Shown here piece after piece: positions 1 to 64,000 of a stretch of DNA of 64,000 nucleotides. The stretch's first letter is position 1. Every line of letters begins with the position of its first letter. A model generated the notes under the pieces. It ran no database searches. It had not been told where the DNA came from and saw nothing but the letters and a program-made list of their open reading frames with translations. The position numbers were made by a program, and so were the translations under genes. This DNA is from Thermoleophilaceae bacterium (GTDB lineage Bacteria > Actinomycetota > Thermoleophilia > Solirubrobacterales > Thermoleophilaceae): positions 1 to 64,000 of the forward strand of contig JAICJV010000009.1 of assembly GCA_025928265.1 (NCBI GenBank). Reading direction: 5' to 3'.

Positions 1-148
1 AGGAGTCGGAGGTCCGACCGCGGCGGTCGCGCCCGCGCAGGCAGGCCGCGCACGGACCGAACGAGCTCCGTTCCTAGGAGTCGGAGGTCCGACCGCGGCG
101 GTCGCGCCCGCGCAGGCAGGCCGCGCACGGACCGAACGAGCTCCGTTC
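1..148. repeat. 75-bp tandem direct repeat, two copies (1-75 and 76-148), ending at the qng1 stop codon
   Basis: Positions 1-73 are identical to 76-148; contains the internal palindrome CGACCGC-G-GCGGTCG. Confidence 0.95.
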
Positions 149-907
149 TCAGTAAAAGGTCGTACGAGTGCGGTGCCGCGGCCGCGCCTTGTAGCGCGGC
201 GCCTGGCCGCGGTTCCACAGCATCACGTCGAGGTCGCGCGGCGGCAGCCCCAGCCGCCGCGCGATCAGCTCGCACGCATGCACGGCGCACGCCCGGATCT
301 CGCGCTCCTCCTCGCCCGGAGCCAGCAGCTGCTCGCTGTCGATCAGCTCGGCGAGCGCCGGCTCGTAGCGCAGCACGCCGTCCATCCGGAGCACGTGCGG
401 CACGAGGTTGTCGGCGAAGATCGTGAGCTCGTCGAGGTCGTGGAACTCCGCGACGCCCGCCAGCGCCAGGTCGTTCGGGGTGATCTGCGCGCGCTTCCAG
501 AAACCCTCGTCGCGGAAGTACGGCATCTGCGTCAGCGACTCCGCCAGCCCCTGCGCCGAGCCGTTCGCCGCGTCGACCACCTCGGCGGCCGAGCGCTCGC
601 CCATGAACTCGCCGAGCTGGTGGAGCGCATCCGCGTAGAGGCCGATCAGCTCGTGGCCGCGCTCCTGCTCCAGCACGTCGGCCAGCTCGCCGGCGTCGAT
701 CGCGCGCAGCTCCTCGTTCGACCACGGGCCGTGCGCGCGGAAGCGGTCGGCGATCGCCCACGAGATCGTGTAGTAGCCCGAACAGCCCGGTCGCTTGCGC
801 AGCGTCGGGAACCAGCCCGACCCGAAGTTGATCGCGTCGAGCGTGAGCATGTAGCGCGCGACGTCCTCGCGCGAGCCGTCGAGGTAGTGGCGCTCGGCAT
901 CGAGCAC
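149..907 (-). CDS. Queuosine salvage protein / queuosine 5'-phosphate N-glycosylase (Qng1, DUF2419) family
   Basis: Motifs HYLDG..DVARYMLTLDAINFGSGWFP, ADNLVPHVLRMDGVLRYEPALAELID and EEREIRACAVHACELIA match the family; the conserved N-terminus continues upstream to about 1018 (see finding). Confidence 0.8.
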   Translation of the reverse strand: MLDAERHYLDGSREDVARYMLTLDAINFGSGWFPTLRKRPGCSGYYTISWAIADRFRAHGPWSNEELRAIDAGELADVLEQERGHELIGLYADALHQLGEFMGERSAAEVVDAANGSAQGLAESLTQMPYFRDEGFWKRAQITPNDLALAGVAEFHDLDELTIFADNLVPHVLRMDGVLRYEPALAELIDSEQLLAPGEEEREIRACAVHACELIARRLGLPPRDLDVMLWNRGQAPRYKARPRHRTRTTFY

Positions 908-1014
908 GGGCGGCGGGCCGGGCTCGATGTGGTCGAGCGCGTCGAGGTCGATCTCGACGTGACGCGCCTGCGCGGCGACCGCCGCGGCGTTCTCTCTGAC
1001 CCTGTCGCTGAGGC

Positions 1015-1902
1015 CTATGCCGGCACCGGCGTCTGCTCGCCGACGGGCGCGTCGAACAGCTGCTCCTGCCCGGGATCGCGCGGCGTGCCGGCCATGCGCT
1101 CGTGGATCGCGGCGCGCAGCGCCTTCGCCTGACGCTCGAGGTACATGAGCCGCTCGATGCGCGCGTCGAGGGTCGCGCGGATCGCGGTCACGTTGACTGC
1201 GCCTGCAGGCAGGCGATCGATCGCAACCCGCAGGTCGCTGCCGCGCTCCTCTGCCATGGCCAGCCGCTTCTCGCCTTCCTCGACGCCCACCACCAGCCGG
1301 CCGACGATGCCCTCGAGCTGGGCCACGCGGCCTCGCAGCCGGGCCACCTCGTCGAGTGCGCGCCGCTCCGATGCCCGGGCCGCCGCGGTGCGGTTCTGGA
1401 TCTCCCGCTCGAGATGTGCACGCGCCTTCGCGAGCTTCCGGCCGGTGCTGCGCAGGGCGGCAAGCCGCTCTTCGGCGAGCTCGCGTTCGGCCGCGAGCGC
1501 GCGCTCGAGCTGATCGCTGCGCTCGTTCGCCGACTCGAGCAGGGCGAGGAACCGCTCGCGCTCGCGTGCCGGCGCCGCCGCTGCGCTCGCGGAGCGACTC
1601 GCGGGCCGGGGCAGGCGCACGCGCCGCCCGTGCGACGGAACGAGCTTGAACTGCACGTCGTCGCGCTCGACCAGGGTGCGGGTTGCCGAGAACGCGGCGC
1701 GCCAGATGTCGCCGCTCGCAGGCAGTGGGGGAAGTGCGTCGAGGGTGTGCGAGCTGCCGGCGCTGCGCGCCACGAGCTCGCAGTCGCCCGGCTCGCGGGT
1801 CCAGCGGCCGGCGATGCGCAGGAGGACGGAATCGGGCGTCGCCGGGACTGCCTCGAACTCATCGAGCTCGAATGCCGGCCGGCGCTTCGCCAGCGCCTTC
1901 AC
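1015..1902 (-). CDS. Hypothetical coiled-coil protein
   Basis: 295-aa ORF with a long heptad-rich central region. Confidence 0.65.
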   Translation of the reverse strand: MKALAKRRPAFELDEFEAVPATPDSVLLRIAGRWTREPGDCELVARSAGSSHTLDALPPLPASGDIWRAAFSATRTLVERDDVQFKLVPSHGRRVRLPRPASRSASAAAAPARERERFLALLESANERSDQLERALAAERELAEERLAALRSTGRKLAKARAHLEREIQNRTAAARASERRALDEVARLRGRVAQLEGIVGRLVVGVEEGEKRLAMAEERGSDLRVAIDRLPAGAVNVTAIRATLDARIERLMYLERQAKALRAAIHERMAGTPRDPGQEQLFDAPVGEQTPVPA

Positions 1903-2339
1903 GACCGCGCCCGCCGGCGGATGAAGCGCCGCTTCGGCTTCTCGTCCGCGGGCGTGTCAGGGAACACGGCGTCGAGGATCTCCTCCGCGTCCGCGTACGG
2001 GCACTTCTCGCTGAGCTCGGCGCGGACGTCGTCGCGATCCCAGCCGGTCAGCGCGAGGTTGAGCGCCAGCAGACGTGCGCGATCCGGGTCGTCGTCCTCG
2101 TAGTCGTAGCCGTCGTCGTACTCGTAGTCGTCCGCGGGCTGTTCCACGGTCGGCGTCTCGAGTGTCGTGAGCGGACCGACCGCGTCCAGGTCCGCCCGCA
2201 GCTGCTCGTAGTGGCGGCGGGTCTCCGCGAGATGCTCGACGAGCGAGTCCGCGAGCTGCGCGAGCTCCTTCATGTCGCTGTCCGCCCGGGGCGTCTGTGC
2301 CCCGTCGAAAACGACGTCCTCTGGCTGAATCACATGCAC
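1899..2339 (-). CDS. Hypothetical acidic protein
   Basis: 146-aa ORF overlapping the downstream gene by 4 bp; acidic Tyr/Asp/Glu-rich stretch (DDYEYDDGYDYEDDD). Confidence 0.6.
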   Translation of the reverse strand: MHVIQPEDVVFDGAQTPRADSDMKELAQLADSLVEHLAETRRHYEQLRADLDAVGPLTTLETPTVEQPADDYEYDDGYDYEDDDPDRARLLALNLALTGWDRDDVRAELSEKCPYADAEEILDAVFPDTPADEKPKRRFIRRRARS

Positions 2340-2466
2340 CCCCCAGTGCCGTGGGTCCTGGTCCGTCAGGTACCCCTAGGCGCGCCATCCTACGCGGTCG
2401 CGCGCGGGGTTTGCAGGGGGAACTTGCTCGAGGGGTGGCAGCCGGTCCCGGCTCTATCCTCGTTAT

Positions 2467-5400
2467 GTGGCCACGACGACCGCTTCCGATCGGCTTCTCG
2501 AGGGGCTCAACGAGCCCCAGCGACAGGCCGTTCTGCATGGCGCGGGGCCGCTCCTGGTGCTGGCCGGCGCGGGCTCCGGGAAGACCCGCGTGCTCACCCA
2601 CCGGATCGCCCATCTGGTCGACTCGGGACAGGCCGCGCCGGGCGAGATCCTCGCCATCACCTTCACCAACAAGGCGGCGCAGGAGATGCGCGAGCGCGTC
2701 GAGCAGCTGGTCGGTCCGCGCGTGCGCGCGATGTGGGTCATGACGTTCCACTCGGCCTGCGCGCGCATCCTCCGCTCCGACGGCGACAAGCTCGGTTACA
2801 CGCGCGGTTTCACGATCTACGACGCCGCCGATTCCCAGCGCCTCGTCAAGCGCTGCATCGAGGAGCTGGACATCGACCCCAAGCGGTTCACGCCGCGCGC
2901 GATCGCCCGGCAGATCTCGAACGCGAAGAACTCGCTGCTCGACGCGGAGGGCTACCGCGAGCAGGTCGGGTCGTTCTTCGAGCAGACGGCCGCCGACGTC
3001 TACGAGCTCTACGAGCAGCGGATCCACTCGATGAACGCGATGGACTTCGACGACCTGCTGTTCCGCTGCGTCGACCTGCTCGAGCTGTTCACCGAGGTGC
3101 GCGAGCGCTACGAGAACAACTTCCGCCACGTGCTGGTCGACGAGTATCAGGACACCAACCGCGCGCAGTACCGCTGGTTGCAACTGCTCACGGGGGCGCA
3201 TCGGAACCTCTGCGTGGTGGGCGACGATGGGCAGTGCCTCGTCGAAGGCACGCAGATCACGATGGCCGACGGAACGACGCGCCCTATTGAGGAGCTCCGA
3301 GCAGGCGATGAGGTGCTGACTTGCCTCGGCAGTGGAACTTTCGGGCCGGCACGGGTGAGCGACGTCTTCGAGTCCACGTGCGAAGAAGGCGTCGCCATAC
3401 GGACCGCGAGCGGCCGCCGCCTGGTAAGCACGCCCGAGCACACGCATTTCGCGGGATACCGGCTGGGAGCTTCCCCAGAGATGCACCTCACGTACCTGAT
3501 GCGCAAACGTGGGAAGGGCTTTCGAGTTGGTACGTCGCGCACCGCTTCTACCACTAGAGCCAAGAAGCCAATGTTCGGTCCTTTTGGTCGGTCGGTGCAG
3601 GAGCGCGCTGACGCGACGTGGATTGTTGCGTCCTACGAGACCGAGGCCGAGGCGCGCCTGAATGAAGCGGTCCTCTCCGCCCGCTACGGGTTGCCGACCC
3701 TTCCGTTTCGGCGACGTAACTCGAAGGGCGGAATCGGGACCAGCGTGGTTGCCAGCCAAGGGTGCATCGACGAGGTCTACTCGGAGCTAGACACAGTGGC
3801 GGGAGGGCTGGCGCTGCTCGAAGACAAGGGGCTGCGCGATGACTGCCCTCACTACGTCCCGCAGAGCTACGTCGGGCGCCGGCGGAATGTCGTCGTGACG
3901 CTGTGCGGCGGGCACAACGGTGTCCGGCCAGTGCATCGAGTCGCCGTCGCCGGGACCGACGATTGCGGGCGGGATGCGCTCGAGGCGCTCGGACTAAATG
4001 TCCGCCCGGCCAAGAAAGGCGGCACGGGATGGCGCTTTGAAAGTGCGTACACAGACTTTGGCCGAGCTCTCAAGGTCGCTCGCTCGATTGAGGACGTCCT
4101 CGACGTCCACGTCCGGATGGTTGCGCGACTAGGGAGCGGCGACTCAGCGGCTGCAAGGCGCTCTCTCCCGCTGATTCGGGCGGATTCGGTTCGTCCCGGG
4201 ATGGTGGTCTTCGATGACGCCGGGCGTTATGACGTCGTCGAGTCGGTGTCTTGGGTCCCGCTCCAGCGGCGCGTCTTCGATCTCAACGTCGAGAAGACAC
4301 ACAACTTTGTTGCGAATGGGCTGCTCACGCACAACTCGATCTACGGCTTCCGCAATGCCGACATCCGCAACATCCTCGACTTCCAGAAGGACTTCGAGGA
4401 CGCCGAGGTGGTCAAGCTCGAGCAGAACTACCGCTCGACGCAGACGATCCTCGACGCGGCCAACGCGGTGCTCGCGCACAACCGCAAGCAGATCCCCAAG
4501 CAGCTCTGGACCGAGAACGAGAAGGGCGACCCGATCCACGTGCGCGAGCTCGACGACGAGCACGCCGAGGCCCGCTACGTAGCCGGCGAGATCGAGCGGC
4601 TCGTGGACTCCGGCACGTCGCGCGACGAGATCGCGGTCTTCTACCGCGCCAACGCCCAGTCGCGCGTGCTCGAGGACATCCTCGTGCGCTTCAACGTCAG
4701 CTACCAGGTCATAGGCGGCACGCGCTTCTACGAGCGCGCCGAGATCAAGGACGCGATCGCCTACCTCACGCTGCTCGTGAACCCGAGCGACGTGGTGGCC
4801 TTCGAGCGCGTGGTCAACTCGCCCAAGCGCGGAATCGGACAGACCACGCAGGCCCGGATCGTGTCGCACGCCAACACGCTCGGCGAGACGGTCTGGGACG
4901 TGGCGCTCGACCCCGAGGCCATCCCGGGGCTGGGCGCAGCCGCGATCAAGGCGGTGCGGCGCTTCATGTCATCGATGGAGCGGCTGAGCGAGCGCATGGA
5001 GCACGCCGACGTGGACGAGCTGCTCCAGGAGACGCTCGACGAGACCGGCTACCTCGACGCGCTGCGCGCCGAGCGCACGATCGAAGCGGAGGGGCGGATC
5101 GAGAACCTCGAGGAGCTGATCGGCGTAGCGCGCGAGTACCAGGCGCAGTCGGACGAGCCGACGGTCGAGGAGTTCCTCCAGCAGCTCGCGCTCTTCTCGG
5201 AGCAGGACAACCTCGTCGACGACGAGGGCATCGTCACGCTCATGACGCTGCACAACGCGAAGGGGCTCGAGTACCCGGTCGTGTTCATGATCGGCGTCGA
5301 GGACGGCGTATTCCCGCACATGCGCTCGATCGAGGCGGGCGACGTCGACGAGGAGCGGCGGCTCTGTTACGTCGGCATCACGCGCGCGCGGCGCGAGCTG

Positions 5401-5757
5401 TACATGACCTACACGCGCGAGCGCGCGCTCTACGGGCAGCGCAACGTGTCGGTGCCGAGTCGCTTCATCGGCGAGATCCCCGACTCGCTCACCGACATGG
5501 AGTCGCGCTCCCAGCACCTGTCGCAGACGAGCTGGAACCGCTGGGGCACCGGCGCCCCGCCGCGCGAGGCGCGGCAGCCGTCGGCGGCGGAGAGCGGCGC
5601 GTCGTTCAGCGTCGGCGACGACGTGGAGCACGCGGCGCTCGGCGAGGGCGTGGTGATCGGGATGGAGCCCGGCGGCCTCGTGGTCGTGCGCTTCGCGTCG
5701 GACGGCAGCGAGCGAAAGCTGATGATGGACTACGCACCCATAAAGAAGAAGGCATGA
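2467..5757 (+). CDS. pcrA: ATP-dependent DNA helicase PcrA/UvrD, interrupted by an in-frame intein
   Basis: [17 protein letters not shown] (Walker A), VDEYQDTN (motif II), [18 protein letters not shown] (motif III split by intein), [34 protein letters not shown]. Confidence 0.95.
3235..4335 (+). other. Intein (367 codons) in PcrA motif III, between Gln and Ser of VGDDGQ|SIYGF
   Basis: Block [22 protein letters not shown], block [12 protein letters not shown], block [25 protein letters not shown] followed by Ser+1. Confidence 0.95.
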
Positions 5758-6620
5758 GCGACAACGTGATAGACGGCAAGGTCGTCGCGCAGGAGGTGCG
5801 CGACCGTGTGAAGGGCGAGGTGGAGGAGTTCATCGCGTCCGGCGGCCCGCAGCCCGGGCTCGCCACCATCCTCGTGGGCGACGACCCCGCGTCGCAGGTC
5901 TACGTGCGCAACAAGCACGAGAAATCGCGCGAGGCCGGCATGCAGTCGTTCAACCACACGCTCCCGAGCGACACGACCCAGGACGAGATCGCCGACCTGA
6001 TCGTGCAGCTGAACGAGGACGACTCGGTCCACGGGATCCTCCTCCAGCTGCCGGTGCCGGACCACCTCGATTCGGACCCGCTCATCGCGCTGATCGACCC
6101 GCTCAAGGACGTCGACGGCCTCACCCCGACCAACGCCGGCCTGCTCGCGCTCGGCAAGCCGGGCATGGTGCCGGCGACGCCGTCGGGCTGCATGGACCTG
6201 CTGCGCGCGGCGGACACGCCGCTCGAGGGTGCCGAGGCTGTGGTGATCGGGCGCTCGATCCTCGTCGGCAAGCCGATGCACCAGCTCCTGCTGGCCGCGA
6301 ACGCCACGGTCACGCAGTGCCACTCGCGCACGCGCGATCTGGCCGGGCACTGCCGCCGAGCGGACGTGATCGTGGCTGCGGTAGGCGTCCCCAAGCTGGT
6401 GAAGGGCGACTGGGTCAAGGAGGGCGCCACCGTCATCGACGTCGGCATGAACCGCACCGACGAGGGCCTCGTGGGCGACGTCGACTTCGACTCTGTCGCG
6501 CCCCGGGCGCGCGCCATCACGCCGGTGCCGGGCGGCGTCGGCCAGATGACGATCGCCATGCTGCTCGTGAACACGCTGGAGGCGGCTCGGCGCCAGGCCG
6601 GCGTAGCAGCGGCGCGCTGA
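5754..6620 (+). CDS. folD: Bifunctional methylenetetrahydrofolate dehydrogenase/methenyltetrahydrofolate cyclohydrolase
   Basis: [72 protein letters not shown] overlap with pcrA. Confidence 0.95.
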
Positions 6621-6635
6621 GGGTAGGAACCCGGC

Positions 6636-7106
6636 ATGGACTTCCGGCGCGTGCGCCAGTGGGACTGGCTGACCGGCCTGGCGGGGCTCATCCTGTTCGT
6701 GGATCTGTTCGTGCCGTGGTACGGCGCCGGCGGGCTGACCGCCAGCGCCTGGGAGTCGTTTGCCTTCATCGACCTCATCGTCGCCCTCGCCGCGCTGCTG
6801 GCGATGGCGGTCGTGCTGGTGAGTGCGTTCTCACGGGTGGAGGCGCCGGCGAAGCTCGTCGCGTCGTGGACGTTCTGGGTGGCGCTCGTTGCCGCGATCC
6901 TCGTGGTCTTTCGCGTGATCAAGCGGCCGGGAGTCGACATCGTGCTGAACGGGGGAGCCGAGCACGTAACGCGCCAGTGGGGCCTCTTCGTCGGTGCGGT
7001 GGTGGCGATCGGGCTCGTCTGGCTCGCGTGGCGTGCGCGGCAGGTCATGACCGCCACGCGTCCGCTGCGGGCTCATGCCCGAAGCGGGCCCGCCCGCGAA
7101 TCCTGA
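6636..7106 (+). CDS. Membrane protein (paralog of the next gene)
   Basis: About four hydrophobic segments; shares MDxRRVRxWDxLTGLAG..LFxPWYxAGG..WESF..ID with the next ORF. Confidence 0.7.
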   Translation: MDFRRVRQWDWLTGLAGLILFVDLFVPWYGAGGLTASAWESFAFIDLIVALAALLAMAVVLVSAFSRVEAPAKLVASWTFWVALVAAILVVFRVIKRPGVDIVLNGGAEHVTRQWGLFVGAVVAIGLVWLAWRARQVMTATRPLRAHARSGPARES

Positions 7107-7122
7107 GAGGTACCCTCCGGCC

Positions 7123-7596
7123 ATGGACCTTCGCCGCGTGCGCACGTGGGACGGGCTCACGGGACTCGCCGGAATCGTCCTGCTCGTCTCGCTGTTCCTT
7201 CCCTGGTACTCGGCCGGCGGTCAGGACGCCACCGGCTGGGAGTCGTTCACCGTGATCGACGTGATTCTCGCGCTCGCCGCGCTCGCCGGGATCGCGTCGC
7301 TGGTGGCCGTCGCCACGCAACGCACTGCCGCGATCCCGCAGGCCGTGGCATCGACCATCGCGCCGCTCGCGCTGGTGGCCGTGGTGCTCGCCGTCATCCG
7401 GCTGCTGAACCTGCCCGGCGGCGCCGACACTCGCGAAGCCGGCGTGTGGATCGGCACGGCTGCGGCGCTCGCGCTGTTTGCCTTCGACGCGAAGGCGATG
7501 CGCGACAAGCGGTTCCCGGCCGTGATGCGCCCCAAGCTGACCGTCGAGACGGTTCCCACGCCGGCCGCCGACGGGACGCGGCACGACGTGCGATGA
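7123..7596 (+). CDS. Membrane protein (paralog of the previous gene)
   Basis: MDLRRVRTWDGLTGLAGIVLLVSLFLPWYSAGGQDATGWESF; TACCCT-N6-ATG start. Confidence 0.7.
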   Translation: MDLRRVRTWDGLTGLAGIVLLVSLFLPWYSAGGQDATGWESFTVIDVILALAALAGIASLVAVATQRTAAIPQAVASTIAPLALVAVVLAVIRLLNLPGGADTREAGVWIGTAAALALFAFDAKAMRDKRFPAVMRPKLTVETVPTPAADGTRHDVR

Positions 7597-8159
7597 CCTT
7601 CCGCCGCCTCACACCCGGCCACGTCATCGCCTTCATGGCCGCGCTCCTGCTTCTCCTTGCGATGGCGCCGGACTGGTACACCGACAAGGTCGGCGAGCAG
7701 GACCGCTTCTTCCAGCACGACGTGGTCCCGCAGCTCAACACGCAGACGGAACCGAGCATCTCCGAGCAGAGCGCAGAGGCGGCGAAGTCCCACGAGAAGA
7801 ACGCGTGGCAGGCCTCGGCGCTGATCGACCGGATAATCCTCATCGGCCTGCTCGCCAGCGCCGGGCTCGGCATCGCGGCCGCTTTCATGCGCGCCGCCGG
7901 GCGTGAGCGAGGTCCCACCGGCCTCGCGACGGGCGTCGGGCTCGTCACCGCGGCGCTCATCGCGTACCGGATCATCCAGCCGCCGGGGATGAACGAGGCG
8001 GCGGTGGTGAAGTGGGGCGCGCCCGCCGGGCTTCTGTGCGTCGGACTCGTGGCGATGGGATCGCGCATGGCCTGGCTCCGCGAGCACCGCGACGACGCCG
8101 AGCCGGTGGACGCCGCGGCCGATCCAGAGCGCGACGCCGCTCCCGCCGGCGCCAGTTGA
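7593..8159 (+). CDS. Membrane protein, third and divergent member of the cluster
   Basis: ATGA overlap with previous gene; MTFRRLTPGHVIAFMAALLLLLAMAPDWY...WQASALIDRIILI topology resembles the two upstream ORFs. Confidence 0.65.
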   Translation: MTFRRLTPGHVIAFMAALLLLLAMAPDWYTDKVGEQDRFFQHDVVPQLNTQTEPSISEQSAEAAKSHEKNAWQASALIDRIILIGLLASAGLGIAAAFMRAAGRERGPTGLATGVGLVTAALIAYRIIQPPGMNEAAVVKWGAPAGLLCVGLVAMGSRMAWLREHRDDAEPVDAAADPERDAAPAGAS

Positions 8160-8164
8160 CCGTC

Positions 8165-9094
8165 ATGCGGATCGGTATGGGGGCGCTCGTGGCGGCGCTG
8201 GCACTGGTCGTGGGCGCGTGCAACAGCAGCCACGCCGGCGCCGCGAGCGCGCCCGTGCCCACGCACGTGAAGCCGTCGCCCGGATCGCGGGCGATCGTCG
8301 TGATGATGGAGAACAAGGAGCGGGGCAGCGTGATCGGCTCGCGATCGGCGCCGTACGTGAACCGGCTCGCCCGCCGCTACGCCACACCGCGCAACTACTT
8401 CGGGGTCGCCCACCCGTCGCTTCCGAATTACCTCGCGCTGATCGGCGGCTCGACCTTCGGCGTCCGCTCCGACTGCACCGGATGCAACCAGGGAGCAACC
8501 AACCTGGTCGACCAGCTCGAGCAGGCCGGGATCTCGTGGAAGGCGTACATGGAGGGCATGCCACGGCCCTGCTACAGCGGCGGCTCGTACAAGCGCTACG
8601 CGAAGAAGCACAACCCGTTCGCGTACTTCAAGACCGTCACGCGCGACCCCGCGCGCTGCGCGAAGATCGTTCCCGCCACGCAGCTGAGGCACGACCTCGC
8701 GGCGGGCGCGCTGCCGCAGTTCGTGTTCATCACGCCCGACCTGTGCAACGACACCCACGACTGCTCCGTCGCGCACGGCGACCGCTACCTGTCGCAGCTG
8801 ATCCCGCCGCTCCTGCGCCAGCTCGGCCCGCGCGGGTTCCTGGTGCTGGCGTGGGAGGAGGGGTCGACGAACGCGAGCTGCTGCGGCGGCACCGCACGCG
8901 GCGGGCGCGTGCCCGTGGTGGTTGCCGGGCCGCGGGTCCGCCGCGGCGGCAGCCCGCCCACCGCGTACTCGCACTACTCCACGCTCCGCACGATCGAGGA
9001 CGCCTTCGCCCTGCCGCATCTGCGCGGCGCGGGGAGCCGCCACACGCGGCCGCTCGACGCGCTCTTCAGAAGTCCGCCACGATTGGCGCCATGA
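8165..9094 (+). CDS. Phosphoesterase-family lipoprotein (acid phosphatase / phospholipase C-like)
   Basis: Lipobox LVVGACNS; IVVMMENKERGSVIG, HPSLPNYLALIGG and VFITPDLCNDTHDCSVAHGDRYL motifs. Confidence 0.75.
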   Translation: MRIGMGALVAALALVVGACNSSHAGAASAPVPTHVKPSPGSRAIVVMMENKERGSVIGSRSAPYVNRLARRYATPRNYFGVAHPSLPNYLALIGGSTFGVRSDCTGCNQGATNLVDQLEQAGISWKAYMEGMPRPCYSGGSYKRYAKKHNPFAYFKTVTRDPARCAKIVPATQLRHDLAAGALPQFVFITPDLCNDTHDCSVAHGDRYLSQLIPPLLRQLGPRGFLVLAWEEGSTNASCCGGTARGGRVPVVVAGPRVRRGGSPPTAYSHYSTLRTIEDAFALPHLRGAGSRHTRPLDALFRSPPRLAP

Positions 9095-9327
9095 GCGAGC
9101 AGACAGTGAAGCTGGCCGTGCGCCAGGACGCGGCCGATCCGTACGAGCATGCCCTGGAGAGCCTGCGCGAGGCGTTGGGAGACGCACGGGTGGACGGCCC
9201 CGACGACGCCGGCGTGATCGAGGTGACGCTCGACGCGGGCGACGAGGACGCCGCGATCCAGCGCGTGATCGACGGAATCGCGGCGGCGGGCGCCGACGAC
9301 CATTTCGAGATAGCCGAGCACCCCTAG
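9091..9327 (+). CDS. Hypothetical small acidic protein
   Basis: ATGA overlap with upstream gene; 78 aa. Confidence 0.55.
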   Translation: MSEQTVKLAVRQDAADPYEHALESLREALGDARVDGPDDAGVIEVTLDAGDEDAAIQRVIDGIAAAGADDHFEIAEHP

Positions 9328-9337
9328 AATCGCTCGC

Positions 9338-9622
9338 GTGATCGACCGCGAGCAGGTCCTCCACGTCGCCAAGCTGGCCCGGCTGCGCCTCTCCGAGGAG
9401 GAGGTCGAGCGCATGTCTGAGGAGCTCTCCACGATCCTCGAGCACGTCGAGCGGATCAACGAGCTCGACCTCGAGGGAGTCGAGCCGACGTCGCACGTGA
9501 TCGACGTGGAGAACGTGCTGCGGCCGGACGAGCCGCGCCCGTGTCTGCCGCGCGAGGTGGCGCTGGCGAACGCTCCCGACGCGACGGACGAGGGCTTCCG
9601 CGTCCCGAGCCCGGGCGGATGA
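9338..9622 (+). CDS. gatC: Asp-tRNA(Asn)/Glu-tRNA(Gln) amidotransferase subunit C
   Basis: VLHVAKLARLRLSEEEVERMSEELSTILEHVERINELDLEGVEPTSH. Confidence 0.95.
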   Translation: MIDREQVLHVAKLARLRLSEEEVERMSEELSTILEHVERINELDLEGVEPTSHVIDVENVLRPDEPRPCLPREVALANAPDATDEGFRVPSPGG

Positions 9623-11024
9623 GCGAAGACGTCGTAGCCCTCAGCGCCGCGCAGGCCGCCGAGCGCGTGCGCGCCGGCGAGCTCTCGGCGCGCGAGCTGT
9701 TCGAGGTCTACCGCGACCGCTCGGCGAGCGACGAGCTGGGCGTCTACCTCTGGGTGGCCGAGGAGGCGCCCGAGGTGGTGAGCGACGCGCCGCTCGGCGG
9801 CGTGCCACTCGCGGTCAAGGACCTCTTCTGCACGAAGGACGTGCCCAGCACCTCCGGCTCGCGGATCCTCGCGGGCTACACGCCTCCCTACACGGCCACC
9901 GCCGTCGAGAACCTCGTGCGCGCGGGCGCGGCGATGGTGGGCAAGACGAACATGGACGAGTTCGCGATGGGCTCGTCGAACGAGAACTCGGCCTACGGCC
10001 CGGTCAGGAACCCGTGGGACACGAGCCGCGTGCCGGGCGGCTCGAGTGGCGGCAGCGCGGCCGCGGTCGCCGCCGGCCTCGCGCCGTGGGCGATCGGCAC
10101 CGACACCGGCGGATCGATCCGCCAGCCGGCGGCGCTGTGCGGCATCGTCGGGCTCAAGCCCACCTACGGCAGCGTCAGCCGCTACGGGATGATCGCCTTC
10201 GCCTCCTCGCTCGACCAGTGCGGCCCGCTCACCCGCGACGTGACCGACGCCGCACTGCTGTATCGCCACATGGTCGGCCGCGACGACTGCGACTCCACAT
10301 CGCTCCAGCACCCCGAGGAGATCCGGCTGCCGAGCTCGGAGTCGCTCGAGGGCCTGCGCTTCGGCGTGCCGCCGGCGCTGCTGGGCGAGGGAATCGAGCC
10401 GGGCGTGCGCGAGGTGTTCGACGCCACCGTCGCGCGCGTCGAGGAGCTCGGTGGCCTGGTCGAGGAGGTCGACCTGCCGAGCGCGACGCACGGGCTGTCG
10501 GCGTACTACGTGATCGCACCCGCGGAGGCGAGCGCCAACCTCGCCCGCTACGACGGCGTCCGCTACGGGCTGCGGTCCGGCAACGGCGACCTCACCTCGA
10601 TGTACGAGGAGACGCGCCACGACGGCTTCGGCGCCGAGGTCAAGCGGCGCATCATGATCGGCACCTACGCGCTGTCGTCGGGCTACTACGACGCCTACTA
10701 CGGGCGGGCGCAGCGTGTGCGGACGAAGATCGCCGAAGATTTTCGCGAGGCGTTCGAGCGCGTCGACCTGATCCTCACGCCCACGTCGCCGACCGTCGCC
10801 TTCGAGCTCGGTGCGCGCACGAAGGACCCGCTCGCGATGTACATGTCCGACTTCCTCACCGTGCCGATGTCGCTCGCCGGACTGCCCGCGATCTCGATCC
10901 CGGGCGGCCTCTCCGACGGGCTTCCCGTGGGGATCCAGCTGGCCGGTCCGGCGTTCAGCGAGAACCGGATCATGGAGGCGGCGTACGCGCTCGAGCAGTC
11001 GATCGGCTTCGAGGGAGTCCCGCG

Positions 11025-11028
<4 letters not shown>
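9619..11028 (+). CDS. gatA: Asp-tRNA(Asn)/Glu-tRNA(Gln) amidotransferase subunit A
   Basis: Amidase signature GGSSGGSAAAVAAG..IGTDTGGSIRQPAALCGIVGLKPTYG. Confidence 0.96.
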
Positions 11029-12449
<1,421 letters not shown>

Positions 12450-12537
12450 ACGCCGGCCGGTCCCGCGCCGCGGGGGTGGCGCCGGGAGGCGCGAGCGGGC
12501 ATCATCTCCACGTGGAGGGACGCCCGCGCAACCGACG

Positions 12538-13680
12538 ATGAGGGTGCTCGTCGTCAATCCCTATCCGCTCTTTCCGCTCAGTCATGGCGGCCGGGTGCGG
12601 AGCTTCCGCCTGGCAGCCGGGCTGGCGCAGTCGGGCGCGCAGGTCGACGTCCTGTTCCCGTGGACACCGGGCCAGCCGTGGCGCCCCACCCGCCGCGCCG
12701 GCGTGACGCTGCACCCGCATCGCTTCGCCGCGAACGTGCTGCCGGCGCTCCTGCGCGACCGCGTGATCCCCGCCCCGGTCGCGCTGGCCGCCCAGCCGTA
12801 CATGCTCGGCCCGCGGCGGCGCCTGCACGCGTTCGACGGCTACGACGTGGTCCAGTTCGAGTTCTGCGCGACGGCGCGCTGGATGGGCCGTGCGCCGGCC
12901 GGCGCACGCGTCGTCTACTCGGCGCACAACGTCGAGGCCGACTTCTGGTCGCTGGGGCAGCTGCGGCGCGGGCCGCGCCACGCCATGCGGCGCGCGGTGG
13001 CGGCGCTCGAGCGCCGTGCCGTGCGCGCCGCCGACCTCGTGCTCGTCCCGACACGAGCCGACGCCGACCGCCTGACCGAGCTGTACGGGCCGCCGCGGCG
13101 GGTCGCGGTGCTGCCGCAGGGCCACGACGCGGGGGAGGCGCCCCCGCCGGAGGCACAGGAACGGCTGCGGGCGCGCGAGCGCGCCCGCCTTGGGCTTGCG
13201 GCAGATGACACCGCGGTCGTGTTCATCGGCGGCCCCGCGGCGCACAACCGCGAGGCGGTCGCCTTTCTCGAGCGCGAACTCGAGCCGGTGCTCGGCGCGC
13301 GCGGGCAGCTGCTGGTCGCGGGGCAGTGCGGCGGGCGCGGTGCCGGCCCGGCGCGGCGGCTCGGGTTCGTCGAGGACCTGCGGCCGCTCTTCGCCGCCGC
13401 CGACGTCGCCGTGAACCCCGTGTCGGCAGGCAGCGGGCAGAGCCTCAAGGTCGTGGAGTACCTCGCGGCGGGCGTGCCCGTCGTCGCGACGGCCGCGGGG
13501 GCGCGCGGGGTGGAGGGGCAGAACGGACTGCTCACGGTCGCCGACCGTGCCGGCTTCGCCGCAGCGGTCGCGGCGGCGGCGGAGCGTGGCCGCGGCCGGG
13601 GGCCGGGATCCGCGGCGGCGCCGACCTGGCGGCAGATCGGCGCGCGCCTGTATGCGGAGATGGTGGAGATCGCCGCCTGA
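12538..13680 (+). CDS. Glycosyltransferase family 4-like
   Basis: N-terminal PLFPLSHGGRVRSFRLAAGLA; C-terminal NPVSAGSGQSLKVVEYLAAGVPVVATAAGARG. Confidence 0.85.
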   Translation: MRVLVVNPYPLFPLSHGGRVRSFRLAAGLAQSGAQVDVLFPWTPGQPWRPTRRAGVTLHPHRFAANVLPALLRDRVIPAPVALAAQPYMLGPRRRLHAFDGYDVVQFEFCATARWMGRAPAGARVVYSAHNVEADFWSLGQLRRGPRHAMRRAVAALERRAVRAADLVLVPTRADADRLTELYGPPRRVAVLPQGHDAGEAPPPEAQERLRARERARLGLAADDTAVVFIGGPAAHNREAVAFLERELEPVLGARGQLLVAGQCGGRGAGPARRLGFVEDLRPLFAAADVAVNPVSAGSGQSLKVVEYLAAGVPVVATAAGARGVEGQNGLLTVADRAGFAAAVAAAAERGRGRGPGSAAAPTWRQIGARLYAEMVEIAA

Positions 13681-14714
13681 TGGCGCGCGTCGGCGTGGCC
13701 CTTGTCGGCTGCGGCTCGATCGGATCGGCGGTTCACCTGCGTGCGCTCGGGCGCGCCCCCGCAGCGCGGGTCGTGGGCATCGCCGACCCCGACGCGGCGG
13801 CGCGCGCGCGGGCGCAGCGCATCGCCGGCCGGGACGCGGTGGCGAGCGCCGACCCGCTTGAGCTGATCGCCCACCCCGACACCGATGCCGTCGTCATCTG
13901 CGCGCCGAACGCCGTACACGCCGAGCTGGCGCTGGCGGCGTGCGCGGCGGACCGCGCTGTCTACGTCGTGAAGCGGCTCGCGCTCACGACGGTCGACGCC
14001 CGCGCCGTCGTCGCGGCCACCGAGGCGAGCGGGCGGGCGGCCGCAGTCGGCTTCAACCACCGCTTTCACCCGCTCCACCGCCGGGCACGCGAGCTCCTGC
14101 GGGCGGGCGCGATCGGGCGCGTGCGCGCCGTGACGACCGCATTCTGTGAGCCGATGCCGGTCGCGACCATGCCGGCCTGGAAGCGTTCACGCGCGACCGG
14201 TGGCGGAGCGCTTCTCGATCTCGGCTCGCATCAGATCGACCTCGTCCGGTGGCTGCTCGACGACGAGGTCGAGCAGGCGAGTGCACGGCTGCAGTCAGAG
14301 CTCAGCGACGACGACAGCGCCGAGCTGCGACTCGAGCTCGGCAGCGGAGCCGTGGTCGACGGCTGGTTCTCGTTCCGCAGCGGGCGCTGCGACTGGCTGC
14401 AGCTCGTGGGCGACCGCGGCGTGCTGACGCTCGACCGCTACGCACCGCAGCTGCGCCTCGCGACGGCGCGCTGCGACATCGGCGCGGTGCGGCGCGGCAC
14501 CTGGCCGGCGTTCGCCGCGTCGCGGCCGTGGCAGCTGCGCAAGGCACTGCGGCCGGCATGGGAGCCCTCCTACGCCCGCGCCCTGCGCGCGTTCGTCGCG
14601 GCCGCCGGCGGCGCTCCGGTCGAGCTGCCTGCGCCACGCGACGGCCTGCGCACCCTCGAGGTGGTCCTGGCCGCCGAGTCGACCGCGATCGCCGAGCCAC
14701 TGGTCGAGGGATGA
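13680..14714 (+). CDS. Gfo/Idh/MocA family oxidoreductase
   Basis: VGVALVGCGSIGSAVHLRAL Rossmann motif, VVICAPNAVHAELALAA, GGGALLDLGSHQIDLVRWLL. Confidence 0.85.
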   Translation: MARVGVALVGCGSIGSAVHLRALGRAPAARVVGIADPDAAARARAQRIAGRDAVASADPLELIAHPDTDAVVICAPNAVHAELALAACAADRAVYVVKRLALTTVDARAVVAATEASGRAAAVGFNHRFHPLHRRARELLRAGAIGRVRAVTTAFCEPMPVATMPAWKRSRATGGGALLDLGSHQIDLVRWLLDDEVEQASARLQSELSDDDSAELRLELGSGAVVDGWFSFRSGRCDWLQLVGDRGVLTLDRYAPQLRLATARCDIGAVRRGTWPAFAASRPWQLRKALRPAWEPSYARALRAFVAAAGGAPVELPAPRDGLRTLEVVLAAESTAIAEPLVEG

Positions 14715-15901
14715 CGATGCGCGTTCTGCTGATGACCGACTGGACCTCCAGTCCGGGTGGGACGGAGGAGACGGCGACGCTGCTGCGGGACGGCCTGCGC
14801 GCTGCCGGCGACGAGGTGCGGCTGCTCACGAGCTCGGTGGGCGACGGGGCCGCGGCGGGGGCCGAATACGTCGCGCGTGGCAGCGAGCGACGCGCCGCGC
14901 AGGTTGCGCTGCAGGTCGTCAACCCGTCGGCGGTCGCGCGCGTGCGTGCCGCGCGGCGGGAGTTCGCCCCCGACGTCGCGGTGTCGCTGATGTTCGAGAT
15001 GCACCTGTCGCCCGCGGTGCTGCTGGCGCTGGGAGACGTGCCGGCCGTGGCCCTCGTGCTGTATCCGAAGCCCGTCTGCCCGACGGCGCTCAAGCTGCTT
15101 CCGGACGGGTCGCTGTGTGGTTCGCGCGCGGGCGCCGTGTGCCGGCGCGAGGGCTGCGTGACGCTGCCACACTGGCTGCGCGACATCCCGCGCTACCGGC
15201 TGATCCGCCGCGCCCTGCGCGGAGCCGCGGTTGTGCTCACGTGCAGCCCGGACCTGCGCGATCTGCTGCGCGCCGACGGGATCGAGGCCGAAGCGGTCGA
15301 CCTCGGCGTGCCGCCGCCCGGCGCGGACTTCGCGCGGGCGCCGGCGCCCGAGCCGCTGTTCGCATACGTCGGCCGGCTGAGCCCGGAGAAGGGCGTGGAC
15401 CTGCTGCTCCGCGCGTTCGCGCGCCTGCGCCAGAGCGTGCCGCGGGCGCGGCTGCGGATCGTCGGCGACGGGCCGGCGCGCGCGGAGATCGAGCGGCACG
15501 TCGCACGGCTCGGGTGCGACGGCGCGGTGGAGCTGACCGGCCGGCTCGCGCCGGCCGCCGTCGAGGCCGCGCTCACCGACGTGTGGGCGCTGGTCGCGCC
15601 GTCGCTCTGGCCCGAGCCGTTCGGCCTCGTTGCGATCGAGGCGACGATGCGCGGGGTGCCCGTCGTGGCCAGCGCGACCGGCGGCTTCGCCCGGACGCTC
15701 GAGCCCGGGGTCAGCGGCCTGCTGTTTCCGAACGGGGACGAGGACGCGCTCCTCGACCGGCTCGCATCCGTCGCCTCGGGCGCCGCGTTCGCCGACCACT
15801 CCGTCCCAGGCGACGCGGTTGCCCGCGCTCGACAGCGCTTCGACTCCTGTGATTGGGTTGCTCGCATGCGGACGCGCATCGCGGCGGTGGCGGCGGCGTG
15901 A
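14711..15901 (+). CDS. Glycosyltransferase family 4
   Basis: FAYVGRLSPEKGVDLLLRAFARL, RLRIVGDGP, PSLWPEPFGLVAIEATMRGVPVVASATGG. Confidence 0.9.
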   Translation: MTMRVLLMTDWTSSPGGTEETATLLRDGLRAAGDEVRLLTSSVGDGAAAGAEYVARGSERRAAQVALQVVNPSAVARVRAARREFAPDVAVSLMFEMHLSPAVLLALGDVPAVALVLYPKPVCPTALKLLPDGSLCGSRAGAVCRREGCVTLPHWLRDIPRYRLIRRALRGAAVVLTCSPDLRDLLRADGIEAEAVDLGVPPPGADFARAPAPEPLFAYVGRLSPEKGVDLLLRAFARLRQSVPRARLRIVGDGPARAEIERHVARLGCDGAVELTGRLAPAAVEAALTDVWALVAPSLWPEPFGLVAIEATMRGVPVVASATGGFARTLEPGVSGLLFPNGDEDALLDRLASVASGAAFADHSVPGDAVARARQRFDSCDWVARMRTRIAAVAAA

Positions 15902-17469
15902 GCCGCCTCCTGATGATCCTGATGGACTCGGCCGACGGGCGGCTCGTCCGCCGCTGGACGGCCGCGGGCGAGCTGCCCGTGCTCGCCGCACTCGCGGAGC
16001 GCGGCGCGTCGCTCGAGCTCGAGTCGATCGCCAGCCGCTTTCCCGACGCCGTCTGGCCGACGCTGAACACCGGCAGCCCGCCCGGTACCACTGGGCACTA
16101 CAACTGGCGCTGTGTACGGCCCGGGACCGACGCGATGGTGTTCGCCCCGAACCGCTCACGGCGCCGCACGTTCTGGGAGCTGGCGCACGACGCCGGGCGC
16201 CCGATCCTCGTCGCGGACATCCCGCGTTCGGTGCCGATCGATGCGCCGGATGCGACGGTGCTGGTCGGGTGGGGCCAGCGCGCGGCGACGCGACATGAAT
16301 CGTCGCCCCCCGGCCTCTACGCGGAGGTCGAGCGCCGCCACGGCCGCTATCCGCGCTGGCTCGACGACGGCATCAGGCGCTCGCTGCGCGGGACGGAGCG
16401 TTACAACCGGACGCTGAACCGGATGGTGGACCGGCGCACGGCGATGCTGCAGGAGCTCATCGAACGGGCGCCGTGGGATCTCGCGTTCCTGTCCTATCCC
16501 GAGGGCCACAACGCCGGTCACATCCACCACCGTCACCTCGAGCCGGGCGAGTGGCCCTACGACGAGCGCTTCGCAGCGCGCTTCGGCGACCGGCTGCTGG
16601 CGTCCTATCGCGCCATCGACGCCGGCATCGGCGAGTTGATCGCGCGCGTGCCCGACGTGGATGTCATGGTCCTGTCGGGGCACGGGATGGCGGTCAACAC
16701 CAGCGGGTTCGACCTGCTTCCGCGGCTGCTCGCGCGGCTCGGGTACACGACGCCGAGCACGGCGCCGCCGGCGACCCGTGCGCTCGCCGTCGCGCGCTCC
16801 GCGCTGCCGTGGTCGATCCGCCGCCACGTCAACGCCAGACTGCCGCTCGAGCGGCGGACGCAGGTGATGGCCGACATCTTCCGCGGCGCGGTCGACTGGA
16901 CCCGCACGCGCGCCGTGGCCGAGGCCGAGGCCGGCCACGCATGGGTGCGCGTGAACCTGCGCGGGCGTGAGCCGCGCGGGATAGTCGAGCCGGGCGAGGA
17001 GTACGAGCGCCTGCGTGACGAGTTGATCGGCGATCTGCGAGCGCTCGTGGATGCGGACACGGGGCAGCCCGCCGCCGCCGAGGTGCTGCGCCGCGAGGAG
17101 GTCGTCAGCGGCCCGCACTCCGGCGACCTGCCGGACGTCTTCTGCCTCTGGCAGCCGGGCCGGCTCCTGCGCGCGGCGGTGCACCCGCGCGCCGGCGAGA
17201 TCAGCGAGCGGTTGCGCGACGTGCCGTGGACCGAGCACCACGACGACGGCTTCCTGATCGCCGCAGGCCCGTCGATCCGCTCGGGGGCCGAGGCGGCGCC
17301 GCACATCATCGACGTCGCGCCCACGGCGCTCGCCCTCATGGGCGTGCCGATCCCCGACGACATGACCGGCCGCCCGATCGAGTCGCTGCTCGGCGACGGT
17401 GTCGAGCCGCCGCGCCGCACCCCGGTCGCGTGGGAGCGCGACCCGTGGGCCGCCGAACCGGCCGTGTAG
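15898..17469 (+). CDS. Alkaline phosphatase superfamily / type I phosphodiesterase-like protein
   Basis: MILMDSADGRL, PTLNTGSPPGTTGHYNW, MVLSGHGM, HIIDVAPTALALMGVPIPDDMTGRPI. Confidence 0.8.
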   Translation: MSRLLMILMDSADGRLVRRWTAAGELPVLAALAERGASLELESIASRFPDAVWPTLNTGSPPGTTGHYNWRCVRPGTDAMVFAPNRSRRRTFWELAHDAGRPILVADIPRSVPIDAPDATVLVGWGQRAATRHESSPPGLYAEVERRHGRYPRWLDDGIRRSLRGTERYNRTLNRMVDRRTAMLQELIERAPWDLAFLSYPEGHNAGHIHHRHLEPGEWPYDERFAARFGDRLLASYRAIDAGIGELIARVPDVDVMVLSGHGMAVNTSGFDLLPRLLARLGYTTPSTAPPATRALAVARSALPWSIRRHVNARLPLERRTQVMADIFRGAVDWTRTRAVAEAEAGHAWVRVNLRGREPRGIVEPGEEYERLRDELIGDLRALVDADTGQPAAAEVLRREEVVSGPHSGDLPDVFCLWQPGRLLRAAVHPRAGEISERLRDVPWTEHHDDGFLIAAGPSIRSGAEAAPHIIDVAPTALALMGVPIPDDMTGRPIESLLGDGVEPPRRTPVAWERDPWAAEPAV

Positions 17470-17471
17470 GA

Positions 17472-18791
17472 CTAGCCGCCGCGGACGGCGGCCTGCTCGG
17501 CCGCCCGCGGCTCGCCGATCGCCGCGTCGGGCGGGCGCAGCAGCGCCGCGAGTGACGGCGCGAGCCCGAGCCGGCGGCAGGCGCGGTAGTTCAGCGCCGT
17601 GACCAGCGCCGAGGTCGCCAGGGCGCCCGCCGCCGCGCCGGTGATCCCGGCGACCGCGATGCCCGCGATCGTGGCGGCCACGTTGAAGATCGCGGCCACG
17701 ACGTTGTGCTGCATCAGCGTGCGCTGATGGTGCGCGGCCACCAGCACCATCGCGTAGCCGCCGCCCACGGCGGTCAGCACAAGCGTCCACGAGAGCACGG
17801 CCAGCACCGGCGCGCCGCCCGCGTAGGCATCACCGAACCCGATCGTGAGCAACGGCCGCCCGGCGGCCGTGAGCAGCAGCGCGATCGGGATCGTGGCCGC
17901 CAGTGCGAGCCGCAACGTGCGCCGCAGCAGGTCGAGCGCAGCCGCCGTGTGCGCGGCGCTGTAGGAGGCGAGGAACGAGTTGAAGAGCATGGACGTGACG
18001 ACGGCGAAGAAGAGGATCGGCTTGTAGGCGGCCGCGTAGACACCGGCGTCGGCGTGCCCCAGGCCGACGGCGATCGCGAACAGCCCGAAGAAGCCCACCG
18101 TGGTGCGCGCGAACTGGTTGAGCATCAGTGGGAAGCCGTCGCGCAGGTTGCGCGCCCAGGCGCGCCGGTCCACCACCGGGCGGATCGCGCCGCAGCGGCG
18201 GCGGGCGGCCACGAGCACCGTGACCGCGTAGCCGAGCTCGCCGGCCGCCATCAGCGCCGGCACGAGCGCGCTGTCGCCGCGGTCGTGCACGAGCGCGACC
18301 ACCCCGGCGAGAAACACCAGCTGCGAGCCGACGTTGCCTGCGGCAATCGCCCACGAGGCCTGGATGGCCAGCACCATCCAGCGCAGGTTCAGCGCGACCA
18401 CCGGCAGGAGCAGCGCGAACAGGAGCAGCGTCGGGCGGTCGCGGGCGGGTACCGCCAGCGCCACGGTCGCCGCAAGCAATGCGGCGGAGAGCACCGACAG
18501 CGCCAGCCGCAGGCCCAGGACGGGCCCCGCCAGCTCGCGGAAGCGGCCCGGGTCGCGCGCCATGTCGCGCAGGTTCAGCACCTCGGTGCCGGCGTCGACC
18601 ACGAGCGAGAAGCAGATCACCAGGCTGGTCCCGATCGTGACGAGGCCGAAGCCGCCGGGACCCAGCTCACGCGTCAGGACGAGCAGCGTGAGCAGCCCGA
18701 AGACACGCGCGATCGCCTCGCCCGTGGCGAGCGCGCCGAAGCTGCGGACGAGCGTCCGCCAGCTCGCCAGCGGCTCCGGCGGCGACGTCAC
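17472..18791 (-). CDS. Oligosaccharide flippase (Wzx-like, MOP superfamily)
   Basis: Multi-TM ORF; RSFGALATGEAIARVFGLLTLLVLTRELGPGGFGLVTIGTSL; start at GTG 18791 supported by TACCGT-N6. Confidence 0.8.
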   Translation of the reverse strand: MTSPPEPLASWRTLVRSFGALATGEAIARVFGLLTLLVLTRELGPGGFGLVTIGTSLVICFSLVVDAGTEVLNLRDMARDPGRFRELAGPVLGLRLALSVLSAALLAATVALAVPARDRPTLLLFALLLPVVALNLRWMVLAIQASWAIAAGNVGSQLVFLAGVVALVHDRGDSALVPALMAAGELGYAVTVLVAARRRCGAIRPVVDRRAWARNLRDGFPLMLNQFARTTVGFFGLFAIAVGLGHADAGVYAAAYKPILFFAVVTSMLFNSFLASYSAAHTAAALDLLRRTLRLALAATIPIALLLTAAGRPLLTIGFGDAYAGGAPVLAVLSWTLVLTAVGGGYAMVLVAAHHQRTLMQHNVVAAIFNVAATIAGIAVAGITGAAAGALATSALVTALNYRACRRLGLAPSLAALLRPPDAAIGEPRAAEQAAVRGG

Positions 18792-18899
18792 CCGGTCACG
18801 GTATTGCCGGGGGCGGGGGTCGCGCAAGCGGGTTGCAGCACTGGCGCCCCCGCGCCTGACGGGTTATAGATAGAGCGTGAATGCGTCAGGCCGGCCTCG

Positions 18900-20411
18900 A
18901 TGAGCGGGGCCGAGCGCATCCGGCGACGGGGGATCGTCGGTCCAGCCGTCGTCGAGGTTCAGGGCGCACCGGTGGAGACCGCTGTGCTCGGCGGCGGACC
19001 GGCAGGGCTGACAGCGGCCTATGTGCTCGCCCTGCGCGGGCTTGAGGGCACGGTCTTCGAAGCCGACTCGCAGGTCGGCGGGATCGCGCGCACGGTCGAG
19101 CACGAGGGCTGCCGCTTCGACCTCGGCGGCCACCGCTTCTTCACGAAGCTGCAGCCGATCGAGCGCCTCTGGGAGACGATGCTGGGCGACGAGCTGCTCA
19201 CCCGCCCACGGCTCTCGCGGATCTACTACGACGGCAAGTTCTTCAACTACCCGCTGACCTCGCGCGACGTCGTCGGCCGGCTCGGGCTGCGCGAGTCGAC
19301 GCTCTGCGCGCTGTCGTACCTGTGGGCGCTGCGGCGACGCGGAGGCGAGGCCGAGACGTTCGAGGAGTGGGTGACGATGCGCTTCGGCCGCCGCCTGTAC
19401 GAAACCTTCTTCCGCTCCTACACGGAGAAGGTCTGGGGCATCCCCGGCTCCGACATCCGCGCGCAGTGGGCGGCACAGCGGATCAAGGACTTCTCGCTCT
19501 TCCTGGCGCTGCTGTCGATCCTCGGCGTGCGGCGCCGCAAGATCACGACCCTGATCGAGGAGTTCCGCTACCCGCGGCTCGGCCCCGGACAGATGTGGGA
19601 GGCGTTCCGCACGCGCGTCGAGGGCGCCGGGATCCCCGTCCGCATGCATCACCGTTGCGAGGAGCTGCGCCACCGAGACGGTCGCGTGCTGAGCGTCTGC
19701 GTCAGCTCCGGCGGGACCACGACCGAGTATCCGGTCGACCGCGTCCTGTCGAGCATCCCGCTGAGCGAGCTCGTGCTGTCGCTGTCACCGGCCGCGCCGG
19801 CCGAGGTCGAGGCTGCGGCGCGGCAGCTGAACTACCGCAGCCTGTGCCTCGTCAGCCTGACCACCACCGAGGCCGAGCCGTTCCCCGACAACTGGATCTA
19901 CGTCCACGATCCGCAGACCCGTGCCGGGCGGGTGCAGAACTTCGGTGCCTGGAGCCCCGACATGGTCCCGCCGGGGATGACCTGTCTGGGCGTCGAGTAC
20001 TTCTGCTTCGAGGGCGACGAGCTGTGGAGCATGCCCGAGCGCGAGCACGTCGAGCTGGCCACCCGCGAGCTCGCCCGGATCGGCCTGATCGACCCCGACC
20101 GTGTGGTGGGCGGTACGAAGGTGCGCGTCCCGAAGGCCTATCCGGTCTACGACTCCGGCTACGAGCAGGCGGTCGGCATCCTGCGTGAGCACCTGGAGGG
20201 CTTCACGAACCTGGCCACCTTCGGGCGCAACGGGCTACACCGCTACAACAACCAGGATCACTCGATGTGGACAGCGGTGCTCGCCGCGCTCAACCTGCTC
20301 GACGGCGCCGAGCACGACGTCTGGTCCGTCAACGCGGAAGCCGAGTACCTCGAGGAGGGTGAGGCGGTCGAGGCGCTGCTCGGGCTCGACGCCGACTCCC
20401 TCACCAGGTGA
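18900..20411 (+). CDS. FAD-dependent amine-oxidase/protoporphyrinogen-oxidase-like oxidoreductase of polysaccharide clusters
   Basis: VLGGGPAGLTAAYVLALRGLEGTVFEADSQVGGIARTVEHEGCRFDLGGHRFFTK; exact start uncertain (ATG 18900 or GTG further in). Confidence 0.8.
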   Translation: MSGAERIRRRGIVGPAVVEVQGAPVETAVLGGGPAGLTAAYVLALRGLEGTVFEADSQVGGIARTVEHEGCRFDLGGHRFFTKLQPIERLWETMLGDELLTRPRLSRIYYDGKFFNYPLTSRDVVGRLGLRESTLCALSYLWALRRRGGEAETFEEWVTMRFGRRLYETFFRSYTEKVWGIPGSDIRAQWAAQRIKDFSLFLALLSILGVRRRKITTLIEEFRYPRLGPGQMWEAFRTRVEGAGIPVRMHHRCEELRHRDGRVLSVCVSSGGTTTEYPVDRVLSSIPLSELVLSLSPAAPAEVEAAARQLNYRSLCLVSLTTTEAEPFPDNWIYVHDPQTRAGRVQNFGAWSPDMVPPGMTCLGVEYFCFEGDELWSMPEREHVELATRELARIGLIDPDRVVGGTKVRVPKAYPVYDSGYEQAVGILREHLEGFTNLATFGRNGLHRYNNQDHSMWTAVLAALNLLDGAEHDVWSVNAEAEYLEEGEAVEALLGLDADSLTR

Positions 20412-21295
20412 CGAGCGGCGCCGAGCGGAAGCGCCGCGGCCGCCGCGAGATTGTGGATCACGTGCAGGCCCACGCCGGCAATCGCGCCCGTCACGCCCAG
20501 CCGCCGCGCCAGGAGGGCGTAGAAGCTGCGGTTCAGCACGAGCATCGCCGCCAGCGCGGCCACCGCGGGACCGCGGCGGCGGCCGGCGGCCGCGCCGGCG
20601 AGCGCGACCGAGGCGCCCAGGCTCGCACGCTCGCGCCAGCCGACGTTCATCGCGGCCGGGGCCGAGCGTGTACGCAGGATCAGCTCGACCCACGGGACGC
20701 CGCGGCGCATCACGTCGGTCCAGAGCATCAGCCCGAGCGTCCAGCGCTTCGTGTGGGTGCCCTGGATCGCCGGGTCGAGCACGATCCGCGCGCCGCCGGC
20801 GATCAGCCGCACGCCGAGCTCGACGTCCTCGATCCCGGGACCCGGGAAGAGCTCTTCATCGAAGCCGCCCGCCGCGACGGCGGCCTCGCGGCGAATCGCG
20901 CCGATGCCGCCCCAGTAGGTGTGGGCGACGCCCGCTCCGCGCTGGTGCACGTGGTGGTGGAGCAGGTTGCGAAACTGCGACACGATCCCGGGGGCGCTCG
21001 GCATGTCGTCGTAGGAGCCGAAGGCCGCGGTCAGGCCGGGGTCCCCGTCGAGCGCGGCGCGCAGCCTGCCGAGCGCTCCGGGTGCGAGCAGGATGTCGGC
21101 GTCGATGAAGGCGACCGCGTCGCCGGTCGCGCGCCACAGGCCGATGTTGCGCGCCGCCGCCGGGCCGGCGCTGGGCGGTCCCTCGACGACGATCAGCTCG
21201 TCGCCGTCGCACATCTGGCCGCGGATCGCGGTCAGGCAACGCGGCAGGGACGGCTGGTGGTTCGTCGCCGGAACGACGATGCTGAGCGTCGTCAC
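20258..21295 (-). CDS. Glycosyltransferase family 2
   Basis: VTTLSIVVPATNHQPSLPRCLTAIRGQ, AFIDADILLAPGAL, FPGPGIEDVELGVRLIAGG; GTG 21295 preceded by TACCCT-N6. Confidence 0.85.
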   Translation of the reverse strand: MTTLSIVVPATNHQPSLPRCLTAIRGQMCDGDELIVVEGPPSAGPAAARNIGLWRATGDAVAFIDADILLAPGALGRLRAALDGDPGLTAAFGSYDDMPSAPGIVSQFRNLLHHHVHQRGAGVAHTYWGGIGAIRREAAVAAGGFDEELFPGPGIEDVELGVRLIAGGARIVLDPAIQGTHTKRWTLGLMLWTDVMRRGVPWVELILRTRSAPAAMNVGWRERASLGASVALAGAAAGRRRGPAVAALAAMLVLNRSFYALLARRLGVTGAIAGVGLHVIHNLAAAAALPLGAARHLVRESASSPSSASTASPSSRYSASALTDQTSCSAPSSRLSAASTAVHIE

Positions 21296-21351
21296 AGGGT
21301 GAGGGTAAGCGGCGAGGTGCCGGATTCGCCACCTCCGGCGGTGACACGCCG

Positions 21352-24300
21352 ATGACGCAGGAACCGTGGCGAGGCTGGTCGGCGCAGCGGACGCTGACCT
21401 GGGGGCAGGCGGCCGGCGCGATCCTGCTCGTCGCCGCCGCGGCCGCCGTCGCGGTCGTGTTCGGGCCGCGCTGGGTGGCGATCGCCGCGGTCGCCGCCGG
21501 GACGGTCGTGTTCGGGCTGACCACGCTTGCGCGGCTCGCCTACCTGTGGCGCGGCGCCCAGCGTCGCTCCGAGGAGCCGGCGCCCGTTGCCGGCACCGAC
21601 GACCCCGACCTTCCCCGCTACACGGTGCTCGTAGCCCTCTATCGCGAGGCGGACGTGGTCGACGGCCTGTGCGCCGCGCTCGCACGGCTCGACTACCCGC
21701 CCGCGCTGCTCGAGGTGCTGCTGCTCGTGGAGCACGACGACCCCGACACCGCCCACGCCTGCGAGCTGGCGTTGCGGCCCGGCTGGCAGATCCTCGTGGT
21801 CCCGCCGGGCGTGCCGCGCACGAAGCCGCGCGCCCTCAACCACGGCCTCGAGCACGCGACCGGAGAGCTGCTCACGATCTTCGACGCCGAGGACCGGCCG
21901 GAGCCCGACCAGCTCCTGAAGGCCGTGGCCGAGCTTCGCCGCCGCCCGGCCGAGGTCGCGGCGCTGCAGGCGCGACTGGACTTCTACAACGCGCGCCAGA
22001 ACCACCTCACCCGCTGGTTCACGTGCGACTACGCGACGCACTTCGGCTGCTACCTCGAGGGGATCGCGCGGGTCGGCCATGCGCTGCCGCTCGGCGGGAC
22101 CTCGACGCACTTCCGGGCCGCCGCGGTACGCGCGGTCGGCGGCTGGGACCCCTGGAACGTGACCGAGGACTGCGAGCTGGGCATGCGCCTGGCGGCGGCG
22201 GGATACCGGGCCGAGACGCTCGCCTCCACCACGTGGGAGGAGGCGGTCCCGCGAACGGGCGCGTGGATCCGGCAGCGCTCGCGCTGGGTGAAGGGGTTCA
22301 CGCAGACCGCGCTCGCGATGCTGCGCGCGCCGGTCGCGACCGCGCGCTCGATGGGGACGCGGCGCTACCTCGCTGCGCTGCTCGTGGTCGGCGGAGTTCC
22401 GGTCGTGCTGATGCTCCAGCTGGTGTCCTGGGCGCTGGTCGGGCTCTATGCCGGGATGCGGCTGGCCGGTGCGGACGTCGCGCCGATCGAGGCGGTCTTC
22501 CCCGAGCCCCTGCTGACGATCGGGACGCTGTCGCTCCTCTGCGGCAACTTCGCGATCCTGCTCGCGCACGTCGCGGAGGTCTACCGCGAGCGGCGCTACT
22601 TCCTGGTCGCGCACGCGATCGCCCTTCCGCTCTACTGGCTGCTGGCCTCCCTCGCCGCGTGGCGCGGGGTCGCTCAGCTCCTGCGCCGGCCGCATCACTG
22701 GGAGAAGACCCGCCACGGGCTCGCTCCGCCCGCCGTGGCAGCCGTGCCTGCTGCAGTGGCCGCCGAGGTCCCGGCGCTCGCCCCGGCGGCACGCGCACCC
22801 GTCGTCGCCGGTGCCGGCGCTACCGCGGCCACCGCGGTCCTCGCCCCGCCGCCGGCAGCACCGCTCGCGGGCGCGGGCAACGGCCGTCCCCAGGGGCCGC
22901 TCGCGCCGCCGCCCTCGCGGCCGGACGGCCCGGTCCCGGTCGCGCATCCTCGCCGCCGGCTGCGCTTCGATCCGTGGCTCGCGGCGGCGCTCGCGCTCGC
23001 CGCGGGCGCGCTCGGCGCGGCGGTCGCGTTCGTCGCGGGCCGCGGGGAGATCCTCGGCTTCGGGGACGCGGCGTCGCACACGATCATCCCGCGTCGCGTG
23101 CTCGCCGAGGGACTGCGCCAGATCGGGACCCACTGGACGCCGCTGTTCCACATCCTCGAGCTGCCGTTCGTGGCGATCGGGCCGCTCTACCGCAGCGGCG
23201 CCGCCGGAACCGTCGTGTCGGTCATCGCCTCGTTCGTCACCGTCTTCTGCGTCTACCGGCTGGCGCTGCTCCTGGGCGGGCGGCGGTCGCTCGCGCTGGC
23301 GGCGGCGGTGCTGCTCGTCTCGAGCCCGAACGTGCTGCTCGCCGGCGTCATCCCGATGCAGCCCGCCACGATCATGGCGAGCACCACCGCGGCGGTCTAC
23401 CTGCTCGCGCTGTGGGCTCGCTCGGACGGGCGCACGTCGCTGCTGGTGGGCGCCGGGCTCGCCTTCAGCGTCGCGACGCTCGCGCACTTCGACGCCTGGG
23501 CGCTGTTCCCGCTCGGCGTCGCCGCTGTCGTGCCGGTTGCCTACCTGCGCCGCCGATCGCGCGCCGAGGCGGGTGCGACGGCGCTCGTCTGGGTGCTCGC
23601 CGCGGGCTACGGGATAGCTCTGTTCCTGGTGATGAACATCCTCATCTACGAGACGCCGTTCGCGTTCCTGCGCGACGGCCAGATCCGCTTCGGCCACGCG
23701 CCCGGATCGCCGATCACGCCCGAGCACGGGCTGAGTGGTGTCACGGCCTATCCGGTTGCCGCCTGGTACGTGGCCGGCCCGGCGCTCGCCGTCGCCGGGG
23801 TCGCGGGTGCGCTGATGTTCGCCTGGCGCAACCGGCGCGACCCTTCGCGCCTGGTCGGGCTACTGCTCTTCTATCCGCTCGCCTGGTACACGTTCCAGGC
23901 GCTCAGCAAGGGCAGCTACATCCTGCCGGCCGATCGCCTGGCCGACTGGACCCACCTGCGCTACGCGATCCCGATCGTGCCCGCGCTGGCGGTCTTCGCG
24001 GCGGTCGGGCTGCGCAGCCGCGTGGTGGTGGCCGCGGCCACCGCGGCGGTGCTCGCGAGCGTCGTGGTGATGCTCGGCGACAACCGCGTCGCGGGCTGGC
24101 TCGATCTCCGCCAGGAGGACGCCGGCGCGCTCAGCCGCCAACTCGACCCGGCCGCGACATGGTTCGCGGAGCACGCCCGCGACGGTCGCGTCTGGCTGCC
24201 GCTCTCCGACCCGGTCAACGATCGCTTCGAGCTGCTCACCGGCACCTCGGTCGAGCGCTTCGTCGACACCACCGACACGCGCCCCTGGCGGCATCTGCGA

Positions 24301-24489
24301 AGCCGCCCGCAGGACGCGCGCGAGCTCGGCGTTCGCTGGATCGTGCGAGTCGGCCAGGCGCCCCCCGAGGCGTTCGATCGAGCCGTCGCGGTGACCGGGG
24401 CCCGGCACTGCTTCTCCCACGTCGAGCCGGTCCAGGCGACCGTCGAGGTATACGCGCTCGGCGGGCCCTGCACGAGCACCCCTGAGTGA
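21352..24489 (+). CDS. Two-domain membrane glycosyltransferase: N-terminal GT2 (cellulose-synthase-like), C-terminal GT-C/PMT-like domain
   Basis: RYTVLVALYREADVVDGL, TIFDAEDRPEPDQL, TEDCELGMRLAAAGYR, QRSRWVKGF; Ala/Pro linker; second multi-TM half. Confidence 0.85.
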   Translation: MTQEPWRGWSAQRTLTWGQAAGAILLVAAAAAVAVVFGPRWVAIAAVAAGTVVFGLTTLARLAYLWRGAQRRSEEPAPVAGTDDPDLPRYTVLVALYREADVVDGLCAALARLDYPPALLEVLLLVEHDDPDTAHACELALRPGWQILVVPPGVPRTKPRALNHGLEHATGELLTIFDAEDRPEPDQLLKAVAELRRRPAEVAALQARLDFYNARQNHLTRWFTCDYATHFGCYLEGIARVGHALPLGGTSTHFRAAAVRAVGGWDPWNVTEDCELGMRLAAAGYRAETLASTTWEEAVPRTGAWIRQRSRWVKGFTQTALAMLRAPVATARSMGTRRYLAALLVVGGVPVVLMLQLVSWALVGLYAGMRLAGADVAPIEAVFPEPLLTIGTLSLLCGNFAILLAHVAEVYRERRYFLVAHAIALPLYWLLASLAAWRGVAQLLRRPHHWEKTRHGLAPPAVAAVPAAVAAEVPALAPAARAPVVAGAGATAATAVLAPPPAAPLAGAGNGRPQGPLAPPPSRPDGPVPVAHPRRRLRFDPWLAAALALAAGALGAAVAFVAGRGEILGFGDAASHTIIPRRVLAEGLRQIGTHWTPLFHILELPFVAIGPLYRSGAAGTVVSVIASFVTVFCVYRLALLLGGRRSLALAAAVLLVSSPNVLLAGVIPMQPATIMASTTAAVYLLALWARSDGRTSLLVGAGLAFSVATLAHFDAWALFPLGVAAVVPVAYLRRRSRAEAGATALVWVLAAGYGIALFLVMNILIYETPFAFLRDGQIRFGHAPGSPITPEHGLSGVTAYPVAAWYVAGPALAVAGVAGALMFAWRNRRDPSRLVGLLLFYPLAWYTFQALSKGSYILPADRLADWTHLRYAIPIVPALAVFAAVGLRSRVVVAAATAAVLASVVVMLGDNRVAGWLDLRQEDAGALSRQLDPAATWFAEHARDGRVWLPLSDPVNDRFELLTGTSVERFVDTTDTRPWRHLRSRPQDARELGVRWIVRVGQAPPEAFDRAVAVTGARHCFSHVEPVQATVEVYALGGPCTSTPE

Positions 24490-24542
24490 CGCTGGACCGC
24501 GGGCGTATGATCGGTTTTCGGGACCCGAGCAGGAGGTACAGG

Positions 24543-24767
24543 ATGTCGCGCCTGATCCGCATGGACCACACCGGGCACTCGACTCTCGCCGAGTGGAGTA
24601 CCGAAGATCAGGCGGCGTACGACGTCGCCGTCGAGGAGTTCCGCCGCCAGCTCGACGAGGGCTACATCGGCGTGCTGAACGACGGGCCGGGGCAGGCGAC
24701 GCAGGTGCGCGAGCTGCCGCGTGAGGCGGACCTCGTCATCATGCGCCGCCCCATAGCGGGAGGCTAA
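24543..24767 (+). CDS. Hypothetical small protein
   Basis: TATGAT -10 near 24506 and AGGAGG-type Shine-Dalgarno upstream of ATG. Confidence 0.6.
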   Translation: MSRLIRMDHTGHSTLAEWSTEDQAAYDVAVEEFRRQLDEGYIGVLNDGPGQATQVRELPREADLVIMRRPIAGG

Positions 24768-24784
24768 CCCCGCGGGGGCGCTGA

Positions 24785-25423
24785 ATGAGCACCGACGCCG
24801 TGCTTCCCGAGCTCGCCTCGGTCCCGTGGCGCGAGCGCACCACGCCGGCGTCGATCGCGCGGCGCGGGCAGTGGTGGACCGCCTACACCGTCGGCCACGT
24901 CATCCCGTTCCTGGCGGCGGCGACCGCGTTGATGCTGCTGAACCCGATCGCGCTGCCGGTGGCGGCCGCGTGCCTGGCGCACGCGTGGATCATCCCCGAG
25001 CTGTACGCGTTCCGCGGCGCGAACGTGGTGCGCGGCAAGGACGCCAGGGATGCGAAGTCCGAGCGCGTCGCGCAGGGGCTGCTCGGCGACCTGCTCGGCC
25101 ACGACGAGCGCGAGCTCCAGCGTCGCACCGGGCTCGCCCTCGAGCGCGGGAGGCTCGGCGTCTGGCTCGTGGGCGAGGCGGGCGCGCTGCTCGTGCGGTC
25201 CGGCGGCCATCGCGTGCACTGCTACTGCGTCGGAGTGCCGGACGCGGACCTGCCGCCGTCCGACCGGATCGCCCACCTGCTGCTCGCGCTCCGCACCGAC
25301 GAGGCGGGCTTCGCCACCGTCGCGAACCACGCCTTCTCGGGCGCTCCGTGGCGGCTTCGCCGGCGCCTCTCGCTGGAGGCGCGCGAGGCGCTGGACGCTG
25401 CACGCCGCGCTGCGCTTAGATAG
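24785..25423 (+). CDS. Hypothetical membrane-associated protein
   Basis: 212-aa ORF with a hydrophobic hairpin near the N-terminus. Confidence 0.6.
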   Translation: MSTDAVLPELASVPWRERTTPASIARRGQWWTAYTVGHVIPFLAAATALMLLNPIALPVAAACLAHAWIIPELYAFRGANVVRGKDARDAKSERVAQGLLGDLLGHDERELQRRTGLALERGRLGVWLVGEAGALLVRSGGHRVHCYCVGVPDADLPPSDRIAHLLLALRTDEAGFATVANHAFSGAPWRLRRRLSLEAREALDAARRAALR

Positions 25424-25429
25424 CCGCAG

Positions 25430-26794
25430 ATGGCCTGGAACGTCGTCATAGCCGGCGGCGGGTTCGGCGGGTTCTACGCCGCCCGCCACCTGGAGCGCCT
25501 GATGCCGCATCAGAGCGCGCGGATCACGCTGATCAGCGACGTGAACTTCCTGCTCTACACGCCGCTGCTGCCGGGCGCCGCATCGGGCACCCTCGAGCCT
25601 CGGCACGTGGTGATCCCGCTGCGCGAGGAGCTCGAGCGCACGAACGTCCGCATCGGGCGCGTGACGGGCCTCGACCCCGATGCGCGCCGGCTCCGGTTCA
25701 CCGGACCGCTCGGCACCGAGGAGTCGATCGGGTACGACCAGCTCATCCTCGGGCTGGGCTCGGTCTCGCGCGTCTACCCGATCCCGGGGCTCGCGGAGCA
25801 CGGGCTCGGCTTCAAGACGATCGCCGAGGCCACGGCCCTGCGCAACCGCGCGTTGCTCAACCTGGAGATCGCCGAGTCGATGGACGATCCGGAGGAGCGC
25901 GTTCCGTACCTCACCTTCGTCTTCGTCGGGGCGGGTTACGCCGGCGTCGAGGGCATCGCAGAGATGCAGGACCTGGTGGCCGACGTGATCCATCGCTATC
26001 CCCGCTGCCGCGAACAGGGCACGCGCTGGGTGCTGGTCGAGGCGCTGCCGCAGATCATGCCGGAGATCCCGGAGGATCTGGCCGAGTTCGCCACGCGCGA
26101 GTTGCGCGGCCGCGGAATCGAGGTGAAGACGGGCGTGCGCATGAACGGCTGCACCGAGGACACCGTCGAGCTGGCCGACGGCGACGTGATCCGCGCGCGC
26201 ACGCTCTGCTGGACCGCCGGCGTCAAGTCACCGGGTGTGGTCCGCGACCTCGGGCTGCCGCTCCACGAGAGCGGGCGCATCGACGTGGACGCCACCCTGC
26301 GCGTGAAGGGCCGCGACGACGTGTGGGCCGTCGGCGACTCGGCGGCGGTACCCGATCCGGCGAAGCACTACAAGGGCCTGTGCCCGCCCACCGCGCAGCA
26401 CTCGATGCGGCAGGGCAAGCTCGCGGCGGGCAACGTGGCCGCCACGATCGGCCACGGGAAGGTGCGGAAGTTCCGCTACAAGACCCTTGGCGTGTTCGTG
26501 GACATGGGCCGCCACCAGGCCGTGGCCACGATGGTCGGCGTGAAGCTGCGCGGCTTCCCGGCATGGTTCGCGGCACGGACCTACCACCTCGCGCTCATGC
26601 CCGGCACCGCGCGGCGGGCACGGCTCATGTTCGACTGGACCGTCGGGCTCTTCTTCGGCCACTCGTCGTCCGAGCTTGGACAGCTCGGTCATCCGCCCGA
26701 CCTCATGGGCTACGTGGAGACGCCGTCGCACCAGCCTCACGCCCACGAGACGGTGTCGGGCGAGGACCCGGTACGCGCGGCAGCCAAGGGCTGA
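25430..26794 (+). CDS. Type II NADH dehydrogenase-like NAD(P)/FAD-dependent oxidoreductase
   Basis: NVVIAGGGFGGFYAARHLE, FVFVGAGYAGVEGIAEM, DDVWAVGDSAAVPDP. Confidence 0.88.
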   Translation: MAWNVVIAGGGFGGFYAARHLERLMPHQSARITLISDVNFLLYTPLLPGAASGTLEPRHVVIPLREELERTNVRIGRVTGLDPDARRLRFTGPLGTEESIGYDQLILGLGSVSRVYPIPGLAEHGLGFKTIAEATALRNRALLNLEIAESMDDPEERVPYLTFVFVGAGYAGVEGIAEMQDLVADVIHRYPRCREQGTRWVLVEALPQIMPEIPEDLAEFATRELRGRGIEVKTGVRMNGCTEDTVELADGDVIRARTLCWTAGVKSPGVVRDLGLPLHESGRIDVDATLRVKGRDDVWAVGDSAAVPDPAKHYKGLCPPTAQHSMRQGKLAAGNVAATIGHGKVRKFRYKTLGVFVDMGRHQAVATMVGVKLRGFPAWFAARTYHLALMPGTARRARLMFDWTVGLFFGHSSSELGQLGHPPDLMGYVETPSHQPHAHETVSGEDPVRAAAKG

Positions 26795-26795
26795 C

Positions 26796-27746
26796 GTGGC
26801 CGCCGTCGAGCTCACCTTCCGGGACGGGACGGCATCTGACCTCGAGACCACGTTCGCGCTGTCGGAGCAGGCGATGTACGACTCGGGCACCCGGCAGGGG
26901 ATCATCCCGCCGGGTCGCGAGCTCACGCCGCAGAACATCCACGCCGACTGGGTGCGTCAGCGCCAGGTCGTGGAGTTCATCGCGGCGCAGCCCGGCCGCT
27001 ACGTGATCGCAGAGGAAGAGGGCGTGCCGGTCGCCTACGCGCGGGTGGTCCGCTTCCCGCGCATGGAGGAGCTCACGGAGTTGATGGTGATGCCCGAGCA
27101 GCAGGGGCGCGGGATCGGGCGGCGGCTCCTGGAGGTGGCGTGGCCGGGGGACCCGAGCGCCGACCTCGGGCGCGTCGTGGTGGCCGCCGGCGCCCAGAGC
27201 GATCTGTCGCTCTACCTCGAGTTCGGCGTGATGCCGGTCGCCGGGCATTGGCACATGCGCCAGCGCACGGACGTCTACCTCGAGCGCCGCGCACACGAGA
27301 TCGAGACGACCGACCCGGCGGTCCACCTGCTCAAGCCCGACCGGGCGGTGGCGGAGTGGATGCGACTCGAGCCCCAGGCGATCGGCCACGAGCGGCCCGC
27401 CCTGCACGAGTTCTTCGCGCGCGACCGCAACTGCCTCGCCGCTCTCGATCCGCAGACGGGCGAGGCGGGGGCGCTGTGCTGGGTGTCGAGCGAGGGCGAG
27501 ATCGGGCCCGCCGTGGCCTTGCGGCCGGGCGGCCTCGTGCCGGTCATCATCGCGGCGCTCGACCGCGTGGCGATGACCCAGGAGCCCGCCCACCTCAGCG
27601 TGTTCAGCACGTCGCTGTCGTGGTGGCTCCTGCGCCGCCTCCGCACGCTCGGCTTTCGGGTCTTCTGGCCCAGCTGGGTGCTGTGCTCGATCCCGCTCCC
27701 CGGGCTCGACCGCTACGTGCCCACGCGCCCGCCGCATCTTCTTTAA
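26796..27746 (+). CDS. GNAT family N-acetyltransferase
   Basis: ELTELMVMPEQQGRGIGRRLLEVA acetyl-CoA-binding motif. Confidence 0.82.
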   Translation: MAAVELTFRDGTASDLETTFALSEQAMYDSGTRQGIIPPGRELTPQNIHADWVRQRQVVEFIAAQPGRYVIAEEEGVPVAYARVVRFPRMEELTELMVMPEQQGRGIGRRLLEVAWPGDPSADLGRVVVAAGAQSDLSLYLEFGVMPVAGHWHMRQRTDVYLERRAHEIETTDPAVHLLKPDRAVAEWMRLEPQAIGHERPALHEFFARDRNCLAALDPQTGEAGALCWVSSEGEIGPAVALRPGGLVPVIIAALDRVAMTQEPAHLSVFSTSLSWWLLRRLRTLGFRVFWPSWVLCSIPLPGLDRYVPTRPPHLL

Positions 27747-27779
27747 GAAGCGCTTCAGATGCGTGCCACAATGGACGCC

Positions 27780-27968
27780 ATGAGCAACAACGCATCCTCA
27801 GCGCTCTCCGGACTCGCAACGAAGGCGCTCGCCATCGTCGTCCTGCTGGTGGCCGCCTGGGTTCTCTTCAAGGTGGTCATCGGTGTGGTGGCGGCAGTGG
27901 CCTGGATCGTCGTGATCGTCGGCGCGATCATCGCGGTCCTCTGGGCACTTTCCGTACTACGCCGGTAG
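27780..27968 (+). CDS. Small hydrophobic membrane protein
   Basis: About 62 aa, mostly one or two TM segments. Confidence 0.5.
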   Translation: MSNNASSALSGLATKALAIVVLLVAAWVLFKVVIGVVAAVAWIVVIVGAIIAVLWALSVLRR

Positions 27969-28064
27969 TCGTCCCGCAGGGATAGACCACAGTCCCCGCA
28001 CCTCGACGTGCGCGCCCGGCGCGGCATGCCGACGCGGGGAGCCAGTGGTCTATTTTGTCCAGGC

Positions 28065-28331
28065 ATGGAGTTCCTTGTCCTGATGTTCTTCTTCGGCCTC
28101 TCGGCCGGGGCCATCGGGAAGATCAAGGGCAGCTCGTTCTTCATCTGGTTCCTGATCGGCTTCGCGCTGCCGCTGATCGGCACGATCGCCGCGCTGCTCT
28201 ACCGCTTCGAGCAGAAGGAGCCGCGCCGCCGCTGTGACGAGTGCGGCTTCGTCATGCCGATCACCTCGCAGGTCTGCCGCCGCTGCGGCGCCGACCAGGA
28301 ATACCCGCGCGAGATCTACGTGCGGGCGTAG
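28065..28331 (+). CDS. Small membrane protein with C-terminal zinc ribbon
   Basis: Two TM segments then CDECGFVMPITSQVCRRCGAD; TATTTT-N8-ATG. Confidence 0.65.
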   Translation: MEFLVLMFFFGLSAGAIGKIKGSSFFIWFLIGFALPLIGTIAALLYRFEQKEPRRRCDECGFVMPITSQVCRRCGADQEYPREIYVRA

Positions 28332-28344
28332 CCGCGTAGGACCC

Positions 28345-30420
28345 TTAGGTCCCCGCGCCCACGAGCCCGTCGAGGTGGATGGGCAGCGCGCGGAAGCGTA
28401 AGCCGGTGGCGTGGTGGACCGCGTTCGCGATCGCCGCCGCGGTGCCCACGATGCCGATCTCGCCGATCCCCTTCGTCCCGATCCGGTTCAGCTCGGGATC
28501 GTCCTCCTCGATCCACGCGACCTCGATATCCGCCACGTCGGCGTTCGCGGGCACGTGGTACTGCGCGAGGTCGTGGTTGAGGTAGTCGCCGTAGCGGCGG
28601 TCCATCACGCTCTCCTCGAACAGCGCCATGCCCATCCCCATGGTCATGCCGCCGATGAACTGTGACCGCGCGGTCACCGGGTTCACGATCCGTCCCGCTG
28701 CGAACACGCCGAGCAGCCGCGACACGCGGATCTCGCCGGTCTCGCCGTCCACGCGCACCTCGGCGAACTGCGCGCCGAACGCGTGGCGCGCGAGGTCCTT
28801 CTTCGCCTCGATCTCGGCCTTGGTGTCGGCGTGCGCCTCGCTGCCGCCGCGCTCCATCTCCGCCAGCAGCGCCTCGCATGCCTTCGCCACCGCTGCACCC
28901 CATGACGACGTGCCCATCGAGCCGCCGGCCACGCCCGCCCGCGGCAGCGCGCTGTCGCCTATGTCCACGCGCACGCGCTCGACCGGCACGCCGAGCGTGT
29001 CGGCGGCGATTTGCGTGAGCGCGGTTCGAGCACCTGTGCCGATATCCGCGGCGGCGATCCCCACGCGGAATGAGCCGTCGGGCTGCACGCGCGCGGTCGC
29101 CTCGGCGTCGCGCTGGTAGGCGGGGTAGGTCGATGCCGCCACGCCTGACCCGATGAACCAGCGCCCGTCTCGCTGCCGCTGCCGTGGGTCGCGGTCGGCC
29201 CAGCCGAAGCGATCGGCCCCCTCGCGCAGGCACGCCACCAGGTTGCGCGACGAGAACGGCTTGCCGCTGTCGGGCTCGGCGTCCGCGTCGTTGCGGATCC
29301 GCAGCTCGATCGGGTCGATGCCCACGGCCAGCGCGAGCTCGTCGATCGCCGACTCGAGTGCGTACATCCCGGGGCACTCGCCGGGCGCGCGCATCCACGA
29401 CGGCGTGGGCACGTCGAGGCGTACGAGGCGGTGCGAGGTGCGCAGGTTGTCGGTCGCGTACATGACGCGCGTGGGCGTGGCGGCCTGCTCGGCGAACTCG
29501 CGGATCTGCGATGTCTGCTCGAACACCCGGTGCTCGATCGCCGTGATCCGGCCGTCGCCCGTGGCGCCCAGGCGCATCCGCTGGATCGTCGGCGTGCGGT
29601 AGCCGGTGAAGGCGAACATCTGCTGGCGGGTGACGGGGAGCTTGACCGCGCGGCCGCTGATCCGGGCGAGCATGGCCGCGACGATCATCTGCGGGCGCGG
29701 CGTGCCCTTCGAGCCGAAGCCGCCGCCCACGTGCTCGGCGAGCACGCGCACCTGCTCCGGCTCGAGGCCGAACGCCTTGGCGAGCGGGGCGCGGTGCGCG
29801 GCCGCGCCCTGATTCGAGTCGTAGACGGTCAGGCGATCGCCGTCCCAGCGCGCGAGCGTGGCGTGCGGCTCCATCGCGTTGTTGTGGTACGCGGGCGTCG
29901 AGTAGGTGTGGTCGATCGTGACCTCGGCACGCGCCAGGGCGGCGTCCACGTCGCCCTTGTCGGTGTCGGACGGGAACGACGGGTTCACCTTGTCCGGCTT
30001 GTAGAGGTGCGGGTGGTCGGCGCGCAGCCCGACGTCGTGCGGCTCCTCGTGCACCTTCACGCGCACGAGCCGCGCGGCCTCGCGCGCCGCCTCCGGGTTG
30101 TCGGCGACGACGGCCGCCACGATCTGCCCGCGGTAGGCCACGCGCGGCTCCTGGAACACGGCGAGCTCGGCGTCGGATACCTCCTCGAGCCGGGGCGCGT
30201 TGCCATGCCAGAGCACGTGCAGGACGCCGGGCTGCGAGCGCGCCTCGGCGTCGTCGATGTCCGTGATCTTCCCGCGCGCCACCTGCGCCTGCACGATCCA
30301 GCCGTACGCCACCTCGCCCGGGTCGTGCTCGACCGCGTAGCGCGCAGCGCCGGTCACCTTGGCGCGGCCCTCGATCCGCCGGACCGGCGCGCCGATGGCC
30401 CGGGTCGCGACCTCCGCCAT
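28345..30420 (-). CDS. Xanthine dehydrogenase family molybdopterin-binding subunit (PaoC/YagR-like)
   Basis: RIEGRAKVTGAARYAVEHD, VLAEHVGGGFGSKG, GSGVAASTYP, ELNRIGTKGIGEIGIVGTAAAIANAVHHATG. Confidence 0.9.
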   Translation of the reverse strand: MAEVATRAIGAPVRRIEGRAKVTGAARYAVEHDPGEVAYGWIVQAQVARGKITDIDDAEARSQPGVLHVLWHGNAPRLEEVSDAELAVFQEPRVAYRGQIVAAVVADNPEAAREAARLVRVKVHEEPHDVGLRADHPHLYKPDKVNPSFPSDTDKGDVDAALARAEVTIDHTYSTPAYHNNAMEPHATLARWDGDRLTVYDSNQGAAAHRAPLAKAFGLEPEQVRVLAEHVGGGFGSKGTPRPQMIVAAMLARISGRAVKLPVTRQQMFAFTGYRTPTIQRMRLGATGDGRITAIEHRVFEQTSQIREFAEQAATPTRVMYATDNLRTSHRLVRLDVPTPSWMRAPGECPGMYALESAIDELALAVGIDPIELRIRNDADAEPDSGKPFSSRNLVACLREGADRFGWADRDPRQRQRDGRWFIGSGVAASTYPAYQRDAEATARVQPDGSFRVGIAAADIGTGARTALTQIAADTLGVPVERVRVDIGDSALPRAGVAGGSMGTSSWGAAVAKACEALLAEMERGGSEAHADTKAEIEAKKDLARHAFGAQFAEVRVDGETGEIRVSRLLGVFAAGRIVNPVTARSQFIGGMTMGMGMALFEESVMDRRYGDYLNHDLAQYHVPANADVADIEVAWIEEDDPELNRIGTKGIGEIGIVGTAAAIANAVHHATGLRFRALPIHLDGLVGAGT

Positions 30421-31406
30421 CAGCCGTCCACCAGGTCGGTGAGGACGCGCACGAAGAGGTTGCGCGCCAGGAGCAGCTTGAACCCGTTGTCACGCAGCGG
30501 CCGCGCGTCCGCCAGCTCGGCGTCGGCGGCGGCGCCGAACGCATCGGGGGTCGCCGGCCGCCCCCGCAGTGTCTCCTCGGCCTTGCGCGCCCGCCACGGC
30601 TTGTGCGCGATCCCGCCGAACGCGATCCGGCAGTCGGCCACGTTGCCGCCGTCGACCTCGACCGCGGCGGCCAGCGACACGAGCGCGAAGGCGAACGACG
30701 CGCGGTCGCGCACCTTCCGGTAGCGCGAGTTGCGCGCGAGTGGCAGCGGCGGCAGCTCGACATGGGTGATCAGGTCCTCGGGCGCGAGGATCGTGTCGCG
30801 CTGCGGCATCTCGCCGGGCAGCCGGTGGAGGTCGGTCAGCGGGATGCTCCACAGGCCCTGGCCGCCGTGCACGTGCACCTCGGCGCCGAGCGCCGCGAGC
30901 GCCACGGCCATGTCGGAGGGATGAGTGGCCACGCAGTGCTCGGAGTGGCCGATGATCGCCAGCTCGCGGTGCTCGCCGTGGCGCGCTGGGCAGCCGCTCC
31001 CGGGCGCGCGCTTGTTGCAGGCCTTCGACACGTCCTGGAAGTACGGGCAGCGCGTGCGCTGGAGCAGGTTGCCGCCGATCGTGGCCATGTTGCGGATCTG
31101 GCCCGAGGCGCCGGCCAGGATCGCCTCGCTCAGCACCGGGTAGCGCTCGCGCACGAGCGGGTGCACGGCAAGGTCGCTGTTGCGCACGGCGGCGCCGATC
31201 AGCAGGCCGCCGTATTTCGTCTCCGTGATCTCGGCGTGGGGGAGGCGCGTGACGTCCACCAGCCGCTCCGGCGTGGCCACGCCCAGCTTCATCAGGTCGA
31301 CGAGGTTGGTGCCGCCGCCCAGGAAGGTCGCGTGGCCGTGGGAGCCCGCGACCGTCGAGACCGCGCGCGCGGTCTCGTCCGCGCGCTCGTAGGCGAACGG
31401 CTTCAC
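30420..31406 (-). CDS. FAD-binding subunit of xanthine dehydrogenase family, with extra Cys cluster (PaoB/YagS-like)
   Basis: FLGGGTNLVDLMKLGV, GASGQIRNMATIGGNLLQRTRCPYFQDVSKACNKRAPGSGCPA. Confidence 0.9.
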   Translation of the reverse strand: MKPFAYERADETARAVSTVAGSHGHATFLGGGTNLVDLMKLGVATPERLVDVTRLPHAEITETKYGGLLIGAAVRNSDLAVHPLVRERYPVLSEAILAGASGQIRNMATIGGNLLQRTRCPYFQDVSKACNKRAPGSGCPARHGEHRELAIIGHSEHCVATHPSDMAVALAALGAEVHVHGGQGLWSIPLTDLHRLPGEMPQRDTILAPEDLITHVELPPLPLARNSRYRKVRDRASFAFALVSLAAAVEVDGGNVADCRIAFGGIAHKPWRARKAEETLRGRPATPDAFGAAADAELADARPLRDNGFKLLLARNLFVRVLTDLVDG

Positions 31407-31885
31407 TCGGCCACCTCGGCGATCGCGGCGACGATGTTCGGATAGGCGCCGCAGCGGCAGATGTTGCCGCTCATCCGCTCGCGGATCGCCTCGGGGGTGA
31501 GCTCGGCGCCCTCGGCCCTGGCCTCCTCGAGCATCCCGATCGCCGAGCAGATCTGTCCGGGCGTGCAGTAGCCGCACTGGAACGCGTCGTGGTCGATGAA
31601 CGCGGCCTGCAGCGGGTGCAGCTCGTCGCCGTCCGCAAGCCCCTCGACCGTGGTGATCGACGACCCGTCGAGCGCGACCGCAAGCGCCAGGCAGCTCTTC
31701 GCCCGGCGACCGTCGATCAGCACCGTGCACGAGCCGCACTGGCCGTGATCGCAACCCTTCTTCGCGCCGATCAGGTCGAGCCGCTCGCGGAGGACGTCGA
31801 GCAGCGTGGCGCGGGTGTCGACCTCGAGGTGCTGCTCAGCACCGTTGATCGCCAGCGTTATCGCTGCTCGCTGCGGGTCCACCAC
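31403..31885 (-). CDS. (2Fe-2S)-binding subunit of xanthine dehydrogenase family (PaoA/YagT-like)
   Basis: GCDHGQCGSCTVLIDGRRAKSCL and QCGYCTPGQI...GNICRCGAYPNI. Confidence 0.93.
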   Translation of the reverse strand: MVDPQRAAITLAINGAEQHLEVDTRATLLDVLRERLDLIGAKKGCDHGQCGSCTVLIDGRRAKSCLALAVALDGSSITTVEGLADGDELHPLQAAFIDHDAFQCGYCTPGQICSAIGMLEEARAEGAELTPEAIRERMSGNICRCGAYPNIVAAIAEVAE

Positions 31886-31941
31886 GACGGCGAATACCCC
31901 TTTCGGGTGAAGGCGAACGCGCTTCTCGCGCCGAATTCAAC

Positions 31942-32005
31942 AGCGTAGATGGTTGATCCCACGGACCCGCACGCGCGGGCTCCCGCGGAATCAACCATCT
32001 AGACT
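31942..32005. promoter_or_regulatory. Divergent promoter/operator with 12-bp perfect inverted repeat
   Basis: TAGATGGTTGAT (31946-31957) / ATCAACCATCTA (31990-32001); each arm runs into a -10-like hexamer (TACGCT on minus, TAGACT on plus). Confidence 0.7.
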
Positions 32006-32045
32006 CGCATGTCCGTCCCCGCCACCTCGAAAGGAGGTTCGCAAC

Positions 32046-33722
32046 ATGCGCGCAGTTGACGCGATCTTGGAATGCCTGAAGGCCGAAGGTGTCGACACCG
32101 TATTCGGCATTCCAGGCGGCGCGAATCTCCCGACCTACGACGCTTTGTACGACGGCGGGATCCGGCATGTGCTGTGCCGCCACGAGCAGGGCGCGGGCCA
32201 CGCGGCCGAGGGGTACGCGCGGGCCTCCGGACGGGTCGGCGTCGCGCTCGCCACGTCCGGCCCCGGTGCCACCAATCTGGTGACGACTATCGCGGATGCG
32301 GTCATGGACTCCGTCCCGACGGTCTTCATCACCGGCCAGGTGCGCACGGACCTGCTCGGCACCGACGGCTTCCAGGAGGCCGACGTCAGCGGCATCACCA
32401 TGCCGATCGTCAAGCACTCGATCATGATCCAGGACCCGCGCGAGATCCCGATGGCGATCCACCAGGCGTTCCACATCGCCCGTACCGGGCGACCGGGCCC
32501 GGTCCTGATCGACGTGCCGCAGGACCTCTCACGCGCGGAGATCAACTACGAGCCGGTCGACGAGGTGAACCTCCCGGGCTACCAGCCCACGGTGGAGGGC
32601 AACGCCAAGCAGATCCGCCTGGCGGCGAAGGCGATGGCCAACGCGCGGCGCCCGGTGATCTATGCGGGCGGCGGCGTGATCAACGCCGACGCAGCGGCCG
32701 AGCTGACGGAGCTCTGCCGGTCGGACCGCTTCCCGGTCACCTGCACGCTGATGGGGCTGGGCGGCTACCCGGCGCCGGACGACCAGTGGCTCGGGATGCT
32801 CGGCATGCACGGCACCCGCACGGCCAACTATGCGATGGACGAGGCCGACCTGATCGTGGCGGTCGGCGCCCGCTTCGACGATCGCATCACCGGCAAGCTG
32901 TCGGAGTTCGCTCCGCGGGCCAAGTTCATCCACATCGACGTCGACCCGGCCGAGATCTCGAAGAACGTGCCGGCGCACATCCCGATCGTGGGCGACGCCA
33001 AGAAGGTGCTGCCCAAGCTGACGCGTGAGTACCGCGCGCTCGAGACCGACGCGTCGCGCCTCGAGGGCTGGTGGCAGCGCATCCATCAGTGGCAGGACAA
33101 GCACCCGCTGCGCTACGACGACTCCGAGGACTCGGAGATCAAGCCGCAGTACATGATCCAGGCGCTGTACGAGGCCACGAACGGCGACGCGATCATCACC
33201 TCCGACGTCGGCCAGCACCAGATGTGGGCGGCGCAGTGGTACCACTTCAACAAGCCGCGCCACTGGATCAACTCCGGCGGCCTCGGCACCATGGGAGTGG
33301 GGCTGCCGTTCGCGATGGGCGCGCAGGTGGCGTGCCCGGACAAGACGGTGGTCGCGGTCGCCGGCGACGGGTCGCTCCAGATGAACATCCAGGAGATGAC
33401 CACCTGCGTGCTCGATGAGATCCCGGTGAAGGTGTTCGTGATGAACAACGGGTACCTCGGCATGGTCCGCCAGTGGCAGGAGCTCTTCTGGGACAAGCGC
33501 TACTCCGGGGTCGACATGAAGATGACGCCCGACTGGGTCAAGCTGGCCGAGGCGTACGGCGCCAAGGGCATGCGCGCGACCGACAAGGGAACGCTCGTCG
33601 ACCAGATGCGCGAGGCGATCGAGACGCCCGGCCCGGTGATCCTCGACGTCCACGTGACGAAGGAGGAGAACTGCTACCCGATGATCCCCGCGGGCCAGCC
33701 GGCGCGCGAGATGGTGGGCTGA
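32046..33722 (+). CDS. ilvB: Acetolactate synthase large subunit
   Basis: VFGIPGGANLPTYDAL, HEQGAGHAAEGYARASGRVGVALATSGPGATNLVT, GDGSLQMNIQEM...NNGYLGMVRQWQE; AAAGGAGG Shine-Dalgarno. Confidence 0.96.
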   Translation: MRAVDAILECLKAEGVDTVFGIPGGANLPTYDALYDGGIRHVLCRHEQGAGHAAEGYARASGRVGVALATSGPGATNLVTTIADAVMDSVPTVFITGQVRTDLLGTDGFQEADVSGITMPIVKHSIMIQDPREIPMAIHQAFHIARTGRPGPVLIDVPQDLSRAEINYEPVDEVNLPGYQPTVEGNAKQIRLAAKAMANARRPVIYAGGGVINADAAAELTELCRSDRFPVTCTLMGLGGYPAPDDQWLGMLGMHGTRTANYAMDEADLIVAVGARFDDRITGKLSEFAPRAKFIHIDVDPAEISKNVPAHIPIVGDAKKVLPKLTREYRALETDASRLEGWWQRIHQWQDKHPLRYDDSEDSEIKPQYMIQALYEATNGDAIITSDVGQHQMWAAQWYHFNKPRHWINSGGLGTMGVGLPFAMGAQVACPDKTVVAVAGDGSLQMNIQEMTTCVLDEIPVKVFVMNNGYLGMVRQWQELFWDKRYSGVDMKMTPDWVKLAEAYGAKGMRATDKGTLVDQMREAIETPGPVILDVHVTKEENCYPMIPAGQPAREMVG

Positions 33723-33806
33723 GCGTGATGACGAGCGAAAACCGACCAGTTCAAGGACGCAGGCCCGAAGGCTTGCGCCAGCAAGTCGAGGGCCGAGGAC
33801 GCCGAA

Positions 33807-34385
33807 ATGGGAAGGTTTGCAGGCGTCATGGGTGAGCCAGGGACGAAGGAGGTCTTCAACCTCGCGGACCTCGAGGCCGCCGGTGGGATCCACACCGGAC
33901 GCCGTCACATCCTCACGATGCTGGTGGAGAACAAGCCGGGCGTACTTGCCCGAGTTGCAGGGCTTTTCTCCCGGCGCGGGTTCAACATCGACACGCTCGC
34001 CGTCGGCCCCACCGACGACCCGATGCTGTCGCGGATGACGCTCACGCTCGACGGGGCGCTGCACCCGATCGACCAGGTCACCAAGCAGCTCCACAAGCTC
34101 GTGAACGTCATCAAGATCCGCGACCTCGAGCCCGCGGAGGCGGTGGCGCGCGAGCTGGCGCTGTTCAAGGTGGCCGCCGACTCCGAGACGCGCGGCCAGG
34201 TCATGCAGTTCGCGGAGATCTTCCGCGGCAACGTGATCGACGTGTCCAAGCGCTCGATCACGATCGAGGTGACCGGCACCGACGACAAGATCGAGGCGTT
34301 CGAGCAGGTCATCCGCCCGTTCGGCCTGATCGAGATGGTCCGCACAGGCGAGATCGCCATCTCCCGCGGACGCAGCGCCACGTAG
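33807..34385 (+). CDS. ilvN: Acetolactate synthase small subunit
   Basis: HILTMLVENKPGVLARVAGLFSRRGFNIDTLAVGPT ACT domain; start may be 33807 or 33828. Confidence 0.95.
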   Translation: MGRFAGVMGEPGTKEVFNLADLEAAGGIHTGRRHILTMLVENKPGVLARVAGLFSRRGFNIDTLAVGPTDDPMLSRMTLTLDGALHPIDQVTKQLHKLVNVIKIRDLEPAEAVARELALFKVAADSETRGQVMQFAEIFRGNVIDVSKRSITIEVTGTDDKIEAFEQVIRPFGLIEMVRTGEIAISRGRSAT

Positions 34386-34389
34386 CTGT

Positions 34390-35823
34390 GTGGCGGTGAC
34401 CGTCCGAGGGATGGAGAGCCCGTTCGGGCTCTCCGCATCCGCGCGTTCACTGTTGCGCGAGCGCATCGCGGAGGCGTCGCGGCGGCTGCACGGGCCCGTG
34501 CTCGCGGGCGTGACCGTGCCGGTGCCGGCTGAGCTCGACCTGTCCGCGGCGGTTCTGGCGGCGCGGCGCGGCGACGATCGCTTCTTCTGCTTCGAGCAGC
34601 CCGACCGCGACGGCTTCGCGCTGGCGGGGCTCGGCTCGGCCGCCGTCGTGTCGGCCTCAGGGCCACTCCGTTTTGCCGAGGTCGCCGAGCAGTGCCGGCG
34701 CTGGGGCGACCGGACCGTTCTCGGCGACGCCGTTGCCGAGCCGGCGCCGTTCGGGCCCGTGTGGGTCGGCGGCTTCGCGTTCGCCGACGAGGGCGGCGGC
34801 TCACCGGAGTGGCGCTCGCTCGCCCCGGCGCAGCTCGTCATGCCGGAGGTGGCGCTGGCGCGGCGTGGCGACGCGGCCCGGATGGCGGTGACCGCGGCGG
34901 TCGTGCCGGGCGAGGATGCCGACGAGGTCCTCGAGCGCGTGCAATCGCGTCTCGCCGAGCTGCGTCCGGTGTCGATGCCGTTGCTCGATCCCAACCCGGT
35001 GGAGGCGGCGCGGGTGGCGTCGGCGGCGCCGGCGGAGCACTTCGCGTCCGCGGTCACTCGTGCGGTCGAGCGGATCCGGGCGGGCGAGCTGACCAAGGTC
35101 GTTCTAGCGCGCGAGGTGCGGGTGCACGCGCCTGACGCGATCGACCCGGCGCCGGTCTACGACGGCCTGCGGGCCGGGTTCCCCGCGTGCTTCTGCTACC
35201 TGGTCGGCACTCCCGAGCTCACGTTTCTGGGGGCGTCACCCGAGTTGCTGGCGCGGCGTGAGGGCCAGCGGGTGCAGACCGTCGCACTGGCGGGGACACG
35301 GCGGCGTTCGGCCGACCCGTCGGTCGACTCGCACCTGGGCGAGCAGCTCATGCACTCGCCGAAGGACCGCGAGGAGCAGGCAATCGTCACACGCCGGATC
35401 ACGCGCACGCTCGAACCCGTGAGCGTGTGGGTCACGGCCGCCGAGGAGCCGGTGCTCGTGAAGGTGCTGAACGTGCAGCACCTGGCCACGCCGATCCGCG
35501 CCCAGCTCGCCGAGCCGCTGCCCGCGGTCCAGGTGGCGTCGATGCTCCACCCGACGCCCGCCGTCGGAGGCGAGCCCCGCGACAGGGCGCTGCCGCTGAT
35601 CCCCGCGCTCGAGGGACTGGACCGCGGCTGGTACGCGGGACCGGTCGGCTGGACCGACCTCTTCGAGGACGGCGAGTTCTGCGTGGCGCTGCGCTGCGCT
35701 CTCTTGCGAGGCAACGTCGCGCACCTTTACGCCGGCGAGGGCATCGTCGTGGACTCGGACCCCGCCCAGGAGCTCGAGGCGAACGAGGCCAAGCTGCAGG
35801 CGCTGCTGCCGCTCTTGACCTAA
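34390..35823 (+). CDS. menF: Isochorismate synthase
   Basis: KVVLAREVRV, GASPELLARREGQRVQTVALAGTRRR, HPTPAVGGEPRDRALPLI, YAGPVGWTD chorismate-binding motifs; men genes nearby. Confidence 0.9.
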   Translation: MAVTVRGMESPFGLSASARSLLRERIAEASRRLHGPVLAGVTVPVPAELDLSAAVLAARRGDDRFFCFEQPDRDGFALAGLGSAAVVSASGPLRFAEVAEQCRRWGDRTVLGDAVAEPAPFGPVWVGGFAFADEGGGSPEWRSLAPAQLVMPEVALARRGDAARMAVTAAVVPGEDADEVLERVQSRLAELRPVSMPLLDPNPVEAARVASAAPAEHFASAVTRAVERIRAGELTKVVLAREVRVHAPDAIDPAPVYDGLRAGFPACFCYLVGTPELTFLGASPELLARREGQRVQTVALAGTRRRSADPSVDSHLGEQLMHSPKDREEQAIVTRRITRTLEPVSVWVTAAEEPVLVKVLNVQHLATPIRAQLAEPLPAVQVASMLHPTPAVGGEPRDRALPLIPALEGLDRGWYAGPVGWTDLFEDGEFCVALRCALLRGNVAHLYAGEGIVVDSDPAQELEANEAKLQALLPLLT

Positions 35824-36167
35824 CGCGGCTGGCGCCGGAACCAGGCCCAGATCCCGCCGCATATCAGCACGACGCTGATCACGAAGATGGTCGCCCAGTT
35901 GAGGAGGCGTAACTCGTTGTCGTTGTGGTCCCACGTGTTGGCGGTGAGGATCCCGAGCGGCAGCGCGAGGATCGGGAGCCAGAGTGCCGGTACGCCGAAC
36001 TGCCGCCCGGCGAATACCGACCCCGCGAGCCACACGATGGGCGCCACCGACGCGGCCATCCCACCGTCGAGCTCGTCCTGGCCCCCTTCCCACATCATCA
36101 CGACGGCGGCGGCCAGGTAGACCGCACAACCGGCGATCGCAAGCACGTGGGACCTCCTGACGGCCAT
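35820..36167 (-). CDS. Hypothetical membrane protein
   Basis: 115 aa, four hydrophobic segments; 4-bp convergent overlap with menF. Confidence 0.6.
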   Translation of the reverse strand: MAVRRSHVLAIAGCAVYLAAAVVMMWEGGQDELDGGMAASVAPIVWLAGSVFAGRQFGVPALWLPILALPLGILTANTWDHNDNELRLLNWATIFVISVVLICGGIWAWFRRQPR

Positions 36168-36207
36168 AGTCGCCGTTGAACGGTCCCACGTCGGGCATGC
36201 GGAGGCG

Positions 36208-36435
36208 TCAGGCCAGGCCCAGAAGCTCCGCCGCCTCCGCCGGATACGCGCGCAGCAGCTGTGACATGACCAGCTCGAGCAGGTCCACTCGCTCCGCGTT
36301 CACCTCGTCGATCCCCTTGCCCTGGCGCCAGCGGGTGACCTGCGCGGGGCTTACACCGAGCAGCTCGGCGAGCTTCCGCTGCGAGCGGAAGTCACGGCTG
36401 AGGGCTTCCACCTTCTGCGCGGTTGCGACGGGCAT
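36208..36435 (-). CDS. HTH protein, Xre/MbcA/ParS-like (antitoxin-type) small regulator
   Basis: RKLAELLGVSPAQVTRWRQGKGIDEVNAERVDLLELVMSQLLRAYPAEAAELLG; own palindromic operator upstream. Confidence 0.65.
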   Translation of the reverse strand: MPVATAQKVEALSRDFRSQRKLAELLGVSPAQVTRWRQGKGIDEVNAERVDLLELVMSQLLRAYPAEAAELLGLA

Positions 36436-36449
36436 GCCATCAAAACTAA

Positions 36450-36468
36450 CGCAACGAAAAATGTTGCG
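36450..36468. promoter_or_regulatory. Palindromic operator CGCAAC-N7-GTTGCG adjacent to the -10 of the HTH gene
   Basis: Perfect 6-bp arms directly upstream of TAGTTT (minus strand 36448-36443), 7 nt before ATG 36435. Confidence 0.65.
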
Positions 36469-36486
36469 CTGGCTATTTCCCTTGCC

Positions 36487-38193
36487 CTACAGCTGCTCCG
36501 CCACCCGCGCGAACAGCGCGCGGTGCAGCTTCACGTTCTCCTCGCGGTCGGTGCGGATCTCCACGAGTCCGGGCAGGCGCGCCGCATCGCGCACATCGTC
36601 CGCGCTCGCGGCCAGCGTGTAGGGCAGGTCCGCCAGCGCCGCCATGCGCTCGAGGTCCACGCCCGCGGGCGTGACGATGTGCTCCCGGTAGAGCCGCGGG
36701 TCCGCGGCGCCGGCCACCGGCAGGAAGTCGAAGATGCCGCCGCCGTCGTTGTTCAGGCAGACGATCGTGAGCTCGGCGCCCATCCGCTTCGCGGCGAGCA
36801 GCCCGCCGACGTCGTGCAGCAGTGCGATCTCGCCTGTCAGGAGCGTCACGCGCCCGCGCGTCGCCACCGCGGCGCCCGCCGCTGACGCCACCGTTCCGTC
36901 GATCCCATTGGCACCGCGGTTCGCCAGCACGTGCAGGCGTTTCTCGCGGCAGGGGAGGAACGTCTCGACATCGCGGATCGGCATCGACGACGCCACCCAG
37001 ACGACAGCCCCGTCTGCGGCAGCATCGACTGCCGCCACGAGCGCCTTCGGCTCGAACGGATCCGGAGTCGCGTCGAGGCATGGCCCCACGAGGTCGTCGG
37101 CCTCGCGCCAGCCGGCGAGCCACTCCTGCGCCGGCCGCCCATCAGCCTGCTCGAGACGCGCTGCGAGCGCGCGGCACAATGCGGCGGGCGCGGCCTGCAC
37201 GATCGTCTCGGCCGTGCGCGTGGGCTCGTGCCAGACGCCGTGCGGATCCACCAGCAGCTGCGGCGCCTCCGCCAGCCATGCCCGCAGTGGCTTCGATGTC
37301 GGGGTGTCGCCGATGCGCATCACGAGCCCCGGCCGGTGCGCGGCAGCCCACTCCTCGCTGCGCAGCAGGACGTCGTAGTGCGCGATCACGTGCGAGCGGT
37401 CATGGGGGCCGCAGCGGACGCCGGATATGGCGTCGGCGAGCACGGGCCAGCCGCACGCCGCAGCGAGCCGCGCAACGGGCTCGGCCACGTCCTCGTGCGC
37501 CGACCCCACGACGATCGCGCCCCGCGCCCCCTCCGGGATCCGGGCCGCCATCCCGTCGGCCAGACCCGCCGCGGCGGCCGACGCCGCCTCGTGCACCTGC
37601 ACCCACGGCCCGCCATCGGCTCGCCCCTCCCACAGTTCGGCATCGAAGGACTCGTCGGGCACGGGCGCGAGCGGCTCGCGCAGCGGGAAGTTGAGGTGCA
37701 CGACGCCCGGCCGCCCGCCGCGCGCGGTCTCGAATGCACGGCACGCGAGGGCACGGAGGTGGACCGCGGTGTCGCGCGTCGGCTCGTGGTTGCCGACCTC
37801 CACGAACCACTTGGCGAACGACCCGTAGATCTTGATCTGGTCGATCGCCTGGCCGGCGCCGGTCTCGCGTAGCTCCGGCGGGCGGTCGGCCGTCAACACG
37901 ATCAAGGGGACGCGTGCCTCGTGCGCCTCCACGACCGCCGGCATCAGATTCGCGGCCGCGCTTCCGGACGTGCAGGTGACCGCGACGGGCGTGTTGCTCG
38001 CCTTGGCCATCCCGAGCGCCGTGAAGCCCGCCGCGCGCTCGTCGATGACGGAGACGGCCTCGATCCGTGGGTCACCCGCCAGGGCCAGCGCCAGCGGCGC
38101 GTTTCGCGATCCCGGCGACGTCACGGCATGGCGCATCCCGCATCGCGCGAGCTCGTCGACGATCGTGAAGATCGGGGCGTAGGTCCGGTTCAT
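36487..38193 (-). CDS. menD: 2-succinyl-5-enolpyruvyl-6-hydroxy-3-cyclohexene-1-carboxylate synthase
   Basis: VTSPGSRNAPLALAL, VTCTSGSAAANLMPAVVEAHEARVPLIVLTADRPPELRETGAGQAIDQ. Confidence 0.95.
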   Translation of the reverse strand: MNRTYAPIFTIVDELARCGMRHAVTSPGSRNAPLALALAGDPRIEAVSVIDERAAGFTALGMAKASNTPVAVTCTSGSAAANLMPAVVEAHEARVPLIVLTADRPPELRETGAGQAIDQIKIYGSFAKWFVEVGNHEPTRDTAVHLRALACRAFETARGGRPGVVHLNFPLREPLAPVPDESFDAELWEGRADGGPWVQVHEAASAAAAGLADGMAARIPEGARGAIVVGSAHEDVAEPVARLAAACGWPVLADAISGVRCGPHDRSHVIAHYDVLLRSEEWAAAHRPGLVMRIGDTPTSKPLRAWLAEAPQLLVDPHGVWHEPTRTAETIVQAAPAALCRALAARLEQADGRPAQEWLAGWREADDLVGPCLDATPDPFEPKALVAAVDAAADGAVVWVASSMPIRDVETFLPCREKRLHVLANRGANGIDGTVASAAGAAVATRGRVTLLTGEIALLHDVGGLLAAKRMGAELTIVCLNNDGGGIFDFLPVAGAADPRLYREHIVTPAGVDLERMAALADLPYTLAASADDVRDAARLPGLVEIRTDREENVKLHRALFARVAEQL

Positions 38194-38212
38194 CTGGGCA
38201 TGATTGGGCGGG

Positions 38213-38953
38213 GTGGAGGCGCCGACCGTAACGTTCGTCCCCGGCTTCATGCAGCGGGGAGAGGCCTGGGAGCCGGTGGCAGCGCGGCTCGGCGCAAGCT
38301 ACCGCAGCAACTGTCTCGACTTCTCGACGTGGACCTTCGAGGAGCGGATCGGTGAGGTGCTGAACGCGACCGAGCCGGGCGGCGCCCTGGTCGGCTACTC
38401 GATGGGCGGCCGGCTCGCGCTGCACGCGGCGCTGTGCGATCCGCCGCGTTTCAGCGCGCTCGTCCTGGTGGGCGTCACGGCCGGCATCGAGAACCAGAGG
38501 GAACGCGAAGAGCGCCGCCGCTCGGACGAGTCGCTGGCCGAGTGGATGGAGCGCCGCTCGATCGAGGAGGTCGTCGACCGCTGGGAGCATCAGCCGGTCT
38601 TCGCGACGCAGTCGGCGACGGTCCGGGAGGGTCAGCGTCCCGGCCGGCTCAGCCATGATCCCGCGCGGCTCGCCGGCCTCCTGCGCAGCGCCGGCCAGGG
38701 TGCCAGCCCGCCGGTGTGGGAGCGGCTCGGCACCCTGAGCTGTCCCGTGCTGCTGACGGCGGGCGAGCAGGACCGTCGCTATGCCACCGCCGCACGCCGG
38801 ATGGCCGAGCACATCGAGGTCGCACGGGTGCGCCTCGTGAGCGACGCCGGCCACGCCCCCCAGCTCGAGGCGCCGGACGAGTTCGCCCGCCTTCTACGCG
38901 AGTTCCTCGACGAGCACCTCGGCCACGGCGCGGTCATCGACGGCGACGCCTAG
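38213..38953 (+). CDS. menH: 2-succinyl-6-hydroxy-2,4-cyclohexadiene-1-carboxylate synthase-like alpha/beta hydrolase
   Basis: VPGFMQRGEAWEPV, LVGYSMGGRLALHAAL, PVLLTAGEQDRRY, DAGHAPQLEAPDEFA; men gene context; GTG 38213 chosen. Confidence 0.85.
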   Translation: MEAPTVTFVPGFMQRGEAWEPVAARLGASYRSNCLDFSTWTFEERIGEVLNATEPGGALVGYSMGGRLALHAALCDPPRFSALVLVGVTAGIENQREREERRRSDESLAEWMERRSIEEVVDRWEHQPVFATQSATVREGQRPGRLSHDPARLAGLLRSAGQGASPPVWERLGTLSCPVLLTAGEQDRRYATAARRMAEHIEVARVRLVSDAGHAPQLEAPDEFARLLREFLDEHLGHGAVIDGDA

Positions 38954-39898
38954 CCCGGGGCCCTCCGGCACGTCCAGCAGCCCGTCGTGAGGAGGCGGCA
39001 GCGCGTGCGCGAGCGACGCGTCGAACAGCTCCAGCGTCGCCAGGCCGCAGGCCATCTGCACCCGCTCCGCCGCTGCCAGCTGAAGTGCCGCGGCGATGCC
39101 CCACGGGCCGTCGAGCGTGCTCGAGATGAAGGTGGCCACGCCGTGCTGCGACGCCTCTCGCAGCGCCTCGCGGGCTGCCCCGAAGCCCCCGCTCGGCGCC
39201 AGCTTCACGTTCACGACGTCGCAGGCGCCCGCCGCGACCGCCGCGCGCACGTCGGCGGGCGTGGCCACGGACTCGTCGGCTGCCACCGGCACGCTCACCA
39301 CTCGCCGCACCTCGGCCATCTCCTCGAGCGTCCGGCACGGCTGCTCCACGAGCTGGATGTCGAACTGCGCGAGCTCGCTGATCGCGGCGACCGCCTGCTC
39401 GGCCGTCCACGCGCCGTTCGCGTCCAGCCGGATCGCAGGCCAGGGGCCGACCGCCAGCCGGACCGCCGCCACGCGCTCCAGGTCGTCGGGGAGGCCGACC
39501 TTCACCTTGAAGCAGGAGAAGCCCTCGCGCACGCCCGCTGCGGCACGCGCCGCCACCTCCTCGGGAGGCCCGGCGCCCAGCGTGCGGTTCACCGCGATCG
39601 CCTCCGCGCCCGGCTCGCCCAGCGGCCGTCCCGCGCGGCGCGCCTCGAGGTCGAGCTGCGCCATCTCCTCGGCGGTGCGCGCGTGCGGCGGTCCCGGCGT
39701 GCCGGCGAGCAGTGCCTCGGCCACGTCGTCGACCGATACACCGTCGTAGGACGGCAGCGGCGCCGCCTCGCCGTAGCCGACCGCGCCGTCGTCGTCCTCG
39801 AGCCTCAGCAGCACCAGCTCGCGCGCGGTGATCAACCCGTTCGCTGTGGCAAAGGGCTCGCGCAGCGGGATCGACAGGCGCGCGAGCGAGCGCCTCAC
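38894..39898 (-). CDS. menC: o-Succinylbenzoate synthase
   Basis: Enolase-superfamily KVKVG..., RLDANGAWTAEQA, VEQP, AADES, VNVKLAPSGGFG; GTGA-type overlap with menA. Confidence 0.9.
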   Translation of the reverse strand: MRRSLARLSIPLREPFATANGLITARELVLLRLEDDDGAVGYGEAAPLPSYDGVSVDDVAEALLAGTPGPPHARTAEEMAQLDLEARRAGRPLGEPGAEAIAVNRTLGAGPPEEVAARAAAGVREGFSCFKVKVGLPDDLERVAAVRLAVGPWPAIRLDANGAWTAEQAVAAISELAQFDIQLVEQPCRTLEEMAEVRRVVSVPVAADESVATPADVRAAVAAGACDVVNVKLAPSGGFGAAREALREASQHGVATFISSTLDGPWGIAAALQLAAAERVQMACGLATLELFDASLAHALPPPHDGLLDVPEGPGLGVAVDDRAVAEVLVEELA

Positions 39899-40776
39899 GA
39901 CGCCAGGACCCCCGCGGCCAGCAGGATCGAGTAGAGCGCGAGCAGTCGTCCGGTGCCGGCGAGCGCGCCGTTCAGCGAGGGTCCGTCGGTGCGCGTGCCC
40001 ACGACCCCGTGCAGCCGCAGCGCCAGCGGAACGGTGAGGAGGCTCAGCAGGATCCAGGCCGTCAGCCCGCCCGCGATCCAGATCGCTATCGGCGCGACGT
40101 ACGCGAGCGCGAGCATCGCCGTGAACAGCCGCCGCGTGCTCGCCCGCCCGAGCTTGACGGCGAGGGTGCGCTTGCCGGCGCGCCGGTCGGTGTCGATGTC
40201 GCGCACGTTGTTCACCACGAGGATCGCCGACGCCAGCAAACCGACCGGTATCGAGAGGGCGAACGCCTCCCATTCGAGGTCCTCGACCTGCACGAAGTAC
40301 GAGCCGACGACCGCCACGACGCCGAAGAAGAGGAACACGAACAGCTCCCCGAGCCCCTCGTAGCCGTACGGCTTCGGGCCGCCGGTGTAGAGCACGCCCG
40401 CGGCGATCGACGCGGCGCCCACCAGCAGGAGCTGCCAGCCCGCGACCGCGACGAGATAGGCGCCCGCCGCAACCGCCACGCCGAACGCGACATAGGTACC
40501 CAGCAGGACCTGCCGCGGCGGCATGAGGCCGCCGGCCGTCACGCGCACCGGGCCGAGGCGATCCTCGGTGTCGGCGCCCCGCCGCGCGTCCGAATAGTCG
40601 TTCGCCAGATTCGTGCCGATCTGGATGAAGATCGACCCGATCAGCGCGCACGCGAAGCGCAGCGGCTTGAACGTGCCCTCGCTCTGGGCGAGGGCGGTGC
40701 CCACGAGCACGGGTGCGACGGCAGCCGGGAGCGTCCGCGGCCGCGCGGCGACGGCCCAGAGGCGCAGGGCCCCCAC
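39895..40776 (-). CDS. menA: 1,4-Dihydroxy-2-naphthoate polyprenyltransferase
   Basis: LWAVAARPRTLPAAVAPVLVGTALA, QIGTNLANDYSDARRGADTEDRLGPVRVTAGG, NNVRDIDTDRRAGKRTLAV. Confidence 0.95.
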   Translation of the reverse strand: MGALRLWAVAARPRTLPAAVAPVLVGTALAQSEGTFKPLRFACALIGSIFIQIGTNLANDYSDARRGADTEDRLGPVRVTAGGLMPPRQVLLGTYVAFGVAVAAGAYLVAVAGWQLLLVGAASIAAGVLYTGGPKPYGYEGLGELFVFLFFGVVAVVGSYFVQVEDLEWEAFALSIPVGLLASAILVVNNVRDIDTDRRAGKRTLAVKLGRASTRRLFTAMLALAYVAPIAIWIAGGLTAWILLSLLTVPLALRLHGVVGTRTDGPSLNGALAGTGRLLALYSILLAAGVLAS

Positions 40777-40780
40777 CAGC

Positions 40781-41638
40781 TCAGGGGCGCTTCGGGAATC
40801 TGCCGAAGTCGGGCTTGCGCTTCTCGCGGTAGGCGTCGCGTCCCTCCTGCGCCTCCTCGGATGCGTAGAAGAGGAGGTTGGTGTCGTGTGCGAGCAACTG
40901 GATCCCGGCGAGGCCGTCCTCCGAGGCGTTGAAGCTCGCCTTGAGGAGTCGCAGGGCGAACGGCGACATCTGCAGCATCTCGCGACACCACTGCACCGTC
41001 TCCTCTTCCAGCTGCTCGACTGGCACGACCCGGTTTACGAGTCCCATATCCAGCGCCTGCTGCGCGTCGTACTGGCGGCAGAGGAACCAGATCTCCTTCG
41101 CCTTCTTGGTCCCGACGAGGTTGGCCAGCGCGCCCGCGCCGAAGCCGCCGTCGAAGCTGCCGACCCGGGGGCCTGCCTGGCCGAAGCGCGCGTTGTCGGC
41201 GGCGATCGTGAGGTCGCAGACCACGTGCAGGACGTGGCCGCCGCCCACCGCGTAGCCCGCGACCATCGCGATGATCGGCTTCGGCAGGCGGCGCATCTGC
41301 ACGTGCAGGTCGGTCACGTGGAAGCGGCCCACGCCGCGCTGGGCGGCCGCGTCGTCGCCCACGTAGCCGGTGTCGCCGCGCACGCGCTGGTCGCCGCCCG
41401 AGCAGAACGCGCGCGATCCCTCGCCGGTGAGGATGATCACGCCGATGTCGATGTCCTCGCGGGCGCGCTCGAGAGCGTCGGCGATCTCGACGATCGTCTG
41501 CGGCCGGAACGCGTTGTGCACGTCCGGACGGTCGATCGTGATCTTCGCGATGCCCTCCGCTGTCTCGTAGCGGATGTCGTTGTAGTCGCCCGCGGACTGC
41601 CAGTCGGCGGCGGGTCTTATCTCCTGAGTGGTCGCCAT
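40781..41638 (-). CDS. menB: 1,4-Dihydroxy-2-naphthoyl-CoA synthase
   Basis: [63 protein letters not shown]. Confidence 0.95.
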
Positions 41639-41658
41639 GGCGCGCCTACGATAAAGCT

Positions 41659-42912
41659 CTGGACGACTGGCTCACTCTCAGGGCGCGTACGCACGCCGAC
41701 AGGCCGGCGATCGTCGCGGGTGGCCGAACGGTCATGTATGCCGAGCTCGACGACCTCGCGACGGTCGCCGCGCGGCGGCTCGCGGCCCTCGGCGCCGCGG
41801 CCGGCGATCGCGTGGCCACGACCCTTCCACCGGGGCTCGAGTTCGCCGCGCTCATGCACGCGCTGCCGCGGCTCGGCGTCGTGTTCGTCCCGCTAAACCT
41901 GCGTGACCCGCAGCTGTCCGTCGAGGCGACGCTCGTGGTGGGCGAGCCGCTCGCGGGCGCCGAGGCGGACGTCGAGCTGCGTTCAGAGGTCGACCCGGAC
42001 GAGGTGGCCGTGATCATCCACACGTCGGGCACGACCTCTCGCCCCAAGCCGATCGGGCTGACGTTCGGAAATTTCCACGCGAGCGCGATGGCCTCTGCCT
42101 GGAACCTCGGCGTCGACCCCGACGACCGCTGGCTGTGCGCGATGCCGCTCTTCCACGTCGGCGGCCTGTCGATCCTCACGCGCTCCGCCATCTACGGCAC
42201 GTGTGCGGTGATCCACGAGCGCTTCGACGTCGAGCGGATGAAGGAGTCGCTGGAGTCCGGCGAGGCCACGCTCGTCTCCGTCGTGGCCACGATGCTCCGC
42301 CGTCTGCGGGCCGCGGGCCTGCGGACTGCTCCGTCCCTGCGCGCCGCCTTGGTCGGCGGCGGTCCGGTGCCGCGCGACCTCATCGACTGGGGCGCCGAGG
42401 TGGGCATTCCGTTCGTCCCCACCTACGGCATGACCGAGACCTGCTCCCAGATCGCCACGCCGAAGCTGCTGCCCGGGGTGGAGGTGGAGACGAGCGACGA
42501 CCGGGAACTGCTCGTGCGCGGCCCGATGGTCGCGCCGGGCGCGATCTCCCAGGACGGCTGGCTGCACACCGGCGACCGCGGCCATGTGGACCCCGACGGC
42601 ACCCTCCACGTGGAGGGCCGGATCAAGGACACGATCGTGACCGGCGGCGAGAACGTGGCCGCGCCGGAGGTGGAGGAGGCGCTCCTCTCGCACCCGGGCG
42701 TGGAAGACGCGGCGGTGGCCGGGCGACCCGACGACGAGTGGGGCGAGATCGTCGTGGCCTACGTGGTCGCGCGCAACGGCGTGACCGACGACGACCTGAT
42801 CGCCCACTGCCGCGAACGACTGGCCGGCTACAAGGTGCCGCGCAGGATCGAGCGGATCGACGAGATCCCCCGAACGGCGAGTGGCAAGGCCCTGAAGGGA
42901 CGCCTGAGCTGA
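41659..42912 (+). CDS. menE: o-Succinylbenzoate-CoA ligase (start ambiguous: CTG 41659 or ATG 41734)
   Basis: AMP-binding [54 protein letters not shown]; conserved N-terminus [31 protein letters not shown] extends upstream of ATG 41734. Confidence 0.9.
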
Positions 42913-42917
42913 GCGCC

Positions 42918-42959
42918 GCCCTCTGCGGGCTGCGGGCTGCCCTCTGCGGGCTGCGGGCC
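42918..42959. repeat. 21-bp tandem direct repeat x2 between menE and ilvC
   Basis: GCCCTCTGCGGGCTGCGGGCT / GCCCTCTGCGGGCTGCGGGCC. Confidence 0.9.
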
Positions 42960-42976
42960 GCTAATACAGTCAGCCC

Positions 42977-43966
<990 letters not shown>

Positions 43967-43999
43967 GCGTATTGACGTCCGTCTGGGAGGGCGCTTAAG

Positions 44000-44695
44000 G
44001 TGGCCGACGTGTCCACTCCAGAGCCGCCTTCCCAGCCGCCGTCACTACCGCCCCAGCAGCCCGGTGCCACCGCGCAGCCCGGCCAGCCGCCCGCGCCTTA
44101 CGGCGGCACAGATGTCGGTCCGGTCGGCTATCCGGTCCACTACGAGGCCGACTACCCGCAGGCAGGCATCGCGCGCTGGCGGCCGTTCGTCCAGGGTTGG
44201 CTGCTGCCGATCCCGCACTGGTTCGCGCTGCTCTTCGTGGGCATCGCGGCGTACTGCGTGATCATCGTGTCGTGGTTCGCCGTCCTCTTCACGGGCAAGT
44301 ACCCGGAGGGCATGTTCAACTTCGTCGCCGGCACGTTGAGGTGGGCGAATCGCGTCACGGCGTACAGCTACCTCATGACCGAGGAGTACCCGCCGTTCTC
44401 GATGGCCGAGGAGCCGCAGTACCCGATCCGGACGCAGTTCCAGTACCCGGAGAAGATCGACCGCTGGCGCCCGCTCGTGCAGTGGCTGCTCGCGATCCCG
44501 CACTTCGTCGCGCTGTGGTTCGTGGCGATCGGCGCGCTCATCGCGTTCGTCATCGCATGGTTCGCGATCGTCTTCACGAAGAGCTTCCCTGAGAGCCTTT
44601 TCAACTTCATGGCGGGCTACATGCGCTGGAACACGCGGGTGGTCGCGTACTACCTCTGGATGACCGAGGAGTACCCGCCGTTCGGCCTGCGCTGA
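44000..44695 (+). CDS. DUF4389-like membrane protein with two internal repeats
   Basis: Repeated RWRPxVQxxLxIPHxxALxFV.../NFxxGxxRWxxRVxAYxxxMTEEYPPF; probable start GTG 44009 from TTGACG-N18-TAAGGT-N7. Confidence 0.75.
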   Translation: MADVSTPEPPSQPPSLPPQQPGATAQPGQPPAPYGGTDVGPVGYPVHYEADYPQAGIARWRPFVQGWLLPIPHWFALLFVGIAAYCVIIVSWFAVLFTGKYPEGMFNFVAGTLRWANRVTAYSYLMTEEYPPFSMAEEPQYPIRTQFQYPEKIDRWRPLVQWLLAIPHFVALWFVAIGALIAFVIAWFAIVFTKSFPESLFNFMAGYMRWNTRVVAYYLWMTEEYPPFGLR

Positions 44696-44737
44696 GCGCC
44701 TGGCGTCGCACCGGTAGCAGCCGGGCCTTTCGCTATC

Positions 44738-45943
44738 GTGGCCCGCCGCATGCCCGAGGCGAATCCGTACATCAAGCAGTACCTCATGGCGGCCGGCCCG
44801 ACGCCGATTCCGCCCAAGGTCTCGCAGATCCAGGCCGAGCCGATCCTGTACCACCGCGCGCCCGCGTTCGTGGAGATCTACGCGCGCGTGCTCAGCCGGC
44901 TGAAGACGGTCTTCCAGACCCAGAACGAGGTGCTCACGTTCGCTGCCTCCGGCTCGGGCGGCATGGAGTCTGCCGTCGCCAACCTGGTCCGCCCCGGCAC
45001 CAAGGTGCTGGTCGCCTCGTGCGGCAAGTTCGGCGAGCGCTGGGCCGAGCTGGCCGAGGCATACGGCGCCGATCTCGTCCACTGGGACGCCGGCTGGGGC
45101 AACCGTGTCGAGCCGAACGAGCTCGAGCAGAAGCTGTCCGAGAATGCCGGCACCGAGATCGTCTACACGACGCTGTCGGAGACCTCGACGGGAGTCGTCA
45201 ACGACGTCCAGGCGCTCACCGAGGTCGTGCACAACGCCGGCGCGCTGATCGCCGTCGACGCCGTCTCCGGCCTCGGCGCCGTACCGCTGCGCCAGGACGA
45301 CTGGGGCGTCGACGTGGTCGCCGCCGGTTCGCAGAAGGCGCTGATGTGCCCGCCGGGCCTCGGCTTCGCATCCGCCAACCAGGCCGCGCTCGATCGCGCC
45401 GCCGAGCACGCCGGACGGGGCCGCTACTACTTCGACTGGCACAAGACTCTCAAGGGCCAGAGGAAGGACCCGCCCGACAGCCCGTTCACGCCGGCCGTCT
45501 CCATCTTCATGGCGCTCGACGTGGCGCTCGAGATGATCGAGGAGGAGGGGCTCGAGCACGTCTTCGAGCGCCACCGCGTCCTCGGCCGTGCAACGCGCGC
45601 GGCGATCAAGGGAATCGACCTCGAGATCTTCGGGCCCGAGGACGAGAACTCGAACGTCGTCACCGCGGCCAAGCTCCCCGAGTCGATCGACGGCGGCAAG
45701 GTTCCCAAGCTCATGCGCGACAAGTACGGGATCACGATCGCCGGCGGCCAGAACCAGCTCAAGGGCAAGATCGCGCGCATCGCGCACACCGGCTACTTCG
45801 GTGCCTTCGACATCCTCACCACCGTCGCGGCGTTCGAGATGACGCTGCGCGAGCTCGGCCACGAGCTCGAGCTCGGCGCCGGCGTCGCCGCGGCCCAGGC
45901 CGTCTTCCTCGAGGCCGGCGTTCCGGCCGCCACGCCGGCGTGA
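44738..45943 (+). CDS. Class V aminotransferase (alanine-glyoxylate / serine-pyruvate / phosphoserine aminotransferase-like)
   Basis: AAGPTPIPPKVSQIQAEPILYHRAPAFVEIY, TFAASGSGGMESAVANLV, DAVSGLGAVPLRQDDWGVDVVAAGSQKALMCPPGL; ATG 44750 also possible. Confidence 0.88.
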   Translation: MARRMPEANPYIKQYLMAAGPTPIPPKVSQIQAEPILYHRAPAFVEIYARVLSRLKTVFQTQNEVLTFAASGSGGMESAVANLVRPGTKVLVASCGKFGERWAELAEAYGADLVHWDAGWGNRVEPNELEQKLSENAGTEIVYTTLSETSTGVVNDVQALTEVVHNAGALIAVDAVSGLGAVPLRQDDWGVDVVAAGSQKALMCPPGLGFASANQAALDRAAEHAGRGRYYFDWHKTLKGQRKDPPDSPFTPAVSIFMALDVALEMIEEEGLEHVFERHRVLGRATRAAIKGIDLEIFGPEDENSNVVTAAKLPESIDGGKVPKLMRDKYGITIAGGQNQLKGKIARIAHTGYFGAFDILTTVAAFEMTLRELGHELELGAGVAAAQAVFLEAGVPAATPA

Positions 45944-47529
45944 GCGACCGCCCGCGGGTCCTCGTAAAGGAGGAGATCGCCGACTCGGGCATCGACCTTC
46001 TGCGCGAGCACTTCGACGTCGAGCTCGGAGTGGACTGGGACAACGGGCAGCTCGAGGAGCGCATCGGCGACTTCGAGGGCATCGTCATACGGTCGGCTAC
46101 GAAGCTCACCGCCGATCTCATCGAGCGCGCCGGCAACATGCGCGTGATCGGGCGCGCCGGAGTGGGGGTCGACAACGTCGACGTCCCCGCCGCCACCAAG
46201 CGCGGCATCATCGTCGCCAACGCGCCGCAGTCGAACGTGATCGCGGCGGCCGAGCACACCGTCGCGCTCATGCTCGCGCTCGCCCGCAACATCCCGCAGG
46301 CCCACGCCGCCCTGGTCGACCACCGCTGGGAGCGTTCGAAGTACGGCGGCATCGAGGTCTACGAGAAGACGCTCGGCATCCTCGGCTTCGGGCGCATCGG
46401 TCAGCTCGTGGCCGAGCGCGCCAAGGGGTTCGGCATGCGCGTGCTCGCCTACGACCCGTTCGTGGCCGCAGAGCGCTACCGCGAGATGGGTGTCGAGAAG
46501 GCCGAGACCTCCGACGAGATCTACGCAGAGGCCGACATCGTCACGATCCACCTCCCGAAGACGCCCGAAACCGAGAACTGGCTGAACGCCGATGCCTTCG
46601 CGAAGATGAAGGACGGGGTGCGCGTGGTGAACGTCGCGCGTGGGCAGCTGCTCGACGACCGGGCGCTCGCCGAGGCGATCCAGTCCGGCAAGGTCGCCGG
46701 CGCCGCGGTCGACGTGTTTCGCGACGAGCCGGTCACCGAGCACCCGCTGTTCGGCATGCCGGGCGTCGTGGTCACGCCGCACCTCGGCGCCTCCACCACT
46801 GAGGCGCAGGACCGCGCGGGTGTGCAGGTGGCCGAGCAGATCGTGGCGGCGCTCACCGGCGGGGTCGCCACCAACGCCGTGAACATGCCCAGCATGAGCC
46901 CCGAGGTGATGGAGCTCGCGGGCCCGTTCATCCCGCTGTGCGAGCGGCTCGGCCGGCTCGCCGTCGAGCTGTCGAGCGGCTCGATCGACAGCATCGAGGT
47001 CAGCTTCGAGGGCCGCCTCGCCGAGCTCGACTCGCGCCTGCTCACGACGGCCGTGCTGAACGGCGTGCTGTCGGGGCACACCGAGGAAGAGGTCAACTTC
47101 GTGAACGCGCGCGCGATGGCGGAGGAGCGCGGCATCCGCATCGAGGAGCGCAGCGTCGGCGCGTCGGAGGACTTCTCCGAGCTCGTGACGGTGGCCATCG
47201 ACTCGGGTGACGAGCGCGTCGAGGTCGGGGGCACCGGCTTCGGGCCGCGCAACCTTCCGCACCTCGTCTCGGTCTACGGCAAGAGCTTCAACATCGAGTT
47301 CGCCCCGCATTTCGCGTTCTTCCGCTACGCCGACCAGCCGGGGATGATCGGTCGCGTCGGCACGATCTTCGGCGAGCACGGCGTGAACATCGCCTCGGCC
47401 GCGGTCGGTGCCGAGGAGGGCACGGAGGCGGTCATGGTCGTCACCACCGACGCGCCCGTCCCGCAGGCGCTCGTCGACGAGATCACCGCGCTCGACGGCT
47501 TCCGCGACGGCCGTGCGGTCAGTCTCTGA
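45940..47529 (+). CDS. serA: D-3-phosphoglycerate dehydrogenase
   Basis: IGRAGVGVDNVDVPAATKRGIIVANAP, LGILGFGRIGQLVAERAKGFGM, C-terminal ACT domain; GTGA overlap. Confidence 0.96.
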   Translation: MSDRPRVLVKEEIADSGIDLLREHFDVELGVDWDNGQLEERIGDFEGIVIRSATKLTADLIERAGNMRVIGRAGVGVDNVDVPAATKRGIIVANAPQSNVIAAAEHTVALMLALARNIPQAHAALVDHRWERSKYGGIEVYEKTLGILGFGRIGQLVAERAKGFGMRVLAYDPFVAAERYREMGVEKAETSDEIYAEADIVTIHLPKTPETENWLNADAFAKMKDGVRVVNVARGQLLDDRALAEAIQSGKVAGAAVDVFRDEPVTEHPLFGMPGVVVTPHLGASTTEAQDRAGVQVAEQIVAALTGGVATNAVNMPSMSPEVMELAGPFIPLCERLGRLAVELSSGSIDSIEVSFEGRLAELDSRLLTTAVLNGVLSGHTEEEVNFVNARAMAEERGIRIEERSVGASEDFSELVTVAIDSGDERVEVGGTGFGPRNLPHLVSVYGKSFNIEFAPHFAFFRYADQPGMIGRVGTIFGEHGVNIASAAVGAEEGTEAVMVVTTDAPVPQALVDEITALDGFRDGRAVSL

Positions 47530-48148
47530 GCTGTCGCGTCGCTTCCAGGGCCCGCGGGTAGTCCTGCGGCCGATCGACCCGGACGCGGACGCCGAGCCGC
47601 TGTTCGAGGCGGGCCGCGACGCCGCGATCTGGGACTACCTGCCGTACGGCCCGTACGTCGACGCCGAGGAGTTGCGCGGCGTGCTGCGCGAGCAGACTGC
47701 GTCCGAGGACCCGATCTTCTACGTCGTCGAGGTCGACGGCACGCCGCTCGGGATCGTCTCCTACCTGCGGATCACGCCCGAGCACGGCGTCATCGAGATC
47801 GGCCACGTCTGGTTCGGCACGCCGCTCCAGCGGACCGCCGCGGCGACCGAGGCGATCTACCTGCTGGCCCGCCACGTATTCGACGATCTCCGCTGGCGCC
47901 GCCTCGAGTGGAAGACAAACGCGCTGAACGCGGCCTCGCGCCGTGCGGCGGAGCGCTTCGGCTTCACGTATGAGGGCACGTTCCGCAAGCACCAGATCGT
48001 GAAGGGCCAGAACCGGGACACCGCCTGGTTCTCGATCGTCGACGATGAGTGGCCTCAGGTCAGGCGCGGCTTCGAGGAGTGGCTCGCCGCGGAGAACTTC
48101 GATGAGAATGGGGCGCAGCGGCGGACGCTCGAGCAATGCAGGCGATGA
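47513..48148 (+). CDS. GNAT family N-acetyltransferase (RimJ/RimL-like)
   Basis: VVLRPIDPDADAEPLFEAG, IEIGHVWFGTPLQRTAAATEAIYLL, RLEWKTNALNAASRRAAERFGFTYEGTFRKH. Confidence 0.85.
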   Translation: MRSVSELSRRFQGPRVVLRPIDPDADAEPLFEAGRDAAIWDYLPYGPYVDAEELRGVLREQTASEDPIFYVVEVDGTPLGIVSYLRITPEHGVIEIGHVWFGTPLQRTAAATEAIYLLARHVFDDLRWRRLEWKTNALNAASRRAAERFGFTYEGTFRKHQIVKGQNRDTAWFSIVDDEWPQVRRGFEEWLAAENFDENGAQRRTLEQCRR

Positions 48149-48519
48149 GGATCGACAGGTGGCTCTGGGCGGCGCGTTTCTTCAAGACGCGCTCGCTGGC
48201 CACCGAGGCGATCGCCGGCGGCCGCGTGCACGTGAACGGCGTGCGCGTGAAGCCGAGCAAGGAGGTCCGGCCGGGCGATCGCATCCAGATCAGCCGCGAC
48301 CGCGGCTTTCGGCTCGATCTCGTCGTCCGCGAGGTGGCGGAACGGCGCGGGCCCGCGAAGGAGGCGGCGTTGCTCTTCGAGGAGACGGCCGAAAGCGTCG
48401 AGGCGCGCGAGCGGCATGCCGCGGAGCTGCGACTCACCGAACTGCCGGGCGGTCGCGGCGGCCCGCGCCCGACCAAGCGCGACCGGCGCCGCATGGAGAC
48501 GACGCGTGGACATCGTTGA
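48136..48519 (+). CDS. S4-domain RNA-binding protein (HslR/Hsp15-like)
   Basis: MRIDRWLWAARFFKTRSLATEAIAGGRVHVNGVRVKPSKEVRPGDRI. Confidence 0.88.
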   Translation: MQAMRIDRWLWAARFFKTRSLATEAIAGGRVHVNGVRVKPSKEVRPGDRIQISRDRGFRLDLVVREVAERRGPAKEAALLFEETAESVEARERHAAELRLTELPGGRGGPRPTKRDRRRMETTRGHR

Positions 48520-49093
48520 GACTCCGCACGGTCTCGCGAACGTCCATCGCCACGAGGTAGGAGATCCGCGCGGCCGGCTTGCTCTCGGCCACGGCGCCGG
48601 CGGCGGCGTTGACGCGCCCGACCTCGAGGCGGCGGCGCAGGTGGCGCGCGAGCGCGGCTTCTCCGTCGCGCTGGTCGAGCAGCCGTACCGAGTCGCAGGC
48701 CGGAAATCGCCCGCGCCGGCCCATCAGCTCGACGCGGCATGGACGGCCGCGATGGAGTCGCTCCCGCACGACGGCCTGCCGCTGATCACCGGCGGCCGTT
48801 CGTCGGGCGCACGCGTCGCGTGCCGGACGGCGGCGGCCACGGGCGCGTCGGCAGTCCTGTGCCTCGCGTTCCCCGAGCATCCGCCGGGCAAGCCGGAGAA
48901 GACGCGCCAGGCCGAGCTGGACGCCGTCAGCGTCCCGGTACTGGTGGTTCAGGGCGAGCGCGACCCGTTCGGCCGCCCGCAGCCGACCGAACACGCGGAG
49001 GTGGTTGTGGTCCCGGGCAACCACAGCCTGAAGTCCGACCTCGATGCGGTGCGCGCCGCCGTGCGCGACTGGCTCGAGCGCGTCGTCACTTGA
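48506..49093 (+). CDS. Alpha/beta-hydrolase (dienelactone hydrolase / KANL3-Tex30-like)
   Basis: LGHGAGGGVDAPDLEAAA, ITGGRSSGARVACRTA, VLVVQGERDPFG, VPGNHSLK. Confidence 0.8.
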   Translation: MDIVETPHGLANVHRHEVGDPRGRLALGHGAGGGVDAPDLEAAAQVARERGFSVALVEQPYRVAGRKSPAPAHQLDAAWTAAMESLPHDGLPLITGGRSSGARVACRTAAATGASAVLCLAFPEHPPGKPEKTRQAELDAVSVPVLVVQGERDPFGRPQPTEHAEVVVVPGNHSLKSDLDAVRAAVRDWLERVVT

Positions 49094-49565
49094 CCGGCGC
49101 GCCGTTTGGCCCGTAGACCGCGGACAGACAGTCCTCCACCGCCTGCACGACACGGGGGTGCCGGCCCCGGAGATATGCGACGTATGCCCCGCGCGGCCAC
49201 TCGGTCACGAGCTTCCTGACGGTCGACAGGTCGCCCGAGTGCAGGCGCTGCGCCGCCCAGACCCGCAGATCGGGCGTTCCCGGCACGTTCTTCCAGCGTG
49301 CGACCGCGACGGTCCAGCTGTTCGTGAAGATCGTGCTCGGGTGTTCCGCGGCGCCCTGCTCCTGTGCATCGAAGAAGAACTGCAGGTCGTCCGCCGACTG
49401 GGCGATCCGGGCGCCGGCGCGGGAGATGCAGCGGACGGTGGGCGTCTGCGCGGGCGTCAGCTGCATCTCGGCGGATGCGTCCGACGAACCGCCGCAACCG
49501 GCGGCTATCAGGGCCAGGGCCGTCGCGGCCAGCGCCGCACCCCGGGGGACTCGCTTCTGCGCCAC
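49086..49565 (-). CDS. Hypothetical lipoprotein
   Basis: Signal with lipobox ALIAAGCGG; start GTG 49565 preceded by TACGTT-N6. Confidence 0.65.
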   Translation of the reverse strand: MAQKRVPRGAALAATALALIAAGCGGSSDASAEMQLTPAQTPTVRCISRAGARIAQSADDLQFFFDAQEQGAAEHPSTIFTNSWTVAVARWKNVPGTPDLRVWAAQRLHSGDLSTVRKLVTEWPRGAYVAYLRGRHPRVVQAVEDCLSAVYGPNGAPVK

Positions 49566-49610
49566 CGCCGCAACGTAGCCAACGGAGCGGAACGCCTTAA
49601 GCTCCTCGGT

Positions 49611-49880
49611 ATGTGCCGAAACATCCGTTCCCTCCACAACTTCGCGCCGCCCGCCACCTCCGACGAGGTCCATGACGCGGCGCTCCAGTACGTCCGCAAG
49701 ATCTCGGGTTACAACAAGCCGTCGCAGGCGAACGCGGAGGCGTTCAACCGCGCGGTCGAGGAGGTCGCGCACGCGACGCACCACCTGCTCGAGTCGCTCG
49801 TAACGAACGCCCCGCCGAAGGACCGCGAGGTCGAGGCCGCGAAGCGCAAGGCGCGCTCCGCACAGCGCTACGCCGCCTGA
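49611..49880 (+). CDS. DUF2277-family protein
   Basis: MCRNIRSLHNFAPPATSDEVHDAALQYVRKISGYNKPSQANAEAFNRAVEEVAHATHHLLESL. Confidence 0.85.
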   Translation: MCRNIRSLHNFAPPATSDEVHDAALQYVRKISGYNKPSQANAEAFNRAVEEVAHATHHLLESLVTNAPPKDREVEAAKRKARSAQRYAA

Positions 49881-49884
49881 GCGC

Positions 49885-50907
49885 GTGCGCGCGCTCGTCA
49901 TCACCGAGCACGGCGGGCCCGACGTGCTGAAGGTCGAGGACCGGCCGGAGCCGCGGCCGGGGGCGGGGGAGGTGCGGGTCGCCGTCAAGGCCGCCGGCAT
50001 CAACTTCGCCGACCTGCTCGCCCGCCAGGGCCTCTATCAGGACGCGCCGGATCCGCCGTGCGTCGTGGGTTACGAGTTTGCGGGCGACGTCGAGTCGGTC
50101 GGCGACGGCGTCACCGACTTCCAGCCTGGCCAGCGCGTGATGGGCGGCTCACGGTTCGGCGGCTACGCGGAGCTGGTCGTGACCGGCGCGGGCAGCGTCG
50201 TGCCGCTGCCCGCCGACTGGAGCTACGAGGAGGGCGCCGCGCTGCCCGTGGTCTACGGCACGGCGTACGCGGGGTTGCTCCGCTACGGCGGGCTGCGCGC
50301 GGGGGAGCGCGTGCTCGTCCAGGCGGCGGCCGGCGGCGTGGGAATCGCCGCCACGCAGATCGCCAAGCTGAGCGGCGCGGGGGAGATCTACGGCACGGCG
50401 TCGGCGTCGAAGCACGATGCCGTGCGCGGCTTCGGCGTCGATCATCCGATCGACTACGCGAACAGCGACTTCCGCAAGGAGATCCGCCGCATCGCGGGCG
50501 AGAAGGAGCCGCTCGACATCGCCCTCGACGGGATCGGCGGCGTGAGCTTCCGCAAGGACTGGTCGCTGCTGCGAGCCGGCGGGCGGCTCGTCGGTATCGG
50601 CGCGTCGAGCGTCTCGAGTGGCGACAAGCGGAGCCTGCCGAGCGTCGCGAAGATGCTCGCGGGCACGCCGATCTTCCACCCGCTCCCGATGATGTCGAGC
50701 TCGCGCGCGTTCATCGGCCTGAACATGCTGAAGCTGTGGGACTCGAAGGGCTCACTGGAGGAGTTCATCGAGCCACTGCAGAAGTGGGTGGACGACGGCG
50801 CGCTTCGGCCCGTCGTGTCCGAGGCGTTCCCGCTGGAACGAGGACCGGACGCGCACCGCTACATCGCGGAGCGCAGGAACATCGGCAAAGTGGTCTTGAC
50901 CCTGTAA
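49885..50907 (+). CDS. Quinone oxidoreductase / zinc-type alcohol dehydrogenase (MDR) family
   Basis: GINFADLLARQGLYQDAPDPPCVVGYEFAG, VLVQAAAGGVGIAATQIAKL. Confidence 0.88.
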   Translation: MRALVITEHGGPDVLKVEDRPEPRPGAGEVRVAVKAAGINFADLLARQGLYQDAPDPPCVVGYEFAGDVESVGDGVTDFQPGQRVMGGSRFGGYAELVVTGAGSVVPLPADWSYEEGAALPVVYGTAYAGLLRYGGLRAGERVLVQAAAGGVGIAATQIAKLSGAGEIYGTASASKHDAVRGFGVDHPIDYANSDFRKEIRRIAGEKEPLDIALDGIGGVSFRKDWSLLRAGGRLVGIGASSVSSGDKRSLPSVAKMLAGTPIFHPLPMMSSSRAFIGLNMLKLWDSKGSLEEFIEPLQKWVDDGALRPVVSEAFPLERGPDAHRYIAERRNIGKVVLTL

Positions 50908-51014
50908 CCAACGATCTCGACCGATCCTGACGCGGCTTGCCGCCGATGCGCCGACGCGCGCGACGGATCGCTCGATCTCGTTGATGCTCCTTGTGAGGTA
51001 ATCTCGTTCTGCCG

Positions 51015-51068
51015 ATGCAGTTCCTGCCCGCTCTTCGACTTCTCCTCCTCCCCCTCCGGGGGGAATAG
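51015..51068 (+). CDS. Leucine-rich leader peptide of leuA ([17 protein letters not shown]), putative attenuator
   Basis: ATG CAG TTC CTG CCC GCT CTT CGA CTT CTC CTC CTC CCC CTC CGG GGG GAA TAG: 7 Leu in 17 codons including a run of four, 68 bp upstream of leuA; TAATCT -10 at 50999-51004; hairpin TCCCCC-TCC-GGGGGG at the run. Confidence 0.85.
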
Positions 51069-51135
51069 CGCGTGGCGGCCGCGTAGCCGCAAGACCAGCA
51101 AGGAGAGAGAAGGGCAGCACTCGAAAGGAACAGGC

Positions 51136-52721
<1,586 letters not shown>

Positions 52722-52725
<4 letters not shown>

Positions 52726-53720
52726 ACGAACGCGACTTCACCTGGCTCGACGGCGACCGCCTCATCCGCTTCGCGCCGCGGGCGGTCGCCGACGTGCCCG
52801 CGCTCCTCGGCGCGCACGGCCTCGACGCCTACGCGCTACTGACGACAGATCGTGCGCTCCAGCAGGCCCCGACGCTCTCGCAGGGCGCCGAGGCGGTCGT
52901 CTACGTGCCGCCGGGAAAGGTCGACGAGATCTCCGCCACGCTCCTGCCGCGCACCGGCAATCGCGCCGTGGTCGCACTCGGAGGTGGCCGCGTGATCGAC
53001 ACGGGCAAGGCGATCGCGGGCGCGGCGGGCGTGCCGTGCGCGGCGATTCCCACCACGCTGTCCGGCGCCGAGCTCACGCGCTTCCACCGCACGCCCGCCG
53101 GGGTCGAGGGTGCGCGGATGATCAGGCCGTCGCTCGTGATCGCCGACCCGGGGCTGATGGCCTCGCAGCCGATGCCCGGCCTGGCCGCCAGCGCGCTGAA
53201 TGCCCTCGCGCACGCGGTCGAGGCGCTGTACACGCCGCTCGCGAACCCGGTGGCGTCGATGGCGGCGCTGCGCGCGGCGTACCTCATCGCGCGCGGGCTC
53301 GACGCGAGCGACCCGCTGCGCGACGACCTCGCGCTGGGCGCCCTGCTGGCCGGGTACGCGAGTGGCCAGACCGGCTACGCGTTTCACCATGTGGTCTGCC
53401 AGAGCGCGGTGCGCCTCGCCGGCACGCCGCACGCTCAGACCAATGCCGTCGTGCTGCCGCACAGCGTGCGCCTCGTCCGCCCGCGCGCGCCCGACGCGAT
53501 CGGCCGGCTCGCGCGGTCGCTCGGCGACCCGGACGCGGCGGCCGCAGTGGCACGCCTCACGCAGCGGAGCGGCGCCACCACGCTGCGCGAGCTCGGGATG
53601 CGCGAGGACCAGGTGGACGAGGTCGCCGCCGCTGCCGCCTCGCGCGCAGAGGTGAAGAACACGCCCAACCCGCCCACCGTCGACGAGCTGCGCGATCTGC
53701 TGTTGAGGGCGCTCGGCTAG
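52722..53720 (+). CDS. Iron-containing alcohol dehydrogenase / maleylacetate reductase-like protein (start non-canonical, see finding)
   Basis: [64 protein letters not shown]. Confidence 0.8.
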
Positions 53721-53732
53721 TCTGGCGCGCCC

Positions 53733-54146
53733 ATGAAGCGAGCAGTGGCTGCGCTCAGCGTCCTCGCGCTCGCCATCGCCGGCTGCGGCGGTGGCGGCAA
53801 GAGCGACAAGGAGAAGATCGAGTCGACGGTGCGCGACTACTTCACCGCGTTCTCGGCCGGCGACTACGCGAAGGCGTGCGGGGACCTCTCTTCAAGCACG
53901 CGCGAGGACCTCGCCAAGGCGGCGCGGGTGAAGGACTGCGCGACGGCGCTCGCGCGCGGCGCCGCGAAGGCGAACGTCAAGCAATTCGCCCAGCAGCTGA
54001 AGAACGTGGGTGTCGAATCCGTCGAGATCCACGGCAAGACCGCGGACGCCAAGGTGCGCGCGCTCGGGTCGACCACCACGGTCCCGATGACCAAGGAAGG
54101 CAGCGACTGGAAGGTCCAGGGGCCCGCCGGTGAAGAGGGCGACTAG
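53733..54146 (+). CDS. Hypothetical lipoprotein (DUF4878/NTF2-like)
   Basis: Lipobox LALAIAGCGGG; VRDYFTAFSAGDYAKACGDLSSSTREDL. Confidence 0.7.
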   Translation: MKRAVAALSVLALAIAGCGGGGKSDKEKIESTVRDYFTAFSAGDYAKACGDLSSSTREDLAKAARVKDCATALARGAAKANVKQFAQQLKNVGVESVEIHGKTADAKVRALGSTTTVPMTKEGSDWKVQGPAGEEGD

Positions 54147-54555
54147 CACGCTGCTGGCGACCGCGGCGCTGGTGACCGGGTGCGGCGGGAGTGGCGACAA
54201 GGCACCGGATCAGGAGCAGGTCACCACCGCCGTCACCGACTTCGCACACGCCTTCGGCAAGGGCGACGGCAAGAAGGCCTGCGCGCTGCTCACCGACGCC
54301 GCCCGCAACGCGTTCGTCACGCGAATCGCCTCGCTGGTCGGCACGCGCGACTGCGCGCAGGCGATCGCCAAGCTGCCCGGCCTGGCCGGCCCGAACGTGA
54401 CCGGCCCGTTCCAGACCGCCACCGTCTCGAAGGTCACCGTTACCGGGGACAACGCCACCGCCGTGCTCACGGCCGCCGGGCACTCGGCGCAGGTCACGCT
54501 CCAGAAGTCGGACGGTGACTGGCTGCTCACGCACGTGCCCGGCACTAGCCGCTGA
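54130..54555 (+). CDS. Hypothetical lipoprotein, paralog of the preceding gene
   Basis: Lipobox AALVTGCGGSG; VTDFAHAFGKGDGKKACALLTDAAR; 17-bp overlap with upstream gene. Confidence 0.7.
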   Translation: MKRATSTLLATAALVTGCGGSGDKAPDQEQVTTAVTDFAHAFGKGDGKKACALLTDAARNAFVTRIASLVGTRDCAQAIAKLPGLAGPNVTGPFQTATVSKVTVTGDNATAVLTAAGHSAQVTLQKSDGDWLLTHVPGTSR

Positions 54556-54850
54556 GGGCGTGCACGCCGGCGGCCGTCGCGGCCGCGGCCACCACGACAG
54601 CGACGAACGGCGCCCGTCGCCACACCGCGAAGGCGGCGACCGCCACCCCGGCGAGCCGCGAGTCGATCACGTAGTGGTTGCCGTCGGTGATCGTCTGCAC
54701 CAGGATGAGCGCGCCGAAGAGCGGCACCGCCACGAGGCCCAGCACGCGGTTCCAGCGTGGCGGGAGCTCGCGGTCGCCCAGCAGCAGCGGGCCCGCCGCC
54801 TTCATCGCGTAGGCGCAACCGGCCAGGACGAGCAGCGCGGCCCACGTCAC
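54545..54850 (-). CDS. azlD: AzlD-like branched-chain amino acid transport protein
   Basis: Small multi-TM ORF overlapping azlC by 4 bp; CAYAMKAAGPLLLGDRELPPRWNRVLGLVAVPLFGALI. Confidence 0.85.
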   Translation of the reverse strand: MTWAALLVLAGCAYAMKAAGPLLLGDRELPPRWNRVLGLVAVPLFGALILVQTITDGNHYVIDSRLAGVAVAAFAVWRRAPFVAVVVAAAATAAGVHALSG

Positions 54851-55485
54851 GGGCGCGCCGCCAGCACTCCGAGCGCCGCCGCGAGGATCGGCACGCCGGC
54901 CGGCGTGAACGGGACGAGCAGCGCCGCGATCAGCGCGCCCGCCACCGCCGCGCGCGGCGCGCCGGGCTGGCGCAGCTGCGGCGCCAGCAGCGCGAGGAAG
55001 GCAGCCGGGAACATCGCATCGAGGCCGAACGCGGCGGGGTCGCCGATCGCGTCGCCGGCGAGCGCGCCCAACAGCGTGCCGGCGTTCCAGAAGACGTAGA
55101 CCGACGCGCCCGTCAGCAGAAGCGCGCGCCGGGCCGACCGCGCGTCATCCTGAGAGCGCGCCATCGCGGTCGACTCGTCGATCACGATCTGCGACCCGAC
55201 GAGCCGGCGCACGAGCGACCCGCGCAGGAACGGCGCCATCGCGAAGCCGTACGCGGTGTTGCGCGCCGCGAGGAGCAGCCCGTTGCCGAGCGCGGTGGGC
55301 AGCCCGCCGCCGGCCGCGATCGTGGCCACCACCGAGAACTGGGTGGCGCCGGTGAACACGAGCAGCGACATGGCCACCGTCTGCAGCAGCGACAGGCCGC
55401 TCTCCACGGAGAGGACTCCGAAGGAGACGCCATAGGCGCCGGTCGCGAGACCGATCGCAAGGGCGTTGCGGCCAATGCGGGACAA
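54847..55485 (-). CDS. azlC: AzlC-family branched-chain amino acid export permease
   Basis: AIGLATGAYGVSFGVLSVESGLSLLQTVAMSLLVFTGATQFSVVATIAAGG. Confidence 0.9.
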   Translation of the reverse strand: MSRIGRNALAIGLATGAYGVSFGVLSVESGLSLLQTVAMSLLVFTGATQFSVVATIAAGGGLPTALGNGLLLAARNTAYGFAMAPFLRGSLVRRLVGSQIVIDESTAMARSQDDARSARRALLLTGASVYVFWNAGTLLGALAGDAIGDPAAFGLDAMFPAAFLALLAPQLRQPGAPRAAVAGALIAALLVPFTPAGVPILAAALGVLAARP

Positions 55486-55511
55486 GGCGCCGCAACGCTA
55501 GTGTGCGCACC

Positions 55512-56747
55512 ATGGCCACCGACGAGACCCCGATCGAGGAAGTCCTTGTCAGCGAGCGCGAGCACTGGCAGGACGGTCCGCCCTTCGAGCTCTTCGCGCG
55601 CATGCGCCGCGAATGCCCGGTGCACTGGACGTCGAAGATCACCGAGCTGCCCGAAGAGGACGGCTTCTGGTCGGTGACCACCGCCGACGACGTGCACGAG
55701 GTGAGCCACGACTGGCGCACCTGGTCGTCGGAGCTGGGCGGCTTCACCGCCGTGAAGAACGGGATCCTGCCGCTCGAGCTGCAGCGGGCGATGTTCATCG
55801 GCATGGACCCGCCCAAGCACGACCGCCTCAAGGCGCTCTTCCAGCGCGGCTTCACGCCGAAGCGGATCGCCGAGCACGAGGACCGGATCCGCGCGATCAC
55901 GTGTGAGGTGCTCGACCGGCTCGAGGGCCATGAGCGCTGCGACCTCGTCACCGACGTCGCGCAACCCGTCGTCGCCCGCGTGATCGGCAGCTTCATGGGG
56001 ATCCCGCCGGAGGACGACAAGATGTGGGCGGACCTCATGAACGCGGCGCTGGGCGCGGCCGACCCGGATCTGAATCCCGCCGGCCTCGACGCCGTCATGA
56101 CGGAGATCGTCCCGCAGGTCTTCGCGAGCTGCCAGAAGCTGATCGACGAACGGCGCGAGAACCCGACCGACGACCTGACGAGCGTCCTCGTCCACGCCGA
56201 GATCGACGGCCAGATGCTCGAGGACCACGAGATCGTCATGGGCTTCTTCCTGCTCATGGCGGCGGGGAACGACTCGACCAAGGCGACGTACTGCAGCGGC
56301 ATGCGCGCCCTGCTGGAAGACGACGAGCAGCGCCGCCTCGTGCTCGACGATCCGTCACTGATCCCGGACGCGGTGGAGGAATCGCTGCGGATGTTCCCCG
56401 CGTTCGCCCACTTCGGCCGGACCGCGACGAAGGACACCGAGCTGCACGGGCAAGAGATCAAGGCGGGGGAGAAGGTGGTCATGTGGTACCCGTCCTCGAA
56501 TCGGGACGAGACGCGCTACGACGATCCCGACGTATTCGACCTGCGGCGCAAGGCCGAGCACCAGGCATTCGGCGCCGGCGGCAGGCACTTCTGCCTCGGC
56601 ACCGCGCTCGCGCGGCTGGAGCTGCGGATCCTGATCGAGGAGACGCTCACGCGCTACCCGCAGATGCGGATCGCGGACGAGCCGCGCTACGTCGAGTCGG
56701 CCTTCGCCAACCAGCTGAAGACGCTGCCGGTCAAGCTGCGCCCGTAA
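55512..56747 (+). CDS. Cytochrome P450
   Basis: LLMAAGNDSTKATYCSGM (I-helix region), EESLRM (ExxR), FGAGGRHFCLGTALARLEL (heme loop); TAGTGT-N7-ATG 55512. Confidence 0.95.
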   Translation: MATDETPIEEVLVSEREHWQDGPPFELFARMRRECPVHWTSKITELPEEDGFWSVTTADDVHEVSHDWRTWSSELGGFTAVKNGILPLELQRAMFIGMDPPKHDRLKALFQRGFTPKRIAEHEDRIRAITCEVLDRLEGHERCDLVTDVAQPVVARVIGSFMGIPPEDDKMWADLMNAALGAADPDLNPAGLDAVMTEIVPQVFASCQKLIDERRENPTDDLTSVLVHAEIDGQMLEDHEIVMGFFLLMAAGNDSTKATYCSGMRALLEDDEQRRLVLDDPSLIPDAVEESLRMFPAFAHFGRTATKDTELHGQEIKAGEKVVMWYPSSNRDETRYDDPDVFDLRRKAEHQAFGAGGRHFCLGTALARLELRILIEETLTRYPQMRIADEPRYVESAFANQLKTLPVKLRP

Positions 56748-56756
56748 CTCGTCGAC

Positions 56757-56788
56757 ATACAGTTGTACGTGATAGCGTACGCCCGTAT
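56757..56788. promoter_or_regulatory. 32-bp compound dyad operator in the promoter of the HTH-cupin regulator
   Basis: ATAC-N4-GTACG-N6-CGTAC-N4-GTAT, all arms perfectly complementary; overlaps candidate -10 TAGCGT. Confidence 0.75.
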
Positions 56789-56794
56789 CGAGCG

Positions 56795-57382
56795 ATGAGC
56801 ACTGCGGTAGCCGACCCGATCTCCGTAGGTCCCCGCGTCCGCGCGCTGCGCGAGGCGATGGGCCTGTCCCTGCGCGACCTGGCGCAGCGGACCGGCGTGT
56901 CCGCACCGATGCTCTCGCAGGTCGAGCGCGGCGAGACGAGCCCCACGCTGGCGGTCGCCACGCGCATCGCGGGCGGCCTCGAGCTCACCCTGTCGCAGCT
57001 GCTGCGCCTCGACGAGGCCGACGGCGTCACCGTCGTGCGCCACGACGAGCGCCGCGCCGGCGGTGCCCGCGCGGCGGGCCACACATACGAGATCCTCACC
57101 CCGCCGCTGCCCGGCCAGCGGGCCGAGCTCTCCGAGCATGTGCTCGCCGCCGGCGCCAGCACGGGTGGGCCCGGCGATCCGCCCATGCACGAGCCCGGCA
57201 GCCGCGAGACCGCCGTGGTCACACACGGCAGCGTCCGACTGGTCGTGGGCGAGGCGGACTACGACCTGCGGGCGGGCGACACCGTCACCTTCGACGCCGA
57301 CCTGCCGCACCACTTCGAGAACCCCGAGACCGCCGAGGCGCGCTTCTTGAGCGTCGTCTCCGCCGGCCTGAGAAGGAGCTAG
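56795..57382 (+). CDS. XRE-family transcriptional regulator with C-terminal cupin domain
   Basis: [48 protein letters not shown] then cupin [32 protein letters not shown]. Confidence 0.92.
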
Positions 57383-57387
57383 TACCG

Positions 57388-58752
57388 ATGCCCGAGACGC
57401 TGTTCGACAAGATCTGGAACGCGCACGAGGTGGCGCCCGGCCTGATCTACATCGACCTGCACATGGTCCACGAGGTCACCTCGCCGCAGGCGTTCGACGG
57501 CCTCCGCCTGGCGGGCCGCAAGGTCCGGCGACCCGACCGCACGCTCGCCACCGCCGACCACAACGTGCCCACCGACGGCGCCACGACGCTGCAGCAGATT
57601 CGCGACCAGCTCTCGCGCGTTCAGGTCGAGACGCTGGAGCGCAACTGCGCCGAGTTCGGCGTCCCGCTCTACTCGATCGGCTCCGAGCACCAGGGGATCG
57701 TCCACGTGATCGGGCCCGAGCTCGGCGTGACGCAGCCCGGGATGACCGTCGTCTGCGGCGACTCGCACACCGCCACACACGGCGCCTTCGGCGCGCTCGC
57801 CTTCGGCATCGGGACGAGCGAGGTCGAGCACGTGCTGGCCACGCAGACGCTGCCGCAGGGCAAGCCCAAGTCGATGCGCATCCTCTACACCGGCGAGCTC
57901 GGCTTCGGAGTGACCGCGAAGGACCTGATCCTCGAGACGATCGGCGAGATCGGCGTGGCCGGAGGGGTCGGCTACGCGATCGAGTTCGCCGGCGACACCA
58001 TCGAGCGGCTCTCGATGGAGGGCCGGATGACCATCTGCAACATGACGATCGAGGGCGGCGGCCGCGCCGGGATGGTGGCTCCCGACGACACCACGTTCGA
58101 GTGGGTCGAGGGCAAGCCCGCGGCGCCCGAGGACTTCGACCGAGCGGTCGAGGAGTGGCGGGGGTTGCGGACAGAGGAAGGCGCGCAGTTCGATCGCGAG
58201 GTGGAGATCGACGCCACGAAGATCGCTCCGCAGGTCACGTGGGGGACGACGCCGGAGATGGTGGCGCCGGTCACCGCCAGCGTTCCGGAGCCCGCGAGCG
58301 AGGGCCACGAGCGCGCGCTCGTCTACATGGGCCTCGAGGCGGGCACGCCGATCCAGGACATCAGGCTCGACCGCGTGTTCATCGGCTCGTGCACCAACTC
58401 GCGGATCGGCGACCTGCGCGCGGCCGCGAGCGTCATCGACGGCCGCAAGGTCGCCTCGAGCGTGAACGCGATGGTCGTGCCGGGATCGCAGCAGGTGAAG
58501 GCGCAGGCCGAGGCCGAGGGACTCGATGAGGTCTTCCGCGAGGCCGGCTTCGACTGGCGCTCCGCGGGCTGCTCGATGTGCCTCGGCATGAACCCCGACA
58601 CGCTGTCGCCGGGCGAGCGCTGTGCGTCCACCTCGAATCGCAACTTCGAGGGACGCCAGGGCCGCGGCGGCCGCACCCACCTCGTCAGCCCGCAGATGGC
58701 GGCCGCCGCCGCCATCGAGGGCCGCTTCGTCGACATCCGGGAGTGGAACTAG
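57388..58752 (+). CDS. leuC: 3-isopropylmalate dehydratase large subunit
   Basis: [78 protein letters not shown]. Confidence 0.96.
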
Positions 58753-58915
58753 TGGCCCCGTCCGCGCGTACGGCCGCACTCAGGCGGCTGCAAACCGGCG
58801 CCTCGCTGCGTCCTCGGAGCTCGACGATGCTGGAGCATCGCCTTCGCCCCTGCGTCCTTGCCAGGCTTGGTTTTCGCTCGCCTGCGCACGACCGTACCCA
58901 CGAACGGAGCCACTG

Positions 58916-59479
58916 ATGCAGAAGATCACCAAGATTCGCGGGCCGATCAGCGTCCTGCGCCGCAGCGACGTCGACACCGACCAGATCATCCCCAAGCAGT
59001 TCCTCAAGCGGGTCGAGCGGACGGGCTTCGGCGAGTTCCTCTTCTACGACTGGGCCAAGGAGCCCGGCTGGGACCTCGACCCGAATCCGATCCTCGTCAC
59101 CGGCCGCAACTTCGGCTGCGGGTCGAGCCGCGAGCATGCGCCCTGGGCGCTCGAGGACTTCGGCTTCAAGGCCCTCATCGCGCCGTCGTTCGCCGACATC
59201 TTCTACTCCAACTGCACCAAGGTCGGGCTGCTGCCGGTCTATCTGCCGGAGGAGGACGTCGCCGACATCATGGACAACGCGACCGACGTGGAGATCGACC
59301 TCGACGCGCAGCTGGTGCGCTGGAACGATCGCGAGGCGGCGTTCGAGATCGACCCCGAGATCAAGCGGCGGATGCTGAACGGCCTCGACGACATCGGCGT
59401 GACGCTCTCCCACGAGGAGGACATCGCCGCGTACGAGCGTGAGCGCGAGCGGCCGGGACCGGTCACGACTGCGCTGTGA
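58916..59479 (+). CDS. leuD: 3-isopropylmalate dehydratase small subunit
   Basis: SDVDTDQIIPKQFLKRVERTGFGEFLFYDW, GRNFGCGSSREHAPWALEDFGFKALIAPSFADIFYSN. Confidence 0.96.
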   Translation: MQKITKIRGPISVLRRSDVDTDQIIPKQFLKRVERTGFGEFLFYDWAKEPGWDLDPNPILVTGRNFGCGSSREHAPWALEDFGFKALIAPSFADIFYSNCTKVGLLPVYLPEEDVADIMDNATDVEIDLDAQLVRWNDREAAFEIDPEIKRRMLNGLDDIGVTLSHEEDIAAYERERERPGPVTTAL

Positions 59480-60228
59480 ACGTCGACTGGGAAGCCTCCA
59501 CCTACGACCGCGTGTCGCATATCCAGGCGGAGTGGGCGCGCGCCGTCCTCGACCGTCTGCCGCTGAACGGCGACGAGACAGTGCTCGACGCGGGCTGCGG
59601 CAGCGGCCGTGTCACCGCGATGCTGCTCGAGCGGCTGCCGCACGGGCACGTGGTGGCTGTGGACGCCGCGCCGTCGATGGTCGAGCACGCCCGCAAGGCG
59701 CTCGGCGATCGTGCCACCGTGATCCTCTCGGACCTCACCGAGCTCGAGCTCGACGAGCCGGTCGACGCCGCTTTCTCGAACGCGGTCTTCCACTGGATCA
59801 TGGACCACGAGCGCCTGTTCCAGCGGCTCCACGCCGCGCTGAAGCCGGGTGGGCGCCTGATCGCGCAGTACGGCGGCCAGGGCAACGTCGAGAACTTCCA
59901 CGACGCGGCCCGGCTCGTCGGCGCCGAGCCGCCGTTTGCGGAATACCTCGGCGAGTGGCATGGCGCCTGGAACTTCACGAGCGCGGATTACGCGCGCGAG
60001 AAGCTCGAGGCGGCGGGGTTCACCGACGTCGAGACCTGGCTCGAGCCCGCGCCGATGATTCCGGAGGAGCCGCGCGAGTTCATCCGGGTCGTCTGCCTGC
60101 GCCAGTACCTCGAGTCGCTGCCGGACGACCTCAAGGACCGGTACGTTGACGCGGTTGCTGACCGGCTCGGAAACCCGCTCGAGCTCGACTACGTACGCCT
60201 CAACGTCGACGCCCGCCGCCCGGCGTAG
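59476..60228 (+). CDS. Class I SAM-dependent methyltransferase
   Basis: VLDAGCGSGRVTAMLLERLPHGHVVAVDAAPSMVEHARKAL; GTGA-type overlap with leuD. Confidence 0.88.
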   Translation: MNVDWEASTYDRVSHIQAEWARAVLDRLPLNGDETVLDAGCGSGRVTAMLLERLPHGHVVAVDAAPSMVEHARKALGDRATVILSDLTELELDEPVDAAFSNAVFHWIMDHERLFQRLHAALKPGGRLIAQYGGQGNVENFHDAARLVGAEPPFAEYLGEWHGAWNFTSADYAREKLEAAGFTDVETWLEPAPMIPEEPREFIRVVCLRQYLESLPDDLKDRYVDAVADRLGNPLELDYVRLNVDARRPA

Positions 60229-61609
60229 GCGCGAGCTCGCCGCGCTCGCGGCGCTCACCGCCTTCGCGCTGGCGCTGCGGCTGTGGCACATCGGCAGCCA
60301 GAGCTACTGGTACGACGAGTCGTACACAGTCGATCTCGTCGGCCGCGGGCTGGGGGACATGCTCTCCACGATTCCGCGGACGGAGTCCACGCCGCCGCTC
60401 TACTACCTGCTCGCGTGGGTCTGGGCCAAGCTGTTCGGCACGAGCGAGGCGGCGCTGCGGTCGCTCTCGGCGGTGATCGGGACGGCCGCGGTGCCGGTCG
60501 CGTGGGGCGCGGCACGCGCGTTCTTTGCAAGGCGCAGCGTCGCGTGGGCCGCGGCTGCGCTCGTGGCCGTGAACCCGTGGTTCGTGTGGTACTCGCAGGA
60601 GGCGCGGTCGTACTCGCTGCTGGTGCTCACGACGGCGCTGTCGCTGCTCTTCCTTGCGCAGCGACGGATCGTGGCGTGGGCCGTCGCGGCGATTCTCGTG
60701 CTGCTCACGCACTACTTCGGCGGCTTCATCGTGGTGGGGGAGGCCGCCTGGCTCATCTGGGGGGAGCGGACGCGCGTGGCGGCGATCGCCGCGGGCGCGG
60801 TGGGGCTCGCCGGGGCGGCCCTCATACCGCTGGCGCTCCACCAGCGCGCGTCGCAGACCACGACGTTCATCGCGCAGCTCGACCTGACCCGCCGCGTCGA
60901 GGACCTGCCGAAGAAGCTCGTGACCGGCGAGCTCGGCACGTTCACGCCGCTGATCGGCCCGCTGGCGGGCGCCGTGGCCGTGGCCGGGATCGGATACGCG
61001 CTGCTGAAGGCCCGCCGCACCACGCTCGGGCTGCTCTGGCTGGTCGCGTTCGGGGCCGGGGTGCCGCTGCTGTTCGCACTGCTGGGCGCCGACTACCTGC
61101 TGCCGCGCAACGTGATCGCCGTCTACGTGCCGCTCGTGCTCGCGGTGGCGGCCGGCCTCGGCCTGGCAGGCCGGCTCGGCCTCGTGGGTGTGGCCGTGAT
61201 CTGCACCGTGGCGCTCGTGGTCGACGTGCAGGTGACGAGCGACGCGCGCCTCCAGCGCACCGACTGGCGCGACGCCGCGAAGCAGCTGGGTGCGGGGACG
61301 AAGGCCATCGTGGTGACACCCGCATGGGACGAAAAACCGCTGCGGCTCTACGCGAAGGACCTCGGGCTCCTTCCCGCCACGCCCATGCCCGTGACCGAGG
61401 TGGTCTCGATTGCCGAGGGCCAGCCGCCGCGCTTCCCGGACCCGCCGCCACCGCCCGGCTTCCGGGTGGCGGAGAAGCGCCTGACCGCGAGCTACGAGCT
61501 GATCCGCTATGTCTCAGACAGCCCGCAACCGGTCTCGGGGGCGACGCTCACCGCCAGCAAGATCGGCCCCAAGCCTCCCTTCTTCCTCCTCCGAAAGGAC
61601 AGCCCGTGA
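60146..61609 (+). CDS. Glycosyltransferase family 39-like membrane protein
   Basis: [49 protein letters not shown]; start uncertain (overlaps upstream CDS). Confidence 0.82.
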
Positions 61610-62628
61610 CGCGAATCATCGCCCTGCCCGGCGACGGCATCGGACCCGAGATCATGGCGTCGGCTCGCCGTCTCCTCGACCAGATCGGCGGCTTCGAGAT
61701 CGACGAGCGCCTGGTGGGCGGCGCGTCGATCGACGACAGCGGGTCACCCCTGACGGACGAGGTGCTGGAGGCCTGCCGCGACGCCGACGCCGTGCTGCTG
61801 GCCGCGGTCGGCGGGCCGAAGTGGGACACCACCGATCCGAACGCGCCGCGCCCGGAGCAGGGCCTCCTCGGCCTGCGCAAGGGCCTCGGCCTCTACGCCA
61901 ACCTGCGCCCGGTGCGCCCGTCGCCGGCGCTGCTCGACGCCAGCCCGCTCAAGCGCGACCGCATCGAGGGCACCGACCTGCTCGTGGTGCGCGAACTCAC
62001 GGGCGGCGTCTACTTCGGCGACCGCGGCCGCCGCGACGACTCGGCCTACGACACCACCGTGTACTCCACGGAGGAGATCGAGCGGATCGCCGAGGTCGGC
62101 TTCCGCTTCGCCCGCGAGCGCGTGACGAGCGTCGACAAGGCCAACATCCTCGAGACGAGCCGGCTCTGGCGTGAGGTGGTGGAGGGGGTGGCGAAGAAGC
62201 ATCCCGACAAGCAGCTCGACCACCTGCTCGTGGACAACGCGGCGATGCAGCTCGTATCGCGGCCCGCGAGCTTCGACGTGATCCTCACCGAGAACATGTT
62301 CGGCGACATCCTCAGCGACGAGGCGGCGATGCTCACCGGATCGATCGGCATGCTGCCGAGCGCGAGCGTGGGCGAGCCGGGTACGCCGGGCCTCTTCGAG
62401 CCGGTCCACGGATCGGCCCCGGATATCGCCGGCAGCGGAAAGGCCAACCCGCTGGCCATGTTCGGCTCGGTGGCGATGATGCTGCGCTACGGACTGGGTC
62501 GCCAGGACGAGGCGGCCGCCGTAGAATCGGCTGTGGATCGGGCGCTTGCAGACGGGCTTCGCACGGCGGACCTGGGCGGCGACGCGAACCTGGAGGACGC
62601 CACGAACGCCGTCCTCTCCAACCTCTGA
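61606..62628 (+). CDS. leuB: 3-isopropylmalate dehydrogenase
   Basis: [71 protein letters not shown]. Confidence 0.96.
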
Positions 62629-62646
62629 CCCCACAAGGAGTACGCA

Positions 62647-63573
62647 TTGAGCACCGCGGACCTCATCTGGATGAACGGCGAGTTCGTCGCATGGGATGAC
62701 GCGAAGGTGCACGTACTCACGCACGGCCTGCACTACGGCACCGGCGTCTTCGAGGGCATCCGCGCCTACGAGACCGCCGAGGGGCCGGCGATCTTCCGCC
62801 ACCAGGACCACCTGGACCGGCTCGAGGCGAGCGCGAAGCTCTACTACATGGACCTCCCGTGCTCGAAGGACGAGCTGCGCGAGGCCACACACGAGCTGAT
62901 CGGCCGCAACGGCTTCAAGTCGTGCTACATCCGGCCGCTCGTCTACCGCGGGCACGGCCCGATGGGGCTGAACCCGCTCGACAATCCGGTCGAGGTGATG
63001 GTCGCCTGCTGGGAGTGGGGCGCCTACCTCGGCGAGGAGGGCAAGGTCAACGGCATCCGCGCGCGGACGTCGTCGTGGCGGCGGATCTCGCCGGAGTCGC
63101 TGGTCCCGCACTCGAAGGCGTCCGGCCAGTACCTCAACAGCGTGCTCGCCAAGATCGAGGCGGTGAAGTCGGGTTACGAGGAGGCGATCCTGCTCGACGA
63201 CCACGGCCATGTCTGCGAGGGCACCGGCGAGAACGTCTTCGTGGCGAAGGACGGCGTGATCTACACCCCACCGCAGACCGCGTCGATCCTGGACGGCATC
63301 AGCCGCAAGTCGATCATCCAGATCGCGACCGACCTGGGGATCAAGGTTGTGGAGCGCGACATCGCGCGCGCCGAGCTCGCGCTGGCCGACGAGGTCTTCC
63401 TCACCGGCACCGCCGCCGAGCTCACCCCGATGCGGTCGATCGACGACATCGAGATCGGCCCTCCCGGCGAGATCACGCGCCAGATCCAGGCGATCTTCGA
63501 TGACGCGCTGTGCGGCCGCGCGGAGCAGTACCGCGAGTGGCTCGACGTCGTGCGCGTACCCTCGACTGCGTGA
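62647..63573 (+). CDS. ilvE: Branched-chain amino acid aminotransferase
   Basis: [60 protein letters not shown] start with AAGGAG upstream. Confidence 0.94.
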
Positions 63574-64000
63574 CGCAGCCACAGCAGGTCCAGATCTACG
63601 ACACCACGCTCCGCGATGGGATGCAGGGCGAGGGCATGTCGCTCTCCGCGGAGGAGAAGCTGCGCGTGGCCCACGCGCTCGACTCACTCGGCGTCCAGCT
63701 GATCGAGGCGGGCTTCCCGGCATCGAACCCGAAGGAGGAGGCGGTTTTCGACCTCCTCGCGCGTGAGTCGTTCGAATGCGCCGAGATCGCCGCGTTCGGC
63801 ATGACGCGCCGGCGCGGGATCACCGCCGAAGAGGATCCCGCGCTGCGTCTCCTGGCCGAGTCGTTCGCTCCCGTCTGCACGCTCGTGGGCAAGACGTGGC
63901 GGCTGCACCTCGACAAGGTCACGAAGGTCGACCCCGACGAGAACCTCGCGATGATCGGCGACTCGATCGCGTTCCTCCGCCGCCAGGGGAAGCGCGTGGT
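63570..64000 (+). CDS. cimA: Citramalate synthase / isopropylmalate-synthase-like enzyme, truncated by window end
   Basis: Open frame from GTG 63570 to the edge, not in the ORF track: [57 protein letters not shown]. Confidence 0.85.

Follow-up and report, generated by a model that had tools for sequence, protein, structure and literature searches.

In the leu and ilv attenuators of Proteobacteria, the leucine codons of a leader peptide sense charged tRNA-Leu, and an intrinsic terminator is used. Experimental proof of polycysteine attenuation in mycobacteria reportedly comes from work by Canestrari and colleagues in 2020. In most Actinobacteria, a so-called LEU element is found upstream of leuA, which comprises a leucine leader, a pseudoknot and a base stem between the leucine run and the Shine-Dalgarno (SD) sequence (Seliverstov et al., 2005, PMC1262725). 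That study did not settle how the element acts and proposed a binding protein, and mutations in the leuA leader of S. coelicolor are reported to have effects that are inconsistent with classical attenuation (PMC1262725). In S. lividans, the leaders LeuL1 (leuA) and LeuL2 (leuS) have been mapped as leaderless, and LeuL1 is without a terminator (2021, PMC8079986). Mycobacterial leaderless short ORFs with polycysteine tracts are, in the account available through a later paper, reported to attenuate translation of the downstream gene (Canestrari et al., 2020, cited in PMC9031893).

The element analyzed here lies upstream of leuA in the window, i.e., the whole 64,000-nucleotide stretch of Thermoleophilaceae DNA under study. 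It resembles the LEU element (PMC1262725) in having a leader ORF with a leucine run 5' of leuA, no terminator, and a base stem between the leader RNA and the leuA SD. However, LEU elements contain a pseudoknot that is conserved, their leaders are of the kind of MQRVLLLGRRDGV or VRTARLLLGCRGEGL, and their leuA is type 2, whereas two hairpins (P2 and P3) are here nested in a covarying stem and the gene behind is usually a type-1 leuA. The stem also differs between families. In the LEU element it is formed by the leucine run and the SD, which is also the case in two of the families studied here (f2 and f3), while in the window's own family (f1) and the largest other family (f4) the leader start covers the SD and AUG, and the leucine run pairs with a purine tract upstream of the SD. 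The CCGCGGCGAGG/CCTCGTCGCGG motif of LEU-type loci is absent from the window, and at the phylum's leuA loci of LEU type our wider covariance model R2 gave no significant hit (best E 5.2). Rfam holds no match for the element, leader and T-box families included. As R2 has no significant hit at LEU-type loci, Rfam is without a match and the usual target is the other type of leuA, we set the element apart from the LEU type.

The locus also shares a short leucine leader without terminator with S. lividans LeuL1 (MRFGLLLLSCRGEGL), and leuA and leuS, the targets of LeuL1 and LeuL2, both occur as targets here; sequence and structure differ from both leaders, and LeuL2 has a terminator with a U-tract (PMC8079986). 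With the mycobacterial polycysteine ORFs, as far as they are described in the citing paper, it has in common a short ORF, here probably leaderless, in which codons for the amino acid being made stand in a row, and attenuation there depends on the speed of the ribosome over those codons (PMC9031893). Unlike these ORFs, the element here concerns leucine instead of cysteine, belongs to a different clade and is predicted from sequence. The leucine codons of the leader recall the proteobacterial leu and ilv attenuators, which differ in their use of an intrinsic terminator. The window element would be comparable in its working to the known actinobacterial and mycobacterial leaders, yet it is distinct by sequence and model.

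A further type of leader was observed in another family of the same phylum (f33; L170-L173). Upstream of type-2 leuA, these loci encode leucine leaders (MNRRELLLLT-stop and VIDLAPTLLLLM-stop) with a GC-rich hairpin and then a T-rich tail behind them. They look like classical terminator attenuators, and therefore one phylum seems to hold three designs of leuA leader.

The leader ORF and its promoter

A preliminary description of this DNA had pointed to an unannotated 17-codon ORF with seven leucine codons, placed between a TAATCT -10 box and leuA. The ORF was correct to the base and the -10 box was found ahead of it (Table 1). It reads ATG CAG TTC CTG CCC GCT CTT CGA CTT CTC CTC CTC CCC CTC CGG GGG GAA TAG, with CTT CTC CTC CTC as consecutive leucine codons, and lies 67 nt 5' of the leuA ATG. 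In a scan of the whole window for short ORFs that have an amino-acid run and are preceded, at 7-12 nt, by a -10 box, the leader ORF was the sole match.

Table 1. Features of the leader-leuA region, in positions of the window
Feature	Position	Strand	Remarks
-10 box TAATCT of the leader/leuA promoter	50999..51004	+	10 nt gap to the leader ATG at 51015
Leader peptide ORF	51015..51068	+	17 codons, Leu run at codons 9-12; frame conserved in 87 relatives
P0, 5' strand (leader start codons), complementary to leuA SD and AUG	51015..51025	+	folding, compensatory changes
P1, 5' strand (Leu-Arg-Leu-Leu codons), partner of the purine tract	51030..51046	+	folding; swap test z -6.6 (f1), -9.5 (f4)
Hairpin P2, CCCCC-UCCG-GGGGG, end of leader	51050..51063	+	arms 51050-51054 / 51059-51063; cells 99% paired
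Hairpin P3, GCGGC-CGCGUA-GCCGC, after the leader stop	51075..51090	+	arms 51075-51079 / 51086-51090; 99% paired
P1, 3' strand, purine tract AGGAGAGAGAAGGGCAGC	51101..51118	+	folding
leuA SD region and ATG, P0 3' strand	51123..51138	+	paired bases 51126-51137
leuA, 2-isopropylmalate synthase, TIGR00973 type (type 1), putatively regulated gene	51136..52725	+	TIGR00973

In the window, the transcript is predicted to start at the leader ATG or about 1-4 nt before it. The spacing of the promoter is also seen in the relatives, as a TANNNT hexamer ends 7-12 nt 5' of the leader start in 81 of 87 sequences, compared to 2.4 expected from shuffling. An SD-like sequence precedes only six of the 87 leaders, and the other 81 are without one. 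Because of this -10 spacing and the near lack of an SD, the leader is probably leaderless or nearly so, and across the 87 sequences transcription would begin at the leader start or a few bases from it.

The 87 leaders begin with ATG or GTG and end with TAG, TAA or TGA. Their leucine runs are mostly 4-5 codons long and vary in length by whole codons, and the third base of the leucine codons is variable while the residue is rarely changed. This pattern marks the leader as a coding sequence. Codon choice within the run (56% CTC, 36% CTT, 6% CTG) differs from that of the leucine codons in the body of leuA (48% CTC, 3.6% CTT, 45% CTG). Two C-termini are found among the relatives, LLLLPLRGE and LLLLLPR. 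In the latter form the stop codon is located in the loop of the P2 hairpin (CUCCCCC-GCUA-GGGGGAG), and P2 is thus kept despite the shorter peptide. A search of NCBIfam with longer leader variants gave no match.

Spread across the order and target genes

The leuA upstream regions of the window's family carry the element nearly base for base, and 28 of them were used to build the covariance model R1. This model matches 198 of the 232 genomes of the order, and 104 of the 112 of good quality. With the wider model R2, nearly all good-quality genomes of the order are matched, with weaker hits in further families of the class; several of these have leucine leaders that end in LLLLPR or ILPL before the stop, with leuA behind. 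The leader is in frame in all four families (f1-f4), and about 200 related genomes share the leader, the -10 box, the two hairpins and the long-range stem, with compensatory changes. The preliminary description had let its reading depend on whether the ORF is conserved. Both the leader and its structure are kept throughout the order, and they are seen again 5' of leuA in several families of the class beyond it. Judged by its conservation, the leader is not a product of chance; this status does not come from the window fold alone, and the folding energy of the window sequence by itself is unremarkable (z = -1.4).

Additional weak R2 matches in this genome and in others were rejected as noise, as they consist of short CCCCC/GGGGG stretches and antisense copies of the long stem. 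This genome therefore has a single copy of the element. One locus (L132, genome G167) carries a tandem second copy about 1.1 kb upstream (396-521 and 1519-1655), and no intact leuA is found behind the second copy.

By motif, the genes around the element in the window form a branched-chain amino acid cluster, i.e., ilvC, serA, leuA, leuC, leuD, leuB, ilvE and a citramalate-synthase-like gene. The last of these is a second LeuA-like ORF at 63572-64000 (citramalate synthase type, DTTLRDGMQ), which follows directly after ilvE and has no leader ORF.

Among 60 freshly fetched loci, two of which are from outside the order, a type-1 leuA lies directly 3' of the element in 56. The remaining four comprise two with type-2 leuA (VDLRDGNQAL type; L109, L145), one with leuS, and one where the contig ends too early. 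In the leuS case (genome G102; L131, L175), a type-2 leuA follows about 90 nt after leuS on the same strand, so that the element heads a leuS-leuA operon. Every identified target among the fetched loci is thus a leucine gene, and the same element precedes both type-1 leuA and the non-orthologous type 2. In G102, the stem covers an ATG that seems to open a 15-codon ORF which overlaps the leuS start (ATGA), and this overlap suggests that the two may be translationally coupled.

A covarying stem over the leuA start

When each region from leader start to leuA start was folded separately, one architecture was obtained, in which P2 and P3 are nested in a long stem. In the window, this stem joins 51015-51025 to 51126-51137 and 51030-51046 to 51101-51115. 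The purine tract involved is AAGGAGAGAGAAGGG at 51100-51114, and the leuA SD-like sequence is GAAAGGAAC at 51123-51131, ahead of the ATG at 51136. In f1 and f4, the leuA SD and AUG (GGAACGACAU) are bound by the opening codons of the leader (typically AUGUCGUUCC), and a purine tract of the AGGAGAAC type by its Leu-Arg-Leu codons. In f2 and f3, the leucine run pairs directly with the leuA SD. The loop of P2 varies among relatives between the UUCG, UCCG, UGCG and CUCG type and GCUA(G), which contains the stop codon. Within a 17-nt leuA ribosome-binding site, the mean number of nucleotides paired with the leader in minimum free energy folds was 10 in f1, 10 in f2, 11.5 in f3 and 9 in f4. In these predicted folds, the RNA structure covers the leuA ribosome-binding site.

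Support for the long stem comes from a swap test that does not rely on alignment, where the pairing of each leader with its own downstream region is compared to its pairing with the regions of other members. In f1 the own regions gave a mean of -34.6 kcal/mol and swapped regions -30.4 kcal/mol (z -6.6), and in f4 the corresponding values were -31.5 and -25.4 kcal/mol (z -9.5). There was no signal in f2 (z 0.1), where the paired sequences are nearly invariant, which explains the result. Pairs with changes on both sides numbered 14 on the MAFFT alignment versus 8.5 after shuffling. On the structure-fitted alignment there were 361 double-changed cells versus 128 expected, with the reservation that an alignment fitted to the model favours the structure. 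RNAalifold on the MAFFT alignment returned only P2 and P3, with no covariation, since the 3' strand of P1 is misaligned there; this was overcome by per-sequence folding and the swap test. By these comparisons, the long stem over the leuA start covaries. Both hairpins named in the preliminary description, at 51050-51063 and 51075-51090, were recovered as claimed, and its suggestion that leucine codons pair with a purine-rich tract near leuA describes a real, covarying interaction. The reach of this pairing was underestimated, as the leader start (51015-51025) takes part too, its partner being the leuA SD and start codon (51126-51137).

Some loci depart from the common structure. In L029 (genome G009), an insertion of about 70 nt, built from two hairpin repeats that resemble each other (ATTCGGC..GCCGAAT), follows the purine tract and precedes the leuA SD, and it separates the stem from the leuA start. 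In genus g16 (L023, L024, L026), P3 is re-paired as GGCCGC..GCGGCC and P1 is a nearly perfect helix of 14-15 bp, with an entirely different downstream sequence.

Mode of control

We consider it likely that the element is a leaderless leucine leader peptide that acts by translational attenuation. The transcript would begin at, or almost at, the leader ATG, and the leader start together with the Leu-Arg-Leu region would form a long imperfect stem (P0 and P1) with the purine tract, the leuA SD and the AUG. When leucyl-tRNA is sufficient, the ribosome would quickly reach the stop codon beyond P2 and leave the 5' half of the stem free again, so that the stem closes over the leuA ribosome-binding site and translation of leuA is low. 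When charged tRNA-Leu is scarce, chiefly the isoacceptor reading CUC and CUU, the ribosome would stall in the leucine run, occupy the 5' half of the stem and hold it open, and leuA would be translated. During such a stall, a second ribosome might be queued on the leader start. Four points of this reading are inferences: where precisely the transcript begins, that the leader is translated, that it responds to leucine, and in which direction the switch acts. The leucine attenuator named in the preliminary description is supported to this extent, and its kind was partly known already (PMC1262725, PMC8079986).

To compare the families, the cost of opening the leuA site was modelled with a ribosome blocking the leucine run and with one at the stop codon, using crude free-energy estimates. 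From stop codon to blocked leucine run, the modelled cost fell from 12.7 to 6.3 kcal/mol in f2 and from 16.2 to 7.1 kcal/mol in f3, compared to a decrease from 9.1 to 7.2 kcal/mol in f1 and a small gain in f4 with a single stalled ribosome (7.6 to 6.5 kcal/mol). If the leader start is covered too, as by a queued ribosome, the estimate is 4.4 kcal/mol in f1 and 5.1 kcal/mol in f4, and in both families the leuA site is opened further by a ribosome on the leader start than by one in the leucine run. In this model, plain stalling fits f2 and f3 well, while f1 and f4 may need a queued ribosome, because blocking the leucine run lowers the cost little and covering the leader start lowers it more. We also put forward a broader reading, although we regard it as tentative and more doubtful than probable. 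Here, the element would be a clade-wide switch in which the leader start serves as the anti-ribosome-binding-site strand of leuA, and the two starts would be mutually exclusive. A stall in the leucine run would make the following ribosome wait on the leader start and thereby pin the leuA start open, and the device would be kept while the regulated gene is exchanged (type-1 leuA, type-2 leuA, leuS-leuA).

Classical transcription attenuation with a terminator hairpin could draw on the presence of a leader peptide and hairpins. However, a U-tract, which the preliminary description had also failed to see, is absent from all 87 leader-leuA intergenic segments, and a terminator scan found no intrinsic terminator on the + strand. 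Intrinsic termination is therefore unlikely, and the f33 leaders of the same phylum, with their hairpin and U-tract, provide the contrast. We rejected this form of attenuation as extremely improbable. The earlier alternative of translational control instead of an intrinsic terminator is borne out by the missing U-tract and by the stem over the leuA ribosome-binding site. The lack of an intrinsic terminator would also suit Rho, which has been proposed for the terminator-less cys leaders of the phylum (PMC1262725). Once ribosomes leave the leader, Rho would load on its C-rich RNA, which is poor in G up to P2, and stop transcription before leuA, and stalled ribosomes would prevent this. Such a role of Rho seems unlikely, as it offers no reason for the covarying stem between the leader start and the leuA SD and AUG, and this same pairing buries the C-rich tract in a stem.

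A regulatory protein or ligand might instead bind the structure, with the leader peptide being incidental, as was proposed for the LEU element in 2005. The strong conservation of P2 and P3 and the almost invariant GCGTGGCGGCCGC stretch would agree with this, as would the mutants in the leader codons of S. coelicolor, whose behaviour reportedly does not fit classical attenuation (PMC1262725). However, a binding site does not account for the maintained leucine frame with its synonymous changes and changing stop codons, for a leader start at the promoter-proximal end, or for the codon choice of the leucine run, which is unlike that of leuA. We therefore find this explanation quite unlikely. Collectively, translational attenuation by the leader remains our preferred reading, in the sharper form that the leader itself probably sequesters the leuA start.

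Terminator-less leucine leaders of actinobacterial leuA have been known since 2005, with a mode of action left open and ambiguous mutant data. Here, one structure is backed by compensatory changes across a whole order and has a clear target, the leuA SD and AUG, and therefore a few point mutations would decide the mechanism. The principle is not new, but the case is an unusually clean one and lends itself to testing. It adds a regulatory RNA new to Rfam from a group with few studied members, and it shows that a leader can persist when a non-orthologous gene takes the place of the isopropylmalate synthase gene behind it.
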